Source: Bacteroidales bacterium (GTDB taxonomy: Bacteria > Bacteroidota > Bacteroidia > Bacteroidales > UBA932). Taken from it: DNA of 59,195 nucleotides. The notes under the pieces are model-generated. The model was not told the origin of the DNA and made no database searches. It saw only the letters and a list, made by a program, of their open reading frames with translations. The translations under genes and the position numbers were made by a program. Positions 1-59,195 of this stretch are shown here, one piece after another (the stretch's first letter is position 1; every line of letters starts with the position of its first letter). The stretch spans positions 1 through 59,195 of the forward strand of contig JAAYCA010000011.1 of NCBI GenBank assembly GCA_012744435.1, given 5' to 3'.

Positions 1-129
1 GCTTAACGATAAAACAAATATTCAAAGAGCTAACAAGTGCCGGTCTACCGCCGGTCTTCTACTTCATACGATTGGCAAACTCGCCATCGCATTCATTTTT
101 CTAATTTTTAACTACTGATTCAAATTAAT

Positions 130-855
130 ATGAAAATACAACTTATCAGTTTCTCGGGGGATATGAACCCCAATTATCAAATAGCATCGGTTATTGATAT
201 AATCAATAACTCGGAAGCAGATTTGATACTGTTTCCCGGCCACACGCTTCGTGATGAAAATGATCGCCGTTATGTAGAAGACTCTCTTACAAATAAAAAA
301 GTCACGGCGATTATTGAGATGGAGGAGGATGGCGTTATGTGCTCTCCCAATGAACTCTTTATTTATCGGAAAGGTAAATTCGAAGATATGTACACAAGCC
401 AAGTGTTTTCTAAAGCGGAAGAAGTCAATGGAAAAACAGTCCTAATGGAGAAACTCCTTGATGAATTGCCGCGTCGTCAATTCACATGCTGCGAAAAGAG
501 ATTCACCGTCTTACAGTGCGGTGAAAGCGCAATTGTTTCCGATAAAGGGGGTGGGGAGTTTCAATTTAAAGATAATCCCGGGCTAAACGAGCGATTCGAG
601 AAGTTAATGGAGGAGACAGATGTATTTCTCAATCCAATCCACACAATACAAGGGCATCAAAACCATATATCAAGACGAAGAAGCGTCCTAAGTTCGGGAG
701 GAAGGTATTATCTTTCGGCCTCCTGTACGAAGAAATGGGAACAGGAACTGACGCTAAAGTCCCTCCAGTACATTTGCCACGATGGTAGTGAGTTGACCAT
801 AAAGCCTGAGGTTCACAAGGATGAAAGATATGTCTCCAGGACCATTGAGATATAA
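130..855 (+). CDS. Hypothetical protein with nitrilase-like features
   Basis: A 241-residue soluble protein without a signal peptide. Its order of motifs resembles the carbon-nitrogen hydrolase (nitrilase) fold: a strand ending LILFPG near residue 37 where the family usually has FPE, a basic YRKGKF segment where the catalytic Lys would lie, and VLQCGE near residues 127-132 where the nucleophile Cys would lie, followed by VFLNP. The Glu of the usual Glu-Lys-Cys triad is not in its expected place, so catalysis is doubtful. Base composition is about 40-45% GC, far below the neighbouring genes, and codon use differs, which suggests recent transfer. Family assignment is by eye and weak; the reading frame itself is convincing. 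Confidence 0.6.
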   Translation: MKIQLISFSGDMNPNYQIASVIDIINNSEADLILFPGHTLRDENDRRYVEDSLTNKKVTAIIEMEEDGVMCSPNELFIYRKGKFEDMYTSQVFSKAEEVNGKTVLMEKLLDELPRRQFTCCEKRFTVLQCGESAIVSDKGGGEFQFKDNPGLNERFEKLMEETDVFLNPIHTIQGHQNHISRRRSVLSSGGRYYLSASCTKKWEQELTLKSLQYICHDGSELTIKPEVHKDERYVSRTIEI

Positions 856-939
856 TGATGAGCAGCAACGCTGGATCCTATCTTCAAGTACAACGCTTTG
901 AAACCTGACAGTCGCTGACCGACGAGAGGCTTGCCGACT

Positions 940-970
940 TTGGAATAATGTAAACAAGTATTTAACTTTT
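940..970 (+). promoter_or_regulatory. Candidate Bacteroidota promoter for the 978 gene
   Basis: TTG at 940-942 and TAACTTTT at 963-970, 20 bp apart, match the Bacteroidota sigma-ABfr pattern (TTG, about 19 bp, TAnnTTTG) with one mismatch. The start codon follows 7 bases downstream. Confidence 0.45.
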
Positions 971-977
971 AATAGTA

Positions 978-1367
978 ATGGACGTAATGGAAACACGCAA
1001 ACATCTGGCGGCGGAGAAGAAGCGGTGCAATACACACAACTGCGCCCAGTCCGTGGTATGCACGTATTGCGATATCGTGGGTCTGGATGAGCAGACGGCG
1101 CTGGACATAGCAAGTGCTTATGGGACGGGCATGGGCAACATGGAGGGCACCTGCGGTGCTCTGGTCGGCGCTGGAATGATTGTCGGCCTGGCTACCAGGG
1201 ACCGCCATCTCTCCCGCGCCCGGATGAAAGAAATCATGACCAGGTTTCAGCAGCGCAACGGCGCCACCCAGTGCAAGCTGCTGAAAGGGATCGGCACGGG
1301 CAGACCGCTCCGTGATTGCCCGGACTGCGTGGCGGATGCGTCGGAATTTTTGGAAGAATACTTATAG
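978..1367 (+). CDS. C_GCAxxG_C_C family redox-type protein
   Basis: A 129-residue cysteine-rich protein of the C_GCAxxG_C_C family (putative redox or metal-binding proteins without an established reaction). Visible cysteines are Cys17 and Cys22 (CNTHNC), Cys28 and Cys31 (CTYC), Cys59 in the TCGALVGAG segment, a later single Cys in TQCK, and a DCPDC pair near residue 115. The GCGALVGA-like loop is the family signature. Starts at 978 or at the in-frame ATG at 987 are both possible. It ends 4 bases before the bcp start, so the two are probably co-transcribed and may both deal with thiol redox balance. Confidence 0.8.
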   Translation: MDVMETRKHLAAEKKRCNTHNCAQSVVCTYCDIVGLDEQTALDIASAYGTGMGNMEGTCGALVGAGMIVGLATRDRHLSRARMKEIMTRFQQRNGATQCKLLKGIGTGRPLRDCPDCVADASEFLEEYL

Positions 1368-1371
1368 TGAT

Positions 1372-1827
1372 ATGCTGAAAATCGGTGACAAGATGCCGTC
1401 TTTCGAGGTCATGGACCAGGACGGCCGGATGGTGAGGTCGGAGGACTTCATCGGCAAGGGTCGCAAGACCATCATCTATTTCTATCCCAAGGACAACACC
1501 TCCGGCTGCACGGCGGAGGCCTGTTCGTTCCGGGACAATTATGCCGCCCTGACCGCCGCCGGCTACAATGTGGTCGGGGTCAGCAAGGACAGCGCCAGGT
1601 CGCACAGCGGCTTCCGCGCCCGGTACGAACTGCCTTTCCGCCTGCTGGCGGACACGGGGACGCAGATGCTGCAGGACTTCGGCGCCTGGGGCGAGAAGAA
1701 GATGTACGGCAAGACGACGATGGGTACGCTCCGCCGGACCTTCATCTTCGACGAAGACGGGGTCCTGGAGCGCATCATCGAGAAGGTGGACACCAAGAAT
1801 GCCGCCTCCCAGATCCTGGACGTCTAG
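1372..1827 (+). CDS. bcp: Thioredoxin-dependent peroxiredoxin, Bcp/PrxQ type
   Basis: A 151-residue cytoplasmic peroxiredoxin that reduces hydrogen peroxide and alkyl hydroperoxides with thioredoxin as donor. The sequence SGCTAEAC carries the peroxidatic Cys46 and the resolving Cys51 of the PrxQ class, and FYPKDNTSGCT is the family signature. The start at 1372 is chosen because homology begins there (MLKIGDKMP); an upstream in-frame ATG would add 20 residues that overlap the previous gene. Its stop shares the palindrome CTAG with the stop of the convergent gene. Confidence 0.95.
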   Translation: MLKIGDKMPSFEVMDQDGRMVRSEDFIGKGRKTIIYFYPKDNTSGCTAEACSFRDNYAALTAAGYNVVGVSKDSARSHSGFRARYELPFRLLADTGTQMLQDFGAWGEKKMYGKTTMGTLRRTFIFDEDGVLERIIEKVDTKNAASQILDV

Positions 1828-2441
1828 AAGAACTTGACGATCTCCTCGAGGCTCTTGTGGACCGGGGTGCCGGGCTCGCCGGCGCGGTAGCCCAGGGCGA
1901 TGACGGCCATCACTTCCTCGCTGTCGGGGATCCCGAACAGGGCACGGAGGCCGGCGCTGTCGCGCATGCCCATGATCAGGGTGTCGAAGCCCATGTCGCG
2001 TGCCTTGAGGATGAGGTAGGCGTTCGCCAGGCCGTTGTCGTAGGCGCCCCAGCCGTCGCCGATCTCATTGACGGCGTTGCCGCGGCCGAAGCCGGACTGG
2101 CCCTTGACGTAGGTGGAGACGATGATGACCGGCGCACCCGCCACGTTGGCGGCGTTGCGCTCGCCGCAGAGCTGCCTGGCGGCGGCGGCCTTCTCCGGCG
2201 TCATGGCCACGTAGTAGCGGGAAGGCTGCGTGTTGGCCCAGGAAGGGGCCTGCTGCGAGGCTTCCAGCAGGGTGCGGACCTCCGCTTCGGAGATGGTCTT
2301 GGAGGCGTCGTAGCTGCGGATGCTGCGGCGCGTGAGGTACAGTTCGTCCAGGCTGCTGCCGGACGTGGCGGCCGGCTGCGTGCAACCGGCGATCAGCAGC
2401 GCCGCTGCGGCGCAGGCTGTCAGGATCAATCGTGCTTTCAT
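1824..2441 (-). CDS. Nitroreductase-family lipoprotein
   Basis: A 205-residue nitroreductase-fold flavoprotein (FMN, NAD(P)H-dependent family). It begins with a lipoprotein signal (basic MKAR, hydrophobic stretch, LIAG followed by Cys20), which places it in the cell envelope; this is unusual for an NAD(P)H-using family but recurs in Bacteroidota. TRRSIRSYDA is the N-terminal flavin-binding RRSxRxY motif, and the APSWANTQPSRYY segment is the typical second motif. The start at 2441 gives the proper signal peptide; an ATG 18 bases upstream only adds MIIFAP. It lies 19 bases downstream of the GH3 gene and may be the last gene of the thiamin-uptake transcript. The substrate is unknown. Confidence 0.88.
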   Translation of the reverse strand: MKARLILTACAAAALLIAGCTQPAATSGSSLDELYLTRRSIRSYDASKTISEAEVRTLLEASQQAPSWANTQPSRYYVAMTPEKAAAARQLCGERNAANVAGAPVIIVSTYVKGQSGFGRGNAVNEIGDGWGAYDNGLANAYLILKARDMGFDTLIMGMRDSAGLRALFGIPDSEEVMAVIALGYRAGEPGTPVHKSLEEIVKFF

Positions 2442-2460
2442 GGGGGCAAATATAATCATT

Positions 2461-3528
2461 CTATCGTATTTTCAAGGCCAGGATGCGCCTCACGCTCGCG
2501 TCGAGCCGCGCTTCGCTGATCCGGCCATCCTGCACGGCGTCCAGCACGCCGTCGAAGGCGGCGCAGTAGTCCTGCGGGCAGAGGAGCAGGTCCGCGCCTG
2601 CCTGCAGGGCGGCGACGGCGGCCTCGGCGCTGCCGTAGCGCTCTCTGACGGCGCCCATCTCCAGTCCGTCGGTGACGATCGCGCCCGTGAAGCCGAGCTC
2701 TCCGCGCAGCTTGTCCGCGAGGAGGACGGGGGAGAGGGAGGCCGGTACGTCGCTGCCGGTCACGGCCGGTGCGGCGACGTGGGCGGTCATCACCAGCGGG
2801 GCGCCGGCGGCGATGCCCGCGCGGAAGGGAATCATCTCGCAGGCGTCCATTCCAGGCCAATCCTTGACCGTGGAGGCGAAGCCCAGGTGCGTGTCGGCGC
2901 GGGTGTCTCCGTGGCCGGGAAAATGCTTCAGACAGCCCAGGACGCCCGCTTCGGACAGGCCGCGCACATAGGCGGCGACCAGCGGGGCGGCCGTGGCGGG
3001 GTCGGTGCTGAAGGCGCGGGTGCCGATCACGATGTTGTCGGGGTTGGTGTTGACGTCCGCCACGGGGGCGAAGTCGAGATCGAATCCGTAGCGCCTAAGG
3101 TAGGCGCCGATGGCGCAGGCGGCCTCGTACACGGCCTGTTCGCCCGCTTTCGCGAGGGCGGCCATGCTCTCGTAGCGGGGCACGTCGAAGGCCGGGTTGC
3201 CGGCGATGCGGCTCACGCGCCCGCCCTCCTCGTCGATGCAGAGAAGGGGCGCTCCCGGCAGGGCGCGCAGGTCTTTCAGGAAAGCTTTTAACTGCTTTTC
3301 ATCCAGGATGTTGTGGCCGTAGAGCAGGACCCCGCCCGCGGGGTACTCCCGCGCCCGGGCGCGCATGCCGTCGCTGACCGCCTGCAGGCGGTAGGGCGGC
3401 AGCTCGGCGTCGCTCTCATAGCGGATGGACGGCTCCAGCGCCTCCGGCCGGACGATGAACAGCTGTCCGACCTTGTCCCGCAGGGACAGGGCGGACAGGC
3501 TGGCTTCGGGGGATCTTTCTGCAAACAT
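2461..3528 (-). CDS. Glycoside hydrolase family 3, beta-N-acetylhexosaminidase (NagZ-like)
   Basis: A 355-residue GH3 TIM-barrel enzyme. KHFPGHGDTRADTH at residues 201-214 is the NagZ-type loop that carries the His/Asp acid-base dyad, and Asp287 in VTDGLEM is the expected nucleophile; CIDEEGGRVSR near residue 98 is a substrate-binding motif of the family. There is no clear signal peptide, so it probably acts in the cytoplasm on N-acetylglucosaminyl-anhydromuramyl peptides from cell-wall recycling. It follows pnuT by 30 bases on the same strand, so it may sit on the TPP-controlled transcript although it has no obvious thiamin role. Confidence 0.9.
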   Translation of the reverse strand: MFAERSPEASLSALSLRDKVGQLFIVRPEALEPSIRYESDAELPPYRLQAVSDGMRARAREYPAGGVLLYGHNILDEKQLKAFLKDLRALPGAPLLCIDEEGGRVSRIAGNPAFDVPRYESMAALAKAGEQAVYEAACAIGAYLRRYGFDLDFAPVADVNTNPDNIVIGTRAFSTDPATAAPLVAAYVRGLSEAGVLGCLKHFPGHGDTRADTHLGFASTVKDWPGMDACEMIPFRAGIAAGAPLVMTAHVAAPAVTGSDVPASLSPVLLADKLRGELGFTGAIVTDGLEMGAVRERYGSAEAAVAALQAGADLLLCPQDYCAAFDGVLDAVQDGRISEARLDASVRRILALKIR

Positions 3529-3558
3529 CCCTCAAAAATAAGGAAAAAAGCTTACATT

Positions 3559-4134
3559 TTAATGCTCCTCCACCATCCCCAGCCACTTCCGGTAGCCGAA
3601 CACCGCCACGACGGTGTAGATGCCGTAGATCGCGGCCTTGAAGGGGATGCCCTTGCGGATGTAGAGGATGCAGCAGACCACGTCCACCACCAGCCACAGG
3701 AGCCACTGTTCGGCGTATTTCTGTGCCAGGGCCCAGAGGGCCACGATGCTCAGCGCCGTGGTGAAGGCGTCGGCCACCGGCACGGTGGAATTGGTCCAGT
3801 GCGTCAGGATCCACCAGATCCCGAACCAGAGCACCGCCAGTGCGGCGGCCGACGGGAGGATGTGCGCGCGCCGGTAGCGCGTGACGGGCCGTTCCTTGTC
3901 CTTCTTCGTGCGCCCCAGCCACTTCCAGGCCACATAGCCGTACACGCCCGCGAGGCAGTAGTAGATGGCCATGCCGAAGTCGGCGTACAGCCCGGCCTTG
4001 TAGTAGAGCACCATGTCCACGGCGGGCATGATGATGCTCGCCAGCCAGAGCCAGATGCTGGCCTTGTACTCGAGGATCAGATAGACCAGCCCGACGGCGA
4101 ATCCGAGGATGTCCAGGAAGCGCAGGGTGTCCAT
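3559..4134 (-). CDS. pnuT: PnuC-family thiamin transporter (PnuT)
   Basis: A 191-residue inner-membrane protein of the PnuC family with about seven hydrophobic segments. The segment WLLWLVVDVVCCILYIRKG near the C terminus is the family signature. PnuC proteins carry nicotinamide riboside, but members downstream of TPP riboswitches in Bacteroidota (PnuT) carry thiamin. Here the gene starts 3 bases after the TonB-receptor stop, in an operon led by a TPP riboswitch, so thiamin is the likely substrate. No thiamin pyrophosphokinase gene follows, unlike the common Bacteroides arrangement. Confidence 0.9.
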   Translation of the reverse strand: MDTLRFLDILGFAVGLVYLILEYKASIWLWLASIIMPAVDMVLYYKAGLYADFGMAIYYCLAGVYGYVAWKWLGRTKKDKERPVTRYRRAHILPSAAALAVLWFGIWWILTHWTNSTVPVADAFTTALSIVALWALAQKYAEQWLLWLVVDVVCCILYIRKGIPFKAAIYGIYTVVAVFGYRKWLGMVEEH

Positions 4135-4137
4135 GGC

Positions 4138-6501
4138 CTAGAAGCGTAAGATGACGTGGCCGAGGACGGTGAGCGGCGCCACCGGGATGAAGCCGATCTG
4201 GTAGTAGCGGTTGTCGTTGCCGTGTCCGCCGCTCTCGTAGATGGCGCTGTACACCCAGCCGCTCTGCGCCACGCGGGCGGAGAAGAGGTTGTTGAGGTCC
4301 ACGCCGAAGTTGATCTCCTTCAGCACTTTGCGCGGCCGGAGCGAGTAGTTCAGGCTCAGGTCCGTGAGGCTGTAGGCGGGCAGCGAGCGGTCCTGGTTGC
4401 CCGTGTTGTCCAGATACATCCGGCCGACGTAGTTGCTGTGCCAGACGGCGCGGAAGGCGCCGAAGTGCAGGTTGACGAAGCCGTTGAGGATGGCCTCCGG
4501 CGAATAGGCCAGCGGCGCGTCGTCGTAGTGGATCTTGCGGGTGCCGTTGTCCCAGTCCTCGACGACCTCGTCGAAGTCCAGCAGGCGGTTGCGGCTGAGG
4601 GCGGCGTTGCCCTCGAGGCTCAGCCAGGAGGTGAGGTCCCAGCGGGCCGTCAGCTCGGCGCCCATACGGTAGGAGTCGGGGATGTTGGTGGTCAGCGCCT
4701 CGCCGATGTCGCTCACTTCGCCGGTCTGCACCAGCTGGTCCTTGTAGCGCATGTAGTAGAGGTTCACGCCCGCCTGGAAGCGGGAGCCCGACCACTGGTA
4801 GCCCGCCTCCCAGTCGAGCAGGCGCTCGGCGCGCGGGAAGGGGTATTTGCCGTTGTCGGTGAAATTGTTGCGTTCCGGCTCGCGGTGGCTCATCGCAAAC
4901 GAGGCGTAGGCCCGGTGGCCGCCGTGCTGGTAGTTGACGCCGGCCTTGGGGTTGAAGAAGCCGTATTGTTCGTCCACGTCCAGGAAGTGCTTATGAGGCA
5001 TGCCGTTGTCGTCCACGTAGTATTTGTCGTTGTAGCCGTCGGTGCGGTAGTCCACGTGGCGGTACTGCAGGTCGCCGAAGACGCTCCAGTCCGCAGACAG
5101 CGCATAGGCGGCCTTGACGAAGGCGCTGGCGTCCAGTTTGGAGGCGTCGGAGTCGTAGTACTGGAGCGGACCGTCCGTCGCGATCAGCAGGCCGTGCAGG
5201 GTCTGGTTGCCGATGTAGGTCAGGTAGCCGAAGTGGTTGCCCCGGAACTGCTGCACGCTCGCGCCGCCGATCACGTCCCAGGCCTCCTTGCGCCAGGCCA
5301 GGTTCGCCACCACGCCGTACGCATCCTGCGTGAGGCCTTTCTGGCGGACGAAGTCGCTGCGCTTCACGGTGTTGCCCTGTGCGTCGGTGAAGGTGGGGAT
5401 GCCGTATTTGGTCAGCTTGTTCTGGTAGCGGAACTCCTCGTAGTAGCCGTAGCCGTGGGTGTAGTGCGGGCTGACGGAGAGTTTCCAGGATTCATTGATG
5501 TCCCAGGCGAAGTTGAGGATGTGGTGGGTCTGCCAGAAGTTGTCGGTGGTGCGGGGCCAGAGGTCGCCGTCGCGCATCCGGTAGCGCTCGAGGGTGTAGG
5601 TGCTGCCGTCGATGAGCATCTGCTCGTAGAGGGAGTTGAAGCGGCCCAGGCCGGCTTCGTGCATGTCCCGGTAGGTGCGGATGCCGGTCTGCGCGCCGTA
5701 GGTCCCGTCCATGATGGAGAGGTCGTCGTTGCCGGCCGTGACGCCGTTCCAGGCCTGGCCGGTGGTCTCGAAGTTGCCGATGAGCTTGTAGGAGAGTTTC
5801 CAGTCGCGTCCCAGCCAGCTCAGGCCGCCGAAATAATTGCCGGAGCGGCCGGCGGTGCCGTCCAGGTAGCCGTCGGTGGTGGTCTGGTGGTAGCCGCCTT
5901 CGAGGACGAGGTGGTTCCAGAGCAGGCCCGTGGAGGCGTTCACGCCGAGCTTCATCGTGTCCCAGGAGCCGTAGGAGGCCGTCAGCTCGGCCGTCGGCAC
6001 GAGCGAGGGGGCCTTGGTGCCCAGGGCGATGGTGCCGCCGAAGGCGCCGTCGCCGTTGGTGGAGCTGCCCACGCCGCGCTGGATCTGGACGCTGCCCATC
6101 AGGGCGCCGTAGGAGTTCATGTTGGCCCAGAAGACGGTCTGGTCTTCGGGGGAGTTGAGCGGCACGCCGTCGAGGGTCACGTTGATGCGGGATCCGCCGG
6201 CGCCGCGGATGCGCAGGTAGCTGGTGCCCGTGCCCACGCCGTTCTCGCCCCAGGCGATGATGCCCGGCGTGCGGGCGAAGAGCATCGGCAGCTCGATGCC
6301 GGTCACGGAGAAGTCCTGCAGCTCCCGCCGGCTGATGTTGGCGACGGCGTAGGGCGCGTCCTTGGTGGCGCGCACGGCGCTGATGACGACATCCTGGAGC
6401 TGCTCGACCTGGAGGGAATCCGGCGCCTGGGCGGCGGTGGACACGGCCGCGCCGCAGGCCAGCAGGCCCGGCAGCACGGCGCGCAAAAGGCTTTTGATCA
6501 T
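4138..6501 (-). CDS. TonB-dependent outer-membrane receptor, probably for thiamin
   Basis: A 787-residue TonB-dependent receptor. A signal peptide (about residues 1-25, ending TAAQA) is followed by a plug domain (about 30-150, with SYLRIRGAGGSRINVTLDGVP) and a long beta-barrel with alternating aromatic strands ending in VILRF, a typical outer-membrane C terminus. There is no carboxypeptidase-like or sigma-regulator N-terminal extension. A TPP riboswitch lies in its leader and pnuT follows by 3 bases, so it is inferred to import thiamin or a precursor across the outer membrane. TPP binding should shut it off. Confidence 0.92.
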   Translation of the reverse strand: MIKSLLRAVLPGLLACGAAVSTAAQAPDSLQVEQLQDVVISAVRATKDAPYAVANISRRELQDFSVTGIELPMLFARTPGIIAWGENGVGTGTSYLRIRGAGGSRINVTLDGVPLNSPEDQTVFWANMNSYGALMGSVQIQRGVGSSTNGDGAFGGTIALGTKAPSLVPTAELTASYGSWDTMKLGVNASTGLLWNHLVLEGGYHQTTTDGYLDGTAGRSGNYFGGLSWLGRDWKLSYKLIGNFETTGQAWNGVTAGNDDLSIMDGTYGAQTGIRTYRDMHEAGLGRFNSLYEQMLIDGSTYTLERYRMRDGDLWPRTTDNFWQTHHILNFAWDINESWKLSVSPHYTHGYGYYEEFRYQNKLTKYGIPTFTDAQGNTVKRSDFVRQKGLTQDAYGVVANLAWRKEAWDVIGGASVQQFRGNHFGYLTYIGNQTLHGLLIATDGPLQYYDSDASKLDASAFVKAAYALSADWSVFGDLQYRHVDYRTDGYNDKYYVDDNGMPHKHFLDVDEQYGFFNPKAGVNYQHGGHRAYASFAMSHREPERNNFTDNGKYPFPRAERLLDWEAGYQWSGSRFQAGVNLYYMRYKDQLVQTGEVSDIGEALTTNIPDSYRMGAELTARWDLTSWLSLEGNAALSRNRLLDFDEVVEDWDNGTRKIHYDDAPLAYSPEAILNGFVNLHFGAFRAVWHSNYVGRMYLDNTGNQDRSLPAYSLTDLSLNYSLRPRKVLKEINFGVDLNNLFSARVAQSGWVYSAIYESGGHGNDNRYYQIGFIPVAPLTVLGHVILRF

Positions 6502-6552
6502 GATAAATCCTTAATTGTAAATAAATTATACAATAAGGGGATGGGAAGATAA

Positions 6553-6633
6553 CGGTTCCTACGCGGGCATTACCCCGATCAGGTGTGAGGGTATCATCTC
6601 AGCCTCGGCCCCAAGGGCCTCAGCACCCCTTGG
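6553..6633 (-). ncRNA. TPP riboswitch (THI element)
   Basis: Read on the minus strand, the conserved THI-box blocks occur in order: GGGGTGC at about 6622-6629, GGCTGAGATGATACC at 6590-6604, CACCTGATC at about 6577-6585, and TAATGCCCGCGTAGGAA closing at about 6556-6572. These form the pyrimidine-sensing and pyrophosphate-sensing arms of the TPP aptamer. It lies in the 5' leader of the TonB receptor, about 50 bases before its start codon. High TPP is expected to repress the receptor-pnuT operon. Because no strong terminator follows the aptamer, control is probably at translation initiation. Confidence 0.95.
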
Positions 6634-6654
6634 CCTGCACCTTGCAAGCCGGCG

Positions 6655-6685
6655 CAAAGATAGGAGATTTCTGTTGTCTTTGCAA
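6655..6685 (-). promoter_or_regulatory. Promoter of the thiamin-uptake operon
   Basis: On the minus strand, TTG (6683-6685), 20 bp, then TATCTTTG (6655-6662) fits the Bacteroidota primary-sigma consensus. It lies just upstream of the TPP aptamer and immediately after the hisIE stop. Confidence 0.8.
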
Positions 6686-6687
6686 AT

Positions 6688-7299
6688 CTACTGGTGCCGA
6701 AGGACGAGCTCCCGCTCGAGCTCGGCGAGACTGACGCCCTGCTGCTCCAGCAGGACGAGGAGGTGGTAGATGAGGTCGGAGGCTTCGTAGATGAAGCGGC
6801 CGCGCATGCCGTCCACGGCTTCGATGACGGCTTCGCCGGCTTCTTCGATGACCTTCTTGCCGATCGCTTTGGGGCCCTTGATGAAAAGCTTGGTGGTGTA
6901 GGACCCTTCCGGCATCTTCTCGTGGCGGTCGGCGACGAGCGCCTGCAGGGTGCGGATGAAGCCTTCTTCGTCGGGGGTGTCGAAGCAGGCCGTGGTGCCG
7001 CGGTGGCAGGTGGGCCCGTCGGGCTGCGCCCGGATGAGCAGGGTGTCGCCGTCGCAGTCGGGATACATCGAGACGAGGTGCAGGAAATGCTTGCTGGTCT
7101 CGCCTTTGGTCCAGAGGCACTGGCGGCTGCGGGACCAGAAGGTCACGAGGCCGCTGGCGACGGTCTTGTCGAAAGCCTCTTCGTTCATATAGCCCAGCAT
7201 CAGGACTTTCAGCGTCGTGTCATCCTGAATGATCACCGGAAGCAATCCGTCTCCGGTCTTATCAAGTTTAAAATCAGAAAAGTGTGGAATATAACTCAT
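6688..7299 (-). CDS. hisIE: Phosphoribosyl-AMP cyclohydrolase / phosphoribosyl-ATP pyrophosphatase (HisIE)
   Basis: A 203-residue bifunctional cytoplasmic enzyme for steps 2 and 3 of histidine synthesis. The HisI domain covers about residues 1-110, with the metal-binding DCDGD (81-85) and CHRG..TACF (98-106). The HisE domain covers about 115-203, with the acidic EEAGEAVIEA helix that binds magnesium for pyrophosphate release. It is the last gene of the his operon, 79 bases after hisF, the largest gap in that operon. Confidence 0.97.
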   Translation of the reverse strand: MSYIPHFSDFKLDKTGDGLLPVIIQDDTTLKVLMLGYMNEEAFDKTVASGLVTFWSRSRQCLWTKGETSKHFLHLVSMYPDCDGDTLLIRAQPDGPTCHRGTTACFDTPDEEGFIRTLQALVADRHEKMPEGSYTTKLFIKGPKAIGKKVIEEAGEAVIEAVDGMRGRFIYEASDLIYHLLVLLEQQGVSLAELERELVLRHQ

Positions 7300-7378
7300 T
7301 GGTAGTTAATCAATTATTAAATTATCTCAACCCCTTTTTTACCTGATATGATTGGCTAAACGGTTGATAGTGAATAAA

Positions 7379-8158
7379 TTACTTACCATGGGAAAAAGGG
7401 TGGGCGATGCGTATCGGGATCCCGGCGGCGTGCAGGGCTGCCTTGAGTTGGGGAATCGGGATCTGGCCGTAGTGGAAGATGCTGGCGGCGAGGGCGGCGT
7501 CGGCGCAGCCTTCGGTCAGCACACGGCGGATATCCTCGATGCTCCCGGCGCCGCCCGAGGCGATGACCGGGATGGAGAGCTCCCGAGCGAGGCGGGCATA
7601 GACGGCGTCGGCATAGCCGGCGCAGGTGCCGTCGTGGTCCATCGAAGTGAAGAGGATCTCGCCGGCGCCGCGCTCCTGCGCCTCGCGGGCCCAGGCGAAG
7701 AGCTCCACGTCGGTGAGGCGCTTGCCGCCGTGGGTGGTGCAGGTCCAGCGGCCGTCGATGCATTTGGCGTCGATCGCCACCACGACGAACTGGCTGCCGT
7801 ATTTGTCGGCGATGCGCCCGATCAGCGAAGGATCCGCGATGGCGGCGCTGTTGACGGAGATCTTGTCGGCTCCGGCGTCGAGCAGCCGGGCGGCGTCTTC
7901 CACGCCCCCGATGCCGCCGCCCACGGTGAAGGGGATGTCGATCCCGAGGGCGATGCGCTCCACGAGCGCGGCGAAGGTGCGCCGCCCCTCCTGGGTGGCG
8001 CTGATGTCGAGATAGACCAGCTCGTCGGCGCCGTCACGGGCATACTGCACGCCCATCTGCACGGCGTCGCCCACCTCGCGGAGCCCCTCGAAGTTGATGC
8101 CCTTGACCACCTGGCCGTCCTTTACATCGAGGCAGGGGATGATGCGCTTTGCGACCAT
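7379..8158 (-). CDS. hisF: Imidazole glycerol phosphate synthase cyclase subunit
   Basis: A 259-residue TIM-barrel cyclase that joins PRFAR and ammonia to give imidazole glycerol phosphate and AICAR, in complex with HisH. Asp11 (CLDVKDG) and the aspartate of VAIDAK are the two catalytic residues, and the phosphate-binding loops GGGIG and ASGGAG are intact. The start at 8158 (MVAKRIIPCLD) matches the family; it overlaps the hisA 3' end by 37 bases, the longest overlap in the operon. Confidence 0.97.
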   Translation of the reverse strand: MVAKRIIPCLDVKDGQVVKGINFEGLREVGDAVQMGVQYARDGADELVYLDISATQEGRRTFAALVERIALGIDIPFTVGGGIGGVEDAARLLDAGADKISVNSAAIADPSLIGRIADKYGSQFVVVAIDAKCIDGRWTCTTHGGKRLTDVELFAWAREAQERGAGEILFTSMDHDGTCAGYADAVYARLARELSIPVIASGGAGSIEDIRRVLTEGCADAALAASIFHYGQIPIPQLKAALHAAGIPIRIAHPFSHGK

Positions 8159-8865
8159 GACTTGATGTCTTCCAGACTGATACGTTTCTCGTAAATGGCT
8201 TTGCCCACGATGACCTTGCGCAGCTTGAGCGCATCCAGCGCGCGGATGTCCTGCATCCCGGAGATGCCGCCGCTGACCGTGAAGCTCAGCTCGGGGAAGT
8301 CCCGCTGCAGGCGCACGTAGAGCGCCGAGGCGGGGCCCTGCAGCATGCCGTCGCGGGAGATCTCCGTGACGATGCACTCCTGCAGGCCGAAGGGCAGGAA
8401 ACGCGCGACGAGGTCGTCCACGCCCAGGGAGATGGAGTCCAGCCATCCGGCCACGGCGACGCGGCCTTTGCGCACGTCGGCGCCGAGGATCATGCGGGCC
8501 CCGTATTGGGTAAGCCAGGCCTCGAAGCGCTCCGGATGCAGGGCGGCCATGCTGCTGATGATGGCGTGCGTGGCGCCCGCGTCGAAAACGCTTTTCAACA
8601 CGCTGTCGTCGGAGATGCCGCCGCCCCATTCGAGCTCGCAGGACACCGCCGAGGCGATGGCTTCGAGCGTGGCGAGGTTCTTCGGCGATCCTTTCCTGGC
8701 GCCGTCCAGGTCCACGAGGTGGATACGCTCCACGCCGCAGTCGGCAAAGCTGCGTGCCATGTCCACGGGGGAGCCGTCGTAGGTCTTCTTTGTAAAGTAG
8801 TCACCCATTGTCAGGCGCACGCAGCGTCCGTCAATCAGGTCGATGGCGGGAATGATATGGATCAT
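8122..8865 (-). CDS. hisA: ProFAR isomerase (HisA)
   Basis: A 247-residue TIM-barrel enzyme that isomerises ProFAR to PRFAR, step 4 of histidine synthesis. Asp9 (IPAIDLIDG) and the aspartate of GADVRKG are the expected catalytic acid-base pair; WGGGI and VSGGIS are the phosphate loops. The start overlaps the hisH stop by 4 bases (ATGA). The C-terminal tail of about 12 residues (SQSASSPASM) lies in the overlap with hisF and looks poorly conserved. Confidence 0.97.
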   Translation of the reverse strand: MIHIIPAIDLIDGRCVRLTMGDYFTKKTYDGSPVDMARSFADCGVERIHLVDLDGARKGSPKNLATLEAIASAVSCELEWGGGISDDSVLKSVFDAGATHAIISSMAALHPERFEAWLTQYGARMILGADVRKGRVAVAGWLDSISLGVDDLVARFLPFGLQECIVTEISRDGMLQGPASALYVRLQRDFPELSFTVSGGISGMQDIRALDALKLRKVIVGKAIYEKRISLEDIKSWSQSASSPASM

Positions 8866-9449
8866 AGGGCGAGGAAGTTGCGGAGAATCGCGGCCCCGGC
8901 GGAGCCGCTCTTCTCAGGGTGAAACTGGGTACCGTAGAAATTCTCGTACTTGAGCGCTGCGCTGAACGTCTGCCCGCCGTGGCGGCAGGTCGCGATGGTG
9001 TCGGGACACAGTGTCGGGTAGTATGAGTGCACAAAATAGACGAAGCTGCCGCCCGGCAGGTCCTTGAACAGCTTGCTGTCGAGGTTGCCGATGGCGTTCC
9101 AGCCCATGTGGGGGACCTTGGCCCCCGGAGTATCGATGAAGCGCCGCACGCGGGCGTCGAAGAGGCCCAGCCCCTGCGTGGGGCCCTCCTCGGAGTCGCG
9201 GCACATCAGCTGCATGCCCACGCAGATGCCCAGCACGGGGCGGCGCAAGCCCGTAATCAGTTCGCAAAGACCGCGTTCGCGGAGGTTCTCCATGGCCCGG
9301 GCGGCGTTGCCCACGCCGGGCAGGATGACCTTGTCGGCGGCGAGGATGCGGGCGGGATCCGCCGTGAGTTCGTATTCCGCACCCAGGCGCTGCAGCGCAT
9401 TGCCGACCGAACGGATATTGCCGGCGTCGTAGTCGATGATCGCGATCAT
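8862..9449 (-). CDS. hisH: Imidazole glycerol phosphate synthase glutaminase subunit
   Basis: A 195-residue class I glutamine amidotransferase that passes ammonia to HisF. The nucleophile is Cys76 in LGICVGMQ, and His and Glu of the triad are in TQFHPEKSG near the C terminus. The start at 9449 (MIAIIDYDAGN) is supported by family alignment and by a 4-base ATGA overlap with the hisB stop; the upstream open frame is a shadow of hisB. Confidence 0.97.
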   Translation of the reverse strand: MIAIIDYDAGNIRSVGNALQRLGAEYELTADPARILAADKVILPGVGNAARAMENLRERGLCELITGLRRPVLGICVGMQLMCRDSEEGPTQGLGLFDARVRRFIDTPGAKVPHMGWNAIGNLDSKLFKDLPGGSFVYFVHSYYPTLCPDTIATCRHGGQTFSAALKYENFYGTQFHPEKSGSAGAAILRNFLAL

Positions 9450-10504
9450 AGCAGGCCTTTGCTGGAGGGTAAGTCGTAGGAGAAGACATTCCGCCGCACC
9501 GCTTGCCGCAGCGAGCGGGCGAAGGCCTTGAAGACGGACTCCGCGAGGTGGTGGTTGTTCTCGCCGCGCGCCTGGACGTAGAGGTTGGCGCGCATGGCGT
9601 CGGACAGCGACTTGAAGAAGTGCTTGAACATTTCCGTGGGCACGTCGCCCACGTATTCTCGGGTGAATGCCACGTCCCAGACGAGTTCGCTCCGGCCGCC
9701 GAAGTCCAGCAGCACGATGGCGCGGCTCTCGTCCATGGGCAGGGCGAAGCCGTAGCGGCCGATGCCGAGCTTGTCGCCCAGGGCCTGCCGCAGCGCCTCG
9801 CCGAGGGCGATGCCCACGTCCTCGACGGTGTGGTGCTCGTCCACTTCCAGGTCGCCCTTGCACTTGATTTCCAGGGCGATGCCCCCGTGGTGGATGAGCT
9901 GCGAGAGCATATGGTCGAAGAATTTCAGGCCGGTGTCCACGCCCGACGGCCCCTTGCCGTCGAGGTCCACGCGCACCCGGATGTCGGTCTCGCCGGTCTT
10001 GCGCGCCACCGTGGCGCTGCGCGCACTGCTGCGGATGGTCTCGGCGATCTGCGCCCAGTCCAGCTCGCCCACCAGCAGCGCCTGCGCGCCGAGGTTCTCC
10101 GCCAGCCGGCGGTCCGTGTCCCGGTCGCCGATCACCCAGCTCGCGGCGAGGTCGTAGGAGCCGTCGAGGTACTTGCCGAACATCCCCGTGCCGGGCTTGC
10201 GCTTCGGGGAATGCTCCTCCGGCATCGAAGGGTCGATGAGGATGTCGTCGAAGACGACGCCTTCGCCCTCCAGGGTCTTCAGGAGCAGGTTCTGGGCCGG
10301 CCAGAAGCATTCTTCGGGGAAGGCGGGCGTGCCGAGGCCGTCCTGGTTGGAGGCCATCACGAGCTCGTAGCCCAGGCCCGTCAGGGCCTTCATGCCGCTG
10401 ATGGCGCCGGGCACGAAGCGGACTTTCTCGAGGGCGTCGATCTGCTCGTCGGCGGGCTCGGCCAGCAGGGTGCCGTCCCTATCGATGAATATCGCCTTTT
10501 TCAT
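9446..10504 (-). CDS. hisB: Histidinol-phosphatase / imidazoleglycerol-phosphate dehydratase (HisB)
   Basis: A 352-residue bifunctional enzyme. The N-terminal HAD phosphatase domain (about 1-160) has the DRDGT nucleophile motif at residues 8-12 and IGDRDTD near 126; the C-terminal IGPD domain (about 170-352) has the two HxxxE-type manganese motifs (FDHMLSQLIHHGG and DEHHTVEDVG). The HAD domain lacks the Cys-His-Cys-Cys zinc loop known from Escherichia coli HisB: the equivalent stretch reads IDPSMPEEHSPKRKP, with no cysteine. It overlaps the hisC 3' end by 26 bases. Confidence 0.96.
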   Translation of the reverse strand: MKKAIFIDRDGTLLAEPADEQIDALEKVRFVPGAISGMKALTGLGYELVMASNQDGLGTPAFPEECFWPAQNLLLKTLEGEGVVFDDILIDPSMPEEHSPKRKPGTGMFGKYLDGSYDLAASWVIGDRDTDRRLAENLGAQALLVGELDWAQIAETIRSSARSATVARKTGETDIRVRVDLDGKGPSGVDTGLKFFDHMLSQLIHHGGIALEIKCKGDLEVDEHHTVEDVGIALGEALRQALGDKLGIGRYGFALPMDESRAIVLLDFGGRSELVWDVAFTREYVGDVPTEMFKHFFKSLSDAMRANLYVQARGENNHHLAESVFKAFARSLRQAVRRNVFSYDLPSSKGLL

Positions 10505-11525
10505 ATGCTTGCAGGGATGTCAGGAGTTTGTCGTTTTCGGAAGGGAGTCCGACGGTGATGCGCAGGCAGCCCGCGCATTGGGGCACCCGGCTGCGGTTGC
10601 GGACGATGATGCCGTCGGCGAGCAGGTGCGCATAAAGCCGGTCGGCGTCGTCCACCTGCACCAGCAGGAAGTTGGCGTCGCTGGGGTACACGCGCCGCAC
10701 GCAGCGGAAGGCGGGAAGCTCCGCCGCCAGCTGCCGGCGCTGCGAGACGGTCTCGGCGATCCGGTCCTCGACCGGCTCGCGCAGGGCCTTGGCGACGAGC
10801 TCCTGGGTGGACTGGTTGATGTTGTAGGGGTACTTGACCATGGACATCAGCCGGATGATGTAGGGGCTCGCGAAGGCCATGCCGAGCCGCAGCGCGGCGA
10901 GACCGTAGGCCTTGGACAGGGTCTGGAGGATGATCAGGTTGGGGAATTCCGACAGGCGGCCGCGCAGGCTGCCTTCGGCGCTGAAGTCGGCGTAGGCCTC
11001 GTCCAGCACCACGATGCCCGGGAAGCGGGCGATGAGCGCCGAGAGCTCCGCGGCGGGAAAGGCGTTGCCCGAAGGGTTGTTGGGGCTGCACAGGAAGAGC
11101 AGCTTGCTGCGGGCGTCGGCGGCGGCGAGGAGTTCTTTCGCGGGCAGCGAGAAGTCCGGTCCCAGGGGGACGCTGCGCAGGCGGACGTCGTTGATGTCGG
11201 CGGCCACGCCGTACATGCCGTAGCTGGGGGAGATGGCGATGGCGTTGTCCGTGCCCGGTTTGCAGAACACGCGGAAGCACAGGTCGATGGCTTCGTCGCT
11301 GCCGTTGCCCAGGAAGATGCTGTCCGCGGGGACGCCCTTGATGCGGGAGATCTGCTCCTTGAGCGCCTTCTGGTGCGGATCCGGGTAGCGGTTCCAGCCG
11401 GTGGGGTAGGGGCTCTCGTTGGCGTCCAGGAAGATGCCCAGCGGGCCCTGGTATTCGTCGCGGGCCGTGCTGTAGGGGCACAGGGCGCGGATGTTGGGGC
11501 GGACGAGTCGTTCTATGCTATTCAT
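10479..11525 (-). CDS. hisC: Histidinol-phosphate aminotransferase
   Basis: A 348-residue fold-type I PLP aminotransferase that converts imidazole acetol phosphate plus glutamate to histidinol phosphate. FLDANESPYP is the HisC N-terminal substrate motif, SPNNPSGN and LDEAYADF bind PLP, and the Lys in TLSKAYGLAALRLG forms the Schiff base. It overlaps hisD by 8 bases and hisB by 26 bases, consistent with translational coupling. Confidence 0.97.
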   Translation of the reverse strand: MNSIERLVRPNIRALCPYSTARDEYQGPLGIFLDANESPYPTGWNRYPDPHQKALKEQISRIKGVPADSIFLGNGSDEAIDLCFRVFCKPGTDNAIAISPSYGMYGVAADINDVRLRSVPLGPDFSLPAKELLAAADARSKLLFLCSPNNPSGNAFPAAELSALIARFPGIVVLDEAYADFSAEGSLRGRLSEFPNLIILQTLSKAYGLAALRLGMAFASPYIIRLMSMVKYPYNINQSTQELVAKALREPVEDRIAETVSQRRQLAAELPAFRCVRRVYPSDANFLLVQVDDADRLYAHLLADGIIVRNRSRVPQCAGCLRITVGLPSENDKLLTSLQAYEKGDIHR

Positions 11526-12798
11526 CGTTCAGGCGGATTTTGACGGCGTTGGCGTGGGCCTGCAGACCCTCCGCCTCCGCCATGGTGACGATGGTCTCCG
11601 ACAGGGCGCGCAGCCCCTCCGGGCTGAGCTCCTGCAGGGTCATCTTGCGGTAGAAGCTGTCCAGGTTGACCCCGCTGAAGGAGCGGGCCCAGCCGCAGGT
11701 GGGCAGGGTGTGGTTGGTGCCGGAGGCGTAGTCGCCCGCGCTCTCCGGGGTCCACGCTCCGACGAACACGCTGCCCGCGGCCGTGATCCGGGCGGCGAGC
11801 TGCCAGGGATCCTGCACGGAGAGGATGAGGTGTTCGGGGGCGTAGGCGTTCGCGAAGGCGATGCGGTCTTCGGCGTCGGGAAGCACGATGCAGCGGCTCT
11901 TGTCCAGGGCCTGCCGCACGTAGTCCGCGCGGGGCAGCGCGGCGGTCTGCCGCTCCAGCTCTTCGCGGACCCGCCCTTCCGTCTGCGTGTCGGTGCACAC
12001 CAGCATCACCTGGCTGTCGGCGCCGTGCTCGGCCTGCGAGAGCAGGTCGGCGGCGAGGAAGGAGGCGGGGACGGAGCCGTCGGTGACGACCATGACCTCG
12101 GACGGCCCGGCGGGCATGTCGATGGCCACGGTGTCGGCGGAGAGCAGCTGCTTGGCGGTGGTGACGTATTGGTTGCCGGGACCGAAGATCTTGTCCACCT
12201 GCGGGACCGTCTGCGTGCCGTAGGCCATGGCGGCCACGGCCTGGGCGCCGCCGAGCTTGAAGATGCGCTTCACGCCGCAGTACGCGGCGGTGTAGAGCAC
12301 TTCGGCGTTGACCTTGCCGTCCTTGCCCGCCGGGGTGCAGAGCACCACCTCGGGGCACTGGGCGATGGCCGCCGGCACGGCGAGCATCAGCACGGTGGAG
12401 AACAGGGGCGCCGTGCCGCCGGGGATGTACAGGCCCACGCGGGCGATGGGCACGGGGCGCTGGATGCAGCGCACGCCCGGGGCCGTCTGTACGGAGATCT
12501 CCTGCGGGCGCTGGGCCTCGTGGAAGGCGCGGATGTTGGCTTCGGCCTGCGCGACGGCGCGTTTCACGGGCTCGCCCACGCGCGCCTGGGCTTCGCGGAT
12601 CTCTTCCGCGCCCACTTCGATCGCCTCGAGCGGACGGCCGTCGATCTCCAGCGAGAGCGCGCGGAGCGCTTCGTCGCCCTGTTCGCGCACGCGCTTCAGG
12701 ATGGCTTCCACGCGGGCGCGCACCGTCGGATTGACGGAGGAAGGGCGCCGGCACAGCGCCGGCCATTGCTCCCGCGGGGGATTGAGGTAGCTCTCCAT
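11518..12798 (-). CDS. hisD: Histidinol dehydrogenase
   Basis: A 426-residue zinc- and NAD-dependent enzyme that oxidises L-histidinol to L-histidine in two steps. The zinc-binding and catalytic motifs are visible: LLSQAEHGADSQV, YAPEHLIL and the C-terminal GTNHTLPT; the nucleotide loop is FGPGNQYV. The length is normal for HisD. It starts 4 bases after the hisG stop. Confidence 0.97.
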   Translation of the reverse strand: MESYLNPPREQWPALCRRPSSVNPTVRARVEAILKRVREQGDEALRALSLEIDGRPLEAIEVGAEEIREAQARVGEPVKRAVAQAEANIRAFHEAQRPQEISVQTAPGVRCIQRPVPIARVGLYIPGGTAPLFSTVLMLAVPAAIAQCPEVVLCTPAGKDGKVNAEVLYTAAYCGVKRIFKLGGAQAVAAMAYGTQTVPQVDKIFGPGNQYVTTAKQLLSADTVAIDMPAGPSEVMVVTDGSVPASFLAADLLSQAEHGADSQVMLVCTDTQTEGRVREELERQTAALPRADYVRQALDKSRCIVLPDAEDRIAFANAYAPEHLILSVQDPWQLAARITAAGSVFVGAWTPESAGDYASGTNHTLPTCGWARSFSGVNLDSFYRKMTLQELSPEGLRALSETIVTMAEAEGLQAHANAVKIRLNDE

Positions 12799-12802
12799 AT
12801 CG

Positions 12803-13654
12803 TTACGGAATGATTTTGTCTATGTTGAGTACGAGGATGCCCTCGGCGCCGATGGCCTTGAGCTGGCGGATCTTGTCCCAGAGATCGGCTTCGTCCACGA
12901 CGGAGTGCATCGAGCACCAGCCTTCGGCGGCCAGCGGCATCACGGTCGGGCTGCGCATGGCGGGCAGGATCCGGGTCGCTTCGTCCACGGAGGCGAGCGG
13001 GAGGTTCATCAGGATGTACTTCTTGCGGCGGCTCACCATGGCGGAGTCGATGCGGAAGAGCATCTCGTCGAGGGTCTTCCGCTCCGCTTCGTCCAGTTTG
13101 CCGTTGGAGATGAGCACGGCCTCGGAGAAGAAGACCTTCTCCACCTCGCGCAGCCCGTTGGACACCAGCGTCCCGCCGGACGAGACGATGTCGAAGATGG
13201 CGTCGGAGATGTCGGCGGCCGGGGCGATCTCCACGGAGCCGGTGATCACTTCGATCTTCGCCTCGATGCCCTGTTCCTGCAGCCAGGAGCGCAGGATCCG
13301 GGGGTAGGAGGTGGCGATGCGCTTGCCCGCGAACCACTGCGGCCCGTCGTAGTCGACGGACTTGGGAACGGCCAGGGAGATGCGGCAGGCGCCGAAGCCG
13401 AGCTTCGCGACGACCTCCACGTCGAAGCCGCGCTCCACGACTTCGTTGAGTCCCACGATGCCGAGGGCGGCCGTGCCGCTGGCGACGACCTGCGGGATGT
13501 CGTCATCGCGCATATAGAGGAGTTCCAAGGGGAAATTCGGCGCCTGGGCCAGGAACTTCCGGCGCGAGTCGTCGATGTCGATCCCGATCTCGCGCAGCAG
13601 GGCGGTGGTGTCTTCGTTGAGACGGCCCTTGGATTGGATGGCTAGTCTTAACAT
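12803..13654 (-). CDS. hisG: ATP phosphoribosyltransferase, long form
   Basis: A 283-residue enzyme for the first committed step of histidine synthesis (ATP plus PRPP). It is the long HisG form: two periplasmic-binding-like catalytic domains (about 1-210, with SGGTLVSNGL as the PRPP loop) and a C-terminal ACT-like domain (about 215-283) that gives feedback inhibition by histidine without HisZ. The start at 13654 (MLRLAIQSKGRL) is the family start; an upstream ATG would extend into the attenuator terminator. It is the first gene of the his operon. Confidence 0.97.
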   Translation of the reverse strand: MLRLAIQSKGRLNEDTTALLREIGIDIDDSRRKFLAQAPNFPLELLYMRDDDIPQVVASGTAALGIVGLNEVVERGFDVEVVAKLGFGACRISLAVPKSVDYDGPQWFAGKRIATSYPRILRSWLQEQGIEAKIEVITGSVEIAPAADISDAIFDIVSSGGTLVSNGLREVEKVFFSEAVLISNGKLDEAERKTLDEMLFRIDSAMVSRRKKYILMNLPLASVDEATRILPAMRSPTVMPLAAEGWCSMHSVVDEADLWDKIRQLKAIGAEGILVLNIDKIIP

Positions 13655-13670
13655 AAATCTACTAACTATA

Positions 13671-13702
13671 ATAAAAAAGGCTTCCCGGATGTCCGGCAAG
13701 CC
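13671..13702 (-). terminator. Intrinsic terminator of the histidine attenuator
   Basis: On the minus strand a strong hairpin (GGCTTgCCGGA, short loop, TCCGGgaAGCC; 13679-13702) is followed by six T (13673-13678), ending 17 bases before hisG. It lies after a histidine-rich leader peptide and so would end transcription early when charged tRNA-His is plentiful. The CCGGA of its left arm (13692-13696) can instead pair with TCCGG at 13739-13743 just after the leader stop codon, giving a candidate antiterminator. Confidence 0.9.
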
Positions 13703-13746
13703 CCAATGTTGCTATGCATACGCATATGCACCGACCTACCGGATCT

Positions 13747-13788
13747 TCAGATTCGGTGGTGATGATGATATGCGAGGCTGTACTTCAT
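13747..13788 (-). CDS. hisL: Histidine operon leader peptide
   Basis: A 13-codon minus-strand ORF encoding MKYSLAYHHHHRI and a TGA stop. Four consecutive His codons (CAT CAT CAC CAC, 13756-13767) precede the stop by two codons. It begins about 7 bases after a consensus promoter and about 45 bases before an intrinsic terminator that precedes hisG. This is the architecture of ribosome-mediated transcription attenuation: a ribosome stalled at the His codons would favour antitermination. The 5' leader before its ATG is only a few bases, so it is probably translated almost leaderless. Confidence 0.88.
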   Translation of the reverse strand: MKYSLAYHHHHRI

Positions 13789-13794
13789 ACATCG

Positions 13795-13824
13795 CAAAGT
13801 TATCAATTATTTCCGGAAATGCAA
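13795..13824 (-). promoter_or_regulatory. Promoter of the histidine operon
   Basis: TTG (13822-13824), 19 bp, TAACTTTG (13795-13802) on the minus strand: a perfect Bacteroidota promoter. It sits in the short gap right after the clpP stop, so the his operon has its own promoter although clpP lies upstream on the same strand. Confidence 0.88.
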
Positions 13825-13831
13825 ATCTGCG

Positions 13832-14503
13832 TCAATCCTTTTTGCTCAGGATCTTGTCGATCATGCCGTAGCCGAGGGCTTCGTCGGCGCTCATCCAGTA
13901 GTCGCGGTCGGCGTCGGCGAAGACTTTGTCGTAGGGCTGGCCGCTGTGTTGGGCGATGAGGGAAATGAGCTCCGCGCGGGCCTTTTCGATCTCCTTGGCG
14001 GCGATGAGGATGTCGGAGGCCTGGCCTTCGGCGCCGCCGAGCGGCTGGTGGATCAGCACGCGCGAGTGCGGCAGGGCGGAGCGCTTGCCTTTCTGTCCCG
14101 CGCAGAGCAGCAGGGAGCCCATCGAGGCGGCCATGCCCGTGCAGATGGTGGCCACGTCGGGCTGGATCAGCTGCATCGTGTCATAGATCGCCAGGCCGCT
14201 GGAGACCTGTCCGCCCGGGGTGTTGATATACAGGGAGATATCCTTGTTGGCGTCCACGGACGAGAGGAACAGCAGCTGCGCGAGGATGATGTTGGCCACG
14301 TCGTCGTTGATGCCGACGCCGAGGAAGATGATGCGGTCCATCATCAGGCGGCTGAACACGTCCATCGACGCCACGTTGAGCGGGCGCTCCTCGATGATGG
14401 TCGGGTTGATGTAGGCGCCGACCGCCGCCTGATAGTCCCGGAGGGTCATGGGGTTGACGCCGCGCGCGAGGGTGGCGTATTGTTCGAATTCGCTCTTCTT
14501 CAT
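13832..14503 (-). CDS. clpP: ATP-dependent Clp protease proteolytic subunit
   Basis: A 223-residue serine peptidase that forms the tetradecameric chamber of Clp proteases. The triad is Ser127 (GMAASMGS), His152 (LIHQPLGG) and Asp201 (ADRDYWMS). HQPLGG in place of the usual HQP(L/S)GG and the N-terminal extension are within the Bacteroidota range. Its usual partners tig and clpX are not adjacent; instead it starts 14 bases after a kinase-AAA+ ATPase gene on the same strand, which suggests co-expression with that ATPase. Confidence 0.96.
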   Translation of the reverse strand: MKKSEFEQYATLARGVNPMTLRDYQAAVGAYINPTIIEERPLNVASMDVFSRLMMDRIIFLGVGINDDVANIILAQLLFLSSVDANKDISLYINTPGGQVSSGLAIYDTMQLIQPDVATICTGMAASMGSLLLCAGQKGKRSALPHSRVLIHQPLGGAEGQASDILIAAKEIEKARAELISLIAQHSGQPYDKVFADADRDYWMSADEALGYGMIDKILSKKD

Positions 14504-14517
14504 GGCTGGTAGGGGGT

Positions 14518-16313
14518 TTAATAGCTGTCAAAGCCGATCCGGACCCGTTTCGGGGCGGACAGGGAGGAGGGATTGCTGTTGATGGATTCTTCGAGAATCT
14601 GCTGGGTGATGCCCTGGTCGGCGAGGGCCGCGACCATGGCCGATTCATTGACGATGAAGGCGATGTCGGAGGAGGCGTAGCCTTCGGTGAGCTGGGTGAG
14701 CTTGTCCAGGTTGAGGTCGCCGTCCACCGGACGGCCGTGGAGGTACAGCTCCAGCATGGCCCGGCGCGTCTCTGCGTCCGGGGCCGGGATTTCATATTTG
14801 AGGTCCAGGCGTCCCTTGCGGAGGACGGCCGGATCGATCATGTCCATGCGGTTGGTCGTGCCGATGACGAAGATGCCGCGCTCGGAGCAGTTGTTGAGCT
14901 GGGAGAGGAATTCGTTGACCTCGTCCGCGCGGTGGCGGGCCGAGTCCGATCCGCGGGCGGGGACGAAGGCGTCGAACTCGTCGAAGCAGATCACGGACGG
15001 GGCGTTCTGCGCGGCCTTCTTGAACAGGTCGGCGATCTTGCCCTGGGTGCCGTGGATGTAGGTGCTGCCGAGGTCGGAGCCGTTCACGAGGTAGTAGTTG
15101 AAGCCCGATTCCTCCGCAAACTTCTTGGCAAAGAAGGTCTTGCCGCAGCCCGGGGGGCCGTAGAGCAGCATGCCGTTGGGTGGCGTCAGGCGGTAGCGGG
15201 CGGCCTTTTCCTTGTCCTTCAGGACCCAGATCACGCGGTTGATGAGCTCCTGCTTGAGCGCGCTCATGCCGGCCACGTCGGCGAAGCCGCCGTCGCCGGG
15301 CTTGCCCTTGCGGGCCTCCAGCTGGACGCTGTCCTCGCGGGGCTTTTCCGTCTGGTCGGAAGGGGTCTGCGGCGGCTCCTGCGGGGTCTGCGGGGCCTGC
15401 GGTTTGTCGGGCGTCCGCCGCCGGGTCGCCTGGTTGTGGGAGAGGGCGGGGGATTGCGGGGCGCAGCCCGCCGAGAGCATCTCGAGGAATTCCGCGGCGC
15501 TGGGGCGCCCGGCCGGATCGAAGCGGAGTCCCCGCTCCAGCAGGTCGATGATCTCAGGGTCGTCCGGCTTGTGGTTGGGAAAGAACAGGGGTGCCTCCCG
15601 GGCGTGCTGGACGGTGATTTTCTTCGAATAGTAGGGGGTCTTCTCCGAGATGCCGCAGTCCCAGGGGGCGAAGCCGTAGAGCATGGTGTAGAGGATCGCC
15701 GCGACGGAGAAGACGTCGCTCTTGGCGTTGAAACTGCCTTTCAGCGCCTCCGGCGCCATGTACATCACATTGAGGTCGTCAGCGGGAAGGGGGGTGCGCT
15801 CTCGATCTCGGCGTGCATGTGCCCCAGGTCGATGATCTTCGGGGTGATTTCCCCTTCGGGGGAGGTCTCGAGGAGGATGTTGCGCGGGGTGAGGTCGTTG
15901 TGGTTCACCCCCAGCTCGCCGTGGAGGTACACCAGGGCCTCGAGGATGGGGATGAGGAGGGCTTTCGTCTCGGCGACGGAGAAGGTCCGGCCTCCGCGCT
16001 GGGTCTCCGACAGGAGCGCCCCGTTGAAGAACTGGGTGACCAGGCAGGGGTATTTGTGCCTGCTGACGGACAGGACGCCGTCGGCGACATACTTGACGAT
16101 GTTGGGATGGCTGATCCGGCGGCATTGCCAGATTTCTTCGACGATGCCTTCCACGAGCATCTTGTCGGGGATGCGCCCGAGATCGAAGGCTTTCATGAAG
16201 AAGGGCGTGCCTTTCTCGTCGCGGATGGCGTAGCAGTCGTTGTACGGTCCTTTCTTGATGAGGCGGGAAATGTAATAATCTCCGATGGAGGCGTTGTCCG
16301 GAAGCCTGAGCAT
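14518..16313 (-). CDS. Protein kinase-AAA+ ATPase fusion, frame broken at a C run
   Basis: Two frames together encode one protein of about 598 residues. The first part (16313 to about 15790) is a kinase: Lys41 in FFMKAF, HNDLTPRN with Asp140 and Asn145, and IDLG with Asp162. It meets the other frame at six C residues (minus strand; 15789-15794). One more C would join the frames and restore the VMYMAPE motif. Unrepaired, the kinase frame stops at 15765. After a Pro-rich linker comes an AAA+ module: GPPGCGKT (Walker A), VICFDEFD (Walker B), GTTNR (sensor 1) and an Arg finger in RKGRLD, closest in look to the Cdc48/FtsH/SpoVK group. The C terminus reads RVRIGFDSY. The break may be an assembly error, a mutation or programmed frameshifting. 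ClpP follows 14 bases downstream. Confidence 0.8.
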
Positions 16314-16329
16314 AGGGTGATGATTTTTA

Positions 16330-16337
16330 CAAATATA
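16330..16337 (-). promoter_or_regulatory. Candidate -7 box for the kinase-AAA+ gene
   Basis: TATATTTG on the minus strand, 16 bases before the start at 16313, in an AT-rich 29-base gap after the HAD gene. No good TTG element was seen at the right distance, so it is weaker than the other promoters here. Confidence 0.45.
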
Positions 16338-16342
16338 ACAAA

Positions 16343-17002
16343 TTATTCGTTCCGGAGCACCCCCGGCAGCTCCGTGATGCGGTCGATGAGCGCGTCGGGC
16401 GCCGCGCGCTCCAGCAGGGTGCGGTCCTGGTTGCCGTAGGTCACCCCGCAGGTGCGGCAGCCGGCGCCGCGGCCCATCTCCAGGTCGAAGACGGTGTCGC
16501 CCACCACGAGTGATTCTTCCGCGCGGGCGCCGAGCCGCCCGAGCAGCAGCAGGGCCAGGTCCGGCGCCGGCTTGGGCTTTGCCCGCAGCAGGTGGACGTC
16601 GTCGTTGCTGGTGTGGGCGCTGAAATAGGCTCCGATGCCGTTCTCTTCCAGCAGCGTCAGCAGCGAGGCGCTGCTGCGCGAGGTGCAGATGGCGAAGCGC
16701 AGCCCTTCCGCGTGCAGGGCGGCGATCGTCTCCGCCACGCCGTCGAACAGGGTGATGCAGGGGATGGCGATCTCGTTGAACAGCCGCCGGTAGGTCTGGC
16801 AGGCTTCCTCCACGCGTTCCGGGGGCGTGTCCGTGCCGTCCTCGAAGCATTTCCCGAGCGGCAGGCCGATGGTGGCGCGGATGCGCCCGGGGGTGGAGGC
16901 CGGCAGGCCCATCTCCCGCAGGGTGGCCTGCGTGCAGCGGACGATGCCTTCGGAGGTGTCGGCGAGGGTCCCGTCGAAATCGAAGAGGATGTTTTTGATC
17001 AT
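16343..17002 (-). CDS. HAD-superfamily hydrolase (phosphoglycolate phosphatase-like)
   Basis: A 219-residue HAD hydrolase with a helical cap of the phosphoglycolate phosphatase/beta-phosphoglucomutase type. Asp8 and Asp10 in LFDFDGTLAD form motif I, CTSRSS is motif II, KPKPAPD carries the motif III Lys, and VVGDTVFDLEM is motif IV. It acts in the cytoplasm on a small phosphorylated metabolite that cannot be named from sequence. It is divergent from the ThrE-like gene, with overlapping promoters between them. Confidence 0.88.
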   Translation of the reverse strand: MIKNILFDFDGTLADTSEGIVRCTQATLREMGLPASTPGRIRATIGLPLGKCFEDGTDTPPERVEEACQTYRRLFNEIAIPCITLFDGVAETIAALHAEGLRFAICTSRSSASLLTLLEENGIGAYFSAHTSNDDVHLLRAKPKPAPDLALLLLGRLGARAEESLVVGDTVFDLEMGRGAGCRTCGVTYGNQDRTLLERAAPDALIDRITELPGVLRNE

Positions 17003-17007
17003 GTTTG

Positions 17008-17015
17008 CAAAGTTA
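17008..17015 (-). promoter_or_regulatory. -7 box for the HAD hydrolase gene
   Basis: TAACTTTG on the minus strand ends 5 bases before the start codon at 17002, implying a transcript with almost no 5' leader. Confidence 0.6.
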
Positions 17016-17036
17016 GTATTTTTCCCCCTTTTCGCT

Positions 17037-17044
17037 TATATTTG
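17037..17044 (+). promoter_or_regulatory. -7 box for the ThrE-like gene
   Basis: TATATTTG on the plus strand, 5 bases before the ATG at 17050 (17 before the alternative ATG at 17062). A weak upstream element (TTAG, 17013-17016) overlaps the divergent HAD promoter. Confidence 0.6.
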
Positions 17045-17049
17045 CATCG

Positions 17050-18348
17050 ATGGAAGAACTTATGGAAAACGAACTGGCCGAAGTGCTGGAGGTCGCCTCC
17101 GAAGCGGGACACATCCTGCTGGAAAACGGTGCGGAGATCTCCCGCGTGGAGGATATCATGGCTCGGATCGCCACGACCTACGGGGTGGATTCGGGCAGCT
17201 TTTTCGTGATCAGCAACGGCATTTTCACCACCGGGAGGATCAATCATGTGCGCTCCGGCGGCGGGCAGGCGCAGACCTACGCCAACGTGGAGTTCATCCC
17301 CCTGAAGGGGATCCAGCTGTCCAAGGTGGTGGCGGTCAACCGCCTGAGCTATGACATTTCCAACGGGCTGTGCTCCCTGGAGCAGGCGCGCGAGCGGCTG
17401 CGGATCATCCGCAACGCCCCGTCCCAGCCGGCCTGGATGACGGCCCTCTGCACGGCCGTCGGCGCCGCGGGTTTCAGCGCCGTGTTCGGCGGCAGCTGGC
17501 TGGACTGTGCCGCCGCTTTCGTGGTGGGTCTGGTCTTGTTCCTCTATATGTACTTCGTGAGCGTACGCCATCTCTCCAAGATTGTCGGCGGGCTTAGCAA
17601 TGCGTTGGTTGCCACGCTGTTGTGTCTTGCTTTCTATAGGATTGGTTTCGGCGGGAGCCTGAGCAACATGATCATCGGCTCGATCATGCCGCTGATCCCC
17701 GGTGTCCCGTTTGTCAACGGGGTCCGGGACCTTGCGAACTCCGACTATCTGGCCGGGCTGACACGCCTGACGGATGCGATGCTGGGATTCGTCTGCATCG
17801 CCCTCGGCGTGGCTTTCGGCTTCATGCTGGACGGCTGGGTCTTCGGCGGGGTGATCGCTCTGCACGGGCTGAACGTTTCTCCCCAGACGGCCAGTCTGGC
17901 GGTCCAGATCCTTGCCGCATTCGCCGGCACCTTCGCCTTTGCCGGGCTGTTCGGCGTGCCGCGCCCGCAGTTCACGGCCGCCGGTCTTGTCGGCGCTGCC
18001 GGCTGGGCCCTCTATCTGATCCTGGTGCGCTATGCGGCGGCGGCCCCCATGATCGCCATCATCCTGGCGTCGGTGTTCGTCTGCATGCTTGCGCGCATCG
18101 CGGCGGTGTGGCAGAAGTGCCCGGCGCAGGTGTTCCTGCTCTGCGGCATCTTTCCGCTGGTGCCGGGAGCCGGTCTTTTCTGGTTCACTTATTATATGGT
18201 CTCCGGACAGTTCACGCTGTCGCTGTCGAGCGGCTGGGATGCCGTCAAGGCGGCGGTCGCCATCGTGCTCGGCATCATCCTCGCGATGGAGCTGCCGCAG
18301 CGTCTCTTCTCCGGCAGGAAGGGGCATCCTGGGCACATGGTTCATTGA
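17050..18348 (+). CDS. Threonine/serine exporter family protein (ThrE-like)
   Basis: A 432-residue inner-membrane protein that joins the two halves found separately as YjjP and YjjB in Escherichia coli. The N-terminal cytoplasmic part (about 1-130) has the DUF1212 motif NGAEISRVED, and about ten hydrophobic helices follow, with PLIPGVPFVNGVRD and a second FPLVPGAGLFW, the repeated PxxPG loops of the two ThrE modules. Family members export threonine/serine or dicarboxylates; the substrate here is not proved. The in-frame ATG at 17062 is another possible start, given the promoter 5 bases before 17050. Confidence 0.88.
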   Translation: MEELMENELAEVLEVASEAGHILLENGAEISRVEDIMARIATTYGVDSGSFFVISNGIFTTGRINHVRSGGGQAQTYANVEFIPLKGIQLSKVVAVNRLSYDISNGLCSLEQARERLRIIRNAPSQPAWMTALCTAVGAAGFSAVFGGSWLDCAAAFVVGLVLFLYMYFVSVRHLSKIVGGLSNALVATLLCLAFYRIGFGGSLSNMIIGSIMPLIPGVPFVNGVRDLANSDYLAGLTRLTDAMLGFVCIALGVAFGFMLDGWVFGGVIALHGLNVSPQTASLAVQILAAFAGTFAFAGLFGVPRPQFTAAGLVGAAGWALYLILVRYAAAAPMIAIILASVFVCMLARIAAVWQKCPAQVFLLCGIFPLVPGAGLFWFTYYMVSGQFTLSLSSGWDAVKAAVAIVLGIILAMELPQRLFSGRKGHPGHMVH

Positions 18349-18368
18349 TTCCCTGTATTTGCATTGAT

Positions 18369-18470
18369 ATGAAAAAGATATTCCTTACAACGCCGGGCTT
18401 CGGCCAGAATGAAACGGGAGCGCTGTCCGAGCTCTCCGTGCTCGACGGATTCGTTATTCTGGAAAAATGA
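18369..18470 (+). CDS. Small ORF translationally coupled to mtnN
   Basis: A 33-codon ORF (begins MKKIFLTTPGFG, ends LDGFVILEK) that fills the gap between the exporter gene and mtnN. Its stop overlaps the mtnN start as ATGA, the same coupling seen for true gene pairs here. The start has an AT-rich upstream region (TGTATTTG, 8 bases before the ATG). No known domain is visible. It may be a real small protein or a coupling cistron for mtnN; coding status is uncertain. Confidence 0.45.
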   Translation: MKKIFLTTPGFGQNETGALSELSVLDGFVILEK

Positions 18471-19090
18471 AAGCGGGACTGATTGTAGCGATGGCCTCGG
18501 AGTGCGAGGCCCTGCGCCGGGCGGGTGTGGATGACGTCGTGCAGTCCGGCATCGGCAAAGCCGGCGCCGCCCGCGCCGCCACCGAGTTTATTTTGAAGGA
18601 GCATCCGGACTGTATCGTCAATTCCGGCTGCGCCGGCGGGGTGGCCCCGGGCATGCAGCTTTTCGATATCGTGGTCGGCCGCCAGACGGCCTACCACGAC
18701 GTGTGGTGCGGAGAGGGGAGCCTCCCGGGCCAGGTCCAGGGGCTGCCGCAGCGTTTCGACGCCGATCCTGCGCTGCTGGAGGTCGCGCTCGGCCTGCAGA
18801 CCGCGCGGCCGCTGCACTGCGGGCTCATCTGCTCCGGCGACCAGTTCCTCACCACCCCGGAGGACGACGCCCGGGTGCTCGGGATTTATCCCGACGCGCT
18901 GGCCTGCGACATGGAGTCGGCGGCCGTCGCCCAGGTGTGCCGGCACTACGGCGTGCCTTTCCTGAGTTTCCGTATCATCAGCGACGTCCATTCCTCCCGG
19001 GAGGCGGCGGAAGCGCATTACCGGGATTTCTGGAAGCGGGTCGCGGACGATTCTTTCACTTTCATCCGGCAGTTGCTCGAGCGCTTATGA
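18467..19090 (+). CDS. mtnN: 5'-methylthioadenosine/S-adenosylhomocysteine nucleosidase
   Basis: A 207-residue cytoplasmic nucleosidase of the MTAN/phosphorylase fold that cleaves adenine from methylthioadenosine and S-adenosylhomocysteine. Recognised by IVAMASECEAL with the catalytic-pocket Glu, GIGKAGAARAA, NSGCAGG, and CDMESAAVAQVC, which binds the ribose, plus ISDVHS with the catalytic Asp. It is a little shorter than the usual 230 residues. It overlaps luxS by ATGA, and the pair performs successive steps that detoxify S-adenosylhomocysteine. Confidence 0.93.
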   Translation: MKAGLIVAMASECEALRRAGVDDVVQSGIGKAGAARAATEFILKEHPDCIVNSGCAGGVAPGMQLFDIVVGRQTAYHDVWCGEGSLPGQVQGLPQRFDADPALLEVALGLQTARPLHCGLICSGDQFLTTPEDDARVLGIYPDALACDMESAAVAQVCRHYGVPFLSFRIISDVHSSREAAEAHYRDFWKRVADDSFTFIRQLLERL

Positions 19091-19566
19091 AGACGATTCC
19101 CAGTTTCACCATCAATCACGAAAAGCTCCTGCGGGGCATCTACGTGTCCCGCCGCGACGCCGTGGGCGGCGAAGTCGTGACCACCTTCGACATCCGCATG
19201 AAGGAGCCCAACCGCGAGCCCGTCCTGGAGCAGGGCGCCATCCACACCGTCGAGCACCTGGCCGCGACCTTCCTGCGCAACCATCCCGTCTGGGCCGACC
19301 GCATCGTCTATTGGGGCCCGATGGGCTGCCTGACCGGCAACTATCTGCTGATGCGCGGTGAGCTTGATTCCGCCGATATCCTGCCGCTGATGCGGGAGAC
19401 CTTCCGTTTCATCGCGGACTACGAAGGGGAGATCCCGGGCGCGGCGCCGCGCGACTGCGGCAATTGGCAGCTGCACGACCTCCCGGCCGCCCGCCGCGAG
19501 GCCGCCAGGTACCTCCACGAGGTCCTGGAAGTCGCCACGGAGGCGAATCTGGTCTATCCGGAATAA
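19087..19566 (+). CDS. luxS: S-ribosylhomocysteine lyase
   Basis: A 159-residue metalloenzyme that splits S-ribosylhomocysteine into homocysteine and DPD, the precursor of autoinducer-2. The metal ligands are His53 and His57 in HTVEH and Cys124 in DCGNW; Cys81 in GPMGC is the acid-base cysteine. The start at 19087 overlaps the mtnN stop by 4 bases and matches the family N terminus; a longer upstream frame is only a shadow of mtnN. MtnN supplies its substrate. Confidence 0.97.
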   Translation: MKTIPSFTINHEKLLRGIYVSRRDAVGGEVVTTFDIRMKEPNREPVLEQGAIHTVEHLAATFLRNHPVWADRIVYWGPMGCLTGNYLLMRGELDSADILPLMRETFRFIADYEGEIPGAAPRDCGNWQLHDLPAARREAARYLHEVLEVATEANLVYPE

Positions 19567-19592
19567 AAAACCCGGCCGCGTCGGGCCGGGTC
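19562..19592 (-). terminator. Intrinsic terminator for the MBL lipoprotein gene
   Basis: On the minus strand a GC-rich stem (ACCCGGCC, loop, GGCCGGGT; 19570-19591) is followed by six T. It lies 20 bases past the stop of the minus-strand gene and just after the luxS stop, so the hairpin may also slow plus-strand polymerase, but the T tract faces minus. Confidence 0.85.
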
Positions 19593-19611
19593 TGAATGGC
19601 TTCTGCCAGTA

Positions 19612-20355
19612 TTAGCGGAGCTCCTCGAAGAGCAGGACCTCGATGCCGGAGTCGTTGGCGTCGAGGACCGTCTTGACCTCCTGGATGTCCGTCTGGGACA
19701 TGTGATAGGGGATCAGGACCTTGGGCTTGAGGGTCATGGCCGCCTCGATGCACTGGGTCGTGGTCATCGTGTAGGGCTGGTTGACGGGCAGGAAGGCCAC
19801 GTCGATCGGACCGAAGGAGGCCATCTCGTCGATGTCCTCCGTGTCGCCGGCCACATACACCTTGAAGCCGTCGAAATCGAGGATGTAGCCGTTGCCGTTG
19901 CCCTTCGGGTGGAAGTTCTGGCGCCCCTCCGAGATATTGTAGGCGGGTACGGCGGTGACGCCGACGGGCCCGACCTTGCGGGATTCGCCGTTGGCGATCG
20001 CCTCACCCTTGCCGAGCTGGTCGCGGCTCTTGGCGTTGAGCAGGATCTGCGTGTCGTCCTTGCTCAGGAGCTCGATCGTGTCGGGGCTGAGGTGGTCGCC
20101 GTGCTCATGGGTGATCAGGATGAGGTCCGCCTTGGGGAACCAGGAGTAGTCGATCTCGGCCTGGCCCATCTTGCCGACGGGATCGACCTGGACCGAGAAT
20201 CCCTTGTAGCTCATGGCTACGGAGCCGTGGGTGATCATGTAGAGCTCGAGTTTGCCCCCCTTGGGGGTTTTGTATTGGACGACCGGGCAGGGAGCCTCGG
20301 GGCCGGCGCATGAGACGGCCAGGGCCGTCAGCAGGATGGTAAACAATCTGGTCAT
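19612..20355 (-). CDS. Metallo-beta-lactamase-fold lipoprotein
   Basis: A 247-residue MBL-fold hydrolase with a lipoprotein signal (LLTALAVS then Cys16). The metal motif HEHGDH is at residues 83-88, and further ligands are likely in VPAYN, VAGDTED and the C-terminal PYHM. It resembles the UPF0173/UlaG-like group that acts on phosphodiesters or lactones, but family members in the envelope have no settled substrate. It has its own terminator and faces the luxS operon, so it is probably a single-gene transcript. Confidence 0.88.
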   Translation of the reverse strand: MTRLFTILLTALAVSCAGPEAPCPVVQYKTPKGGKLELYMITHGSVAMSYKGFSVQVDPVGKMGQAEIDYSWFPKADLILITHEHGDHLSPDTIELLSKDDTQILLNAKSRDQLGKGEAIANGESRKVGPVGVTAVPAYNISEGRQNFHPKGNGNGYILDFDGFKVYVAGDTEDIDEMASFGPIDVAFLPVNQPYTMTTTQCIEAAMTLKPKVLIPYHMSQTDIQEVKTVLDANDSGIEVLLFEELR

Positions 20356-20403
20356 GGTACGCTTAAAATTGATCGAGGCTAATTTACGCGTATTTTTTTG
20401 AAA

Positions 20404-20435
20404 TTAAAAAAAATCCGGGCATAACCCGGATTGTT
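20404..20435 (-). terminator. Intrinsic terminator after hsp20
   Basis: On the minus strand a stem of ATCCGGG and CCCGGAT with a 5-base loop (about 20412-20432) is followed by a T-rich run (20406-20413). It is 60 bases past the hsp20 stop and separates it from the next minus-strand gene. Confidence 0.85.
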
Positions 20436-20494
20436 TTGACGATAGCAGCGGGAGGGTGCGGCCGGACAGGCATTTGCCCTGCCGCAGCTGTAGA

Positions 20495-20926
20495 CTATTC
20501 GATGGCGATGTGACGCGAAGCGGGAATCTGCTTGTCCGGTGTCTTTTTCGGCAGCACGATGCCCAGTACGCCGTTGGTCATGGTCGCCTTGATGGCCTCG
20601 ACGTCGATGTTGTCGGGCAGGGTGAAGGCCTGGTGGTAGGACGTGTAGGAGAACTCGCGGCGCAGGTAGTTGCCGTCTTTCTGCTCTTCCTTGTTTTCGT
20701 GCTTCTTCTCCAGTGCGATCACCAGCTCCTCGTCGTTGTCCACGCGGATGGTGAAGTCTTCCCGGGTCATGCCCGGTGCGGCAATCTCGATCTGGAAGTC
20801 CTTGTCGGTCTCCTTGATGTTGACGGCGGGGGAGGCGAACTGCTTCGCAGGTATCACTGCGAAATCGTCGAACAAATCACCGAAAATGCTCGGGATCCAA
20901 GCCTGGTTTCTTTTAGCGGGATACAT
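20495..20926 (-). CDS. Hsp20/alpha-crystallin small heat-shock protein
   Basis: A 143-residue ATP-independent holdase chaperone. The alpha-crystallin domain spans about residues 30-130, with the usual sheet pattern and GVLGIVLPK near the C terminus, and the tail ends with an I-x-I-like element (HIAIE). The start at 20926 (MYPAKR) has a clear Shine-Dalgarno AGGAG 8 bases upstream, rare in this window; an in-frame ATG at 20944 lies just before that site. The long upstream region contains repeated GACATTTT elements that may respond to stress. Confidence 0.93.
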   Translation of the reverse strand: MYPAKRNQAWIPSIFGDLFDDFAVIPAKQFASPAVNIKETDKDFQIEIAAPGMTREDFTIRVDNDEELVIALEKKHENKEEQKDGNYLRREFSYTSYHQAFTLPDNIDVEAIKATMTNGVLGIVLPKKTPDKQIPASRHIAIE

Positions 20927-21216
20927 AATCAAATCTCCTATCATTTTAAATTCGTTTAACTTTTTTCTTTTGTCCCGACCGGGGGACGCCTGACAAACTG
21001 CAACTCGCAGACCAGCGGCTTTTTTAGGACATTTTGGCGCAAAATTTCCCGTAACAGATTGAAAATCAAGACATTTTGTCAGTCCCGCTGACATTTTTTC
21101 ACGATCCCCCGTCCGCCGGGCAGCCGGAGCGGCAGACGGCAGACGGGAAAGGACCGGTGGCGGGGGACGGGAAGCGGCGGCCAGGCAGGTGTGTTGGTGT
21201 TTGAGGCGGAAAATAA
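20927..21216. other. Regulatory-looking intergenic region between hsp20 and gdhA
   Basis: About 290 bases without a gene. Seen: inverted repeat GTCCC/GGGAC (20972-20987), three copies of GACATTTT (21028-21035, 21070-21077, 21090-21097), the palindrome TGTCAG-N5-CTGACA (21077-21093), a GC-rich near-perfect hairpin (CCCGTCCGCCG at 21108-21118 with CGGCAGACGGG at 21137-21147), and then a purine-rich GC stretch to about 21190. No leader ORF or known RNA family was recognised. The GACATTTT cluster lies nearer hsp20, and the GC hairpin lies between the two genes. Confidence 0.5.
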
Positions 21217-21246
21217 TTGGATTTTTCCGGATTTTTACTACATTTG
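21217..21246 (+). promoter_or_regulatory. Promoter of gdhA
   Basis: TTG (21217-21219), exactly 19 bp, TACATTTG (21239-21246), a full match to the Bacteroidota consensus. The start codon follows 26 bases later. Confidence 0.85.
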
Positions 21247-21272
21247 AATCCGGTTAGTTAAATTCCCATAAT

Positions 21273-22628
21273 ATGGACAAATTCACACAGAACTACGTCG
21301 ACCGGTTCATGGATGAGCTGATCGCACGCAACCCTGGCGAGAAGGAATTCCACCAGGCTGTCCGTGAGGTGGTGGAAAGTGTAGCGCCTTATGTCACTTC
21401 CTATCCCCATCTGATGGATCTCAAGATCCTTGAACGCATGGTCGAACCGGAGCGGGTCATCATGTTCCGCGTCCCCTGGACCGACGACAGGGGGGAAATT
21501 CATGTCAACCGCGGCTACCGCGTCCAGATGAACAGCGCCCTGGGCCCCTACAAGGGCGGTATCCGCTTCCACGCCAGCGTGAACCTCAGCATCCTGAAGT
21601 TCCTCGCTTTCGAGCAGACCTTCAAGAACTCCCTGACCACCCTCCCGATGGGCGGCGGCAAGGGCGGTTCCGACTTCAGCCCGCGCGGCAAGTCCGACGC
21701 CGAGGTGATGCGCTTCTGCCAGAGCTTCATGACCGAACTCCAGCGCCATATCGGCGCCGACACGGATGTGCCTGCCGGTGACATCGGCGTGGGCGGCCGC
21801 GAGATCGGTTTCATGTTCGGCCAGTACAAGCGCCTCCGCGACGAGTTCACCGGCACGCTGACCGGCAAGGGCGTCGCCTGGGGCGGCAGCCTGCTCCGCA
21901 CGCAGGCCACCGGCTACGGCGTCTGCTACTTCGCCCAGGAGATGCTTGCGACCCGCGGCGAAAGCTTCGAAGGCAAGACCGTGGACATTTCCGGCTCCGG
22001 CAACGTGGCCCAGTACGCCGCCCAGAAGGCAATGTCGCTGGGCGCCAAGGTGGTGACCCTGTCCGACTCCGACGGATCCATCTACGATCCGGACGGCCTG
22101 GACGAGGAGAAATTCAAATTCGTGCTCGAACTCAAGAACATCCGTCGCGGCCGTATCAAGGAATACGCGAACAAATATCCCAACGCCCAGTACTTCCCGG
22201 GCCAGCGTCCCTGGCACATCCCCTGCGACATCGCGCTCCCTTGCGCCACGCAGAACGAAATCGAGAAGGCTGACGCGGAGAATCTCGTGAAGGGCGGCTG
22301 CTGGTGCGTCGTCGAAGGCGCCAACATGCCTTCCACGCCTGAGGCCATCGCCATTTTCCAGGAGAAGAAGATGCTCTACTCGCCGGGCAAGGCGTCCAAC
22401 GCCGGCGGCGTGGCGACATCCGGCCTGGAGATGACGCAGAACTCCATCCGCCAGAAGTGGACCTCAGAGGAAGTGGACGAGCACCTGCACCGTATCATGA
22501 AAGATATCCATGAAGCGTGCATCAAGTACGGCACCGAGGAGGACGGATATATCAATTACGTCAAGGGTGCCAACCTCGCCGGCTTCATCAAGGTAGCCAA
22601 TGCGATGGTGGACCAGGGTCTGGTTTAA
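21273..22628 (+). CDS. gdhA: NADP-type glutamate dehydrogenase
   Basis: A 451-residue hexameric glutamate dehydrogenase of the short bacterial family. It fixes ammonia onto 2-oxoglutarate, giving the glutamate used by the transaminases of the nearby operons. The active-site loop LPMGGGKGGSDF and the substrate motif GPYKGGIRFH are intact, and the dinucleotide-binding loop is SGSGNVAQYA. Cofactor preference cannot be settled by eye, though the length and type fit the NADP enzymes. The next gene starts 3 bases after its stop, so the two are likely co-transcribed. Confidence 0.96.
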   Translation: MDKFTQNYVDRFMDELIARNPGEKEFHQAVREVVESVAPYVTSYPHLMDLKILERMVEPERVIMFRVPWTDDRGEIHVNRGYRVQMNSALGPYKGGIRFHASVNLSILKFLAFEQTFKNSLTTLPMGGGKGGSDFSPRGKSDAEVMRFCQSFMTELQRHIGADTDVPAGDIGVGGREIGFMFGQYKRLRDEFTGTLTGKGVAWGGSLLRTQATGYGVCYFAQEMLATRGESFEGKTVDISGSGNVAQYAAQKAMSLGAKVVTLSDSDGSIYDPDGLDEEKFKFVLELKNIRRGRIKEYANKYPNAQYFPGQRPWHIPCDIALPCATQNEIEKADAENLVKGGCWCVVEGANMPSTPEAIAIFQEKKMLYSPGKASNAGGVATSGLEMTQNSIRQKWTSEEVDEHLHRIMKDIHEACIKYGTEEDGYINYVKGANLAGFIKVANAMVDQGLV

Positions 22629-22631
22629 TCT

Positions 22632-25583
22632 ATGGGCAACAACACGGATTATACACAATTGATGGCCAGGAGGATTCGCCGAATCCTCCTGGTTTGTAAC
22701 AATTACGACAGTTACGCCCTCGAGGAGGACGGACACATCGAAGCGCTGATCACGCAGGAGTATTCGGAGCTCAACCTGAGCAACCCGCCCGCCATCGTGC
22801 GGGCCGAATCGACCCTGGAGGCGCTGGAGATGCTGAAACAGGACAAGGGTTTCGACCTGATCATCACCTTGTACAACGTCGGCAAGCTCGACGCCTTCGG
22901 CTTTTCGCTGCAGGCGAAGGAGCTGACCCCCGACACGCCGATCGTCCTGCTGTCCTCGTTCTCCCGGGAGATCTATCGCAAGATCGCGGAATGCGACAAG
23001 GCCGGCATCGACTACGTGTTCTGCTGGAACAACAGCACCGACGTGCTCATCGCCATCATCAAGCTCCTGGAAGACCGGCTCAACGCCGAGCACGACTGCC
23101 TGGAGATGGGGGCCCGCGTCATCTTGCTTGTGGAAGACTCCGTGCGCTACTATTCGACCTACCTGCCGCTGCTGTACAGGCTGGTGCTCCAGCAGAACAG
23201 CGAAGCGGTGCGGGATGCGCTCAACGAGGAGCAGCAGTTCCTGCGCAAGCGCGCCCGACCCAAGATCCTGATGGCCACGTGCTACGACGAGGCCTACGAC
23301 TATTACCAGAAATACAAGCCCAACATCATCGGCGCCATCTCCGACATCGGCTTCGTCCTGCACAAGGGGGACAAGCCGGATCAGGAGAAGATCGATGCGG
23401 GCATCGACCTCTGCCGCCTGGTGCGGCATGAGAACCCGACGCTGCCGTTCCTGATGCAGTCCTCCCAGGAGAGCATGCGCGCCGTGGCCGAGCAGCTGGG
23501 CGTGGGCTTTGTGCACAAGCGCTCCAAGACCCTCACCCAGGAGGTGTCGGAGTACATCGGACGGGAGTTCGGCTTCGGCGACTTTGTCGTGACCGATCCC
23601 GAGACGGGACGGGTCACGGCCCGCGCCCGCAACCTCTACGAGTTCGAGCAGGCCGTGGCCGGCATGTCCGACAAGGCCCTGCGCATGCTCGCCGACAAGA
23701 ACTACATCTCCCGCTGGCTTTACGGCCGCGGTATTTTCGCGATCGGCGACCTCTTCCGCTCGATCCGCATCCAGAGCGACGCGGACATCGCGCACGTGCG
23801 CGAAATGAATCTACGGATGATCCGGGACTACCGCATCAACCAGGCGCTCGGCGTGGTGGCGCGCTTCGATCCCGCCGCCTACAACGACGCCATCTGGTTC
23901 TCCCGCATCGGCTCGGGTTCGCTCGGCGGCAAGGCGCGCGGCCTCGCGTTCCTGAACCACATCCTCCAGAAGTACGACCTTTACGACAGGTGGGAGGACG
24001 TCCGCGTGCTCGTGCCGCGGACCCTCGTGATCACCACGGAGTACTTCGACCGCTTCATCCGGGAGAACGGTCTGAAATATGTCATCAACTCCGATCTCTC
24101 GGACAACGAGATCCTCTCGGAGTTCGTGGCTTCGACGCTCCCGCAGGAGCTTACGGACGCACTCCGCGTCTTCATCCGCAACGTCCGGCGACCCCTCGCC
24201 GTGCGCTCATCATCCAAGCTAGAAGACTCTTATTATCAGCCGTTTGCAGGGGTCTATTCGACCTACATGATCCCCCACACGGAGAACGAGGACCAGCAGC
24301 TCCGCCTGCTCTCCAAGGCCATCAAGAGCGTGTATGCCTCCGTGTATTACGCCTCGTCGAGGGGCTACATCGCGGCCACGGCCAACGTCCTCTCGGAGGA
24401 GAAGATGGCCATCGTGCTGCAGGAGATCTGCGGCAGCGAGGACCGGGGCTATTTCTTCCCGACCTTCTCGGGCGTGGCCCGTTCGGTCAATTTCTACCCC
24501 ATTGGCTACGAGAAGCCGGAGGACGGCGTCGCGAAGGTCGCCTTTGGCCTGGGCAAGGCCGTCGTGGACGGCGACCAGGTGCTCCGTTTCTCGCCGAAGT
24601 ACCCGCGCAACGTGCTGCAGACCTCCACCCCGGAACTGGTGATGCACGAGACGCAGCAGGCCATGTTCGCGCTCGATCTCCAGCCGGACAAGTTCAAGAC
24701 CTCCGTGGACGACGCCGTCAACCTGGAGCGCATCCCCGTCACGGACTGCAGCCAGTTCCGCACCTTCTCCAAGGTGGTCTCCACCTATGACTACGAGAAC
24801 ATGCGCATGGTGGATTCGCCGGCCCCGCAGGGCCCGAAGTTCGTCACCTTCGCGCACATCCTCAAATACAACACCTTCCCGCTCGCGGACATCCTCACGG
24901 AGCTGCTGGACATCATGCAGCGGGAGGTCAAGTGCGGCGTGGAGATCGAGTTCGCGGCCAACCTGGATGTCGGTCCCGACAGTCCCGCGGTCTTCAACGT
25001 CCTGCAGGTCCGGCCCATTTCGGCCGACGGCCTGGACGCCGAGGTGGACTGGTCCGGCATAGACGTCTCCGGCGCGCTGATCAGCTCCGGCAGCGCCATC
25101 GGGCCGGGCTGGATCTCCGGGGTGCGCGACATCGTGTACCTCAGGGAATCCGCTTTCGACACGCTCAAGACGCAGGAGATGGCTTCCGAGCTCAAGGAGC
25201 TCAATGCGCGGATGCACGCCGCCGGCCGCAACTATGTCCTCGTGGGCTACGGCCGCTGGGGCTCCAGCATTCCTTCGCTGGGCGTGCCGGTGCAGTGGAG
25301 TGACATCTCCGAGGCCCGCGCCATCGTGGAGTGCTGCCTGGACCATTTCCGGGTGGATCCCAGCCAGGGCACGCATTTCTTCCAGAACATGACTTCGTTC
25401 AACGTCGGCTACGTCAACGTGAATCCTTTCGCCCGCGCGGGAGAGTGCTTCGACGCGGCGCGGCTGGATGCCATGCCGGCGGAGTTCGAGACCGTCTATC
25501 TGCGTCAGGTGCATTTCGAGAAGGATCTTCAGATCTGCATCGATGGGCGCACGGGTAAAGCATTAATAAAAAATCAGTTATGA
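22632..25583 (+). CDS. Receiver-like domains fused to a PEP synthase/PPDK N-terminal domain
   Basis: A 983-residue soluble protein. Residues about 15-145 form a degenerate receiver fold (LLVCNNYDS and IITLYNVG lack the acidic residues). Residues about 160-310 form a second receiver with a plausible phosphorylation pocket: Glu168-Asp169, Asp238 (AISDIGF) and Lys296 (VHKRS). From about residue 420 comes an ATP-grasp module like the N-terminal domain of pyruvate phosphate dikinase/PEP synthase, with GGKARGL (432-438), RSSSKLEDS and FAGVYSTY. The phosphohistidine swivel and PEP-binding barrel are absent, so it cannot be a full PEP synthase. It is 3 bases after gdhA and may regulate it or phosphorylate another target. 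The name is from domains only. Confidence 0.8.
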   Translation: MGNNTDYTQLMARRIRRILLVCNNYDSYALEEDGHIEALITQEYSELNLSNPPAIVRAESTLEALEMLKQDKGFDLIITLYNVGKLDAFGFSLQAKELTPDTPIVLLSSFSREIYRKIAECDKAGIDYVFCWNNSTDVLIAIIKLLEDRLNAEHDCLEMGARVILLVEDSVRYYSTYLPLLYRLVLQQNSEAVRDALNEEQQFLRKRARPKILMATCYDEAYDYYQKYKPNIIGAISDIGFVLHKGDKPDQEKIDAGIDLCRLVRHENPTLPFLMQSSQESMRAVAEQLGVGFVHKRSKTLTQEVSEYIGREFGFGDFVVTDPETGRVTARARNLYEFEQAVAGMSDKALRMLADKNYISRWLYGRGIFAIGDLFRSIRIQSDADIAHVREMNLRMIRDYRINQALGVVARFDPAAYNDAIWFSRIGSGSLGGKARGLAFLNHILQKYDLYDRWEDVRVLVPRTLVITTEYFDRFIRENGLKYVINSDLSDNEILSEFVASTLPQELTDALRVFIRNVRRPLAVRSSSKLEDSYYQPFAGVYSTYMIPHTENEDQQLRLLSKAIKSVYASVYYASSRGYIAATANVLSEEKMAIVLQEICGSEDRGYFFPTFSGVARSVNFYPIGYEKPEDGVAKVAFGLGKAVVDGDQVLRFSPKYPRNVLQTSTPELVMHETQQAMFALDLQPDKFKTSVDDAVNLERIPVTDCSQFRTFSKVVSTYDYENMRMVDSPAPQGPKFVTFAHILKYNTFPLADILTELLDIMQREVKCGVEIEFAANLDVGPDSPAVFNVLQVRPISADGLDAEVDWSGIDVSGALISSGSAIGPGWISGVRDIVYLRESAFDTLKTQEMASELKELNARMHAAGRNYVLVGYGRWGSSIPSLGVPVQWSDISEARAIVECCLDHFRVDPSQGTHFFQNMTSFNVGYVNVNPFARAGECFDAARLDAMPAEFETVYLRQVHFEKDLQICIDGRTGKALIKNQL

Positions 25584-26377
25584 AACGATTGCCATTCATT
25601 GTCCTCCTCTTTTCCATCTGCCTGGCGGCGCACGCCCAGGTGGCGAAGGACGTGCAGTATGCCACTTCCGCTTCGGATGCCTATGTGCAGGAGCGATGCA
25701 AGCTTGATGTCTATGCCCCCGAAGGGGCCCGGGACCTCCCCGTGGTCGTCTGGTTCCACGGCGGCGGACTGACCGGCGGCGACAAGCGGAACATCCCGCG
25801 CGACCTGCTCACCGCCGGTTACGTGGTCGTGTCGGCGAACTACCGCCTGATCCCGAAGGGGACCATCGCCAACTGCATCGAAGACGCCGCCGCAGCCGTG
25901 GCCTGGGCCTTCCGGCATGCCGCCGAGTATGGCGGTTCGCCCGAAAAGATCTTCCTGTCCGGGCATTCCGCGGGGGGCTACCTCATCGACATGGTGGGCC
26001 TGGACAAGCATTGGCTGGCCGCGCATGGCATCGACGCCGACCGCGTGGCGGCGCTGATCCCGTTCAGCGGGCAGGTGATTACGCATTTCGCGCACCGCCA
26101 GACCCTCGGGATGACGCCTTCCCAGCCCATGATCGACGAGTATGCGCCGCTTGCGTTCGTGCGTGCGGATGCGCCGCCGATCGTGATCATCTCCGCCGAC
26201 CGCAATCGCGAGCTGTACGGCCGCTATGAGGAGACGGCCTATTTCTGGCGCCTCTTCCAGATGGTGGGGCATCCCGACGCCACCATGTATGAGCTGCAGG
26301 GCTTCACCCACAACAACATGGCAGACCCCGCCGTGCAGATCCTCAAGGACACGGTCCGCCGCATCCTCCGGAAATAA
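25580..26377 (+). CDS. Alpha/beta-hydrolase, esterase/lipase type
   Basis: A 265-residue exported carboxylesterase-like protein with a signal peptide (residues 1-20, ending AHAQ). The oxyanion-hole motif HGGG is at 60-63 and the nucleophile Ser130 is in SGHSAGG, as in the BD-FAE/hormone-sensitive-lipase group; the SADRNR segment and GFTHNNM probably carry the Asp and His. It may remove acetyl or feruloyl esters from polysaccharides, but the substrate is not shown. It overlaps the previous gene by ATGA. Confidence 0.87.
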   Translation: MKRLPFIVLLFSICLAAHAQVAKDVQYATSASDAYVQERCKLDVYAPEGARDLPVVVWFHGGGLTGGDKRNIPRDLLTAGYVVVSANYRLIPKGTIANCIEDAAAAVAWAFRHAAEYGGSPEKIFLSGHSAGGYLIDMVGLDKHWLAAHGIDADRVAALIPFSGQVITHFAHRQTLGMTPSQPMIDEYAPLAFVRADAPPIVIISADRNRELYGRYEETAYFWRLFQMVGHPDATMYELQGFTHNNMADPAVQILKDTVRRILRK

Positions 26378-26392
26378 GCCCGATGCTTTGAT

Positions 26393-26770
26393 ATGAAAAC
26401 CCTTGGCAATTTACTCTGGCTCATCCTGGGCGGCCTCCTCGTCGCCCTGATCTACTATCTCGTGGGCCTGCTGATCTGCATCACGATCATCGGCATTCCC
26501 TTCGGCGTGCAGCTCTTCAAGCTGGGGACGTACGCCCTGTGGCCCTTCGGCCGCGACATGGTCTTCGGCCCCGATCAGCCGGGTTGCCTGTCGCTGGTGA
26601 TGAACCTTATCTGGATCCTGCTGGGCTGGTGGGAGATCGCCATCGTCCACGGGGTGTTCGGCCTCGTCTGCTGCATTACCATCGTGGGTATCCCATGGGG
26701 CTTGCAGCATTTCAAGATGGCCATCGGCGCCCTCTTCCCCTTCGGGAAGGTCATCAAGGAACGCGAATAA
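26393..26770 (+). CDS. YccF-domain inner-membrane protein
   Basis: A 125-residue membrane protein with two copies of the YccF domain: each half has a hydrophobic helix followed by CITIIGIPFG or CITIVGIPWG and a similar basic tail (PFGRD, PFGKV). The function of the family is unknown. It lies 15 bases after the esterase gene and 4 bases before the next gene, so it is part of the same run. Confidence 0.9.
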   Translation: MKTLGNLLWLILGGLLVALIYYLVGLLICITIIGIPFGVQLFKLGTYALWPFGRDMVFGPDQPGCLSLVMNLIWILLGWWEIAIVHGVFGLVCCITIVGIPWGLQHFKMAIGALFPFGKVIKERE

Positions 26771-26774
26771 GGTC

Positions 26775-27653
26775 ATGCTGCGGAAGATCCTGTCGCTGGG
26801 TGTGTTTCTCACCGTTTTCCTGTGCCCCGTGCGGGCGCAGGTGCAGTACGTGTCCACGGCGGAAGACATCGCCCTGGGCGGCCTGGTGCTGAAGGAGCTC
26901 GCCTCGGCGGCTGGGCGCGAGGACGGTCCGGAGCTCATGGTCCGCGCGGCGAAGCGCCTGCTGGACCAGAAATACGTGGCCGGCACGCAGGAAGGCCGGG
27001 ATGAGAAACTCCGCATCTTCCTGACGCAGACGGACTGCATCCTCTTTGCCGAGACCTGCCTGGGACTGGTCAGGACGGCGCAGCGCTGCGGCGCGGACGC
27101 CACGTTCGAGGACCTGGCCGAGACGCTTCTGCTCTCGCGCTACCGCGACGGGGTCGTGGACCGCTACGAGTCCCGCCTGCACTATGTCACGGAGTGGGTG
27201 GCGCAGGGGGAGCGGACCGGCCTGTTCCGCGACCTGACCGCCGGACTGGGCGGCGTCCCGGACCCGCGCCCCATCAATTACATGACGACGCATTCCGGCA
27301 GCTATGCCCCCCTGGCCGGGGAATCCGGCTACGCCCGGGACAACCGGGCGCGGATGGCCGCCATCGAGGAGCGCATCAGCGGGATCGCACGGACCTATAT
27401 TCCCAAATCGCAGATCCCTTATGTCGAATCGCAGATCCGCAGCGGCGACATCCTGTGCTTCACCACCGCCATCGAGGGGCTGGACGTCTCGCACGTCGTG
27501 ATCGCCTACCGCGAGAAGCCGTCCGACCGCCTCGGCTTCATCCATGCCTCCATCAACGAGAAGAAGGTGATCATCGACCCGCGTACCCTGGAAACGGCGC
27601 TGGCCGCCTCCCGCAACATCACGGGCATCAAGGTGCTCCGGGTGCAGCCGTAG
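26775..27653 (+). CDS. DUF1460 protein, N-acetylmuramoyl-L-alanine amidase-like
   Basis: A 292-residue exported protein with a signal peptide (about 1-22, ending VRAQ). It belongs to DUF1460, a cysteine-peptidase-like fold related to NlpC/P60 whose characterised members act on N-acetylmuramoyl-L-alanine bonds. The probable catalytic Cys88 is in QTDCILFAE and the His240 is in DVSHVVIAY. It probably acts in the periplasm on peptidoglycan or its fragments, possibly together with the cytoplasmic NagZ-like enzyme at 2.5 kb. Confidence 0.85.
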   Translation: MLRKILSLGVFLTVFLCPVRAQVQYVSTAEDIALGGLVLKELASAAGREDGPELMVRAAKRLLDQKYVAGTQEGRDEKLRIFLTQTDCILFAETCLGLVRTAQRCGADATFEDLAETLLLSRYRDGVVDRYESRLHYVTEWVAQGERTGLFRDLTAGLGGVPDPRPINYMTTHSGSYAPLAGESGYARDNRARMAAIEERISGIARTYIPKSQIPYVESQIRSGDILCFTTAIEGLDVSHVVIAYREKPSDRLGFIHASINEKKVIIDPRTLETALAASRNITGIKVLRVQP

Positions 27654-27661
27654 CGCACATC

Positions 27662-27692
27662 TTTGCGCTTTGGCGTTTTTTTCGTACCTTGC
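27662..27692 (+). promoter_or_regulatory. Candidate promoter of purU
   Basis: TTTG (27662-27665), 19 bp, TACCTTGC (27685-27692), a good though imperfect match. It is in the 62-base gap before purU, with the start 23 bases downstream. Confidence 0.6.
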
Positions 27693-27715
27693 CGTCCGTT
27701 AGACAGTATTGTATT

Positions 27716-28582
27716 ATGACGGAAGGCAAAGCCATCATCCTGCTGCATTGTCCGGACCGGCAGGGGATCATCACCGACGTGACGGGATTCATCACGCGCA
27801 ACCACGGCAACATCGTCTATCTCGACCAGTATGTGGACACCATCGACGGGCACCTGTTCATGCGCATCGAATGGGAGCTCAAGGGTTTCTTCATCCCGCG
27901 GGAGCACATCAAGGAGGTTGTGGACGAGCTGTTCGCGGAGCGTTACGGGATGGTGTCGAGCATCTTTTTCAGCGACGAGCGGCCGCGGATGGCCATTTTC
28001 GTGAGCAAGCAGAGCCACTGCCTGTACGACCTGCTGGCCCGCTACCGGGCGGGGGAGTGGGACGTGGACATCCCCTGTATCGTGAGCAACCACGAAGACC
28101 TGCGCTTCGTGGCCGACCAGTTCGGCATCCCCTTCCACGTGTGGAGCATCGCTCCGGACAAGAGCAACCGCACCGAAGTGGAGCAGGCGGAGATGGACCT
28201 GCTGCATGCCGAGCGGATCAGCTTCATCGTCCTGGCGCGCTACATGCAGGTGAACAGCGACGGCATGATCGCGGAATACCCGCACCACATCATCAATATC
28301 CATCATTCCTTCCTGCCGGCTTTCGTGGGGGCGAAGCCCTACCACCAGGCCTACGAGCGCGGGGTCAAGATCATCGGCGCCACGAGCCACTACGTCACGC
28401 GCGAACTGGACGCCGGCCCGATCATCGAGCAGGACGTCGTGCGCATCAGCCACAAGGACACGCCCGACAGCCTCGTCCTGAAGGGCCGCGACCTGGAGAA
28501 GATCGTGCTCAGCCGCGCCGTGACCAAGCACATCGAGCGCAAGATCCTGACCTACAAGAACCGGACGGTCGTCTTCGGCTAG
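27716..28582 (+). CDS. purU: Formyltetrahydrofolate deformylase
   Basis: A 288-residue hydrolase that splits 10-formyltetrahydrofolate into formate and tetrahydrofolate, balancing one-carbon pools. An ACT-like domain (about 1-85, with HCPDRQGIITDVTGFI) is followed by a formyltransferase-type catalytic domain (about 90-288) with INIHHSFLPAFVG and the catalytic Asp in ELDAGPIIEQ. The start at 27716 lies beyond a promoter-like sequence; a longer upstream frame is a shadow of the DUF1460 gene. Its stop shares a CTAG palindrome with the convergent gene. Confidence 0.95.
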   Translation: MTEGKAIILLHCPDRQGIITDVTGFITRNHGNIVYLDQYVDTIDGHLFMRIEWELKGFFIPREHIKEVVDELFAERYGMVSSIFFSDERPRMAIFVSKQSHCLYDLLARYRAGEWDVDIPCIVSNHEDLRFVADQFGIPFHVWSIAPDKSNRTEVEQAEMDLLHAERISFIVLARYMQVNSDGMIAEYPHHIINIHHSFLPAFVGAKPYHQAYERGVKIIGATSHYVTRELDAGPIIEQDVVRISHKDTPDSLVLKGRDLEKIVLSRAVTKHIERKILTYKNRTVVFG

Positions 28583-29850
28583 GCCAGGCCCGGCTTGCAG
28601 GGGCGGCCGATGCCGCGCCGCCAGGCATAGAAGAGCTCCTCGGTGGCGAGGGCCATTTTGGTCACGGAGAATTTCTTTTCCTCGGGATAGATGTACCACG
28701 TGTCCTTCAAGGTGTTGAGGTCCACGCAGTCGCCGTATTTCCCGAGATATTCGTATTCGATATGGCAGGAGTACAGGGACGGGACCTTGAGGATCATCTC
28801 GAAGGGGTCGCCGTCCACGTCGGTCCCGCTCACGTGGAAGCCGTCCATGTCGTGCACGAGCGTGCCCTGGCCCAGGCGGATGAAGGCTTTGGCGTTGGGC
28901 AGCGAATCCACGTGCACGTGCAGCGGCCCCGTGCAATAGCGGCCTTCTTCCACCTCTCTGCGGACATTGGCCCGCTCCCACTCGTACCAGTCGGGGATGT
29001 GGGAGAATTCCGTCTCGCCGCTGTCCGCTTTCAGCTCTCCGAGCGGGTTCATGATCCAGCTCTTGCCGCAATGCCTGCAGTACAGCCGGGTGCCTTCGGA
29101 GGCCATTTCGTATTCTGTGCCGCAGGCGGGACACTGGTACAGCACCTTGTGCAGCCCTTCTGCGCGGCGCTTGAAAGGGGTGAGGATGCCGCGGGCTTTC
29201 TGCCAGGCGAAATCATCGTACTGAAAGGCCTGTACGAGCCGTTCGTTGATCTCGTCCACGCTGGCGGCCCGGAGTTCCTCGGCGGTGTACTGGAGCGTGA
29301 AGTCGGCTTCCGTAGGCTTCACCTTCCGGTCGTGGAGGTTCCAGAAAGGGGAGTTGACATGGTGGCCGTGGCAGATGAGCGTGGCCACGGGGACGCCCAT
29401 CATTTTGCACAGTTTGCCCAGCGACTCGGGCAGCACGGCCGTGGTGCCGCAGAGCGAGTAGCGCGCCTCGGGATAGACGACGGCGATGTCGCCGTTGTCG
29501 AGGACCTTGCGCAGCTGGCGGACAAGGGTGGCGTCGTTGGTGAATTTACGCTTGCAGATGCAGCCGACATTGCGCAGCAGCCATTCCCGGCCGATGAATC
29601 CGTCGATGGCGACGACGTAGTTGGCTTTGTTGGGGTAGATGACCTTGGTGGCCACCTTGAAGTCCATGAATGCATTGTGGTTGCAGAGCAGCAGGTACGG
29701 CGGCTTGAGGCCTTCCGTGCCGTGGCGGTGGATGACCGTTTTGTGCCTGACGATGGCGGGAAAGCTGAGCAGGGCGGTAATGGGCTTGAGGAACCACCGT
29801 GTGCGGATGGGATCCCTGGCCATGTCGAATCGGGCGAACGGCTTTTTCAT
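28579..29850 (-). CDS. PlsC-type acyltransferase with zinc ribbon
   Basis: A 423-residue protein. The N-terminal part (about 30-220) is a 1-acylglycerol-3-phosphate acyltransferase domain with His58 and Asp63 in NHNAFMD (HX4D) and the acceptor motif YPEARYS. Near residues 245-270 comes a four-cysteine zinc ribbon (CPACG and CRHCG) and then an extra C-terminal domain of about 150 residues without a recognised family. The combination suggests a specialised lipid or cell-surface acyltransferase rather than the housekeeping PlsC. It is convergent with purU and divergent from the 29911 gene. Confidence 0.85.
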   Translation of the reverse strand: MKKPFARFDMARDPIRTRWFLKPITALLSFPAIVRHKTVIHRHGTEGLKPPYLLLCNHNAFMDFKVATKVIYPNKANYVVAIDGFIGREWLLRNVGCICKRKFTNDATLVRQLRKVLDNGDIAVVYPEARYSLCGTTAVLPESLGKLCKMMGVPVATLICHGHHVNSPFWNLHDRKVKPTEADFTLQYTAEELRAASVDEINERLVQAFQYDDFAWQKARGILTPFKRRAEGLHKVLYQCPACGTEYEMASEGTRLYCRHCGKSWIMNPLGELKADSGETEFSHIPDWYEWERANVRREVEEGRYCTGPLHVHVDSLPNAKAFIRLGQGTLVHDMDGFHVSGTDVDGDPFEMILKVPSLYSCHIEYEYLGKYGDCVDLNTLKDTWYIYPEEKKFSVTKMALATEELFYAWRRGIGRPCKPGLA

Positions 29851-29895
29851 GGAGGTTACGGGTCTTAGTGCGCCCGAAAGTTAGCAAATATTGTG

Positions 29896-29903
29896 TATAT
29901 TTG
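29896..29903 (+). promoter_or_regulatory. -7 box for the 29911 gene
   Basis: TATATTTG, 7 bases before the ATG at 29911. No matching TTG element 19 bp upstream, so it is a partial match. It supports starting the gene at 29911 and not at the upstream in-frame ATG at 29893, which would lie before the promoter. Confidence 0.5.
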
Positions 29904-29910
29904 CAAGCGT

Positions 29911-30582
29911 ATGTCCACCCGCGAATTCGGTACCTGTTTCTTCGAGCGCTATGCTCAAATCTCGCTCTCGGCGCTGCTGGGAAGCGAGTTCGACAATCTG
30001 GAGAACCGCGACCGGCCGGATCTGCAGAGCGCCGACGGACGGACGCTCGGGATCGAGGTGACGCGGGCGATGGAAGAGAGCAAGAAAGCCGCCGATGAAA
30101 TGCTGCTGGACGTGGCGGGAAGGACCCCGTCTCCCCGCAACGAGGAGCTCGAGCAGATCCTGGAATACGGTTATGCTTTCGGCTTGCAGGAGGGCAAGTA
30201 TATCGGCGTGAAAGAACTGGCCTACTGGAGCATGGCGATGCCGCTGCGGCGGATCCTGGAATGCAAGGTGGGGAAGGTCGGGAACGGCTTCTACGGGCGT
30301 TTCGACAAGATGGGGCTGTTCGTGTTCTCGCGCGAGAACCTGGGCCTCACGGAAGCCCTGAAAGCCATGAATTACACCATCTCGCTGCAGCAGGACCAGG
30401 ACAGGCGCTACAACCGTCTGTACCTGGCCGACGTGAACGACCTCTTCGTGTGCAACCTGGACGACGGCCTGAAAGAAAGCTCCCGGATGCTGCGCTACCG
30501 CATCACCCAGGAGCAACGGAGATCTTTTTATCTGGAGGCTGTCCGGCGGAAACCGGACGGTCCTACCGTGCGGCAGCGCTGA
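29911..30582 (+). CDS. Hypothetical protein, possible PD-(D/E)xK-like fold
   Basis: A 223-residue soluble protein without a signal peptide. RPDLQ (Pro36-Asp37) followed about 12 residues later by GIEVTRA (Glu49) is the spacing of a PD-(D/E)xK nuclease core, with Thr51 where Lys is usual, so nuclease activity would be atypical. The rest is mixed alpha/beta and not recognised. The start at 29911 is set by the promoter. The 3' end overlaps the convergent gene by 20 bases. It could be a restriction-like or DNA-repair protein, but this is inference. Confidence 0.6.
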   Translation: MSTREFGTCFFERYAQISLSALLGSEFDNLENRDRPDLQSADGRTLGIEVTRAMEESKKAADEMLLDVAGRTPSPRNEELEQILEYGYAFGLQEGKYIGVKELAYWSMAMPLRRILECKVGKVGNGFYGRFDKMGLFVFSRENLGLTEALKAMNYTISLQQDQDRRYNRLYLADVNDLFVCNLDDGLKESSRMLRYRITQEQRRSFYLEAVRRKPDGPTVRQR

Positions 30583-31234
30583 ATCGGGCGCCGTCCCAGA
30601 CGAGGGTCGTAACGTCCTCGTCTCCACTCTCGGAACGTTCGATCAGACGGATGTCCTTTCCCTGTCGGGGAAGTTCGATGCTGTCGTACAGGATGAAATC
30701 ATAATCCTGCCCGCAGATCTGCCGGACCGGAACGGGGCGCCAGATCAACTCGTCGCCCAGGATGCGGAAGAATGCGATGTCGTTGAGGCTGACGAAGAGT
30801 TCCTCCGACGTATCGTCCAGGTTGTACTCATAGCCCTGGAGGGCCACGGCGATGAGACGGGATCCGTCCTTGCAGTTCCAGTAGCACATCTGCACGGAAG
30901 GGGAGGTCTCCGTGCCCAGCTCGGCGAGAATATATCCGTTCCGCTCGTCCAGCACGTACTCTGTCAGGGCGTCGTCCACGCCGAGTCCCAGCATTTTGCT
31001 CACGACCATCTGGAAGAGGTCGTTGGGATAGGCGTAGGCCAGACCGGTGAAGTAATTCTTGACGGTGGGCTTATCGTCCCAGCCGGCCGTGTACAGGCCC
31101 TGGCCGTGCCATTCTTTCATGACAAGCTGGAGGGCGACGCCGTGGTCGGCCAGCTCGGGGAACTCGTCGTCCTGCGCCCAGGTGCTTGCACAGATGCAGC
31201 ACAGTGCCGCTAGAAGAAGTACTGTCTTTTTCAT
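30563..31234 (-). CDS. Secreted hypothetical protein
   Basis: A 223-residue protein with a clear signal peptide (about 1-20, [20 protein letters not shown] then Q), probably periplasmic. The mature part has many aromatic and acidic residues and no recognised domain. Its start overlaps the asd stop by ATGA, so it is the last gene of the thr-asd operon although it has no evident role in amino-acid synthesis. Confidence 0.75.
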
Positions 31235-32232
31235 TTTCTGGAGATCAGGTATTCTGCGATCTGCACCGCGTTCAGGGCGGCGCCTTTCTTGATCTGGTCG
31301 CCGGAGAGCCAGAGGGTGATGCCGTTGTCGTCGGCGAGGTCCTTGCGGACGCGGCCGACGTAGATGTCGTCCTTGCCGCCGGTGAACAGCGGCATCGGGT
31401 AGGTCTGCGTGGCGGGGTCGTCCTGCAGGGTCACGCCCGGGGCTGCCGCGAGGGCGGCCTGGACCTGCTCCACGCCGAGCGGCTTTTCGGTCTCGATCCA
31501 CACGGCCTCGGAGTGGGAGCGCAGCGCGGAGATGCGCACGCACATGGCGCTGCACTTCACGTCGGAGTGGAGGATCTTGCGCGTCTCGTTGAACATCTTC
31601 ATCTCCTCCTTGGTGTAGCCGTTGTCGGTGAAGACGTCGATCTGCGGGATGACGTTGTAGGCCAGCTGGTAGGCGAATTTCTTGACGGTAACGGGCTTCT
31701 GCTCAACGATTTCCCGGTACTGGTTCTCCAGCTCGAGCATCGCCTGGGCGCCCGCGCCGGAGGCGGACTGGTAGGACGCCACGTGGATGCGGGTGATGTG
31801 GGAGAGGGCCTCGATGGGCTTCAGCACCACGACCATCATGATGGTGGTGCAGTTGGGGTTGGCGATGATGCCGCGCGGGCGCACGAGGGCGTCTTCGGCG
31901 TTACACTCGGGCACCACCAGCGGCACGTCGGGATCCATGCGGAAGGCGCTGGAGTTGTCGATCATGACGGCTCCGTGCTTCGTGATGGTCTCCGCGAATT
32001 CTTTGGAGGTGGAGGCCCCGGCGGACACGAAGGCGTAGTCCACGCCCTTGAAGTCGTCGTTGTGCCGGAGCAGTTTCACTTCATATTCCTTCCCGCGGAA
32101 GGTATATTTGGTCCCGGCACTCCGCTCCGATCCGAAGAGTACCAGCTCGTCCAGGGGGAAATTCCTTTCGTCGAGGACCCGCAGGAACTCCTGTCCCACG
32201 GCTCCGCTTGCGCCTACGATAGCTACTTTCAT
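31231..32232 (-). CDS. asd: Aspartate-semialdehyde dehydrogenase
   Basis: A 333-residue NADP-dependent enzyme that reduces aspartyl phosphate to aspartate semialdehyde, the branch point to lysine, threonine and methionine. The nucleotide motif GASGAVGQE is at residues 7-15, the catalytic Cys is in NPNCTT and the catalytic His in RSHSE. It follows thrC by 26 bases and provides the step between the aspartokinases encoded nearby and the homoserine dehydrogenase of ThrA. Confidence 0.96.
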
Positions 32233-32258
32233 CTGTTATTTATTTGACTATTGTTATC

Positions 32259-33566
32259 TTATTGGAGAGTAGATAGATACTCTTTGAATTCTTTGTAATC
32301 TTTCCCCATCGGGACGCTCTGTTTGGTGCCTTGCATGAAGGCGGACAGGCGGGTGGGGATGTCCACCGGGGTGCCGGTGGCGCGTTCCACGGTGTCCTTG
32401 AATTTCGCGGGGTGCGCGGTCTCGCAGAGCAGGGCGCGTTCGCCCGGATGAAGATGGTGATACACCGCGTAGAAACCGCAGGCCCCGTGCGGGTCCAGCA
32501 GGTAGCCGTATTTTTCCCGGCACTGCCGGATGACGGAGACGATCTGATCGTCGCTGCACACGCGTCCCGAAATGTCGGCGGTGAGCGCCTTCCAGTCGTG
32601 GCCGTAGAGTTCGAAAATGCGGGCGGCGTTGCTGGGATCGCCCACGTCCATGGCGTTGGCGAGCGTCGGGATGCTCGGGCGCGGCTTGTACTCACCGGTC
32701 TGCAGGTACTCGAAGAACACGTCGTTGGCGTTGTTCGCCGCGATGAAACGCTTGACCGGCAGGCCCATGCGCCTGGCGAAGAGGGCCGCGCACAGATTGC
32801 CGAAATTGCCGCTCGGCACGCACACGACGAGCTGTCCGCCGAGGCCGAAGCGCTTCATCTGGGCGTAGCCGTGGAAGTAGTAGAAACTCTGCGGCAGCAG
32901 CCGTGCCACGTTGATGCTGTTGGCGGAGGTCAGGCGCAGGCGCGCCGTCAGCTCCGCGTCCATGAAGGCGCTCTTGACGAGGGCCTGGCAGTCGTCGAAG
33001 CAGCCGTCCACCTCGAGCGCGGTGATGTTCCGGCCGAGCGTGGTGAACTGGCACTCCTGGATGGGGCTGACCTTGCCCTTGGGGTACAGGACATGCACGT
33101 GGACGCCCTCGACGCCGAGGAAGCCGTTGGCGACGGCGCTGCCGGTGTCGCCGGAGGTGGCCACGAGCACGTGGATGGTGCGCGCATCGTCGGAATGCTG
33201 CGTGAAATGGCGCAGCAGGCGCGCCATGAAACGGGCTCCCACGTCCTTGAAGGCGAGGGTGGGTCCGTGGAAGAGCTCCAGCGCACCGATGCTCCGCGTC
33301 ACGGGAACCACCGGGCAGTCGAAGCTGAGGGTCTCCTCCACGATGCGGTGCAGCTCCGGGGCGGGGATGTCTTCGCCGAACAGGGCGTCCGCGACCGTGC
33401 AGGCGATCTCCTGGAAGGTCATGGTCTGGATGTTCCGGTAGAACTCCTCCGGCAGCACGGGAATGCGCTCCGGCATATACAGGCCCCGGTCTTCGGCGAG
33501 GCCGCGGACGACGGCCTTCTCGAGGGAGGCCAGGGGGGCTTGTCCGTTGGTGCTGTAGTACTTCAT
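32259..33566 (-). CDS. thrC: Threonine synthase
   Basis: A 435-residue PLP enzyme that makes threonine from O-phosphohomoserine. The PLP Lys lies in PTLAFKDVGARF, and LVATSGDTGSAV and VPSGNFGN bind the cofactor phosphate; the N-terminal YYSTNGQ is typical of the long ThrC form. The start at 33566 is chosen because homology begins there (MKYYSTNG), 4 bases after the thrB stop; a longer frame upstream is a shadow of thrB. Confidence 0.96.
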   Translation of the reverse strand: MKYYSTNGQAPLASLEKAVVRGLAEDRGLYMPERIPVLPEEFYRNIQTMTFQEIACTVADALFGEDIPAPELHRIVEETLSFDCPVVPVTRSIGALELFHGPTLAFKDVGARFMARLLRHFTQHSDDARTIHVLVATSGDTGSAVANGFLGVEGVHVHVLYPKGKVSPIQECQFTTLGRNITALEVDGCFDDCQALVKSAFMDAELTARLRLTSANSINVARLLPQSFYYFHGYAQMKRFGLGGQLVVCVPSGNFGNLCAALFARRMGLPVKRFIAANNANDVFFEYLQTGEYKPRPSIPTLANAMDVGDPSNAARIFELYGHDWKALTADISGRVCSDDQIVSVIRQCREKYGYLLDPHGACGFYAVYHHLHPGERALLCETAHPAKFKDTVERATGTPVDIPTRLSAFMQGTKQSVPMGKDYKEFKEYLSTLQ

Positions 33567-33570
33567 GGGC

Positions 33571-34497
33571 CTATGCGATGAGTCGGGCGCCCTTGTTGGA
33601 CACCTTGACGACGTAGGTTTCGGAAAGGATGCCCTGCTGGGCGAAATGCCGCTCCATGATGGCGCCGACGCGCTGGGCGATGTCGGCGCGGCCCGCAAGG
33701 GCGAACACGGAGGGGCCGGAGCCGCTGATGTTCATCGCGAGGGCGCCGGCGCCGAGCAGCTTGGCGCGAAGCTCGTCGAAGCCCGGGATGAACTGTTTGC
33801 GGAAGGGCTCCGCCACGGCGTCGCGCATGGCGCGGCCCACCAGCTCGATGTTGCCGGTGCACAGGCCGGCCACGAGTCCGCCCACGTTGCCCCACTGGGT
33901 GATGGCGGTGTGCATCGGGATCTCTTTGGGGAGGATGCTGCGCGCCTGCTTGGTGGAGACGGTCAGGTGGGGGTGGATGACGGGGCAGTAGAGGTTGCCC
34001 GGGACGGGCAGCTTGATGATGTCCAGCGGGTCGTAGCCGCGGATGAGCGTGATGCCGCCCATCACGGCGGGTGCCGCGTTGTCGGCGTGGTAGCCGCCGC
34101 TGGCGAGGTTTTCACCTTCCATGCTGCACACGACCACGTCCTCCTCGGACAGGGGGGCGCCGAAGAGCTCGTTGATGCCGAAGGCGGCCGCGGCGCTGGA
34201 GGCGGCGCTGGAGCCGATGCCGGATCCGGGGAAGATCTTCTTGAGGATGCGCACCTGCACGCGGCCGCGGTGACCGGTCATCCCGAAGAATTTCCGGATG
34301 ACGGGGGTGATGACGTTGTCTTCGGGGTCCGTGGGGAGCGGCACGTCGGTGTCGTTGAGGATCTCGATGCCCTCGGCGCTTTCGTCGAGGGTCATTTCCA
34401 GCACGTCCCCGACTTCGTCCAGGGCGAGGCCCATGATGTCGAATCCGCAGCCGAGGTTGGCGATGGAGGCGGGGGCGAATACCTTGATCTTTTTCAT
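33571..34497 (-). CDS. thrB: Homoserine kinase
   Basis: A 308-residue GHMP-family kinase that phosphorylates homoserine with ATP. The P-loop-like motif PGSGIGSSAASSAA and the C-terminal GSGPSVFAL are intact, and the N-terminal ANLGCGFD is the ThrB signature. It sits 4 bases after thrA and 4 bases before thrC, the standard thrABC arrangement. Confidence 0.97.
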   Translation of the reverse strand: MKKIKVFAPASIANLGCGFDIMGLALDEVGDVLEMTLDESAEGIEILNDTDVPLPTDPEDNVITPVIRKFFGMTGHRGRVQVRILKKIFPGSGIGSSAASSAAAAFGINELFGAPLSEEDVVVCSMEGENLASGGYHADNAAPAVMGGITLIRGYDPLDIIKLPVPGNLYCPVIHPHLTVSTKQARSILPKEIPMHTAITQWGNVGGLVAGLCTGNIELVGRAMRDAVAEPFRKQFIPGFDELRAKLLGAGALAMNISGSGPSVFALAGRADIAQRVGAIMERHFAQQGILSETYVVKVSNKGARLIA

Positions 34498-34501
34498 GGC
34501 G

Positions 34502-36943
34502 TCAGATGTTTGCGATGCTCATGATGTCCGCGAATACGCCGGCGGCGGTCACGTCCGCACCGGCTCCGTAGCCCTGGATCAGCATCGGGTGGCGGTTGTA
34601 GCGCTCGGTCGTGAGCAGGATGATGTTGTTGGAGCCGTCCAACACATAGAAGGAATGGTCGCGTCCGACCGCGCGCAGGCCCACGGACAGGCGGCCGTGG
34701 TCGTTCTGCGCGACGAAGCGCCAGTGCTTGCCTTCGGCTTCCAGCTGCCGGCGGCGCTGCTCGAAGCCGGCGTCGAGGGAGGGGAGCTTCGCCCAGAATT
34801 CCTCTTCGCTGCACTCGAAGAAGTCCTGCGGGATGAACAGCTGGGCATCGACGTCTTCCTGGCTGACCTCATAGCCCGCTTCGCGGGATAGGATGACGAG
34901 CTTGCGGATGACGTCCTTGCCGGAGAGGTCGATGCGCGGGTCGGGCTCGGAAAAGCCTTGCTCCTTGGCCATCCGGACCGTCTGGCTGAAGGGAATGTCG
35001 GCGGACAGGGTGTTGAAGATGAAGTTGAGCGTGCCGCTCAGCACGGCCTCCATCTTGAGGATGCGGTCGCCGGAGTTGCACAGGTCGTTGATCGTGCCGA
35101 TGATCGGCAGGCCGGCGCCCACGTTGGTCTCGAAGAGCCATTTGACCCCGCGCTTGCGGGAGAGCTCCTTGAGGGCGCGGTAGTTGGCGTAGTCGGAGGA
35201 AGCGGCGATCTTGTTGGCCGCCACGACGGAGATGCCGTGGTCGATGAAGTCGCCGTACAGGGCGGAGATGTCGGCGTTGGCGGTGCAGTCCACGAACACG
35301 GAGTTGAAGATGTTCATGCCGAGGACCTCGTCCCGCAGGCGTGCGGGATTGATGTCGATGGCGTCCCGCTTGAAGACCTCTTTCCAGCCGGCGGGATCGA
35401 TCCCGCCCCGGTCGAACAGCGCCCGCTTGCTGCGGATGATGCCCACGAGGTTGATCTTCAGACCGCGGGTCTGCATCAGGCGTTCGCGCTGCTGCGCGAT
35501 CTGGTCGATCAGGCGTCCGCCCACGGTGCCGGTGCCGCAGAGGAAGAGGTTGAGCTCCTGGTACTCCGACAGGAAGAAGCTGTCGTGGATGACGTTCAGC
35601 GACTTGCGCAGCTGGGTCCGCTCCACGATGAAGGAGATGTTGGATTCGGCGGCGCCCTGGGCCAGGGCGATCACGCTGATGCCGTTGCGCCCCAGGGTGG
35701 TGAAGAGTTTGCCGGCGATGCCGGCATGCTGCTTCATGTTTTCGCCGATCACGGCCACGGCGGCGAGCTCGCTGCGCACTTCGATGGGATTGATGGCGCC
35801 GCTGGATATTTCGCGTTTGAAGGCCTCTTCGAGGACGGCGCGGGCGCGCTCTCCGTCGGAGCGGCTCACGCCGATGGAGATGCCGGTCTCGGAGGCCGAC
35901 TGGCTGACGAGGAAGGCGCTGATCTGCTCCTGCGTGAGGGCGGCGAAGATGCGGGCGTCCACACCCACGATACCGACCATGGAGGTGCCGGAGAGCGTGA
36001 TGAGGCTGATGTCCTCGATGGACGAGATGCCCTTGATGGACGTTTGGCCGGGAGCGACGTTTTGCTTGACGATCGTGCCCGGTGCTTTCAAATTGAAAGT
36101 ATTCCGGATCAGGATCGGAATGCCCTTCGCGCAGACAGGGTACAAGGTGGGGGGATAGATCACTTTCGCCCCGAAGTTGCACAGCTCCATGGCCTCCTCG
36201 TAGGTCATCTCGTCGATGACGTAGGAGGTCTTGATGATGCGCGGGTCGGCCGTCATGAAGCCGTCCACGTCGGTCCAGATCTCAAGCAGCTCGGCATTGA
36301 GGGCGGCGGCGAGCAGGCTGGCGGTGTAGTCCGAGCCCCCGCGCCCCAGGGTGGTGATCTCTCCGCTGACGGCGTCGGAGGCGATGAATCCGGGCACGAC
36401 GACGGTCGGGGAGGCGGGGGTCCAGTCGCGGAAAGCCTTTTGGATCAGGGAGAATGTCAGGGTCTGGTCGATGTCGTCGAGGTTGCCGTGGCGGCGCGTC
36501 TTGATGAAATCGACGGCGTCTTTGCGCTCGGCGTTTTCCAAGGCGGCCGCGATGATGCGCGAGGACAGCCGCTCCCCGAAGCTCATCACTTCATGGGCGG
36601 TTTTGGGCGGGAGGACCTGCAGCAGGAAAATCCCTTCGCAGATGCGCTCCAGCTGGTCCAGCAGCGTGTCCATCCCGGCCTCGAGGGCCTTGCGGCGGGC
36701 GGCGTCCGCCACCACGCCCGCGCACACGGCGCGGTGTCGGGCGCGGAGCTCCGTGAGCTCCCCGCGGAACGCCGTGTCGCCCGCCGCCGCCAGGGTGGAG
36801 GCGCGGATGAGCTGGTCGGTGACGCCTCCCAGGGCCGAAACCACGACGATGGAGGATTCCGCACGGGAACTGACAATCTGCTTGACTCTGAGGATGCTCT
36901 CCGGATTGGCCACCGAAGAGCCGCCGAATTTGAGGATTTTCAT
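34502..36943 (-). CDS. thrA: Bifunctional aspartokinase/homoserine dehydrogenase
   Basis: An 813-residue fusion. The aspartokinase part (about 1-300, KFGGSSVANP and GRGGSDYTA) is followed by paired ACT domains (about 310-460) and homoserine dehydrogenase (about 465-813, with LCGTGTVGGRLIDQ as the NAD(P) loop and a C-terminal YGAGADVTAAGVFADI). It carries out the first and third steps to homoserine and is normally inhibited by threonine through the ACT domains. It is the first gene of thrA-thrB-thrC-asd-30563. Confidence 0.97.
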   Translation of the reverse strand: MKILKFGGSSVANPESILRVKQIVSSRAESSIVVVSALGGVTDQLIRASTLAAAGDTAFRGELTELRARHRAVCAGVVADAARRKALEAGMDTLLDQLERICEGIFLLQVLPPKTAHEVMSFGERLSSRIIAAALENAERKDAVDFIKTRRHGNLDDIDQTLTFSLIQKAFRDWTPASPTVVVPGFIASDAVSGEITTLGRGGSDYTASLLAAALNAELLEIWTDVDGFMTADPRIIKTSYVIDEMTYEEAMELCNFGAKVIYPPTLYPVCAKGIPILIRNTFNLKAPGTIVKQNVAPGQTSIKGISSIEDISLITLSGTSMVGIVGVDARIFAALTQEQISAFLVSQSASETGISIGVSRSDGERARAVLEEAFKREISSGAINPIEVRSELAAVAVIGENMKQHAGIAGKLFTTLGRNGISVIALAQGAAESNISFIVERTQLRKSLNVIHDSFFLSEYQELNLFLCGTGTVGGRLIDQIAQQRERLMQTRGLKINLVGIIRSKRALFDRGGIDPAGWKEVFKRDAIDINPARLRDEVLGMNIFNSVFVDCTANADISALYGDFIDHGISVVAANKIAASSDYANYRALKELSRKRGVKWLFETNVGAGLPIIGTINDLCNSGDRILKMEAVLSGTLNFIFNTLSADIPFSQTVRMAKEQGFSEPDPRIDLSGKDVIRKLVILSREAGYEVSQEDVDAQLFIPQDFFECSEEEFWAKLPSLDAGFEQRRRQLEAEGKHWRFVAQNDHGRLSVGLRAVGRDHSFYVLDGSNNIILLTTERYNRHPMLIQGYGAGADVTAAGVFADIMSIANI

Positions 36944-36968
36944 GACTAACTAACGCGTTTTACCATCC

Positions 36969-36998
36969 CAAAGTAAAGCATTTTTAAGAAATTTTCAA
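36969..36998 (-). promoter_or_regulatory. Promoter of the thr-asd operon
   Basis: TTG (36996-36998), exactly 19 bp, TTACTTTG (36969-36976) on the minus strand, one mismatch from consensus. The start codon is 25 bases downstream. No leader peptide rich in Thr codons was found in this short leader. Confidence 0.75.
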
Positions 36999-37082
36999 AA
37001 TATTTTACAGCGTTCCTTGCTTTTTCCGCAAAAAAACCCGAGATTCGTAACCTAATATGGGCCAGAAGGCCCTCAGTTGGTT

Positions 37083-38912
37083 ATGAAATTACGTAGTAGT
37101 GTTACCCTCGAGGGCCGGCGGATGGCCGGTGCCCGGGCGCTTTGGATAGCAGACGGGATGCAGCGCAGCCAGTTTGGCAAGCCTGTCATCGCCATCGCCA
37201 ATTCCTTCACCCAGTTCGTCCCCGGACACACCCACCTCCACGAGGCGGGCCAGATCGTCAAGGCCGAGATCGAGAAGCTCGGCTGCTTTGCCGCCGAGTT
37301 CAATACGATCGCGGTGGACGACGGCATCGCCATGGGCCACGACGGAATGCTGTATTCCCTGCCGTCCCGCGACATCATCGCCGACAGCGTGGAATACATG
37401 GTCAACGCCCACAAGGCGGACGCGCTGGTGTGCATCAGCAATTGCGACAAGATCACGCCGGGCATGATGCTGGCCGCCATGCGTCTCAACATCCCCACCA
37501 TCTTCGTGTCCGGCGGCCCGATGGAGGCCGGTGTGCTGGGCAGCGCCCGGCTCGACCTCATCGACGCGATGGTCAAGTCCGCCGATCCGTCCGTGAGCGA
37601 CGAAGACGTGGCGCGGATCGAGTCCGCGGCCTGCCCGACCTGCGGCAGCTGTTCGGGCATGTTCACGGCCAACTCCATGAACTGCCTGACGGAGGCGATC
37701 GGCCTCTCGCTGCCCGGCAACGGCACCGTCCTCGCGACCCACGCCCTGCGCGTGGAGCTGTTCCGCAAGGCGGCGCGCCAGATCGTGCAGAACGCCTATA
37801 AATATTATAGGGACGGGGACGGTTCGGTGCTGCCGCGCAGCATCGCCACCCGTGCCGCTTTCCTCAACGCCATGACGCTGGACATCGCGATGGGCGGCTC
37901 GACCAACACGGTCCTGCACCTGCTGGCCGTGGCCTCCGAGGCCGGCGCCGACTTCAAGATGGCCGACATCGACGCCCTTTCGCGCCGCGTGCCCTGCATC
38001 TGCAAGGTCGCGCCCAACACGGCGAAGTACCACATCCAGGACGTGGGCCGGGCCGGCGGGATCGTCGCCATCATGGCGGAGCTCGCCGCCGCCGGGCTCG
38101 TGGACACTTCGCTGCCCCGCGTGGACGGGATGACGCTTGCCGAAGAGATCGACCAGTGGAACATCCTCTCCCCGAACTGCACGGAGGAGGCCCGCAAGTT
38201 CTTCCGCGTGGCGCCCTGCGGCCGCTTCAACATTGAGCTCGGCTCGCAGAAGATGTACTACGACAGCTTCGATACCGACCGCGCCGAGGGCTGCATCCGC
38301 GACGTGGCGCACGCCTATACCCGCGACGGCGGACTTGCCGTCCTGTTCGGCAACATCGCCCGCGACGGCTGCATCGTCAAGACCGCCGGCGTGGACGGGA
38401 GCATCTTCCATTTCTCGGGCCCGGCCCGCGTGTTCGATTCCCAGGAGGCGGCCTGCGAGGGCATCCTCGGGGGCAAGGTCGGCAGCGGCGACGTGGTCGT
38501 GATCACCTACGAGGGCCCCAAGGGCGGCCCCGGCATGCAGGAGATGCTGTATCCCACTTCGTATATCAAATCGATGCACCTGGGCAAGGAATGCGCCCTG
38601 CTGACGGACGGCCGTTTCAGCGGAGGCACGTCCGGCCTGAGCATCGGACACATATCGCCCGAAGCGGCATCCGGCGGCGAGATCGCCCTGGTGCGCGACG
38701 GGGACATTATCACCATCGACATCCCTTCCCGCCGCATCGACGTGGCGCTTTCCGACGCGGAGCTCGCGGAGCGCCGGCGCGCGGAGGAGGCCCGGGGCCG
38801 CAAGGCCTTCACGCCGCCCTTCCGGCAGCGTGCGGTCTCCAAGAGCCTCAAGGCCTATGCCGCCATGGTCAGCAGCGCGGACAAGGGAGCGGTCAGAATC
38901 ATTGAGGACTAG
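37083..38912 (+). CDS. ilvD: Dihydroxy-acid dehydratase
   Basis: A 609-residue iron-sulfur enzyme that makes the 2-oxo acids of valine and isoleucine. [12 protein letters not shown] and [18 protein letters not shown] carry the cluster cysteines, and the C-terminal [10 protein letters not shown] binds substrate. The start at ATG 37083 (MKLRSS) fits the family; a TTG six bases upstream is less likely. It leads the 14-gene ilv-leu-met-lys array, but no clear promoter was found in front; the 14-base hairpin GGGCC/GGCCC (37059-37072) lies just before the start. Confidence 0.97.
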
Positions 38913-38915
38913 CGT

Positions 38916-40634
38916 ATGGGGCAGCGACTGACAGGCGCGGAGATTCTGCTGGAATCCCTCATCGCCGAGGGCGTGGATACGGTCTTCGGCTATCCGGGCG
39001 GTTCGATCATCACCGTCTATGACAAAATGTATTCCTACTCCGACCGCCTGAAGCATATTCTGGTGCGTCACGAGCAGGGGGCCATCCACGCCGCGCAGGG
39101 TTATGCCCGCGCGACGGGCCGTCCCGGCGTCGTGATCGTGACCTCGGGTCCGGGCGCCACCAACGTGCTCACCGGTGTGGCCGACGCCATGGTGGATTCC
39201 ACCCCGGTCGTCGTGATCGCGGGCCAGGTGGGCAATGCGATGCTCGGCACGGACGCCTTCCAGGAGACGGACGTGGTCGGCATGACCGGTCCGATCGACA
39301 AATGGACGTATCAGATCCGCAAGCCCGAAGACGTGGCTCCGGCGGTCGCCAAGGCCTTCCACATCGCCTCCACGGGCCGTCCCGGTCCCGTGGTGCTGGA
39401 CTTCACGAAGGACGCGCAGGTGGGCGTGGGCTGGTTTGAATACGAGAAATGCACGCACATCCGCTCCTACGCCCTCCCGGCACCCGCCGACGAAGCGGCG
39501 ATCCAGGCGGCAGCGGAACTGATCGACGAGGCGGAGCGCCCCTTCGTGGTGTTCGGCCAGGGCGTCGTCATCTCCCACGCCGAGGAGCAGCTCAAGGCCT
39601 TCCTGAAGAAGGGCGGCATCCCCGCCGCGTCCACGATGCTGGGCCTGAGCGCCCTGCCGTCCGATTTCCCTTATTATGTGGGCATGGCCGGCATGCACGG
39701 CAATATCGCTTCCAACATGATGACGCAGAAGTGCGACGTGTTGATCGCCATAGGCATGCGTTTCAGCGACCGCGTGACCGGCGTCCCTTCCACCTACGCC
39801 CCGAACGCCAAGGTCATCCACATCGACGTGGACCGCACGGAGATCGGCAAGATCATCCGCGCCGACGTCGGGATCCTGGGCGACGCCGCCGAGGTGCTGG
39901 AGCGCCTGACCGCCCGCATCCGTTTCTCCTTCCACGACGAGTGGGCCGCAAGCGCCCGCAATTATGACCGCGTGGAGGACGAAAAGGTGGGGAAGGTCGA
40001 GACCGCTCCCGCCGAGGGGCCGGTCAATATGGGCGAGGTCGTGTCCCGGGTGGCGGAAATGTCCGGCCGCCAGGCCATCATCGTCACCGACGTGGGCCAG
40101 AACCAGCTGATGAGTGCGCGCTATTCGCGTTTCGTGCAGACGCGCAGCTTCATCACCTCCGGCGGCCTGGGCACGATGGGTTTTGGCCTGCCGGCCGCCA
40201 TCGGCGCCAAGGTGGGCGCTCCGGACCGCCAGGTCGTCCTGTTCGTGGGCGACGGAGGCATCCAGATGACCATCCAGGAGCTGGGCACCATCATGCAGGA
40301 GGGCACGGCCGTCAAGATCGTCCTGCTCAACAACAACTGGCTGGGCAACGTCCGCCAGTGGCAGGAGCTCTTCTTCGGCGAGCGTTATTCGCAGACGCAC
40401 CTGCTCAACCCCGACTATTCCCTCATCGCGCAGGCGTACGGCATCCGCTACCGCTGCGTGGAGGAGCGCGCGGAGCTGGAGGATGCGGTGCGCGAGATGC
40501 TCGATTCGGAGCAGGCGTACATCCTCGACGCCCATGTCTGCGAGATGGGCATGGTGTATCCGATGGTCCCGGGCGGACGGCGCCTGGACGAGATCCTGTT
40601 GAACAAAGATGAATGGTATCGCGATGGAAGGTAG
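38916..40634 (+). CDS. ilvB: Acetolactate synthase, large subunit
   Basis: A 572-residue thiamin-diphosphate enzyme that joins two pyruvates (or pyruvate and 2-oxobutanoate). VFGYPGGSI and RHEQGAIHAAQGYAR are the TPP glutamate region, and GDGGIQM..NNNWLGNV is the TPP/magnesium motif. It follows ilvD by 3 bases. The need for thiamin diphosphate links it to the thiamin-uptake operon at 4-6.5 kb. Confidence 0.97.
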   Translation: MGQRLTGAEILLESLIAEGVDTVFGYPGGSIITVYDKMYSYSDRLKHILVRHEQGAIHAAQGYARATGRPGVVIVTSGPGATNVLTGVADAMVDSTPVVVIAGQVGNAMLGTDAFQETDVVGMTGPIDKWTYQIRKPEDVAPAVAKAFHIASTGRPGPVVLDFTKDAQVGVGWFEYEKCTHIRSYALPAPADEAAIQAAAELIDEAERPFVVFGQGVVISHAEEQLKAFLKKGGIPAASTMLGLSALPSDFPYYVGMAGMHGNIASNMMTQKCDVLIAIGMRFSDRVTGVPSTYAPNAKVIHIDVDRTEIGKIIRADVGILGDAAEVLERLTARIRFSFHDEWAASARNYDRVEDEKVGKVETAPAEGPVNMGEVVSRVAEMSGRQAIIVTDVGQNQLMSARYSRFVQTRSFITSGGLGTMGFGLPAAIGAKVGAPDRQVVLFVGDGGIQMTIQELGTIMQEGTAVKIVLLNNNWLGNVRQWQELFFGERYSQTHLLNPDYSLIAQAYGIRYRCVEERAELEDAVREMLDSEQAYILDAHVCEMGMVYPMVPGGRRLDEILLNKDEWYRDGR

Positions 40635-40932
40635 CAGCATGTATATCATCTCGGTGTATTCCGAGAACCAGGTGGGTCTGTTGAGCTCGATTTCCAACAT
40701 CTTCACCCGCCGCGGCATCAATATCGAGAGCCTGACGGTGTTCCCGTCGGAGTTCCCCGGCATCCATCATTTCACCTTCCGGGCCATCACCACCGAGCGC
40801 GCCGCGCGGCAGGTGGTGGGCTTCATCGAGAAGAAGGTGGAGGTGGTGCGTGCGTTTTATTTCCCCGACAACATCACGAGCTCCTCGGAGCACGGGATCC
40901 TGGAAGATTATTTAAAGAATAGAAACCAATAA
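40609..40932 (+). CDS. ilvN: Acetolactate synthase, small regulatory subunit (short form)
   Basis: A 107-residue ACT-domain protein. IISVYSENQVGLLSSISNIFTRRGINIESLTV is split here as SVYSENQVGLLSSI and NIFTRRGINIESL; these bind valine for feedback inhibition of IlvB. It is about the length of Escherichia coli IlvN and lacks the C-terminal domain of the usual 180-residue form. The start at 40609 follows an A-rich stretch and overlaps ilvB by 26 bases; 40624 and 40639 are other in-frame starts. Confidence 0.9.
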   Translation: MNGIAMEGSSMYIISVYSENQVGLLSSISNIFTRRGINIESLTVFPSEFPGIHHFTFRAITTERAARQVVGFIEKKVEVVRAFYFPDNITSSSEHGILEDYLKNRNQ

Positions 40933-40944
40933 AACAGAGAAAGT

Positions 40945-41988
40945 ATGGCAAAGATGAATTTCGGCGGCGTGGTCGAGAATGTGGTCACCCGCGATGAGTT
41001 TACCCTCGAAAAGGCACGTGAAGTCCTCAAGGACGAGGTCGTTGCAATCATCGGCTACGGTATCCAGGGGCCGGGACAGGCCCTCAACCTCAAGGACAAC
41101 GGCATCAATGTCATCGTCGGCCAGCGCGCGGGCAAGACCTTCGACAAGGCTGTCGGCGACGGCTGGGTGCCCGGCAAGACCCTCTTCAGCATCGAGGAGG
41201 CCTGCGAGAAGGCCACCGTCATCCAATATCTCCTGTCCGACGCTGCCCAGATCGAGCAGTGGCCCGTGGTGAAGAAGCACCTGACGGCCGGCAAGGCCCT
41301 GTATTTCTCCCACGGTTTCGGCATCACCTTCAACGACCGCACCGGCATCGTCCCGCCGAAGGACGTGGATGTGATCATGGTGGCTCCGAAGGGCTCCGGC
41401 ACCTCCGTGCGCCGGCTCTTCCTGCAGGGCCGCGGCATCAACTCCTCCTTCGCCGTGTACCAGGATGCGACGGGCCGTGCGCTGGAGCGCACCCTCGCCC
41501 TGGGCATCGCCATCGGCTCGGGCTACCTCTTCGAGACCGATTTCAAGCGCGAGGTCTACTCCGACCTCACCGGCGAGCGCGGTACGCTGATGGGCGCCAT
41601 CCAGGGCATCCTGTCCGCTCAGTACGAAGTGCTCCGCGAGCACGGCCACAGCCCTTCGGAGGCCTTCAACGAGACCGTCGAGGAGCTGACCCAGTCGCTG
41701 ATGCCGCTCTTTGCGGAGAAGGGCATGGACTGGATGTACGCCAACTGCTCCACCACGGCGCAGCGCGGCGCCCTCGACTGGATGGGTCCGTTCCACGACG
41801 CCACCAAGCCCGTGTTCGAGAAGCTCTACAACGAAGTCGCCTGCGGCAACGAAGCCCAGCGTTCCATCGATTCCAACTCCAAGCCCGACTACCGCGAAGG
41901 CCTGGAAAAAGAACTGAAGGCCATGCGCGAGAGCGAACTGTGGCGCACCGGCGCCGCCGTCCGCGAACTGCGCCCTGAAAACAAGTAA
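40945..41988 (+). CDS. ilvC: Ketol-acid reductoisomerase
   Basis: A 347-residue NADPH- and magnesium-dependent enzyme for the second common step of branched-chain synthesis. [17 protein letters not shown] is the Rossmann loop, and [18 protein letters not shown] carries the metal-binding Asp and Glu. The PGQ and RAGKTF variants are of the Bacteroidota type. It is 12 bases after ilvN and 1 base before leuA. Confidence 0.97.
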
Positions 41989-41989
41989 T

Positions 41990-43489
41990 ATGGAAGGCAA
42001 CCGCATCTATATTTTCGACACCACCCTGCGCGACGGCGAACAGGTCCCCGGGTGCCAGCTCAACACCGTGGAGAAGATCCAGGTGGCGAAGGCGCTCGAG
42101 GAGCTGGGCGTGGACGTGATCGAGGCGGGTTTCCCGGTCTCGAGTCCCGGCGACTTCAATTCCGTCGTCGAGATCTCCAAGGCCGTGACCTGGCCGACGA
42201 TCTGCGCGCTGAGCCGGGCGGTGCAGAAGGACATCGACGTGGCCGTAGATGCGCTCAAGTACGCCAAGCACAAGCGCATCCATACGGGTATCGGCACCTC
42301 CGACTCGCACATCCGCTACAAGTTCAACTCCACCCGCGAAGAGATCCTGGAGCGGGCCGTGCGTGCGGTCAAGTACGCCCGGCAGTTCGTGGACGACGTG
42401 GAATTCTATGCCGAAGATGCCGGACGCACGGACAACGCCTTCCTCGCACAGGTGGTCGAGGCCGTGATCAAGGCCGGCGCGACGGTGGTCAACATCCCCG
42501 ACACCACGGGCTATTGCCTGCCGGCGGAATACGGCGCCAAGATCCAGTACCTGGTGGAGCATGTGGACGGCATCGACAAGGCCGTCATCTCCACCCACTG
42601 CCACAACGACCTGGGCATGGCCACGGCCAACACGATGGCCGGCCTGCTCGCCGGGGCGCGCCAGTGCGAAGTCACGGTCAACGGCGTAGGGGAGCGCGCG
42701 GGCAACACCGCGCTCGAGGAGATCGCGATGATCCTGAAGAGCCACTCCGACATCCCGCTCACGTCCAATATCAACACGACGCGCATCTATCCGGTCAGCC
42801 GGATGGTGTCGAGCCTGATGAACATGCCCGTGCAGGCCAACAAGGCCATCGTGGGCCGCAACGCCTTTGCGCACTCGTCGGGCATCCACCAGGACGGCGT
42901 GCTGAAGGAGGTGAGCACCTACGAGATCATCGACCCCAAGGACATCGGCCTGGACGACAACAACATCGTGCTGACGGCCCGCAGCGGCCACGCCGCCCTG
43001 CGTTTCCGCCTGGAGACCCTGGGCATCAAGCTCACGGACGAGAAGCTGGACGCGTTCTACCAGGAATTCCTCAAGCTGGCGGACAAGAAGAAGCAGGTCA
43101 ACGACGACGACCTGCTGGTGCTCGCCGGCGCCGAGCGCGCCGCCGTGGCCCACGTCAAGCTGGACTACCTCCAGGTCACGAGCGGCAAGGGACTCAAGCC
43201 CGTTGCCAGCATCGGCCTGGACATCGCCGGGGAGAAGTTCGAGGGCGCAGCCCAGGGCAACGGCCCGGTGGATGCGGCCATCAACGCCCTGAAGTCCATC
43301 GTCAAGCGCCAGATGGTGATCAAGGAGTTCACGATCCAGAACATCACCAAGGGCTCCGACGACGTGGCGAAGGTGCACATGCAGGTGGAGCACGAAGGAC
43401 ACGTCTATTACGGATTCGGCGCCAACACCGACATCGTGACCGGCTCCGTGGAGGCCTATATCGACTGTATCAACAAATTCCAGCACTGA
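41990..43489 (+). CDS. leuA: 2-Isopropylmalate synthase
   Basis: A 499-residue enzyme that condenses 2-oxoisovalerate and acetyl-CoA, the first step to leucine. [16 protein letters not shown] carries the metal and catalytic residues, [14 protein letters not shown] the metal-binding His pair, and GNTALEE the Glu; the C-terminal regulatory domain (about 380-499) should give leucine inhibition. Its stop overlaps the leuC start by one base (TGATG). Confidence 0.96.
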
Positions 43490-44856
43490 TGAATACGCTT
43501 TTCGACAAGATCTGGGACGCCCATGTGGTCTCGCTCGTCGAGGACGGTCCGACGCAGCTGTACATCGACCGGCTCTATTGCCACGAGGTCACGAGTCCGC
43601 AGGCCTTCGACGGCCTCCGGGCCCGGGGCATCCGGTGCCTGCGTCCGGAGCGGATCTTCTGCATGCCGGACCACAATACGCCGACCCACGACCAGGACAA
43701 GCCCATCGAGGATCCCGTGTCCAAGGCGCAGGTGGATGCGCTTGCGCGCAACGCCGCCGAGTTCGGCCTGACGCACTACGGGATGATGAGCCCGGACAAC
43801 GGGATCATCCACGTGGTGGGCCCGGAAAAGGGACTTTCGCTGCCCGGGATGACCATCGTCTGCGGCGACTCGCACACCTCCACCCACGGCGCGATGGGCG
43901 CCGTCGCCTTCGGCATCGGCACGTCCGAGGTGGAGATGGTGCTGGCCTCGCAGTGCATCCTGCAGCAGAAACCCAAGTCGATGAGCATCCGCATCGAAGG
44001 AGCGCTCGGGAAGGGCGTGACCGCCAAGGACGTCGCCCTGTACCTGATGAGCAAGCTCACCACGAGCGGCGCCACGGGCTATTTCGTGGAATATCGCGGC
44101 AGCGCCGTGCGTTCGCTCTCGATGGAGGGCCGCCTGACGCTGTGCAACCTGTCCATCGAGATGGGTGCGCGCGGCGGCTTCGTCGCCCCGGACGAGACCA
44201 CGTTCGCCTACCTGAAGGGACGTGAGTATGCCCCGAAGGGGGAGGCGTGGGACAAGGCCGTGGCCCATTGGCGGACCCTGCGCAGCGGCGAGGATGCCGT
44301 CTTCGACCGCGAACTGGTCTTCGACGCGGCGGACATCGCCCCGATGATCACCTATGGGACCAACCCGGGAATGGGAATGCCCATTGATGGAAGCATTCCT
44401 TTAGATGCCACGCCCAAAGCCTTGAAATACATGGGATTCGATGCGGGTCAAAGCTTGCTCGGACACCCGGTGGACTATGTGTTCCTGGGAGCCTGCACCA
44501 ATGGCCGCATCGAGGATTTCCGCGCTTTCGCCTCGCTGGTGAAAGGCCGGCGGAAGGCGCCCGGCGTGACCGCCTGGCTGGTGCCCGGCTCCTGGGCCGT
44601 GAAGCGCCAGATCGAGGAGGAGGGGCTGGACCGCGTGCTCGCGGACGCCGGTTTCGAGGTCCGTCAGCCCGGCTGTTCGGCCTGCCTGGCGATGAATGAC
44701 GACAAGATCCCGGCCGGGAAGTATGCCGTCAGCACCAGCAACCGCAATTTCGAGGGCCGCCAGGGCCCCGGCTCCCGCACCTTGCTCGCCAGCCCGCTTA
44801 CGGCGGCGGCAGCGGCCGTGAGCGGAGTGGTAACCGATCCGAGAACCTTATTATGA
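43489..44856 (+). CDS. leuC: 3-Isopropylmalate dehydratase, large subunit
   Basis: A 455-residue aconitase-family subunit holding the 4Fe-4S cluster. [22 protein letters not shown] and GACTNGR with [11 protein letters not shown] supply the cluster cysteines and active-site residues. The start at 43489 matches the family and overlaps leuA by one base; a much longer upstream frame is a shadow of leuA. Codons around 44350-44460 are noticeably less GC-rich than the rest. It overlaps leuD by ATGA. Confidence 0.96.
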
Positions 44857-45455
44857 AACAGAAATTCGATATCATAGAGAGCACCTGCGTGCCCCTTCCG
44901 CTGGAGAACGTGGACACGGACCAGATCATCCCGGCACGTTTCCTGAAGGCGACCACGCGCGACGAGAAGTTCTTCGGAGACAATCTCTTCCGCGACTGGC
45001 GCTATGCCGCCGACGGCTCGCCCAAGGCGGACTTCGTGATGAACGACCCGCGCTACGGCGGCTGCATCCTCGTGGCCGGCAAGAATTTCGGTTCCGGGTC
45101 GAGCCGCGAACACGCGGCCTGGGCGATCGCGGGCGCGGGCTTCCGCGTGGTGATCTCCAGTTTCTTCGCCGATATCCACAAGAACAACGAGCTCAACAAT
45201 TTTGTCCTGCCCGTGGTGGTCAGCGAGGATTTCCTCTCCGAACTTTTCGCAAGCATCGCCGCGGACCCTTCGATGAAGGTGCGCGTGGACGTGCCCGCGC
45301 AGACGGTGACCAACCTCGCCACCGGGCGGAGCGAGCGTTTCGAGCTGAACGGATATAAGAAGTATTGTTTGACCAATGCTTTAGATGATATAGACTATCT
45401 TCTTGAGCAAAAGGATAAAATAGAATCATTTGAGCGTGCAAGACAATCGGATTGA
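44853..45455 (+). CDS. leuD: 3-Isopropylmalate dehydratase, small subunit
   Basis: A 200-residue swivel domain that pairs with LeuC. The [15 protein letters not shown] and [17 protein letters not shown] motifs bind substrate. The last 30 or so codons are AT-rich, unlike the rest of the gene, and lie directly before the start of the next gene, which overlaps leuD by 26 bases. Confidence 0.96.
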
Positions 45456-46983
45456 AATACTGGACACCACGCTTCGCGACGGCGAGCAGACCGCCGGTGT
45501 CTCGTTCAACCCGGACGAGAAACTGGCCATCGCGCAGCTCCTGCTCGAGGAGCTGAAGGTCGATCGCGTGGAAGTGGCGTCCGCCCGCGTGTCGAAAGGG
45601 GAGAGCGCTGCCTTCCGGCGCATCTGCGCCTGGGCGGAGGGAGCGGGCTGCCTGGACCGGGTGGAAGCCCTGGGATTCGTCGATGACGGCGTCTCCGTGG
45701 ACTGGATCGCCGATGCGGGCGGCAAAGTGGTCAATATCCTGGCCAAGGGATCCCTGCGCCACCTGGAGAAACAGCTGGGCAAGACGCCGGAGCAGCACGC
45801 CGAGGATCTGATCCGCGTGATCGCCCATGCCGGCGTGCGCGGGGTCACGGTCAATCTCTATCTCGAGGACTGGTCCAACGGGATGGCCGATTCGCGGGAC
45901 TACGTCTTCGGACTGCTGGAGCGCCTGCGTTTCCAGCCCATCCAGCGCGTGATGCTGCCCGACACGCTCGGGGTGCTCGATCCCTGGGAGGTGGACAGCT
46001 ACGTGCGCGCCATGCTGGAGCGATTCCCGATGATGCGCTTTGACTTCCACGCCCACAACGATTACGACCTGGCCGTGGCGGACACGCTGGCGGCGGTCCG
46101 CGCCGGGGTCCGCGGCGTCCATACCACCGTCAACGGCTTGGGCGAGCGCTGCGGCAACGCCCCCGTGGCCAGCGTCGTGGCGGCGCTCCGCGACCAGCTT
46201 GGCTGCGAGATCGGGGTGGACGAGACGCGTCTGACGCACGTGTGCAAATACGTGGAGAACATCTCCGGCATCCGCATCCCGGACAACCAGCCGGTGGTGG
46301 GGGAGAACGTCTTCACGCAGAGCAGCGGCGTGCATGCCGACGGGGACAACAAGGCCGACCTGTATGCCAACCGCCTGCTGCCGCAGCGCTTCGGCCGGGA
46401 GCGCAGCTACGCCCTGGGCAAGATGAGCGGCAAGGCCAACATCATCAAGAATCTGGACAAACTGGGCATCCGCCTCACCCCCGAACAGGTCAAGCTCGTG
46501 ACGCAGCGCGTCGTGGAGCTGGGCGACAAGAAGGAGGCGCTGGCTCCGGAGGACCTCCCGTTCATCGTGGCGGACGTCCTCAAGACGGCCCACGGCGCCA
46601 CCCAGGACAATATCCACATTGTCAATTATTCCCTGCAGCTGGCCCGCGGCATGCGCCCCGTCGCCATCGTCAAGGTCAGCATCCACGGCGAGGAATACGA
46701 GGCCGCAGCACCCGGAGACGGCCAGTACGACGCCTTCATGAAGGCGCTCTGGATCATCTACGACAAGCTGGGCAAGAAGCATCCCGTCCTCACGGACTAC
46801 CAGGTCACCATCCCTCCCGGCGGCAAGACCGACGCCCTCGTGGCGACGACCATCTCCTGGAAGGACGGAGGCAATGAGTTCAAGACCCGCGGCATCGATT
46901 CCGACCAGACGGAAGCCGCCATCAAGGCCACGGTCAAGATGCTCAACATTATCGAAAACATGGATCTAAATCAATTGAAATGA
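45430..46983 (+). CDS. Second isopropylmalate-synthase-family protein, possible citramalate synthase
   Basis: A 517-residue member of the LeuA/CimA/homocitrate synthase family. [15 protein letters not shown] and [14 protein letters not shown] are the catalytic motifs, and a C-terminal regulatory domain (about 400-517) is present. It differs clearly from LeuA in the same array. Because threonine deaminase is not in the array and LeuC, LeuD and LeuB can also process citramalate, (R)-citramalate synthase feeding isoleucine synthesis is the best guess; homocitrate or a second isopropylmalate synthase are alternatives. The start is TTG at 45430 or GTG at 45436, both non-ATG. Confidence 0.75.
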
Positions 46984-48038
46984 AACTGAATATCGCCCTT
47001 CTTCCCGGGGACGGCATCGGCCCCGAGGTCATCTGTCAGGCAGTCAAATGCGTGGATGCCGTGTGCCGCAAGTTCGGCCACGAGTCTTCCTATCATTTTG
47101 CGTATGTGGGCGCCGGCGCCATCGACCGCTTCGGCGACGCTTTCCCGGAGGTTACCTACCAGACCTGCCTGGAGGCCGACGCCGTGCTGTTCGGTGCGGT
47201 GGGGGACCCCAAGTACGACAATGACCCGACGGCCAAGGTACGGCCGGAGCAGGGACTGCTGGCCATGCGCAAGCAGCTGGGCCTGTACGCCAACCTGCGG
47301 CCCGTGGAGACCTTCAAGTCCCTGGTGCACCAGTCGCCCCTCAGGGAGGAGCTGGTGGACGGGGCGGACTTCCTCGTGATCCGCGAGCTCACCGGCGGCA
47401 TGTACTTCGGCGAGAAGGGACGGCTGGACGGCGGCGACACCGCCTATGATACCAATATCTACCACCGCTATGAGATCGAGCGGATCCTCAGGCAGGCCTT
47501 CGAGTTCGCCATGCGGCGGCGCCGTCACCTCACCGTGGTGGACAAGGCGAACGTGCTGGAGTCTTCCCGGCTCTGGCGCCAGGTCGCCCAGGAGATGGCC
47601 CCGCAGTACCCGGAAGTCGACACGGACTATATGTTCGTGGACAACGCCGCGATGAAGCTCATTACGGGTCCGAAATTCTTCGACGTGATCGTCACGGAAA
47701 ACACCTTCGGCGACATCCTCACGGACGAGGCCAGCGTGGTGTCCGGCTCGATGGGACTGCTCGCCTCGGCCTCCATCGGAGAGCACACCGGGGTGTACGA
47801 ACCGATCCACGGATCCTGGCCCCAGGCGGCCGGACAGAACATCGCAAACCCCCTCGCGGCCATTCTTTCGGCCGCGATGATGTTCGAATATGCCTTCGGC
47901 ATGATGGAAGAGGGTAAAGCAATTCGTAAAGCAGTGTCTGATAGTATAGAAAACAATATTGTCACATCCGACTTGGCCACTTCTTCGAAGTCATTTTCGA
48001 CCTCGGAAGTGGGTGATTGGGTGGCTGCACACATCTAA
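46980..48038 (+). CDS. leuB: 3-Isopropylmalate dehydrogenase
   Basis: A 352-residue NAD-dependent dehydrogenase for the third leucine step. [11 protein letters not shown] at the N terminus, GAVGDPKYD and [14 protein letters not shown] (metal Asp) are the family motifs, and [18 protein letters not shown] is the cofactor end loop. It overlaps the previous gene by ATGA. The last 40 codons are AT-rich compared with the rest of the gene. Confidence 0.96.
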
Positions 48039-48062
48039 AATTACGAATTATAAGATAAAGTT

Positions 48063-49103
48063 ATGGCACAGATTGATTGGGATTCTTTGGGCTTTGACGC
48101 CTATCGCACCCGGACCGTGGTCCTGGCGCATTACCGGGATGGAGCCTGGTCGGACATCCGCACGACCGAGACCTTTTCGTTTACCATCGACCCTTTCACG
48201 CAGGGCCTCCATTATGCAATCTCCTGCTTCGAAGGGCTGAAGGCTTTCCGCCAGAAAGACGGCGGCATCATCATCTTCCGTCCGGAGAAGAACGCCGCCC
48301 GCATGGCCCGTTCGGCCCGTTTCCTGGGACTGCCCGAGCCGTCTGAGGAAATGTTCATCCGGATGTGCGAACTGTGTGTGAAGAACAACATGGAGTTCCT
48401 GCCGCCCTACGGCCACCAGGCTTCGCTGTATCTCCGCCCGCTGCTTTTCGCCCCGCATCCGCAGATGCAGCTGGTGCCGTATCCGGAGGTGATCCTGGCC
48501 GTGATGTGCGCTCCGGCGGGCTCCTACTACGGTGCCCACCTGCGTTCGGCGGCCGCCGTGATTCCGGGCGACTTCGACCGCGCCGCGCCCAAGGGCACGG
48601 GCAGCTACAAGCTGAGCGCCAACTATGCCGGCACCTTCGTGCCCTACCAGATCGCGCATGCCCAGGGGTATGCGGAGCTGCTGTACCTGAATTCCGCGAC
48701 CCGCGAGTACGTGGATGAATTCGGTTCGTCCAACTTCTTCGGCATCAAGGGGGATACCTATGTCACGCCGCTTTCCGACAGCGTGCTCCCTTCGATCACC
48801 AACCTCACGCTGCAGGAGTGCGCGGCGGATTTCGGCATGAAGGTCGAGAAGCGCCCCGTCCCCCTGGAAGAGCTTTCCGAGTTCGAGGAAGCGGGCGGCT
48901 GCGGCACGGCCGTGGTGATCACCCCGATGTCCCACATCGACATGAAGCCCGTACTCGCCGCCCCGGAGGTGTCCCGTTCCTTCCGCTATGAGGAAGACGG
49001 CGCCGTGGGGCCCGTGTGCACCAAACTCTACAAGCGTATTACCGGTATCCAGTTCGGCGAGATCGAAGACACGCACGGCTGGTGCCACAAGATCCAGGCA
49101 TGA
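48063..49103 (+). CDS. ilvE: Branched-chain amino-acid aminotransferase
   Basis: A 346-residue fold-type IV PLP aminotransferase that aminates the three branched 2-oxo acids with glutamate. The PLP Lys is in KGTGSYKLSANYAG, and YLNSATREYVDEFGSSNFF and SVLPSITNLTL are family motifs. It is 24 bases after leuB and overlaps the next aminotransferase gene by ATGA. Confidence 0.95.
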   Translation: MAQIDWDSLGFDAYRTRTVVLAHYRDGAWSDIRTTETFSFTIDPFTQGLHYAISCFEGLKAFRQKDGGIIIFRPEKNAARMARSARFLGLPEPSEEMFIRMCELCVKNNMEFLPPYGHQASLYLRPLLFAPHPQMQLVPYPEVILAVMCAPAGSYYGAHLRSAAAVIPGDFDRAAPKGTGSYKLSANYAGTFVPYQIAHAQGYAELLYLNSATREYVDEFGSSNFFGIKGDTYVTPLSDSVLPSITNLTLQECAADFGMKVEKRPVPLEELSEFEEAGGCGTAVVITPMSHIDMKPVLAAPEVSRSFRYEEDGAVGPVCTKLYKRITGIQFGEIEDTHGWCHKIQA

Positions 49104-50416
49104 GAATATTCAGCGAAGCGCTGCTCGCCGAGGCGTGCCGCGAGAACAACATAGCCGACCTGTCCACGGCCACCATCGGGGAAATCCTGCTGGCGGCCCA
49201 GTACCTGGAGCGCAAGACGGGGATCCCCTTCATCCGGATGGATCAGGGATCGCCCGGCCTGCCGGTCAACCGTTTCGGCGTCGAGGCCGAGAAACGGGCG
49301 CTGGACAGCGGCGTTGGCTCGCAGTATCCGCCCGCTGCGGGCGTGCCTGAGCTGAAAGAAGCCGCTTCCGCCTTCATAAAGGCCTTTATAAACGTGGATT
49401 TAAGCCCGCGCGGGTGCGTGCCGACCACGGGGTCCGTCGCGGCCTCTTTCGGCGCTTTTATCGCCTGTACGCAGCGCATTCCCGGCAAGGACAAGGTCCT
49501 GTTCATCGATCCGGGCTTTCCGATCCAGAAATCGCAGCTGCGCGTGCTGGGCATCGCCTGGCGAGAGTTCGACATCTATGCCTGGCGCGGCGCCGGCCGG
49601 CTCCGCCGGAAACTGGAAGAGGAGCTGGCCGCGGGCGATATCGCGGCGATCGTGTACTCCAACCCCAACAATCCCGCCTGGATCTGCCTGGAGGAAGAGG
49701 AATTGAAGGTCATCGGCGAACTGGCCACGGAGCACGACGCCGTGGTGATGGAGGACCTGGCGTATTTCTGCATGGATTACCGCCAGGACCTCGGCCATCC
49801 GTACCAGGCCCCGTTCCTGCCCACGGTGGCCCGCTACACGGACAATTACATCCTGATGCTGTCGGCCTCCAAGATCTTCAGCTACGCCGGCCAGCGCATC
49901 GCCCTGTGCTGCATCGGCGACGCCCTCTACGACAGGCGCTATCCCGCCCTGGCGGAGCGCTATCAGGATGCGGGGGTGTTCGGCGTCACGCTGACCGCTT
50001 CCATCCTGTACATGATCACGAGCGGCTGTACGGCGAGCACGCAGTACGCCTATGCCGGGATGCTGCGCCTCTCCTGCGAGGGCACGATCGATTTTGTCGA
50101 AGATACCCGTGAGTATGAGCGGCGCGCCGCCCGGATGAAGGAGATCTTCCTCCGTCACGGCTTCACGGTGGTCTATGACCGCGACGTGACCCGCGAGGTG
50201 GGGGACGGTTTTTTCTTCACCCTGGGCTACGAAGGCCTGAGCGGCGACGAGCTGGTGGTCGAGCTGATGGGTTACGGCGTGAGCAGCATTTCGCTGTCCA
50301 CGACGGGCAGTACCCGCCAGGGAGTGCGCGGCTGTACCAGCCGGATGCGCGACGAGCTGTATCCCGTGCTGGAGGAACGGATGGCGGAGTTTGAGCGGGA
50401 TCACCCGAAGAAGTAG
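49100..50416 (+). CDS. Class I/II PLP aminotransferase
   Basis: A 438-residue fold-type I aminotransferase. SNPNNPAWICL and MEDLAYFCMDYR bind PLP, and the Lys in SASKIFSYAGQRIA forms the Schiff base. It is not a HisC or IlvE. Its place between ilvE and metX suggests a role in aspartate, methionine or lysine-branch transamination (for example LL-diaminopimelate or aspartate aminotransfer), but the substrate cannot be read from sequence. The start at 49100 overlaps the ilvE stop by 4 bases. Confidence 0.87.
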   Translation: MRIFSEALLAEACRENNIADLSTATIGEILLAAQYLERKTGIPFIRMDQGSPGLPVNRFGVEAEKRALDSGVGSQYPPAAGVPELKEAASAFIKAFINVDLSPRGCVPTTGSVAASFGAFIACTQRIPGKDKVLFIDPGFPIQKSQLRVLGIAWREFDIYAWRGAGRLRRKLEEELAAGDIAAIVYSNPNNPAWICLEEEELKVIGELATEHDAVVMEDLAYFCMDYRQDLGHPYQAPFLPTVARYTDNYILMLSASKIFSYAGQRIALCCIGDALYDRRYPALAERYQDAGVFGVTLTASILYMITSGCTASTQYAYAGMLRLSCEGTIDFVEDTREYERRAARMKEIFLRHGFTVVYDRDVTREVGDGFFFTLGYEGLSGDELVVELMGYGVSSISLSTTGSTRQGVRGCTSRMRDELYPVLEERMAEFERDHPKK

Positions 50417-50421
50417 TTTAT

Positions 50422-51453
50422 ATGAAATACAATAAGCTTGTCATAGACAGACCGTTCCAGTTTGAGGCAGGTGGCCGGATCGACCACTTGGACTTGGTCT
50501 ATTATACCTCGGAGCGGGCCTACCGTCCCGGGGACACGGTCGTCTGGGTCTGCCATGCCCTGACGGGCAATGCCAATCCGGAGGACTGGTGGCCGCAGCT
50601 GGTGGGGAAGGGCAAGTTCTTCGATCCCGACAAGTATTTCATCGTCTGCGTGTCGATGCTCTGTTCGCCGTACGGCGAGACGGGGCCCGCCTCCGTCGAT
50701 CCCAAGACCGGGCGGCCGTATTTCTTCGATTTCCCGCGCACGACGGTGCGCGACATCGTCAATGCCGAGATCCTGGTGCGCAAGCACCTGGGCATCGAGC
50801 GGATCGACCTGATGCTGGGCCCCTCCATCGGGGGCTTCCAGGCCCTGGAGTGGGTGATCATGGAGCCGGATGTGGTGAAGGACGTGGTGTTCCTGGCCAC
50901 GTCCACGCGCGTGAGCCCGTTCATGACCGCCTTCAACGAGTCGCAGCGGCTGGCGCTGGAAGCCGATCCCAGCTTCCGCGAAGCGAAAGACCTGTCCGGC
51001 GGCAGCGCCGGGCTCCGTTGCGCCCGCTCCATCGCCCTGATTTCCTACCGCACCTATGCGGGCTACAACATTACGCAGCCGGAGCCGGAGGTGGACACCC
51101 TGTTCGCCGACCGGGCGGCTTCCTACCAGCGCTACCAGGGGGAGAAATTGCTTCGCCGCCATTTCGACGCCTACAGCTACTGGTATCTGACCTACGCCCT
51201 GGACAGCATGAACGTGGGCCGCGGCCGCGGCGGCGTGGAAGCCGCCCTGTCCCGCATCCAGGCCAACTGCATGATGATCAGCATCGACAGCGACGTGCTC
51301 TTCCCGCCCAGCCACGGCCGGGAGACCGTGGCCGCGCTCAAATACGCGGCCTACCGGGAGATCAGTTCGGCCTTCGGCCACGACGGTTTCCTGGTCGAGA
51401 ACGACCAGCTGACCGACATCCTGCAGCCGCTGCTCGAAAAGCACAGCAAGTAA
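50422..51453 (+). CDS. metX: Homoserine O-acetyltransferase
   Basis: A 343-residue alpha/beta-hydrolase-fold acyltransferase for the first step from homoserine to methionine. CHALTGNA is the oxyanion motif, the Ser nucleophile is in LGPSIGGFQALEW, and the Asp and His lie in SDVLFPP and FGHDGFL. Whether it uses acetyl- or succinyl-CoA cannot be decided by eye. It is 5 bases after the aminotransferase gene and 17 bases before lysC. Confidence 0.93.
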   Translation: MKYNKLVIDRPFQFEAGGRIDHLDLVYYTSERAYRPGDTVVWVCHALTGNANPEDWWPQLVGKGKFFDPDKYFIVCVSMLCSPYGETGPASVDPKTGRPYFFDFPRTTVRDIVNAEILVRKHLGIERIDLMLGPSIGGFQALEWVIMEPDVVKDVVFLATSTRVSPFMTAFNESQRLALEADPSFREAKDLSGGSAGLRCARSIALISYRTYAGYNITQPEPEVDTLFADRAASYQRYQGEKLLRRHFDAYSYWYLTYALDSMNVGRGRGGVEAALSRIQANCMMISIDSDVLFPPSHGRETVAALKYAAYREISSAFGHDGFLVENDQLTDILQPLLEKHSK

Positions 51454-51470
51454 CAGAAGAAAGCAAGTAT

Positions 51471-52784
51471 ATGAAAGTCATGAAATTCGGCGGGACCTCC
51501 GTGGGGTCCGCCCAAAGGATGAAGCACGTCGCGGACCTGGTCTCGCGCGGAGGCCGCAACCTGGTGGTCCTGAGCGCGATGTCGGGCACGACGAATTCGC
51601 TTGTGGAGATCTCCGACTACCTCTTCAACCGCAATGTGGAGGGGGCCCGGGAGACGATCGACCGCCTCGCCGCGAAGTACCGCGGCGTGATCGGGGAACT
51701 GTATGCCACGGCAGAGACGCGCGATCAGGCGCAGGCCTATGCCGACGGCGTGTTCAGCTATATCAAGACCTTTACCAAGAAGCTCTTCACGCAGGTGGAG
51801 TCCAAGATCATCATCGGCCAGGGCGAGCTCCTGTCCACCAACATGATGGCTTTCTATCTGAAGGAGAAGGGCGTGGCGGTGCAGCTGCTGCCCGCGCTCG
51901 AATTCATGAAGATCGACGCGCAGGGCGAGCCCGACACGGATTACATCCGCACCAAGCTCACCGCGCTGTTCGACAAATACCCCAAGGCACCGCTGTACCT
52001 CACGCAGGGTTTTATCTGCCGCAACACCCATGACGAGATCGACAACCTGCAGCGGGGCGGCTCCGACTACACCGCTTCGCTGGTCGGGGCGGCCCTCGGC
52101 GTCGAAGAGATCCAGATCTGGACCGACATCGACGGCATGCACAACAACGATCCGCGTATCGTGGACCACACCGCGGCCGTGCGCCATCTCCATTTCGAGG
52201 AGGCGGCCGAGCTGGGCTATTTCGGGGCCAAGATCCTGCATCCGACCTGCATCCAGCCGGCCAAGTTCGCCGGCATTCCGGTGCTGCTGCTCAACACGAT
52301 GGATCCGGAGGCGCCGGGTACGCTGATCGACAATGTCCCCGAGACCGGCACGATCAAGGCCATCGCGGCCAAAGACAACATCACCGCCATCCGCATCAAG
52401 TCTTCCCGGATGCTTCTCGCGCACGGTTTCCTGCGCAAGGTGTTCGAAATCTTCGAGAGCTGGCAGACGTCGATCGACATGATCTGCACTTCGGAGGTGG
52501 GCGTGTCGATGTCCATCGACAACACCCGCCACCTGGGGGAAATCGTCCATGACCTCAAGAAATACGGCACCGTGGGCGTGGACCTGGACATGTGCATCAT
52601 CTGCGTGGTGGGCGACATGGACTGGGAGAACGTGGGCTTCGAGTCCCGTGCCCTGGACGCCATGAAGGACATCCCCGTGCGGATGATTTCCTATGGCGGC
52701 AGCAACTACAATATTTCCTTCCTCGTGCGGGGGGAGGACAAGGCGCGCGCGCTGCGTTCCTTGAGCAAATGCCTTTTTGAGTAA
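51471..52784 (+). CDS. lysC: Monofunctional aspartokinase
   Basis: A 437-residue aspartokinase with the N-terminal KFGGTSVGSAQ, the QRGGSDYTAS motif and two C-terminal ACT domains (about 310-437). It is a second aspartokinase beside ThrA, and its place before lysA suggests lysine-specific feedback. The start at 51471 follows an AT-rich gap and fits the family; a longer upstream frame is a shadow of metX. Its stop overlaps the lysA start by one base (TAATG). Confidence 0.95.
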   Translation: MKVMKFGGTSVGSAQRMKHVADLVSRGGRNLVVLSAMSGTTNSLVEISDYLFNRNVEGARETIDRLAAKYRGVIGELYATAETRDQAQAYADGVFSYIKTFTKKLFTQVESKIIIGQGELLSTNMMAFYLKEKGVAVQLLPALEFMKIDAQGEPDTDYIRTKLTALFDKYPKAPLYLTQGFICRNTHDEIDNLQRGGSDYTASLVGAALGVEEIQIWTDIDGMHNNDPRIVDHTAAVRHLHFEEAAELGYFGAKILHPTCIQPAKFAGIPVLLLNTMDPEAPGTLIDNVPETGTIKAIAAKDNITAIRIKSSRMLLAHGFLRKVFEIFESWQTSIDMICTSEVGVSMSIDNTRHLGEIVHDLKKYGTVGVDLDMCIICVVGDMDWENVGFESRALDAMKDIPVRMISYGGSNYNISFLVRGEDKARALRSLSKCLFE

Positions 52785-53941
52785 TGCTGAAGGGTGATTT
52801 CCCCGTTGACCGTTTCGCGCAGCTGCGGACTCCGTTCTACTTCTACGACCTGCCGCTGCTGCGCCGTACGCTCGACGCCGTGCAGCTGCAGCTGGAACGG
52901 AATCCGGAGTTCCGCGTCCATTATGCCGTCAAGGCGAACTGCAATCCGCGCATCCTTTCCGAGATCTCCACGCGGGGCTTCGGTGCCGACTGCGTGAGCG
53001 GAGGTGAGGTGCAGGCGGCGCTCTCCGCCGGCTTCCCGCCGGAGGGCATCGTTTTCGCCGGCGTGGGCAAGAGCGATGAAGAGATCCGCCTGGCCCTGTC
53101 GGCCGGCATTTCCCGCTTTAACGTGGAGTCCGCCGCGGAGCTGGCCGTCATTGACGAACTGGCAGGGGAGTCGGGGACCGTGGCTCCCGTGAGCCTGCGC
53201 ATCAATCCCGACATCGGGGCGCACACCCACGCCGGCATCACGACCGGTCTGGCGGAAAACAAGTTCGGCATCAACTACGAGCAGCTGGACGAAGTGATGG
53301 ACCTGGCCCTGCGCCTGCCGCACGTGAAATACTGCGGCCTGCATTTCCACATCGGCTCGCAGATCCTCGACATGAGCGACTACGTGGCCCTGTGCAACCG
53401 CGTCAACGAACTGGTGATCCGCCTCACGCGCGGCGGACGTCCGGTGGGAGACATCAACGTGGGAGGCGGTCTGGGCATCAACTATCAGCATCCCAATCAT
53501 CTGCCGATGGCCGATTTCAAGGCTTGGTTCGACGTCTTCCGCAAGCATCTCAAGCTTCCGCAGGGCACGGTCGTGCACTTCGAGCCCGGACGCAGCATCG
53601 TGGCGCCCTGCGGCTCGCTGATCGCCCGCGTGCTCTATGTCAAGAAAGGTACCCACAAGCAGTTTGCCATCATCGACGGCAGCATGACCGAGCTGGTCCG
53701 TCCGGCGATGTACCGGGCCTACCACCGGGTCGAAAACCTCAGCTCGAACGAGCCGGAGGAGGTCTATGATGTGGTGGGGCCGGTGTGCGAGAGTTCCGAT
53801 GTCTTCATCAAGGAATTCTCCATGGACAAGTGTCACCGGGGCGATCTGGTGGCGATCCGCTCGGCGGGCGCCTATGGTGAATCCATGGCTTCGCAGTACA
53901 ATTGCCATCGCCTTCCGGAAGCCTTCTTTTTCGAAGGCTAG
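52784..53941 (+). CDS. lysA: Diaminopimelate decarboxylase
   Basis: A 385-residue PLP enzyme that converts meso-diaminopimelate to lysine. The PLP Lys is in HYAVKANCNPRILSE, GLHFHIGSQI and NVGGGLGINY bind the phosphate, and PVCESSDVF carries the active-site Cys contributed across the dimer. It is the last gene of the ilv-leu-met-lys array and ends 27 bases from the convergent lysR gene; no intrinsic terminator was seen there. Confidence 0.95.
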   Translation: MLKGDFPVDRFAQLRTPFYFYDLPLLRRTLDAVQLQLERNPEFRVHYAVKANCNPRILSEISTRGFGADCVSGGEVQAALSAGFPPEGIVFAGVGKSDEEIRLALSAGISRFNVESAAELAVIDELAGESGTVAPVSLRINPDIGAHTHAGITTGLAENKFGINYEQLDEVMDLALRLPHVKYCGLHFHIGSQILDMSDYVALCNRVNELVIRLTRGGRPVGDINVGGGLGINYQHPNHLPMADFKAWFDVFRKHLKLPQGTVVHFEPGRSIVAPCGSLIARVLYVKKGTHKQFAIIDGSMTELVRPAMYRAYHRVENLSSNEPEEVYDVVGPVCESSDVFIKEFSMDKCHRGDLVAIRSAGAYGESMASQYNCHRLPEAFFFEG

Positions 53942-53968
53942 CGCTATTCAGGAGCCGGTGCCGCGATG

Positions 53969-54898
53969 CTACAGGGTCAGGTGCCGGGTGTTCTTGATCA
54001 TGGGATCGAGCAGGACGGCCGGGATGATGGTGCGGATGGCGTCGATGACCGCATTCAGCAGACCTTCGTGGATGAAATCCTTCCGGACGGCCAGGACGAT
54101 GGTGCGGCCCTGGCCGGGACCTTCGATCGGCCGCAGCTTCTTCTGGTAGTTGTAGAGGATCAGGTTGATATGCGTTTCCGGGATCAGGGTCATCCCTCCG
54201 TTCTCATTGACGATCTGGATCAGGGTGCCTACGCGGCCCCCTTCGAAGAAGTGCTCGTACGAATGCGTTTCTTCCGGAGTCAGCTGGGATTTGTCGAACA
54301 GTCTCAGACCGTTTGTCATGATCCAGAGAGGGTGCTCCCACAGCTGTTCCGGCCGTATGCTCTCGAGGGCGTATGCCGGGTCGTTTTCTGATACATAGGC
54401 GAAAAACCTTTCATGGTAGAGCGGGATTTCCAGCAAGTCCGTTTCTCCTACCGGTTCTGTCAGGATGCCGATATCCACGTTGCCTTTGCGCAGTTTTTCT
54501 TTCAGCGTGCTCGTGAGCATTTCTTCGGTACAAAGGGAGATGGCCGGATAGTTCTTGCCCAGGTAGGAGAAGAGTCCCGGCACGAGGACGGGTGCGACAG
54601 AGGAAATCAAAGCGATATGCAACGGACCGGACAGGATCGTTTTTTCGTTTTTTGCTATTTCCAGGATCTGTTCGGTATTGTAGAGCACGATCCGGGCCTG
54701 GTTGATAAGCTTGCGGCCGATCTCCGTGGGTTCTACCGGATGCCGTTCCCGGTCGAAAATCCTGACATCCAGTTCTTCTTCCAGTTTCTTGACCAGCAGG
54801 CTCAGGGTGGATTGTGTCATGCCGCAGGTTTCGGCGGCTTTGCCGAAATGCCGGTTGTCGTCGATGGCCACGATGTAGCGGAGTTGTTGCAGCGTCAT
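53969..54898 (-). CDS. LysR-family regulator, OxyR-like but without the redox cysteines
   Basis: A 309-residue LysR regulator: winged helix-turn-helix (about 1-60, LQQLRYIVAIDDNRHFGKAAETCGMT) and a substrate-binding domain (about 90-300). The overall sequence looks like Bacteroidota OxyR, but the region where OxyR has its GHC and second cysteine reads MTNGLRLFDKSQLTP, with no cysteine, so a peroxide-sensing role is unlikely. It is divergent from trkH, and a 15-bp palindrome lies in its own leader, so autoregulation and control of trkH are plausible. Confidence 0.9.
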   Translation of the reverse strand: MTLQQLRYIVAIDDNRHFGKAAETCGMTQSTLSLLVKKLEEELDVRIFDRERHPVEPTEIGRKLINQARIVLYNTEQILEIAKNEKTILSGPLHIALISSVAPVLVPGLFSYLGKNYPAISLCTEEMLTSTLKEKLRKGNVDIGILTEPVGETDLLEIPLYHERFFAYVSENDPAYALESIRPEQLWEHPLWIMTNGLRLFDKSQLTPEETHSYEHFFEGGRVGTLIQIVNENGGMTLIPETHINLILYNYQKKLRPIEGPGQGRTIVLAVRKDFIHEGLLNAVIDAIRTIIPAVLLDPMIKNTRHLTL

Positions 54899-54903
54899 CC
54901 TTT

Positions 54904-54918
54904 ATTGATTTTATCAAT
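54904..54918. promoter_or_regulatory. Palindromic operator candidate
   Basis: ATTGAT-TTT-ATCAAT, a perfect 15-bp palindrome containing the LysR T-N11-A pattern, lies in the lysR leader. A related half-site, ATTGATAAAT (about 54939-54948), overlaps the TTG element of the trkH promoter. Confidence 0.6.
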
Positions 54919-54919
54919 G

Positions 54920-54927
54920 CAAAGATA
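54920..54927 (-). promoter_or_regulatory. -7 box of the lysR-type gene
   Basis: TATCTTTG on the minus strand, 21 bases before the start at 54898. The TTG element is weak. The palindrome lies between it and the start codon. Confidence 0.6.
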
Positions 54928-54939
54928 AAAATAATTGTA

Positions 54940-54969
54940 TTGATAAATGGAAAAACGTAGATAACTTTG
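54940..54969 (+). promoter_or_regulatory. Promoter of trkH
   Basis: TTG (54940-54942), exactly 19 bp, TAACTTTG (54962-54969): a perfect Bacteroidota promoter 16 bases before trkH. Confidence 0.85.
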
Positions 54970-54985
54970 TAAATATTCTGCTGTC

Positions 54986-56437
54986 ATGAACGTAAAAGTC
55001 GTTGTCTATTATATCGGTGTTTCCTTGATGATGGTGGCGGCCCTGATGTTCGTTTCAGGACTCATCGCCTGTTTTACACCCGGAGATGCCAGCCGTATTC
55101 CTTTGCTCTTTTCCGCTTTTGTCACGGCTGTGGCCGGGATCTTCCCGCTGCTCTTCGTCAGACGGGGGACGGAACGGCTCCGTTTTCGCGAGGGCAACAG
55201 TGTGGTGGTCCTCTCCTGGGTGACGGTGTGCCTGTTCGGTTTTTTGCCGTATCTGCTGTACGGGCAGGAATTCAGCGCGCTGGATGCTTTATTCGAGACC
55301 GTTTCCGGATTCACGACCACGGGGGCATCCATCCTTGACGACGTGGAGGGACTGCCCCGCGGACTGCAGTTCTGGCGGATTTCCACGGCATGGGTGGGAG
55401 GCGTCGGGATCGTGACCCTCTTCTCGATGTTCGTGACACGCATCGGAGACCGCTCGGCGCTTTCCGGCGCGGAGATTTCAGATGTGGCCCGCTCGTCTTT
55501 CTCCGGTGAGCGCAACGCGTTGTTCGCCAACCGCCTGCTCATTGTCTATGTGGGACTTACGCTGCTGACCATGTTTGCCTTGAAGTTGACCGGGCTGGGG
55601 TGGTTTGACGCGGCGGCGCACGCGATGTCCGCCTGCAGCACCTGCGGATTCAGCACGCGGAATGCCAGTATCGCCGCATTCAACAATCCTGCGGCCGAAG
55701 TTGTCCTGACGTTCTCGATGCTGGCCGCGGCGCTTAATTTCGGCCTCATCTTCCTCTCTTTCGTGCGGGGCGGGAAAAAGATCTGGCATTCCGAGACCGT
55801 GCGTGTCTTTCTGGGACTTGTCGCCCTGTTCATCGTGGTCATAGCGATTGATCTGTACCGTTCGGAGGGATACGATTCCGCGGCCCGCGCTTTGCGGGAT
55901 GCTTCTTTCCAGGTGGCCTCGCTGTCCACGACGACCGGTTTCGCGACGAGCGACACCGTGCAATGGCCTGCGCTCAGCATGGTGCTGCTCTGGCTCTGCT
56001 CCTGGGTATGCGGGTGTTCCGGCTCCACCTCCGGCGGCATCAAGATGGACCGTTTCCTGCTGGCCGTGAAGGGAATCCGCTCCCGGATACGGAGTGCCGT
56101 CAACCCCGGTCAGTTCTGGATCGTGCGGGTGAGCGGGAAGGTGCGCAGTGCCGAACAGGTCAGCGAAGCGACCAACTATATCTTCTGTTACGTGCTGATC
56201 GCCGCGTTTTTTGCCGTCATCAATGTGGCTGGCGGACTGGATTTCGTCACGGGCCTGACGGCTTCCGTGGCGTGTCTGGGCAACGTGGGTCCCGGATTCG
56301 GCGATGTCGGTTCGATGTCCAACTATGCCCACATCCCGGCGATGCTGAAAGTAACGGGGATTGTGGAGATGATCCTGGGCCGTCTGGAGATCTTCCCGGT
56401 TCTCTATCTGATCGGGGAGCGTTTTCTTAAGAACTAA
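54986..56437 (+). CDS. trkH: TrkH-family potassium uptake protein
   Basis: A 483-residue inner-membrane protein of the Trk/Ktr superfamily with four pseudo-repeated pore loops: SGFTTTGAS, STCGFSTRN, LSTTTGFATSD and ACLGNVGPGFGDVG, each with the selectivity Gly. It is the pore of a potassium uptake system and normally needs the cytoplasmic TrkA, which is not adjacent in this window. It has its own strong promoter and is divergent from the LysR regulator. Confidence 0.93.
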   Translation: MNVKVVVYYIGVSLMMVAALMFVSGLIACFTPGDASRIPLLFSAFVTAVAGIFPLLFVRRGTERLRFREGNSVVVLSWVTVCLFGFLPYLLYGQEFSALDALFETVSGFTTTGASILDDVEGLPRGLQFWRISTAWVGGVGIVTLFSMFVTRIGDRSALSGAEISDVARSSFSGERNALFANRLLIVYVGLTLLTMFALKLTGLGWFDAAAHAMSACSTCGFSTRNASIAAFNNPAAEVVLTFSMLAAALNFGLIFLSFVRGGKKIWHSETVRVFLGLVALFIVVIAIDLYRSEGYDSAARALRDASFQVASLSTTTGFATSDTVQWPALSMVLLWLCSWVCGCSGSTSGGIKMDRFLLAVKGIRSRIRSAVNPGQFWIVRVSGKVRSAEQVSEATNYIFCYVLIAAFFAVINVAGGLDFVTGLTASVACLGNVGPGFGDVGSMSNYAHIPAMLKVTGIVEMILGRLEIFPVLYLIGERFLKN

Positions 56438-56847
56438 GGGGCCGTCCGGGTCTGCATCATGGCTTCATACAGGGTGGGGAAACGCTCTGCGATGACGGCG
56501 GGACGGCCGCCGTCGAAGAAGCAGTGCACGGTCTCGCCGGTACAGACGGTCTTGCCGTCCACCCGCATGTCGTAGGCGATGATGAGCTTGACTTCGCTGA
56601 GCTGCTTGACTTTCACCGTGATCTCGATCACATCCTTGAAGGTGGTGGTCTTCTTGTAATTGCAGCTCACCGCAACGACGGGGGAGACGATCCCCTCGCG
56701 TTCCATGCGGTCGAAGCCGTAGCCGAGCTGGTCCATCCAGTCGATGCGGGCTTCTTCCATGAAGCGGATATAGTTGGAATGATGGGTGATGCCCATCTTG
56801 TCGGTCTCGTAGTATTTGACTTCGTGGCGATAGGGTTGCGGGGTCAT
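56434..56847 (-). CDS. Acyl-CoA thioesterase, YbgC/4-hydroxybenzoyl-CoA type
   Basis: A 137-residue hot-dog-fold thioesterase. Asp16 in YYETDKMGITHHSNYIRF is the catalytic residue of the YbgC/4HBT group. It hydrolyses acyl- or aryl-CoA or ACP thioesters; the substrate is unknown. Its stop overlaps the trkH stop, and its start overlaps the symporter gene stop by ATGA, so it is the second gene of a minus-strand pair. Confidence 0.9.
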   Translation of the reverse strand: MTPQPYRHEVKYYETDKMGITHHSNYIRFMEEARIDWMDQLGYGFDRMEREGIVSPVVAVSCNYKKTTTFKDVIEITVKVKQLSEVKLIIAYDMRVDGKTVCTGETVHCFFDGGRPAVIAERFPTLYEAMMQTRTAP

Positions 56848-58259
56848 TTCTTTGGGTTTTGTTTCTTGACGGAGGATTCGTATTCCCGCAGGGCCTTGAT
56901 GGCCTGCGGACAGAGGAGCAGCAGCACGGCAACGTTGATCCAGGCTGTCAGGCCCACGCCCACGTCGCCCAACTGCCAGATGACGTTGGCTTCGCGCAGG
57001 GCGCCGAACACGACCGTGCCCAGCAGCACGAAACGGAACACCCAGATGCAGACCCGCTCCAGCTTCCGCTTCCCGGGACGTCCTTCGAAGATCTGCATGA
57101 TGCTGGACTCGCCGTAGAAGTAGTAGGCCATGACGGTCGTGAAGACGAAGAATACGAGGGCGATGCTGACGAAGGTGCCGCCGAATCCCGTCATGACGGA
57201 ATCGACGGCGGCCTGGGTGAAGCCGACGTAGTTGTCGGACAGCTGCGGGACATTGGCTACGAGCATCTCGCCCGTCTTGGCGTCGAGAATGTTGTATGTG
57301 CCCGAGCAGAGGATCATCAGGGCCGTGGCCGTGCAGATAAGCAGTGTGTCCACATAGACCGAAAAGGCCTGCGCCAGACCCTGCTTGGCCGGGTGGGAGA
57401 CGGCGGCGGAGGCGGACACGATGGCGCCGCCGCCCTGGCCGGCTTCATTCGAGAAGATCCCCCGCTTGACCCCCATCATGATGGTGGAACCGAGGATGCC
57501 CCCCGCTACGGGCTGGATGCCGAAGGCTCCCGTGACGATGGAGCGCAGCACGCCCGGCACGGCGTCGATGTGCCGGGCGATGACGATCAGGGTGATGACG
57601 ATATAGCCGAGCGCCATGAACGGGGTCACGACCGAGGCCACGCGGGCGATGCTTTTGATGCCGCCGATGATGACGAGTCCCAGGATGGTCGCGAGGCCGA
57701 GTCCGGCGGCCAGCGGGGACAGCTGGAAAGAGTTGTTCAGCGCACCGGCCATGCCGTTGGCCTGCACCGTGGGCAGGAACATTCCGTATCCGACCAGGAC
57801 CAGGATGGAGAAGAGAACGCTCAACCAGCGCAGGCCAAGGCCTTTCTCGATGTAGCTGGCGGGGCCTCCGCGAAAGCCAGTGGCGTGTTGGAACTTGTAT
57901 TTCTGGGCCAGCGTGGACTCCACGAAAGCCGTGGAGGCGCCGAAGAATGCGATGATCCACATCCAGAAGATGGCGCCGGGGCCGCCCAGCGCAATGGCCG
58001 TGGCTACGCCCACGATGTTGCCCGTGCCCACGCGGCCGGACAGGGCGACGCAGAAGGCTTCGAACGAGGAGATGCCATGCTTCTTGCCGTCTTCGGACTT
58101 CTCCGCCGCAGAGAAGAGCGAACGGATCATCAGGCCGAAGCGGCGCACCTGCACGAAGCGGGTCCGGATGGAGAAATACAGCCCGGCTCCCACCAGGAGC
58201 ACGACCAGAACGGGACTCCAGATAATCTCGTTGAGGACGGAGACGATCTTTTCGAACAT
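56844..58259 (-). CDS. Alanine/sodium symporter (AGCS family)
   Basis: A 471-residue inner-membrane protein with about 11 hydrophobic segments. GTGNIVGVATAIALGGPGAIFWMW is the AGCS signature (read here as GTGNIVGVATAI and GGPGAIFWMW), and SNEAGQGGGA is the second conserved motif. It imports alanine or glycine with sodium. It is 4 bases after the nadE stop, so it may be co-transcribed with nadE. Confidence 0.93.
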   Translation of the reverse strand: MFEKIVSVLNEIIWSPVLVVLLVGAGLYFSIRTRFVQVRRFGLMIRSLFSAAEKSEDGKKHGISSFEAFCVALSGRVGTGNIVGVATAIALGGPGAIFWMWIIAFFGASTAFVESTLAQKYKFQHATGFRGGPASYIEKGLGLRWLSVLFSILVLVGYGMFLPTVQANGMAGALNNSFQLSPLAAGLGLATILGLVIIGGIKSIARVASVVTPFMALGYIVITLIVIARHIDAVPGVLRSIVTGAFGIQPVAGGILGSTIMMGVKRGIFSNEAGQGGGAIVSASAAVSHPAKQGLAQAFSVYVDTLLICTATALMILCSGTYNILDAKTGEMLVANVPQLSDNYVGFTQAAVDSVMTGFGGTFVSIALVFFVFTTVMAYYFYGESSIMQIFEGRPGKRKLERVCIWVFRFVLLGTVVFGALREANVIWQLGDVGVGLTAWINVAVLLLLCPQAIKALREYESSVKKQNPKK

Positions 58260-58263
58260 GGGC

Positions 58264-59195
58264 CTACTCCTCCTCCTTCAGCTTCCAGCCGGTCTCCAGA
58301 TCGGAGGGCATCCGCCAGTCGCCGCGCGGCGAGAGGGAAACGGAACCGACTTTGGGCCCGTCGGGCAGGCAGGAACGTTTGAATTGCTGGCTGAAGAAGC
58401 GCTTCAGGAAGGTCTCCAGCCACTTGCGGAGGGTTTGCTCGTCATAGACGCCGGCGAAGGCTTTGCGGGCCAGGAAAAGCAGCTTTTCCGGACCGGCGCC
58501 CGTCCGGAAGAAGTGGTACAGGAAGAAATCGTGCAGTTCGTAAGGGCCGACGCTGTCCTCGGTCTTCTGGGCGATCTCGCCCTTGTCGTCTGCGGGCAGC
58601 AGTTCGGGGCTGATCGGGGTGTCCACGATGTCCAGCAGGGTGCTGTGGATCTTGCCCTTGCCGCCGAACTTGTTGTCGGCCGCCCAGCGCACCAGCGTGC
58701 GGACCAGGGTTTTGGGCACGCTGGCATTGACCCCGTACATGGACATGTGGTCGCCGTTGTAGGTGCACCAGCCGAGGGCGAGCTCGGAGAGGTCTCCGGT
58801 GCCCACGACGATGCCGCCTTCCTTGCCGGCGATGTCCATCAGGAGTTGCGTGCGCTCGCGCGCCTGGCTGTTCTCGTAGGTGAGGTCGCGGTCCGCTTCG
58901 TCCTGGCCGATGTCGGCGAAATGCTGGCGGACGGCGGGAACGATGGAGATTTCGCGGGGGCTGACGCCGAGGTCCTTCATCAGGTCCAGGGAGTTGCCGT
59001 GCGTGCGGTTTGTCGTGCCGAAACCGGGCATGGTGACGCCGATGATGTTCTTGCGCGGGAGGCCGAGGGTGTCGAACGCCAGCGCGGTCACGAGCAGGGC
59101 GAGGGTGGAGTCGAGGCCGCCGGACACGCCGATGACGGCCTTTTTGCAGCGGATGTGCTCCAGGCGTGTCGTCAGGCCCGCTACCTGCGCGGCGA
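58264..59195 (-). CDS. nadE: NAD+ synthase, C-terminal part (runs off the window)
   Basis: At least 310 residues of the ammonia-ligase domain of NAD+ synthase, which amidates nicotinate adenine dinucleotide. The ATP pyrophosphatase P-loop SGGLDST lies near the right edge, and [14 protein letters not shown] and [13 protein letters not shown] are the family motifs. The frame continues past 59195 (codons there read [13 protein letters not shown]), so the start is outside; the length and the 3' part fit the long, glutamine-dependent form, whose glutaminase domain would be upstream. Confidence 0.93.

Follow-up and report, generated by a model that had tools for sequence, protein, structure and literature searches.

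The DNA just upstream of hisG in this Bacteroidales genome raises two questions: whether the short leader encoded there controls the his operon by ribosome-mediated attenuation, which is a classical mechanism, and how a ribosome would begin translating a leader peptide whose start codon lies only a few bases beyond a promoter match. An initial annotation, made from the letters alone, had proposed such an attenuator at 13671..13802 of the window, by which is meant the whole stretch of DNA that was analysed (59,195 nt). As argued below, the locus is very probably a classical ribosome-mediated attenuator of hisGDCBHAFIE, with a leader ORF whose translation is predicted to begin on an almost leaderless transcript. 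The leader lies between a clpP-like gene and genes that we take to be those of the his operon, their names being assigned from Pfam family and gene order:

13832-14503, minus strand: clpP-like gene directly upstream of the his leader (Pfam PF00574)
12803-13654, minus strand: hisG, first structural gene (Pfam PF01634, PF08029)
12798-11518, minus strand: hisD (Pfam, histidinol dehydrogenase)
11525-10479, minus strand: hisC (Pfam, aminotransferase)
10504-9446, minus strand: hisB (Pfam, IGPD)
about 9446-8862, minus strand: hisH (Pfam, GATase)
8865-8122, minus strand: hisA (Pfam, His_biosynth)
about 8164-7379, minus strand: hisF (Pfam, His_biosynth)
7299-6688, minus strand: hisIE (Pfam, PRA-CH/PRA-PH)

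The hisH and hisF starts were taken from longer ORFs and are hence approximate. The hisG ATG occupies 13654-13652 on the minus strand, and the closest hisG sequences among named records, up to 91% identical, come from Bacteroidales MAGs. No leader was apparent at ilvD in the window.

A check of the sequence found every element named in the initial annotation, on the minus strand and in the order TTTG, N19, TAACTTTG, 6 nt, leader ORF, hairpin with six T, hisG; the TTTG falls outside the range 13671..13802. The elements are as follows:

13825-13822, minus strand: -33 element TTTG, 19 nt before the -7 element (sequence and published consensus)
13802-13795, minus strand: -7 element TAACTTTG (sequence)
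13794-13789, minus strand: 6-nt gap CGATGT between the -7 element and the leader ATG (sequence)
13788-13747, minus strand: his leader peptide ORF MKYSLAYHHHHRI, 13 codons plus TGA (sequence; His-run ORF conserved in relatives)
13767-13756, minus strand: four regulatory His codons CAT CAT CAC CAC, codons 8-11 (sequence; covariation of the 1:2 helix)
13742-13733, minus strand: segment 2, CCGGTAGGTC, which pairs with segment 1 or 3 (covariation in 69 relatives)
13702-13693, minus strand: segment 3, GGCTTGCCGG, shared by the terminator (as its 5' arm) and the antiterminator (as its 3' arm) (pairing, covariation)
13688-13679 and 13678-13673, minus strand: segment 4, CCGGGAAGCC, and the six T of the predicted intrinsic terminator

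The leader reads ATG AAG TAC AGC CTC GCA TAT CAT CAT CAC CAC CGA ATC TGA, which bears out the claimed 13-codon frame with four consecutive His codons and then a stop. It is a short ORF with tandem codons for the end product of the operon, and the last of these codons double as part of segment 1, which consists of the last part of the His run together with CGA ATC and has segment 2 as its partner.

The RNA that follows the leader stop begins AGATCCGGTAGGTCGG, and three mutually exclusive pairings can form within the leader: segments 1 and 2 (1:2), segments 2 and 3 (2:3, the antiterminator) and segments 3 and 4 (3:4, the terminator). Their competition matches that of a textbook attenuator. The last of the three is the hairpin GGCTTGCCGG-ACAT-CCGGGAAGCC (13702-13679, minus strand), with nine pairs and one G-G mismatch followed by six T, and both folding and covariation predict it to be an intrinsic terminator between the leader ORF and hisG. 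The hairpin did not appear in a simple terminator scan, its stem presumably being broken by the G-G mismatch, but it does form in RNA folding. The segment said to pair with the terminator stem exists and is longer than the 5 bp first claimed, segments 2 and 3 forming 10 contiguous pairs (G-U included) that exclude the terminator, as pairing and covariation both indicate. The terminator with its six T also stood, though the T run lies 18 rather than 17 nt from the hisG ATG. Covariation supports a 1:2 hairpin that includes the regulatory codons and withholds segment 2 from the antiterminator, and the minimum free energy fold of the window leader combines 1:2 with 3:4 (folding z = -3.5, with none of 200 shuffles equally stable). 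An outer extension of this hairpin, in which the Ala-Tyr codons (GCATAY) would pair with RNA after segment 2, is not claimed: of 20 his leaders and five trp leaders tested, only five and one, respectively, did better than shuffles at p<=0.05.

Such a structure could in principle act on the translation of hisG, or the control could lie with a ligand-binding RNA (a T-box or riboswitch) or a repressor, and T-boxes or HisR do serve his genes in other phyla (PMC9413887). We regard control of this kind as very unlikely here, since the 3:4 hairpin leads into a run of T and stops 24 nt short of the hisG ATG, where there is no Shine-Dalgarno sequence available to hide, and since no Rfam family was found at gathering score in the window or in 14 relatives. 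A known Rfam element was rejected on the same search, the window giving only three unrelated weak matches (E 2.5-9.9) at E up to 10. The His_leader family, RF00514, had no match in the window (E up to 10) or in the 14 relatives (gathering score).

Comparison with related leaders gives the reading as an attenuator of transcription its main support. Covariation was followed in an alignment of the 69 leaders of the window group. With structures taken from the window sequence, a choice that favors the version left in register, 92.6% of 689 antiterminator cells were paired (at most 50.3% when slid), as were 93.5% of 619 terminator cells (at most 64.7%) and, for the 1:2 helix, 88.6% of 690 (at most 42.5%). 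Cells with changes on both sides numbered 43 for the antiterminator, 46 for the terminator and 49 for the 1:2 helix, against 15.8, 19.4 and 19.7, respectively, in shuffled alignments; the aligned sequences are related, so these shuffle figures are no probabilities. Less striking is the number of pairs changed on both sides, which shuffles reached in 14 of 500 cases for the antiterminator, 20 of 500 for the 1:2 helix and none of 500 for the terminator.

Beyond this group, the phylum sample included hisG from 252 of 296 genomes, of which 29 new loci and 60 hand-picked regions spreading the genera were used; distant short forms of hisG lie outside it. Leaders were found at 77 of 98 window-group loci and at 67 of 100 in the rest of the phylum, counts that contain near-duplicates (L003 and L032, for example) until identical leaders are merged, which leaves 139 or, with another key, 138. 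A hairpin with a T run follows the leader stop in 127 of 138 non-identical leaders and is strong in 109. In 57 of 69 leaders of the window group and 35 of 58 from the rest of the phylum, the 5' arm of the terminator pairs with RNA upstream of it better than in shuffles (p<=0.05). The initial annotation had staked its reading partly on conservation in relatives, and the comparison found leader, terminator, antiterminator and anti-antiterminator all kept, with covariation.

These comparisons also bear on a more mundane explanation, that the hairpin merely terminates the clpP-like gene, with the His codons there by chance. The clpP-like gene does end shortly before, at 13832, but a promoter match lies between that gene and the hairpin, and the 2:3 and 1:2 helices covary, which a plain terminator would not need. 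Moreover, by the stricter rule His-run ORFs precede hisG at 144 of 197 loci (53 are without) and at none of 197 on the opposite strand, five shuffles giving 3, 0, 2, 0 and 0 of 197; left out of the count are L001, which duplicates the window, L161, where the script located no hisG, and L181, whose hisG lies at the edge of its stretch. Conservation and covariation led to the rejection of this explanation, which we consider barely credible.

A covariance model of the his leader (R1), run against 61 genomes, gave 24 matches in 21 genomes at E <= 0.001, of which 21 precede hisG by their coordinates, two of them in tandem in one genome; a further match, L267, precedes a thrB-like gene, and the matches L265 and L268 are apparently terminator hairpins only. 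All told, a his attenuator is most likely common across the phylum, as judged from these sequences, and is one to which no Rfam family corresponds.

There is some variety among the loci. In a first set of 111, in which L001 and L002 are both the window itself, a His-containing ORF lies upstream of hisG in 91 by a loose rule; among the other 20, the contig of L068 ends too early. Seven more of the 20, L006, L062, L063, L070, L071, L076 and L082 (the first two identical over the stretch compared), show no His leader, hisG following immediately on a different coding frame, and in these relatives the operon seems to have changed its promoter and lost attenuation. One locus, L026 (reverse strand, about 1052-1340), carries two tandem His-run leader ORFs before hisG, each with a terminator-like hairpin, in what is apparently a double attenuator. 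Another structural type of his attenuator is found in L137, L146, L158 and L160, among others; its terminator arm resembles AAACCCGTTTGA, and MRNQITHHHFYTCPQAS is an example of its leaders.

How the switch might work was explored with a model in which nucleotides under or behind the ribosome (reaching 15 nt ahead of the P site) are forced unpaired and the RNA is cut after segment 3, the starved state being the His codon that gives the highest antiterminator pairing. This is an equilibrium model, and it leaves out the formation of 1:2 before segment 3 exists. In the window, the predicted antiterminator pairing drops from 0.90 for a ribosome on the His codons to 0.30 for one at the stop codon, a spacing with which a stalled ribosome would free segment 2 and a ribosome at the stop would block it. 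The starved value exceeded the stop value in all 69 window-group leaders and in 53 of 58 others (122 of 127 together). The stop state fell below 0.3 in only 25 of the 69 and in 42 of the remaining 58 (67 of 127 together), and pairing in that state is still high in some relatives (0.75 in L003, 0.72 in L057). Without a ribosome, antiterminator pairing is still 0.69 in the window and 0.81 in L003, and the 1:2 hairpin is weak; the equilibrium model therefore does not predict termination when translation is absent.

The proposed sequence of events would begin with RNA polymerase starting 1-2 nt before the leader AUG and a ribosome loading on the emerging 5' end of the RNA. When charged His-tRNA is scarce, the ribosome would stall on the His codons and cover segment 1; segment 2 could then pair with segment 3, which would block the terminator and allow hisG to be transcribed. 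When it is ample, the ribosome would reach the TGA with its footprint over most of segment 2, segment 3 would pair with segment 4, and transcription would end. The response to histidine is inferred from the sequences, and the conserved leader, the competing helices and their covariation all argue for ribosome-mediated attenuation of the kind first proposed.

The initiation step is the less familiar part of this scheme. The consensus TTTG/TAnnTTTG is published for promoters of Bacteroidota (PMC7366714, PMC6847099), and in F. johnsoniae the -7 element is described as having its G at -5, with the start 4 or 5 nt further on (PMC6847099). Applied to the promoter match in the window, the F. johnsoniae spacing would place the his transcription start at 13790 or 13789, giving a 5' UTR of 2 or 1 nt. 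The almost leaderless start asserted in the initial annotation thus holds as a prediction, one drawn wholly from promoter geometry, which puts the leader AUG 1-2 nt from the predicted 5' end of the RNA. The accompanying remark that the leader has no Shine-Dalgarno sequence is true but marks no peculiarity: its absence is the rule in Bacteroidota (PMC6847099, PMC3155529), and for this reason it was rejected as a special trait of the locus. There is also an ATG in another frame at 13792, 4 nt ahead of that of the leader; its frame runs for 18 codons (13792-13736, minus strand) to a TAG in segment 2, where the leader stop of several relatives also lies (CGG TAG). Being upstream of the predicted start, this ATG would be absent from the RNA.

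The same attenuator could instead be carried on an ordinary leadered RNA, produced from an upstream start or by readthrough from the clpP-like gene, in which case initiation would be nothing special. Leadered RNAs are the rule in Bacteroidota: 5' UTRs under 10 nt are put at about 3.7% in B. thetaiotaomicron (PMC7366714), 87% exceed 10 nt in F. johnsoniae (PMC6847099), and 5.5% of transcripts are given as leaderless in F. psychrophilum (PMC9723704). The clpP-like gene stands directly upstream on the same strand, and a sigma-70-like site, TTGACG-N18-AATAAT (13835-13806), was also listed by the simple scan; it is a possible alternative promoter and would place the RNA start further upstream, sigma-70-like boxes being reportedly absent from promoters of Bacteroidota (PMC7366714). 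Gaps of at least 17 nt between the -7 element and the leader ATG are found in part of the relatives, Alistipes among them. Against a leadered RNA, the full TTTG/TAACTTTG match lies only 6 nt from the ATG, and a short gap recurs: with identical sequences counted, 43 of 56 window-group leaders that match the -7 element exactly have one, as does the trp leader found elsewhere in this genome. We consider the leadered version unlikely.

The distribution of gaps across the phylum points the same way. Of 139 non-identical leaders, 91 have an exact TAHHTTTG no more than 40 nt from the leader ATG and 48 have none. With the in-frame ATG that gives the smallest gap chosen throughout, the distance from the -7 element to the ATG is 4-10 nt in 56 of the 91, 11-16 nt in one and 17-35 nt in 34. 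The 67 leaders with a single in-frame ATG after the motif divide into 35, 1 and 31, and this near lack of gaps of 11-16 nt also speaks against a leadered RNA; if the innermost ATG is taken throughout (88 leaders), the counts become 35, 15 and 38 and the two modes blur. The gap is bimodal, at 4-10 nt or at 17 nt and above, most clearly where there is one possible AUG. Short gaps occur in seven further families of the sample. They also occur outside leaders: 7 of 8 exact-motif leaders in the genus of the window are short-gapped, compared with 7 of 31 ordinary motif-bearing genes in 238 kb of the window genome (Fisher p = 0.0014, indicative only since the sequences are related).

The trp leader of the same genome (L213, on contig C61) reads MMFRTNAYWWWSLLQLKEVVRG. 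It has a gap of 7 nt, or of 10 nt to a second ATG, and a terminator-like hairpin, and it precedes a gene that we take to be trpB-like; trpE was identified by Pfam. Close relatives have trp leaders with gaps of 7 (L216), 6 (L217) and 6 nt (L233), while the other exact-motif trp leaders show gaps of 20-31 nt (L218, L220, L221, L222, L223, L225 and L229) or 11 nt (L236); two leaders at distant trpB-like hits, L240 and L241, have gaps of 7 and 8 nt. The his and trp leaders of the clade share Ala-Tyr before the regulatory codons, as in MTRMNAYHHHHRTPQAR (his, L102) and MKTRMNAYWWWRLLQLPEVVRG (trp, L216), reflecting either a common origin or a shared constraint. One relative has at L267 (1475-1601) a leader with eight Thr codons, MRFNLTTTTTTTTGQFYWHG, and a terminator-like hairpin, before genes that we presume to be thrB-like and thrC-like; the his model scores it at 36 bits, and it is apparently a threonine attenuator. 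A wider generalization, that the his and trp attenuators of Bacteroidales are leaderless sensors, transcribed from the leader AUG onward, with the first ribosome loaded at the RNA tip and kept in step with the polymerase by neither a Shine-Dalgarno sequence nor a 5' UTR, and that his, trp and perhaps thr leaders are one module with its codons swapped, is offered tentatively and strikes us as rather doubtful.

Attenuators of comparable design are known elsewhere. The enteric his leader peptide contains seven His codons. Like the leader in the window, the enteric element (RF00514) places a short His-run leader peptide ahead of the his operon, with a terminator that competes with an antiterminator (PMC9413887); the window leader differs in having no Rfam match, four His codons, a Bacteroidota promoter, no Shine-Dalgarno sequence and a predicted leaderless start. 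In a different phylum, the Firmicutes attenuators of the Bacillus cereus group, Eubacteriales and Erysipelotrichales were found by comparison and are described with 3-5 consecutive His codons plus a terminator and an antiterminator (PMC9413887). The Bacteroid-trp leader, RF01692, is likewise an amino-acid leader RNA of Bacteroidetes (PMC2864571), but it serves trp rather than his; the his leader of the window has no match to it, and the trp leader of the same genome matches it below threshold (30.6 bits against a cut-off of 49, E 0.13). A leader AUG at the 5' end of the RNA in a ribosome-dependent attenuator is described for S. meliloti trpL (PMC7298713) and C. glutamicum ilvB (PMC11857589), members of other phyla in which the leaderless start is reported, whereas in the window it follows from promoter geometry. 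Within the same phylum, PMC9723704, the main text of which never names histidine, notes strong clues that leader peptides attenuate amino-acid operons in F. psychrophilum, and sORFs reminiscent of leader peptides are noted in B. thetaiotaomicron (PMC7366714). In the openly licensed literature searched, neither a his attenuator nor a leaderless attenuator was found described for Bacteroidota. Some attenuators of Bacteroidetes/Chlorobi are reportedly listed by Vitreschak et al. (2004), and Neshat et al. (2014) reportedly treated leaderless ones in C. glutamicum.

The his leader is a candidate for a new RNA family, and its most interesting trait is the predicted leaderless start, the attenuation itself being classical. 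The bimodal distance from promoter to AUG hints at two initiation modes for one sensor. If the present reading is true, histidine sensing by ribosome stalling would be widespread in a gut-abundant phylum that does not use Shine-Dalgarno initiation, and it would become a testable question how the first ribosome loads fast enough to couple with RNA polymerase.
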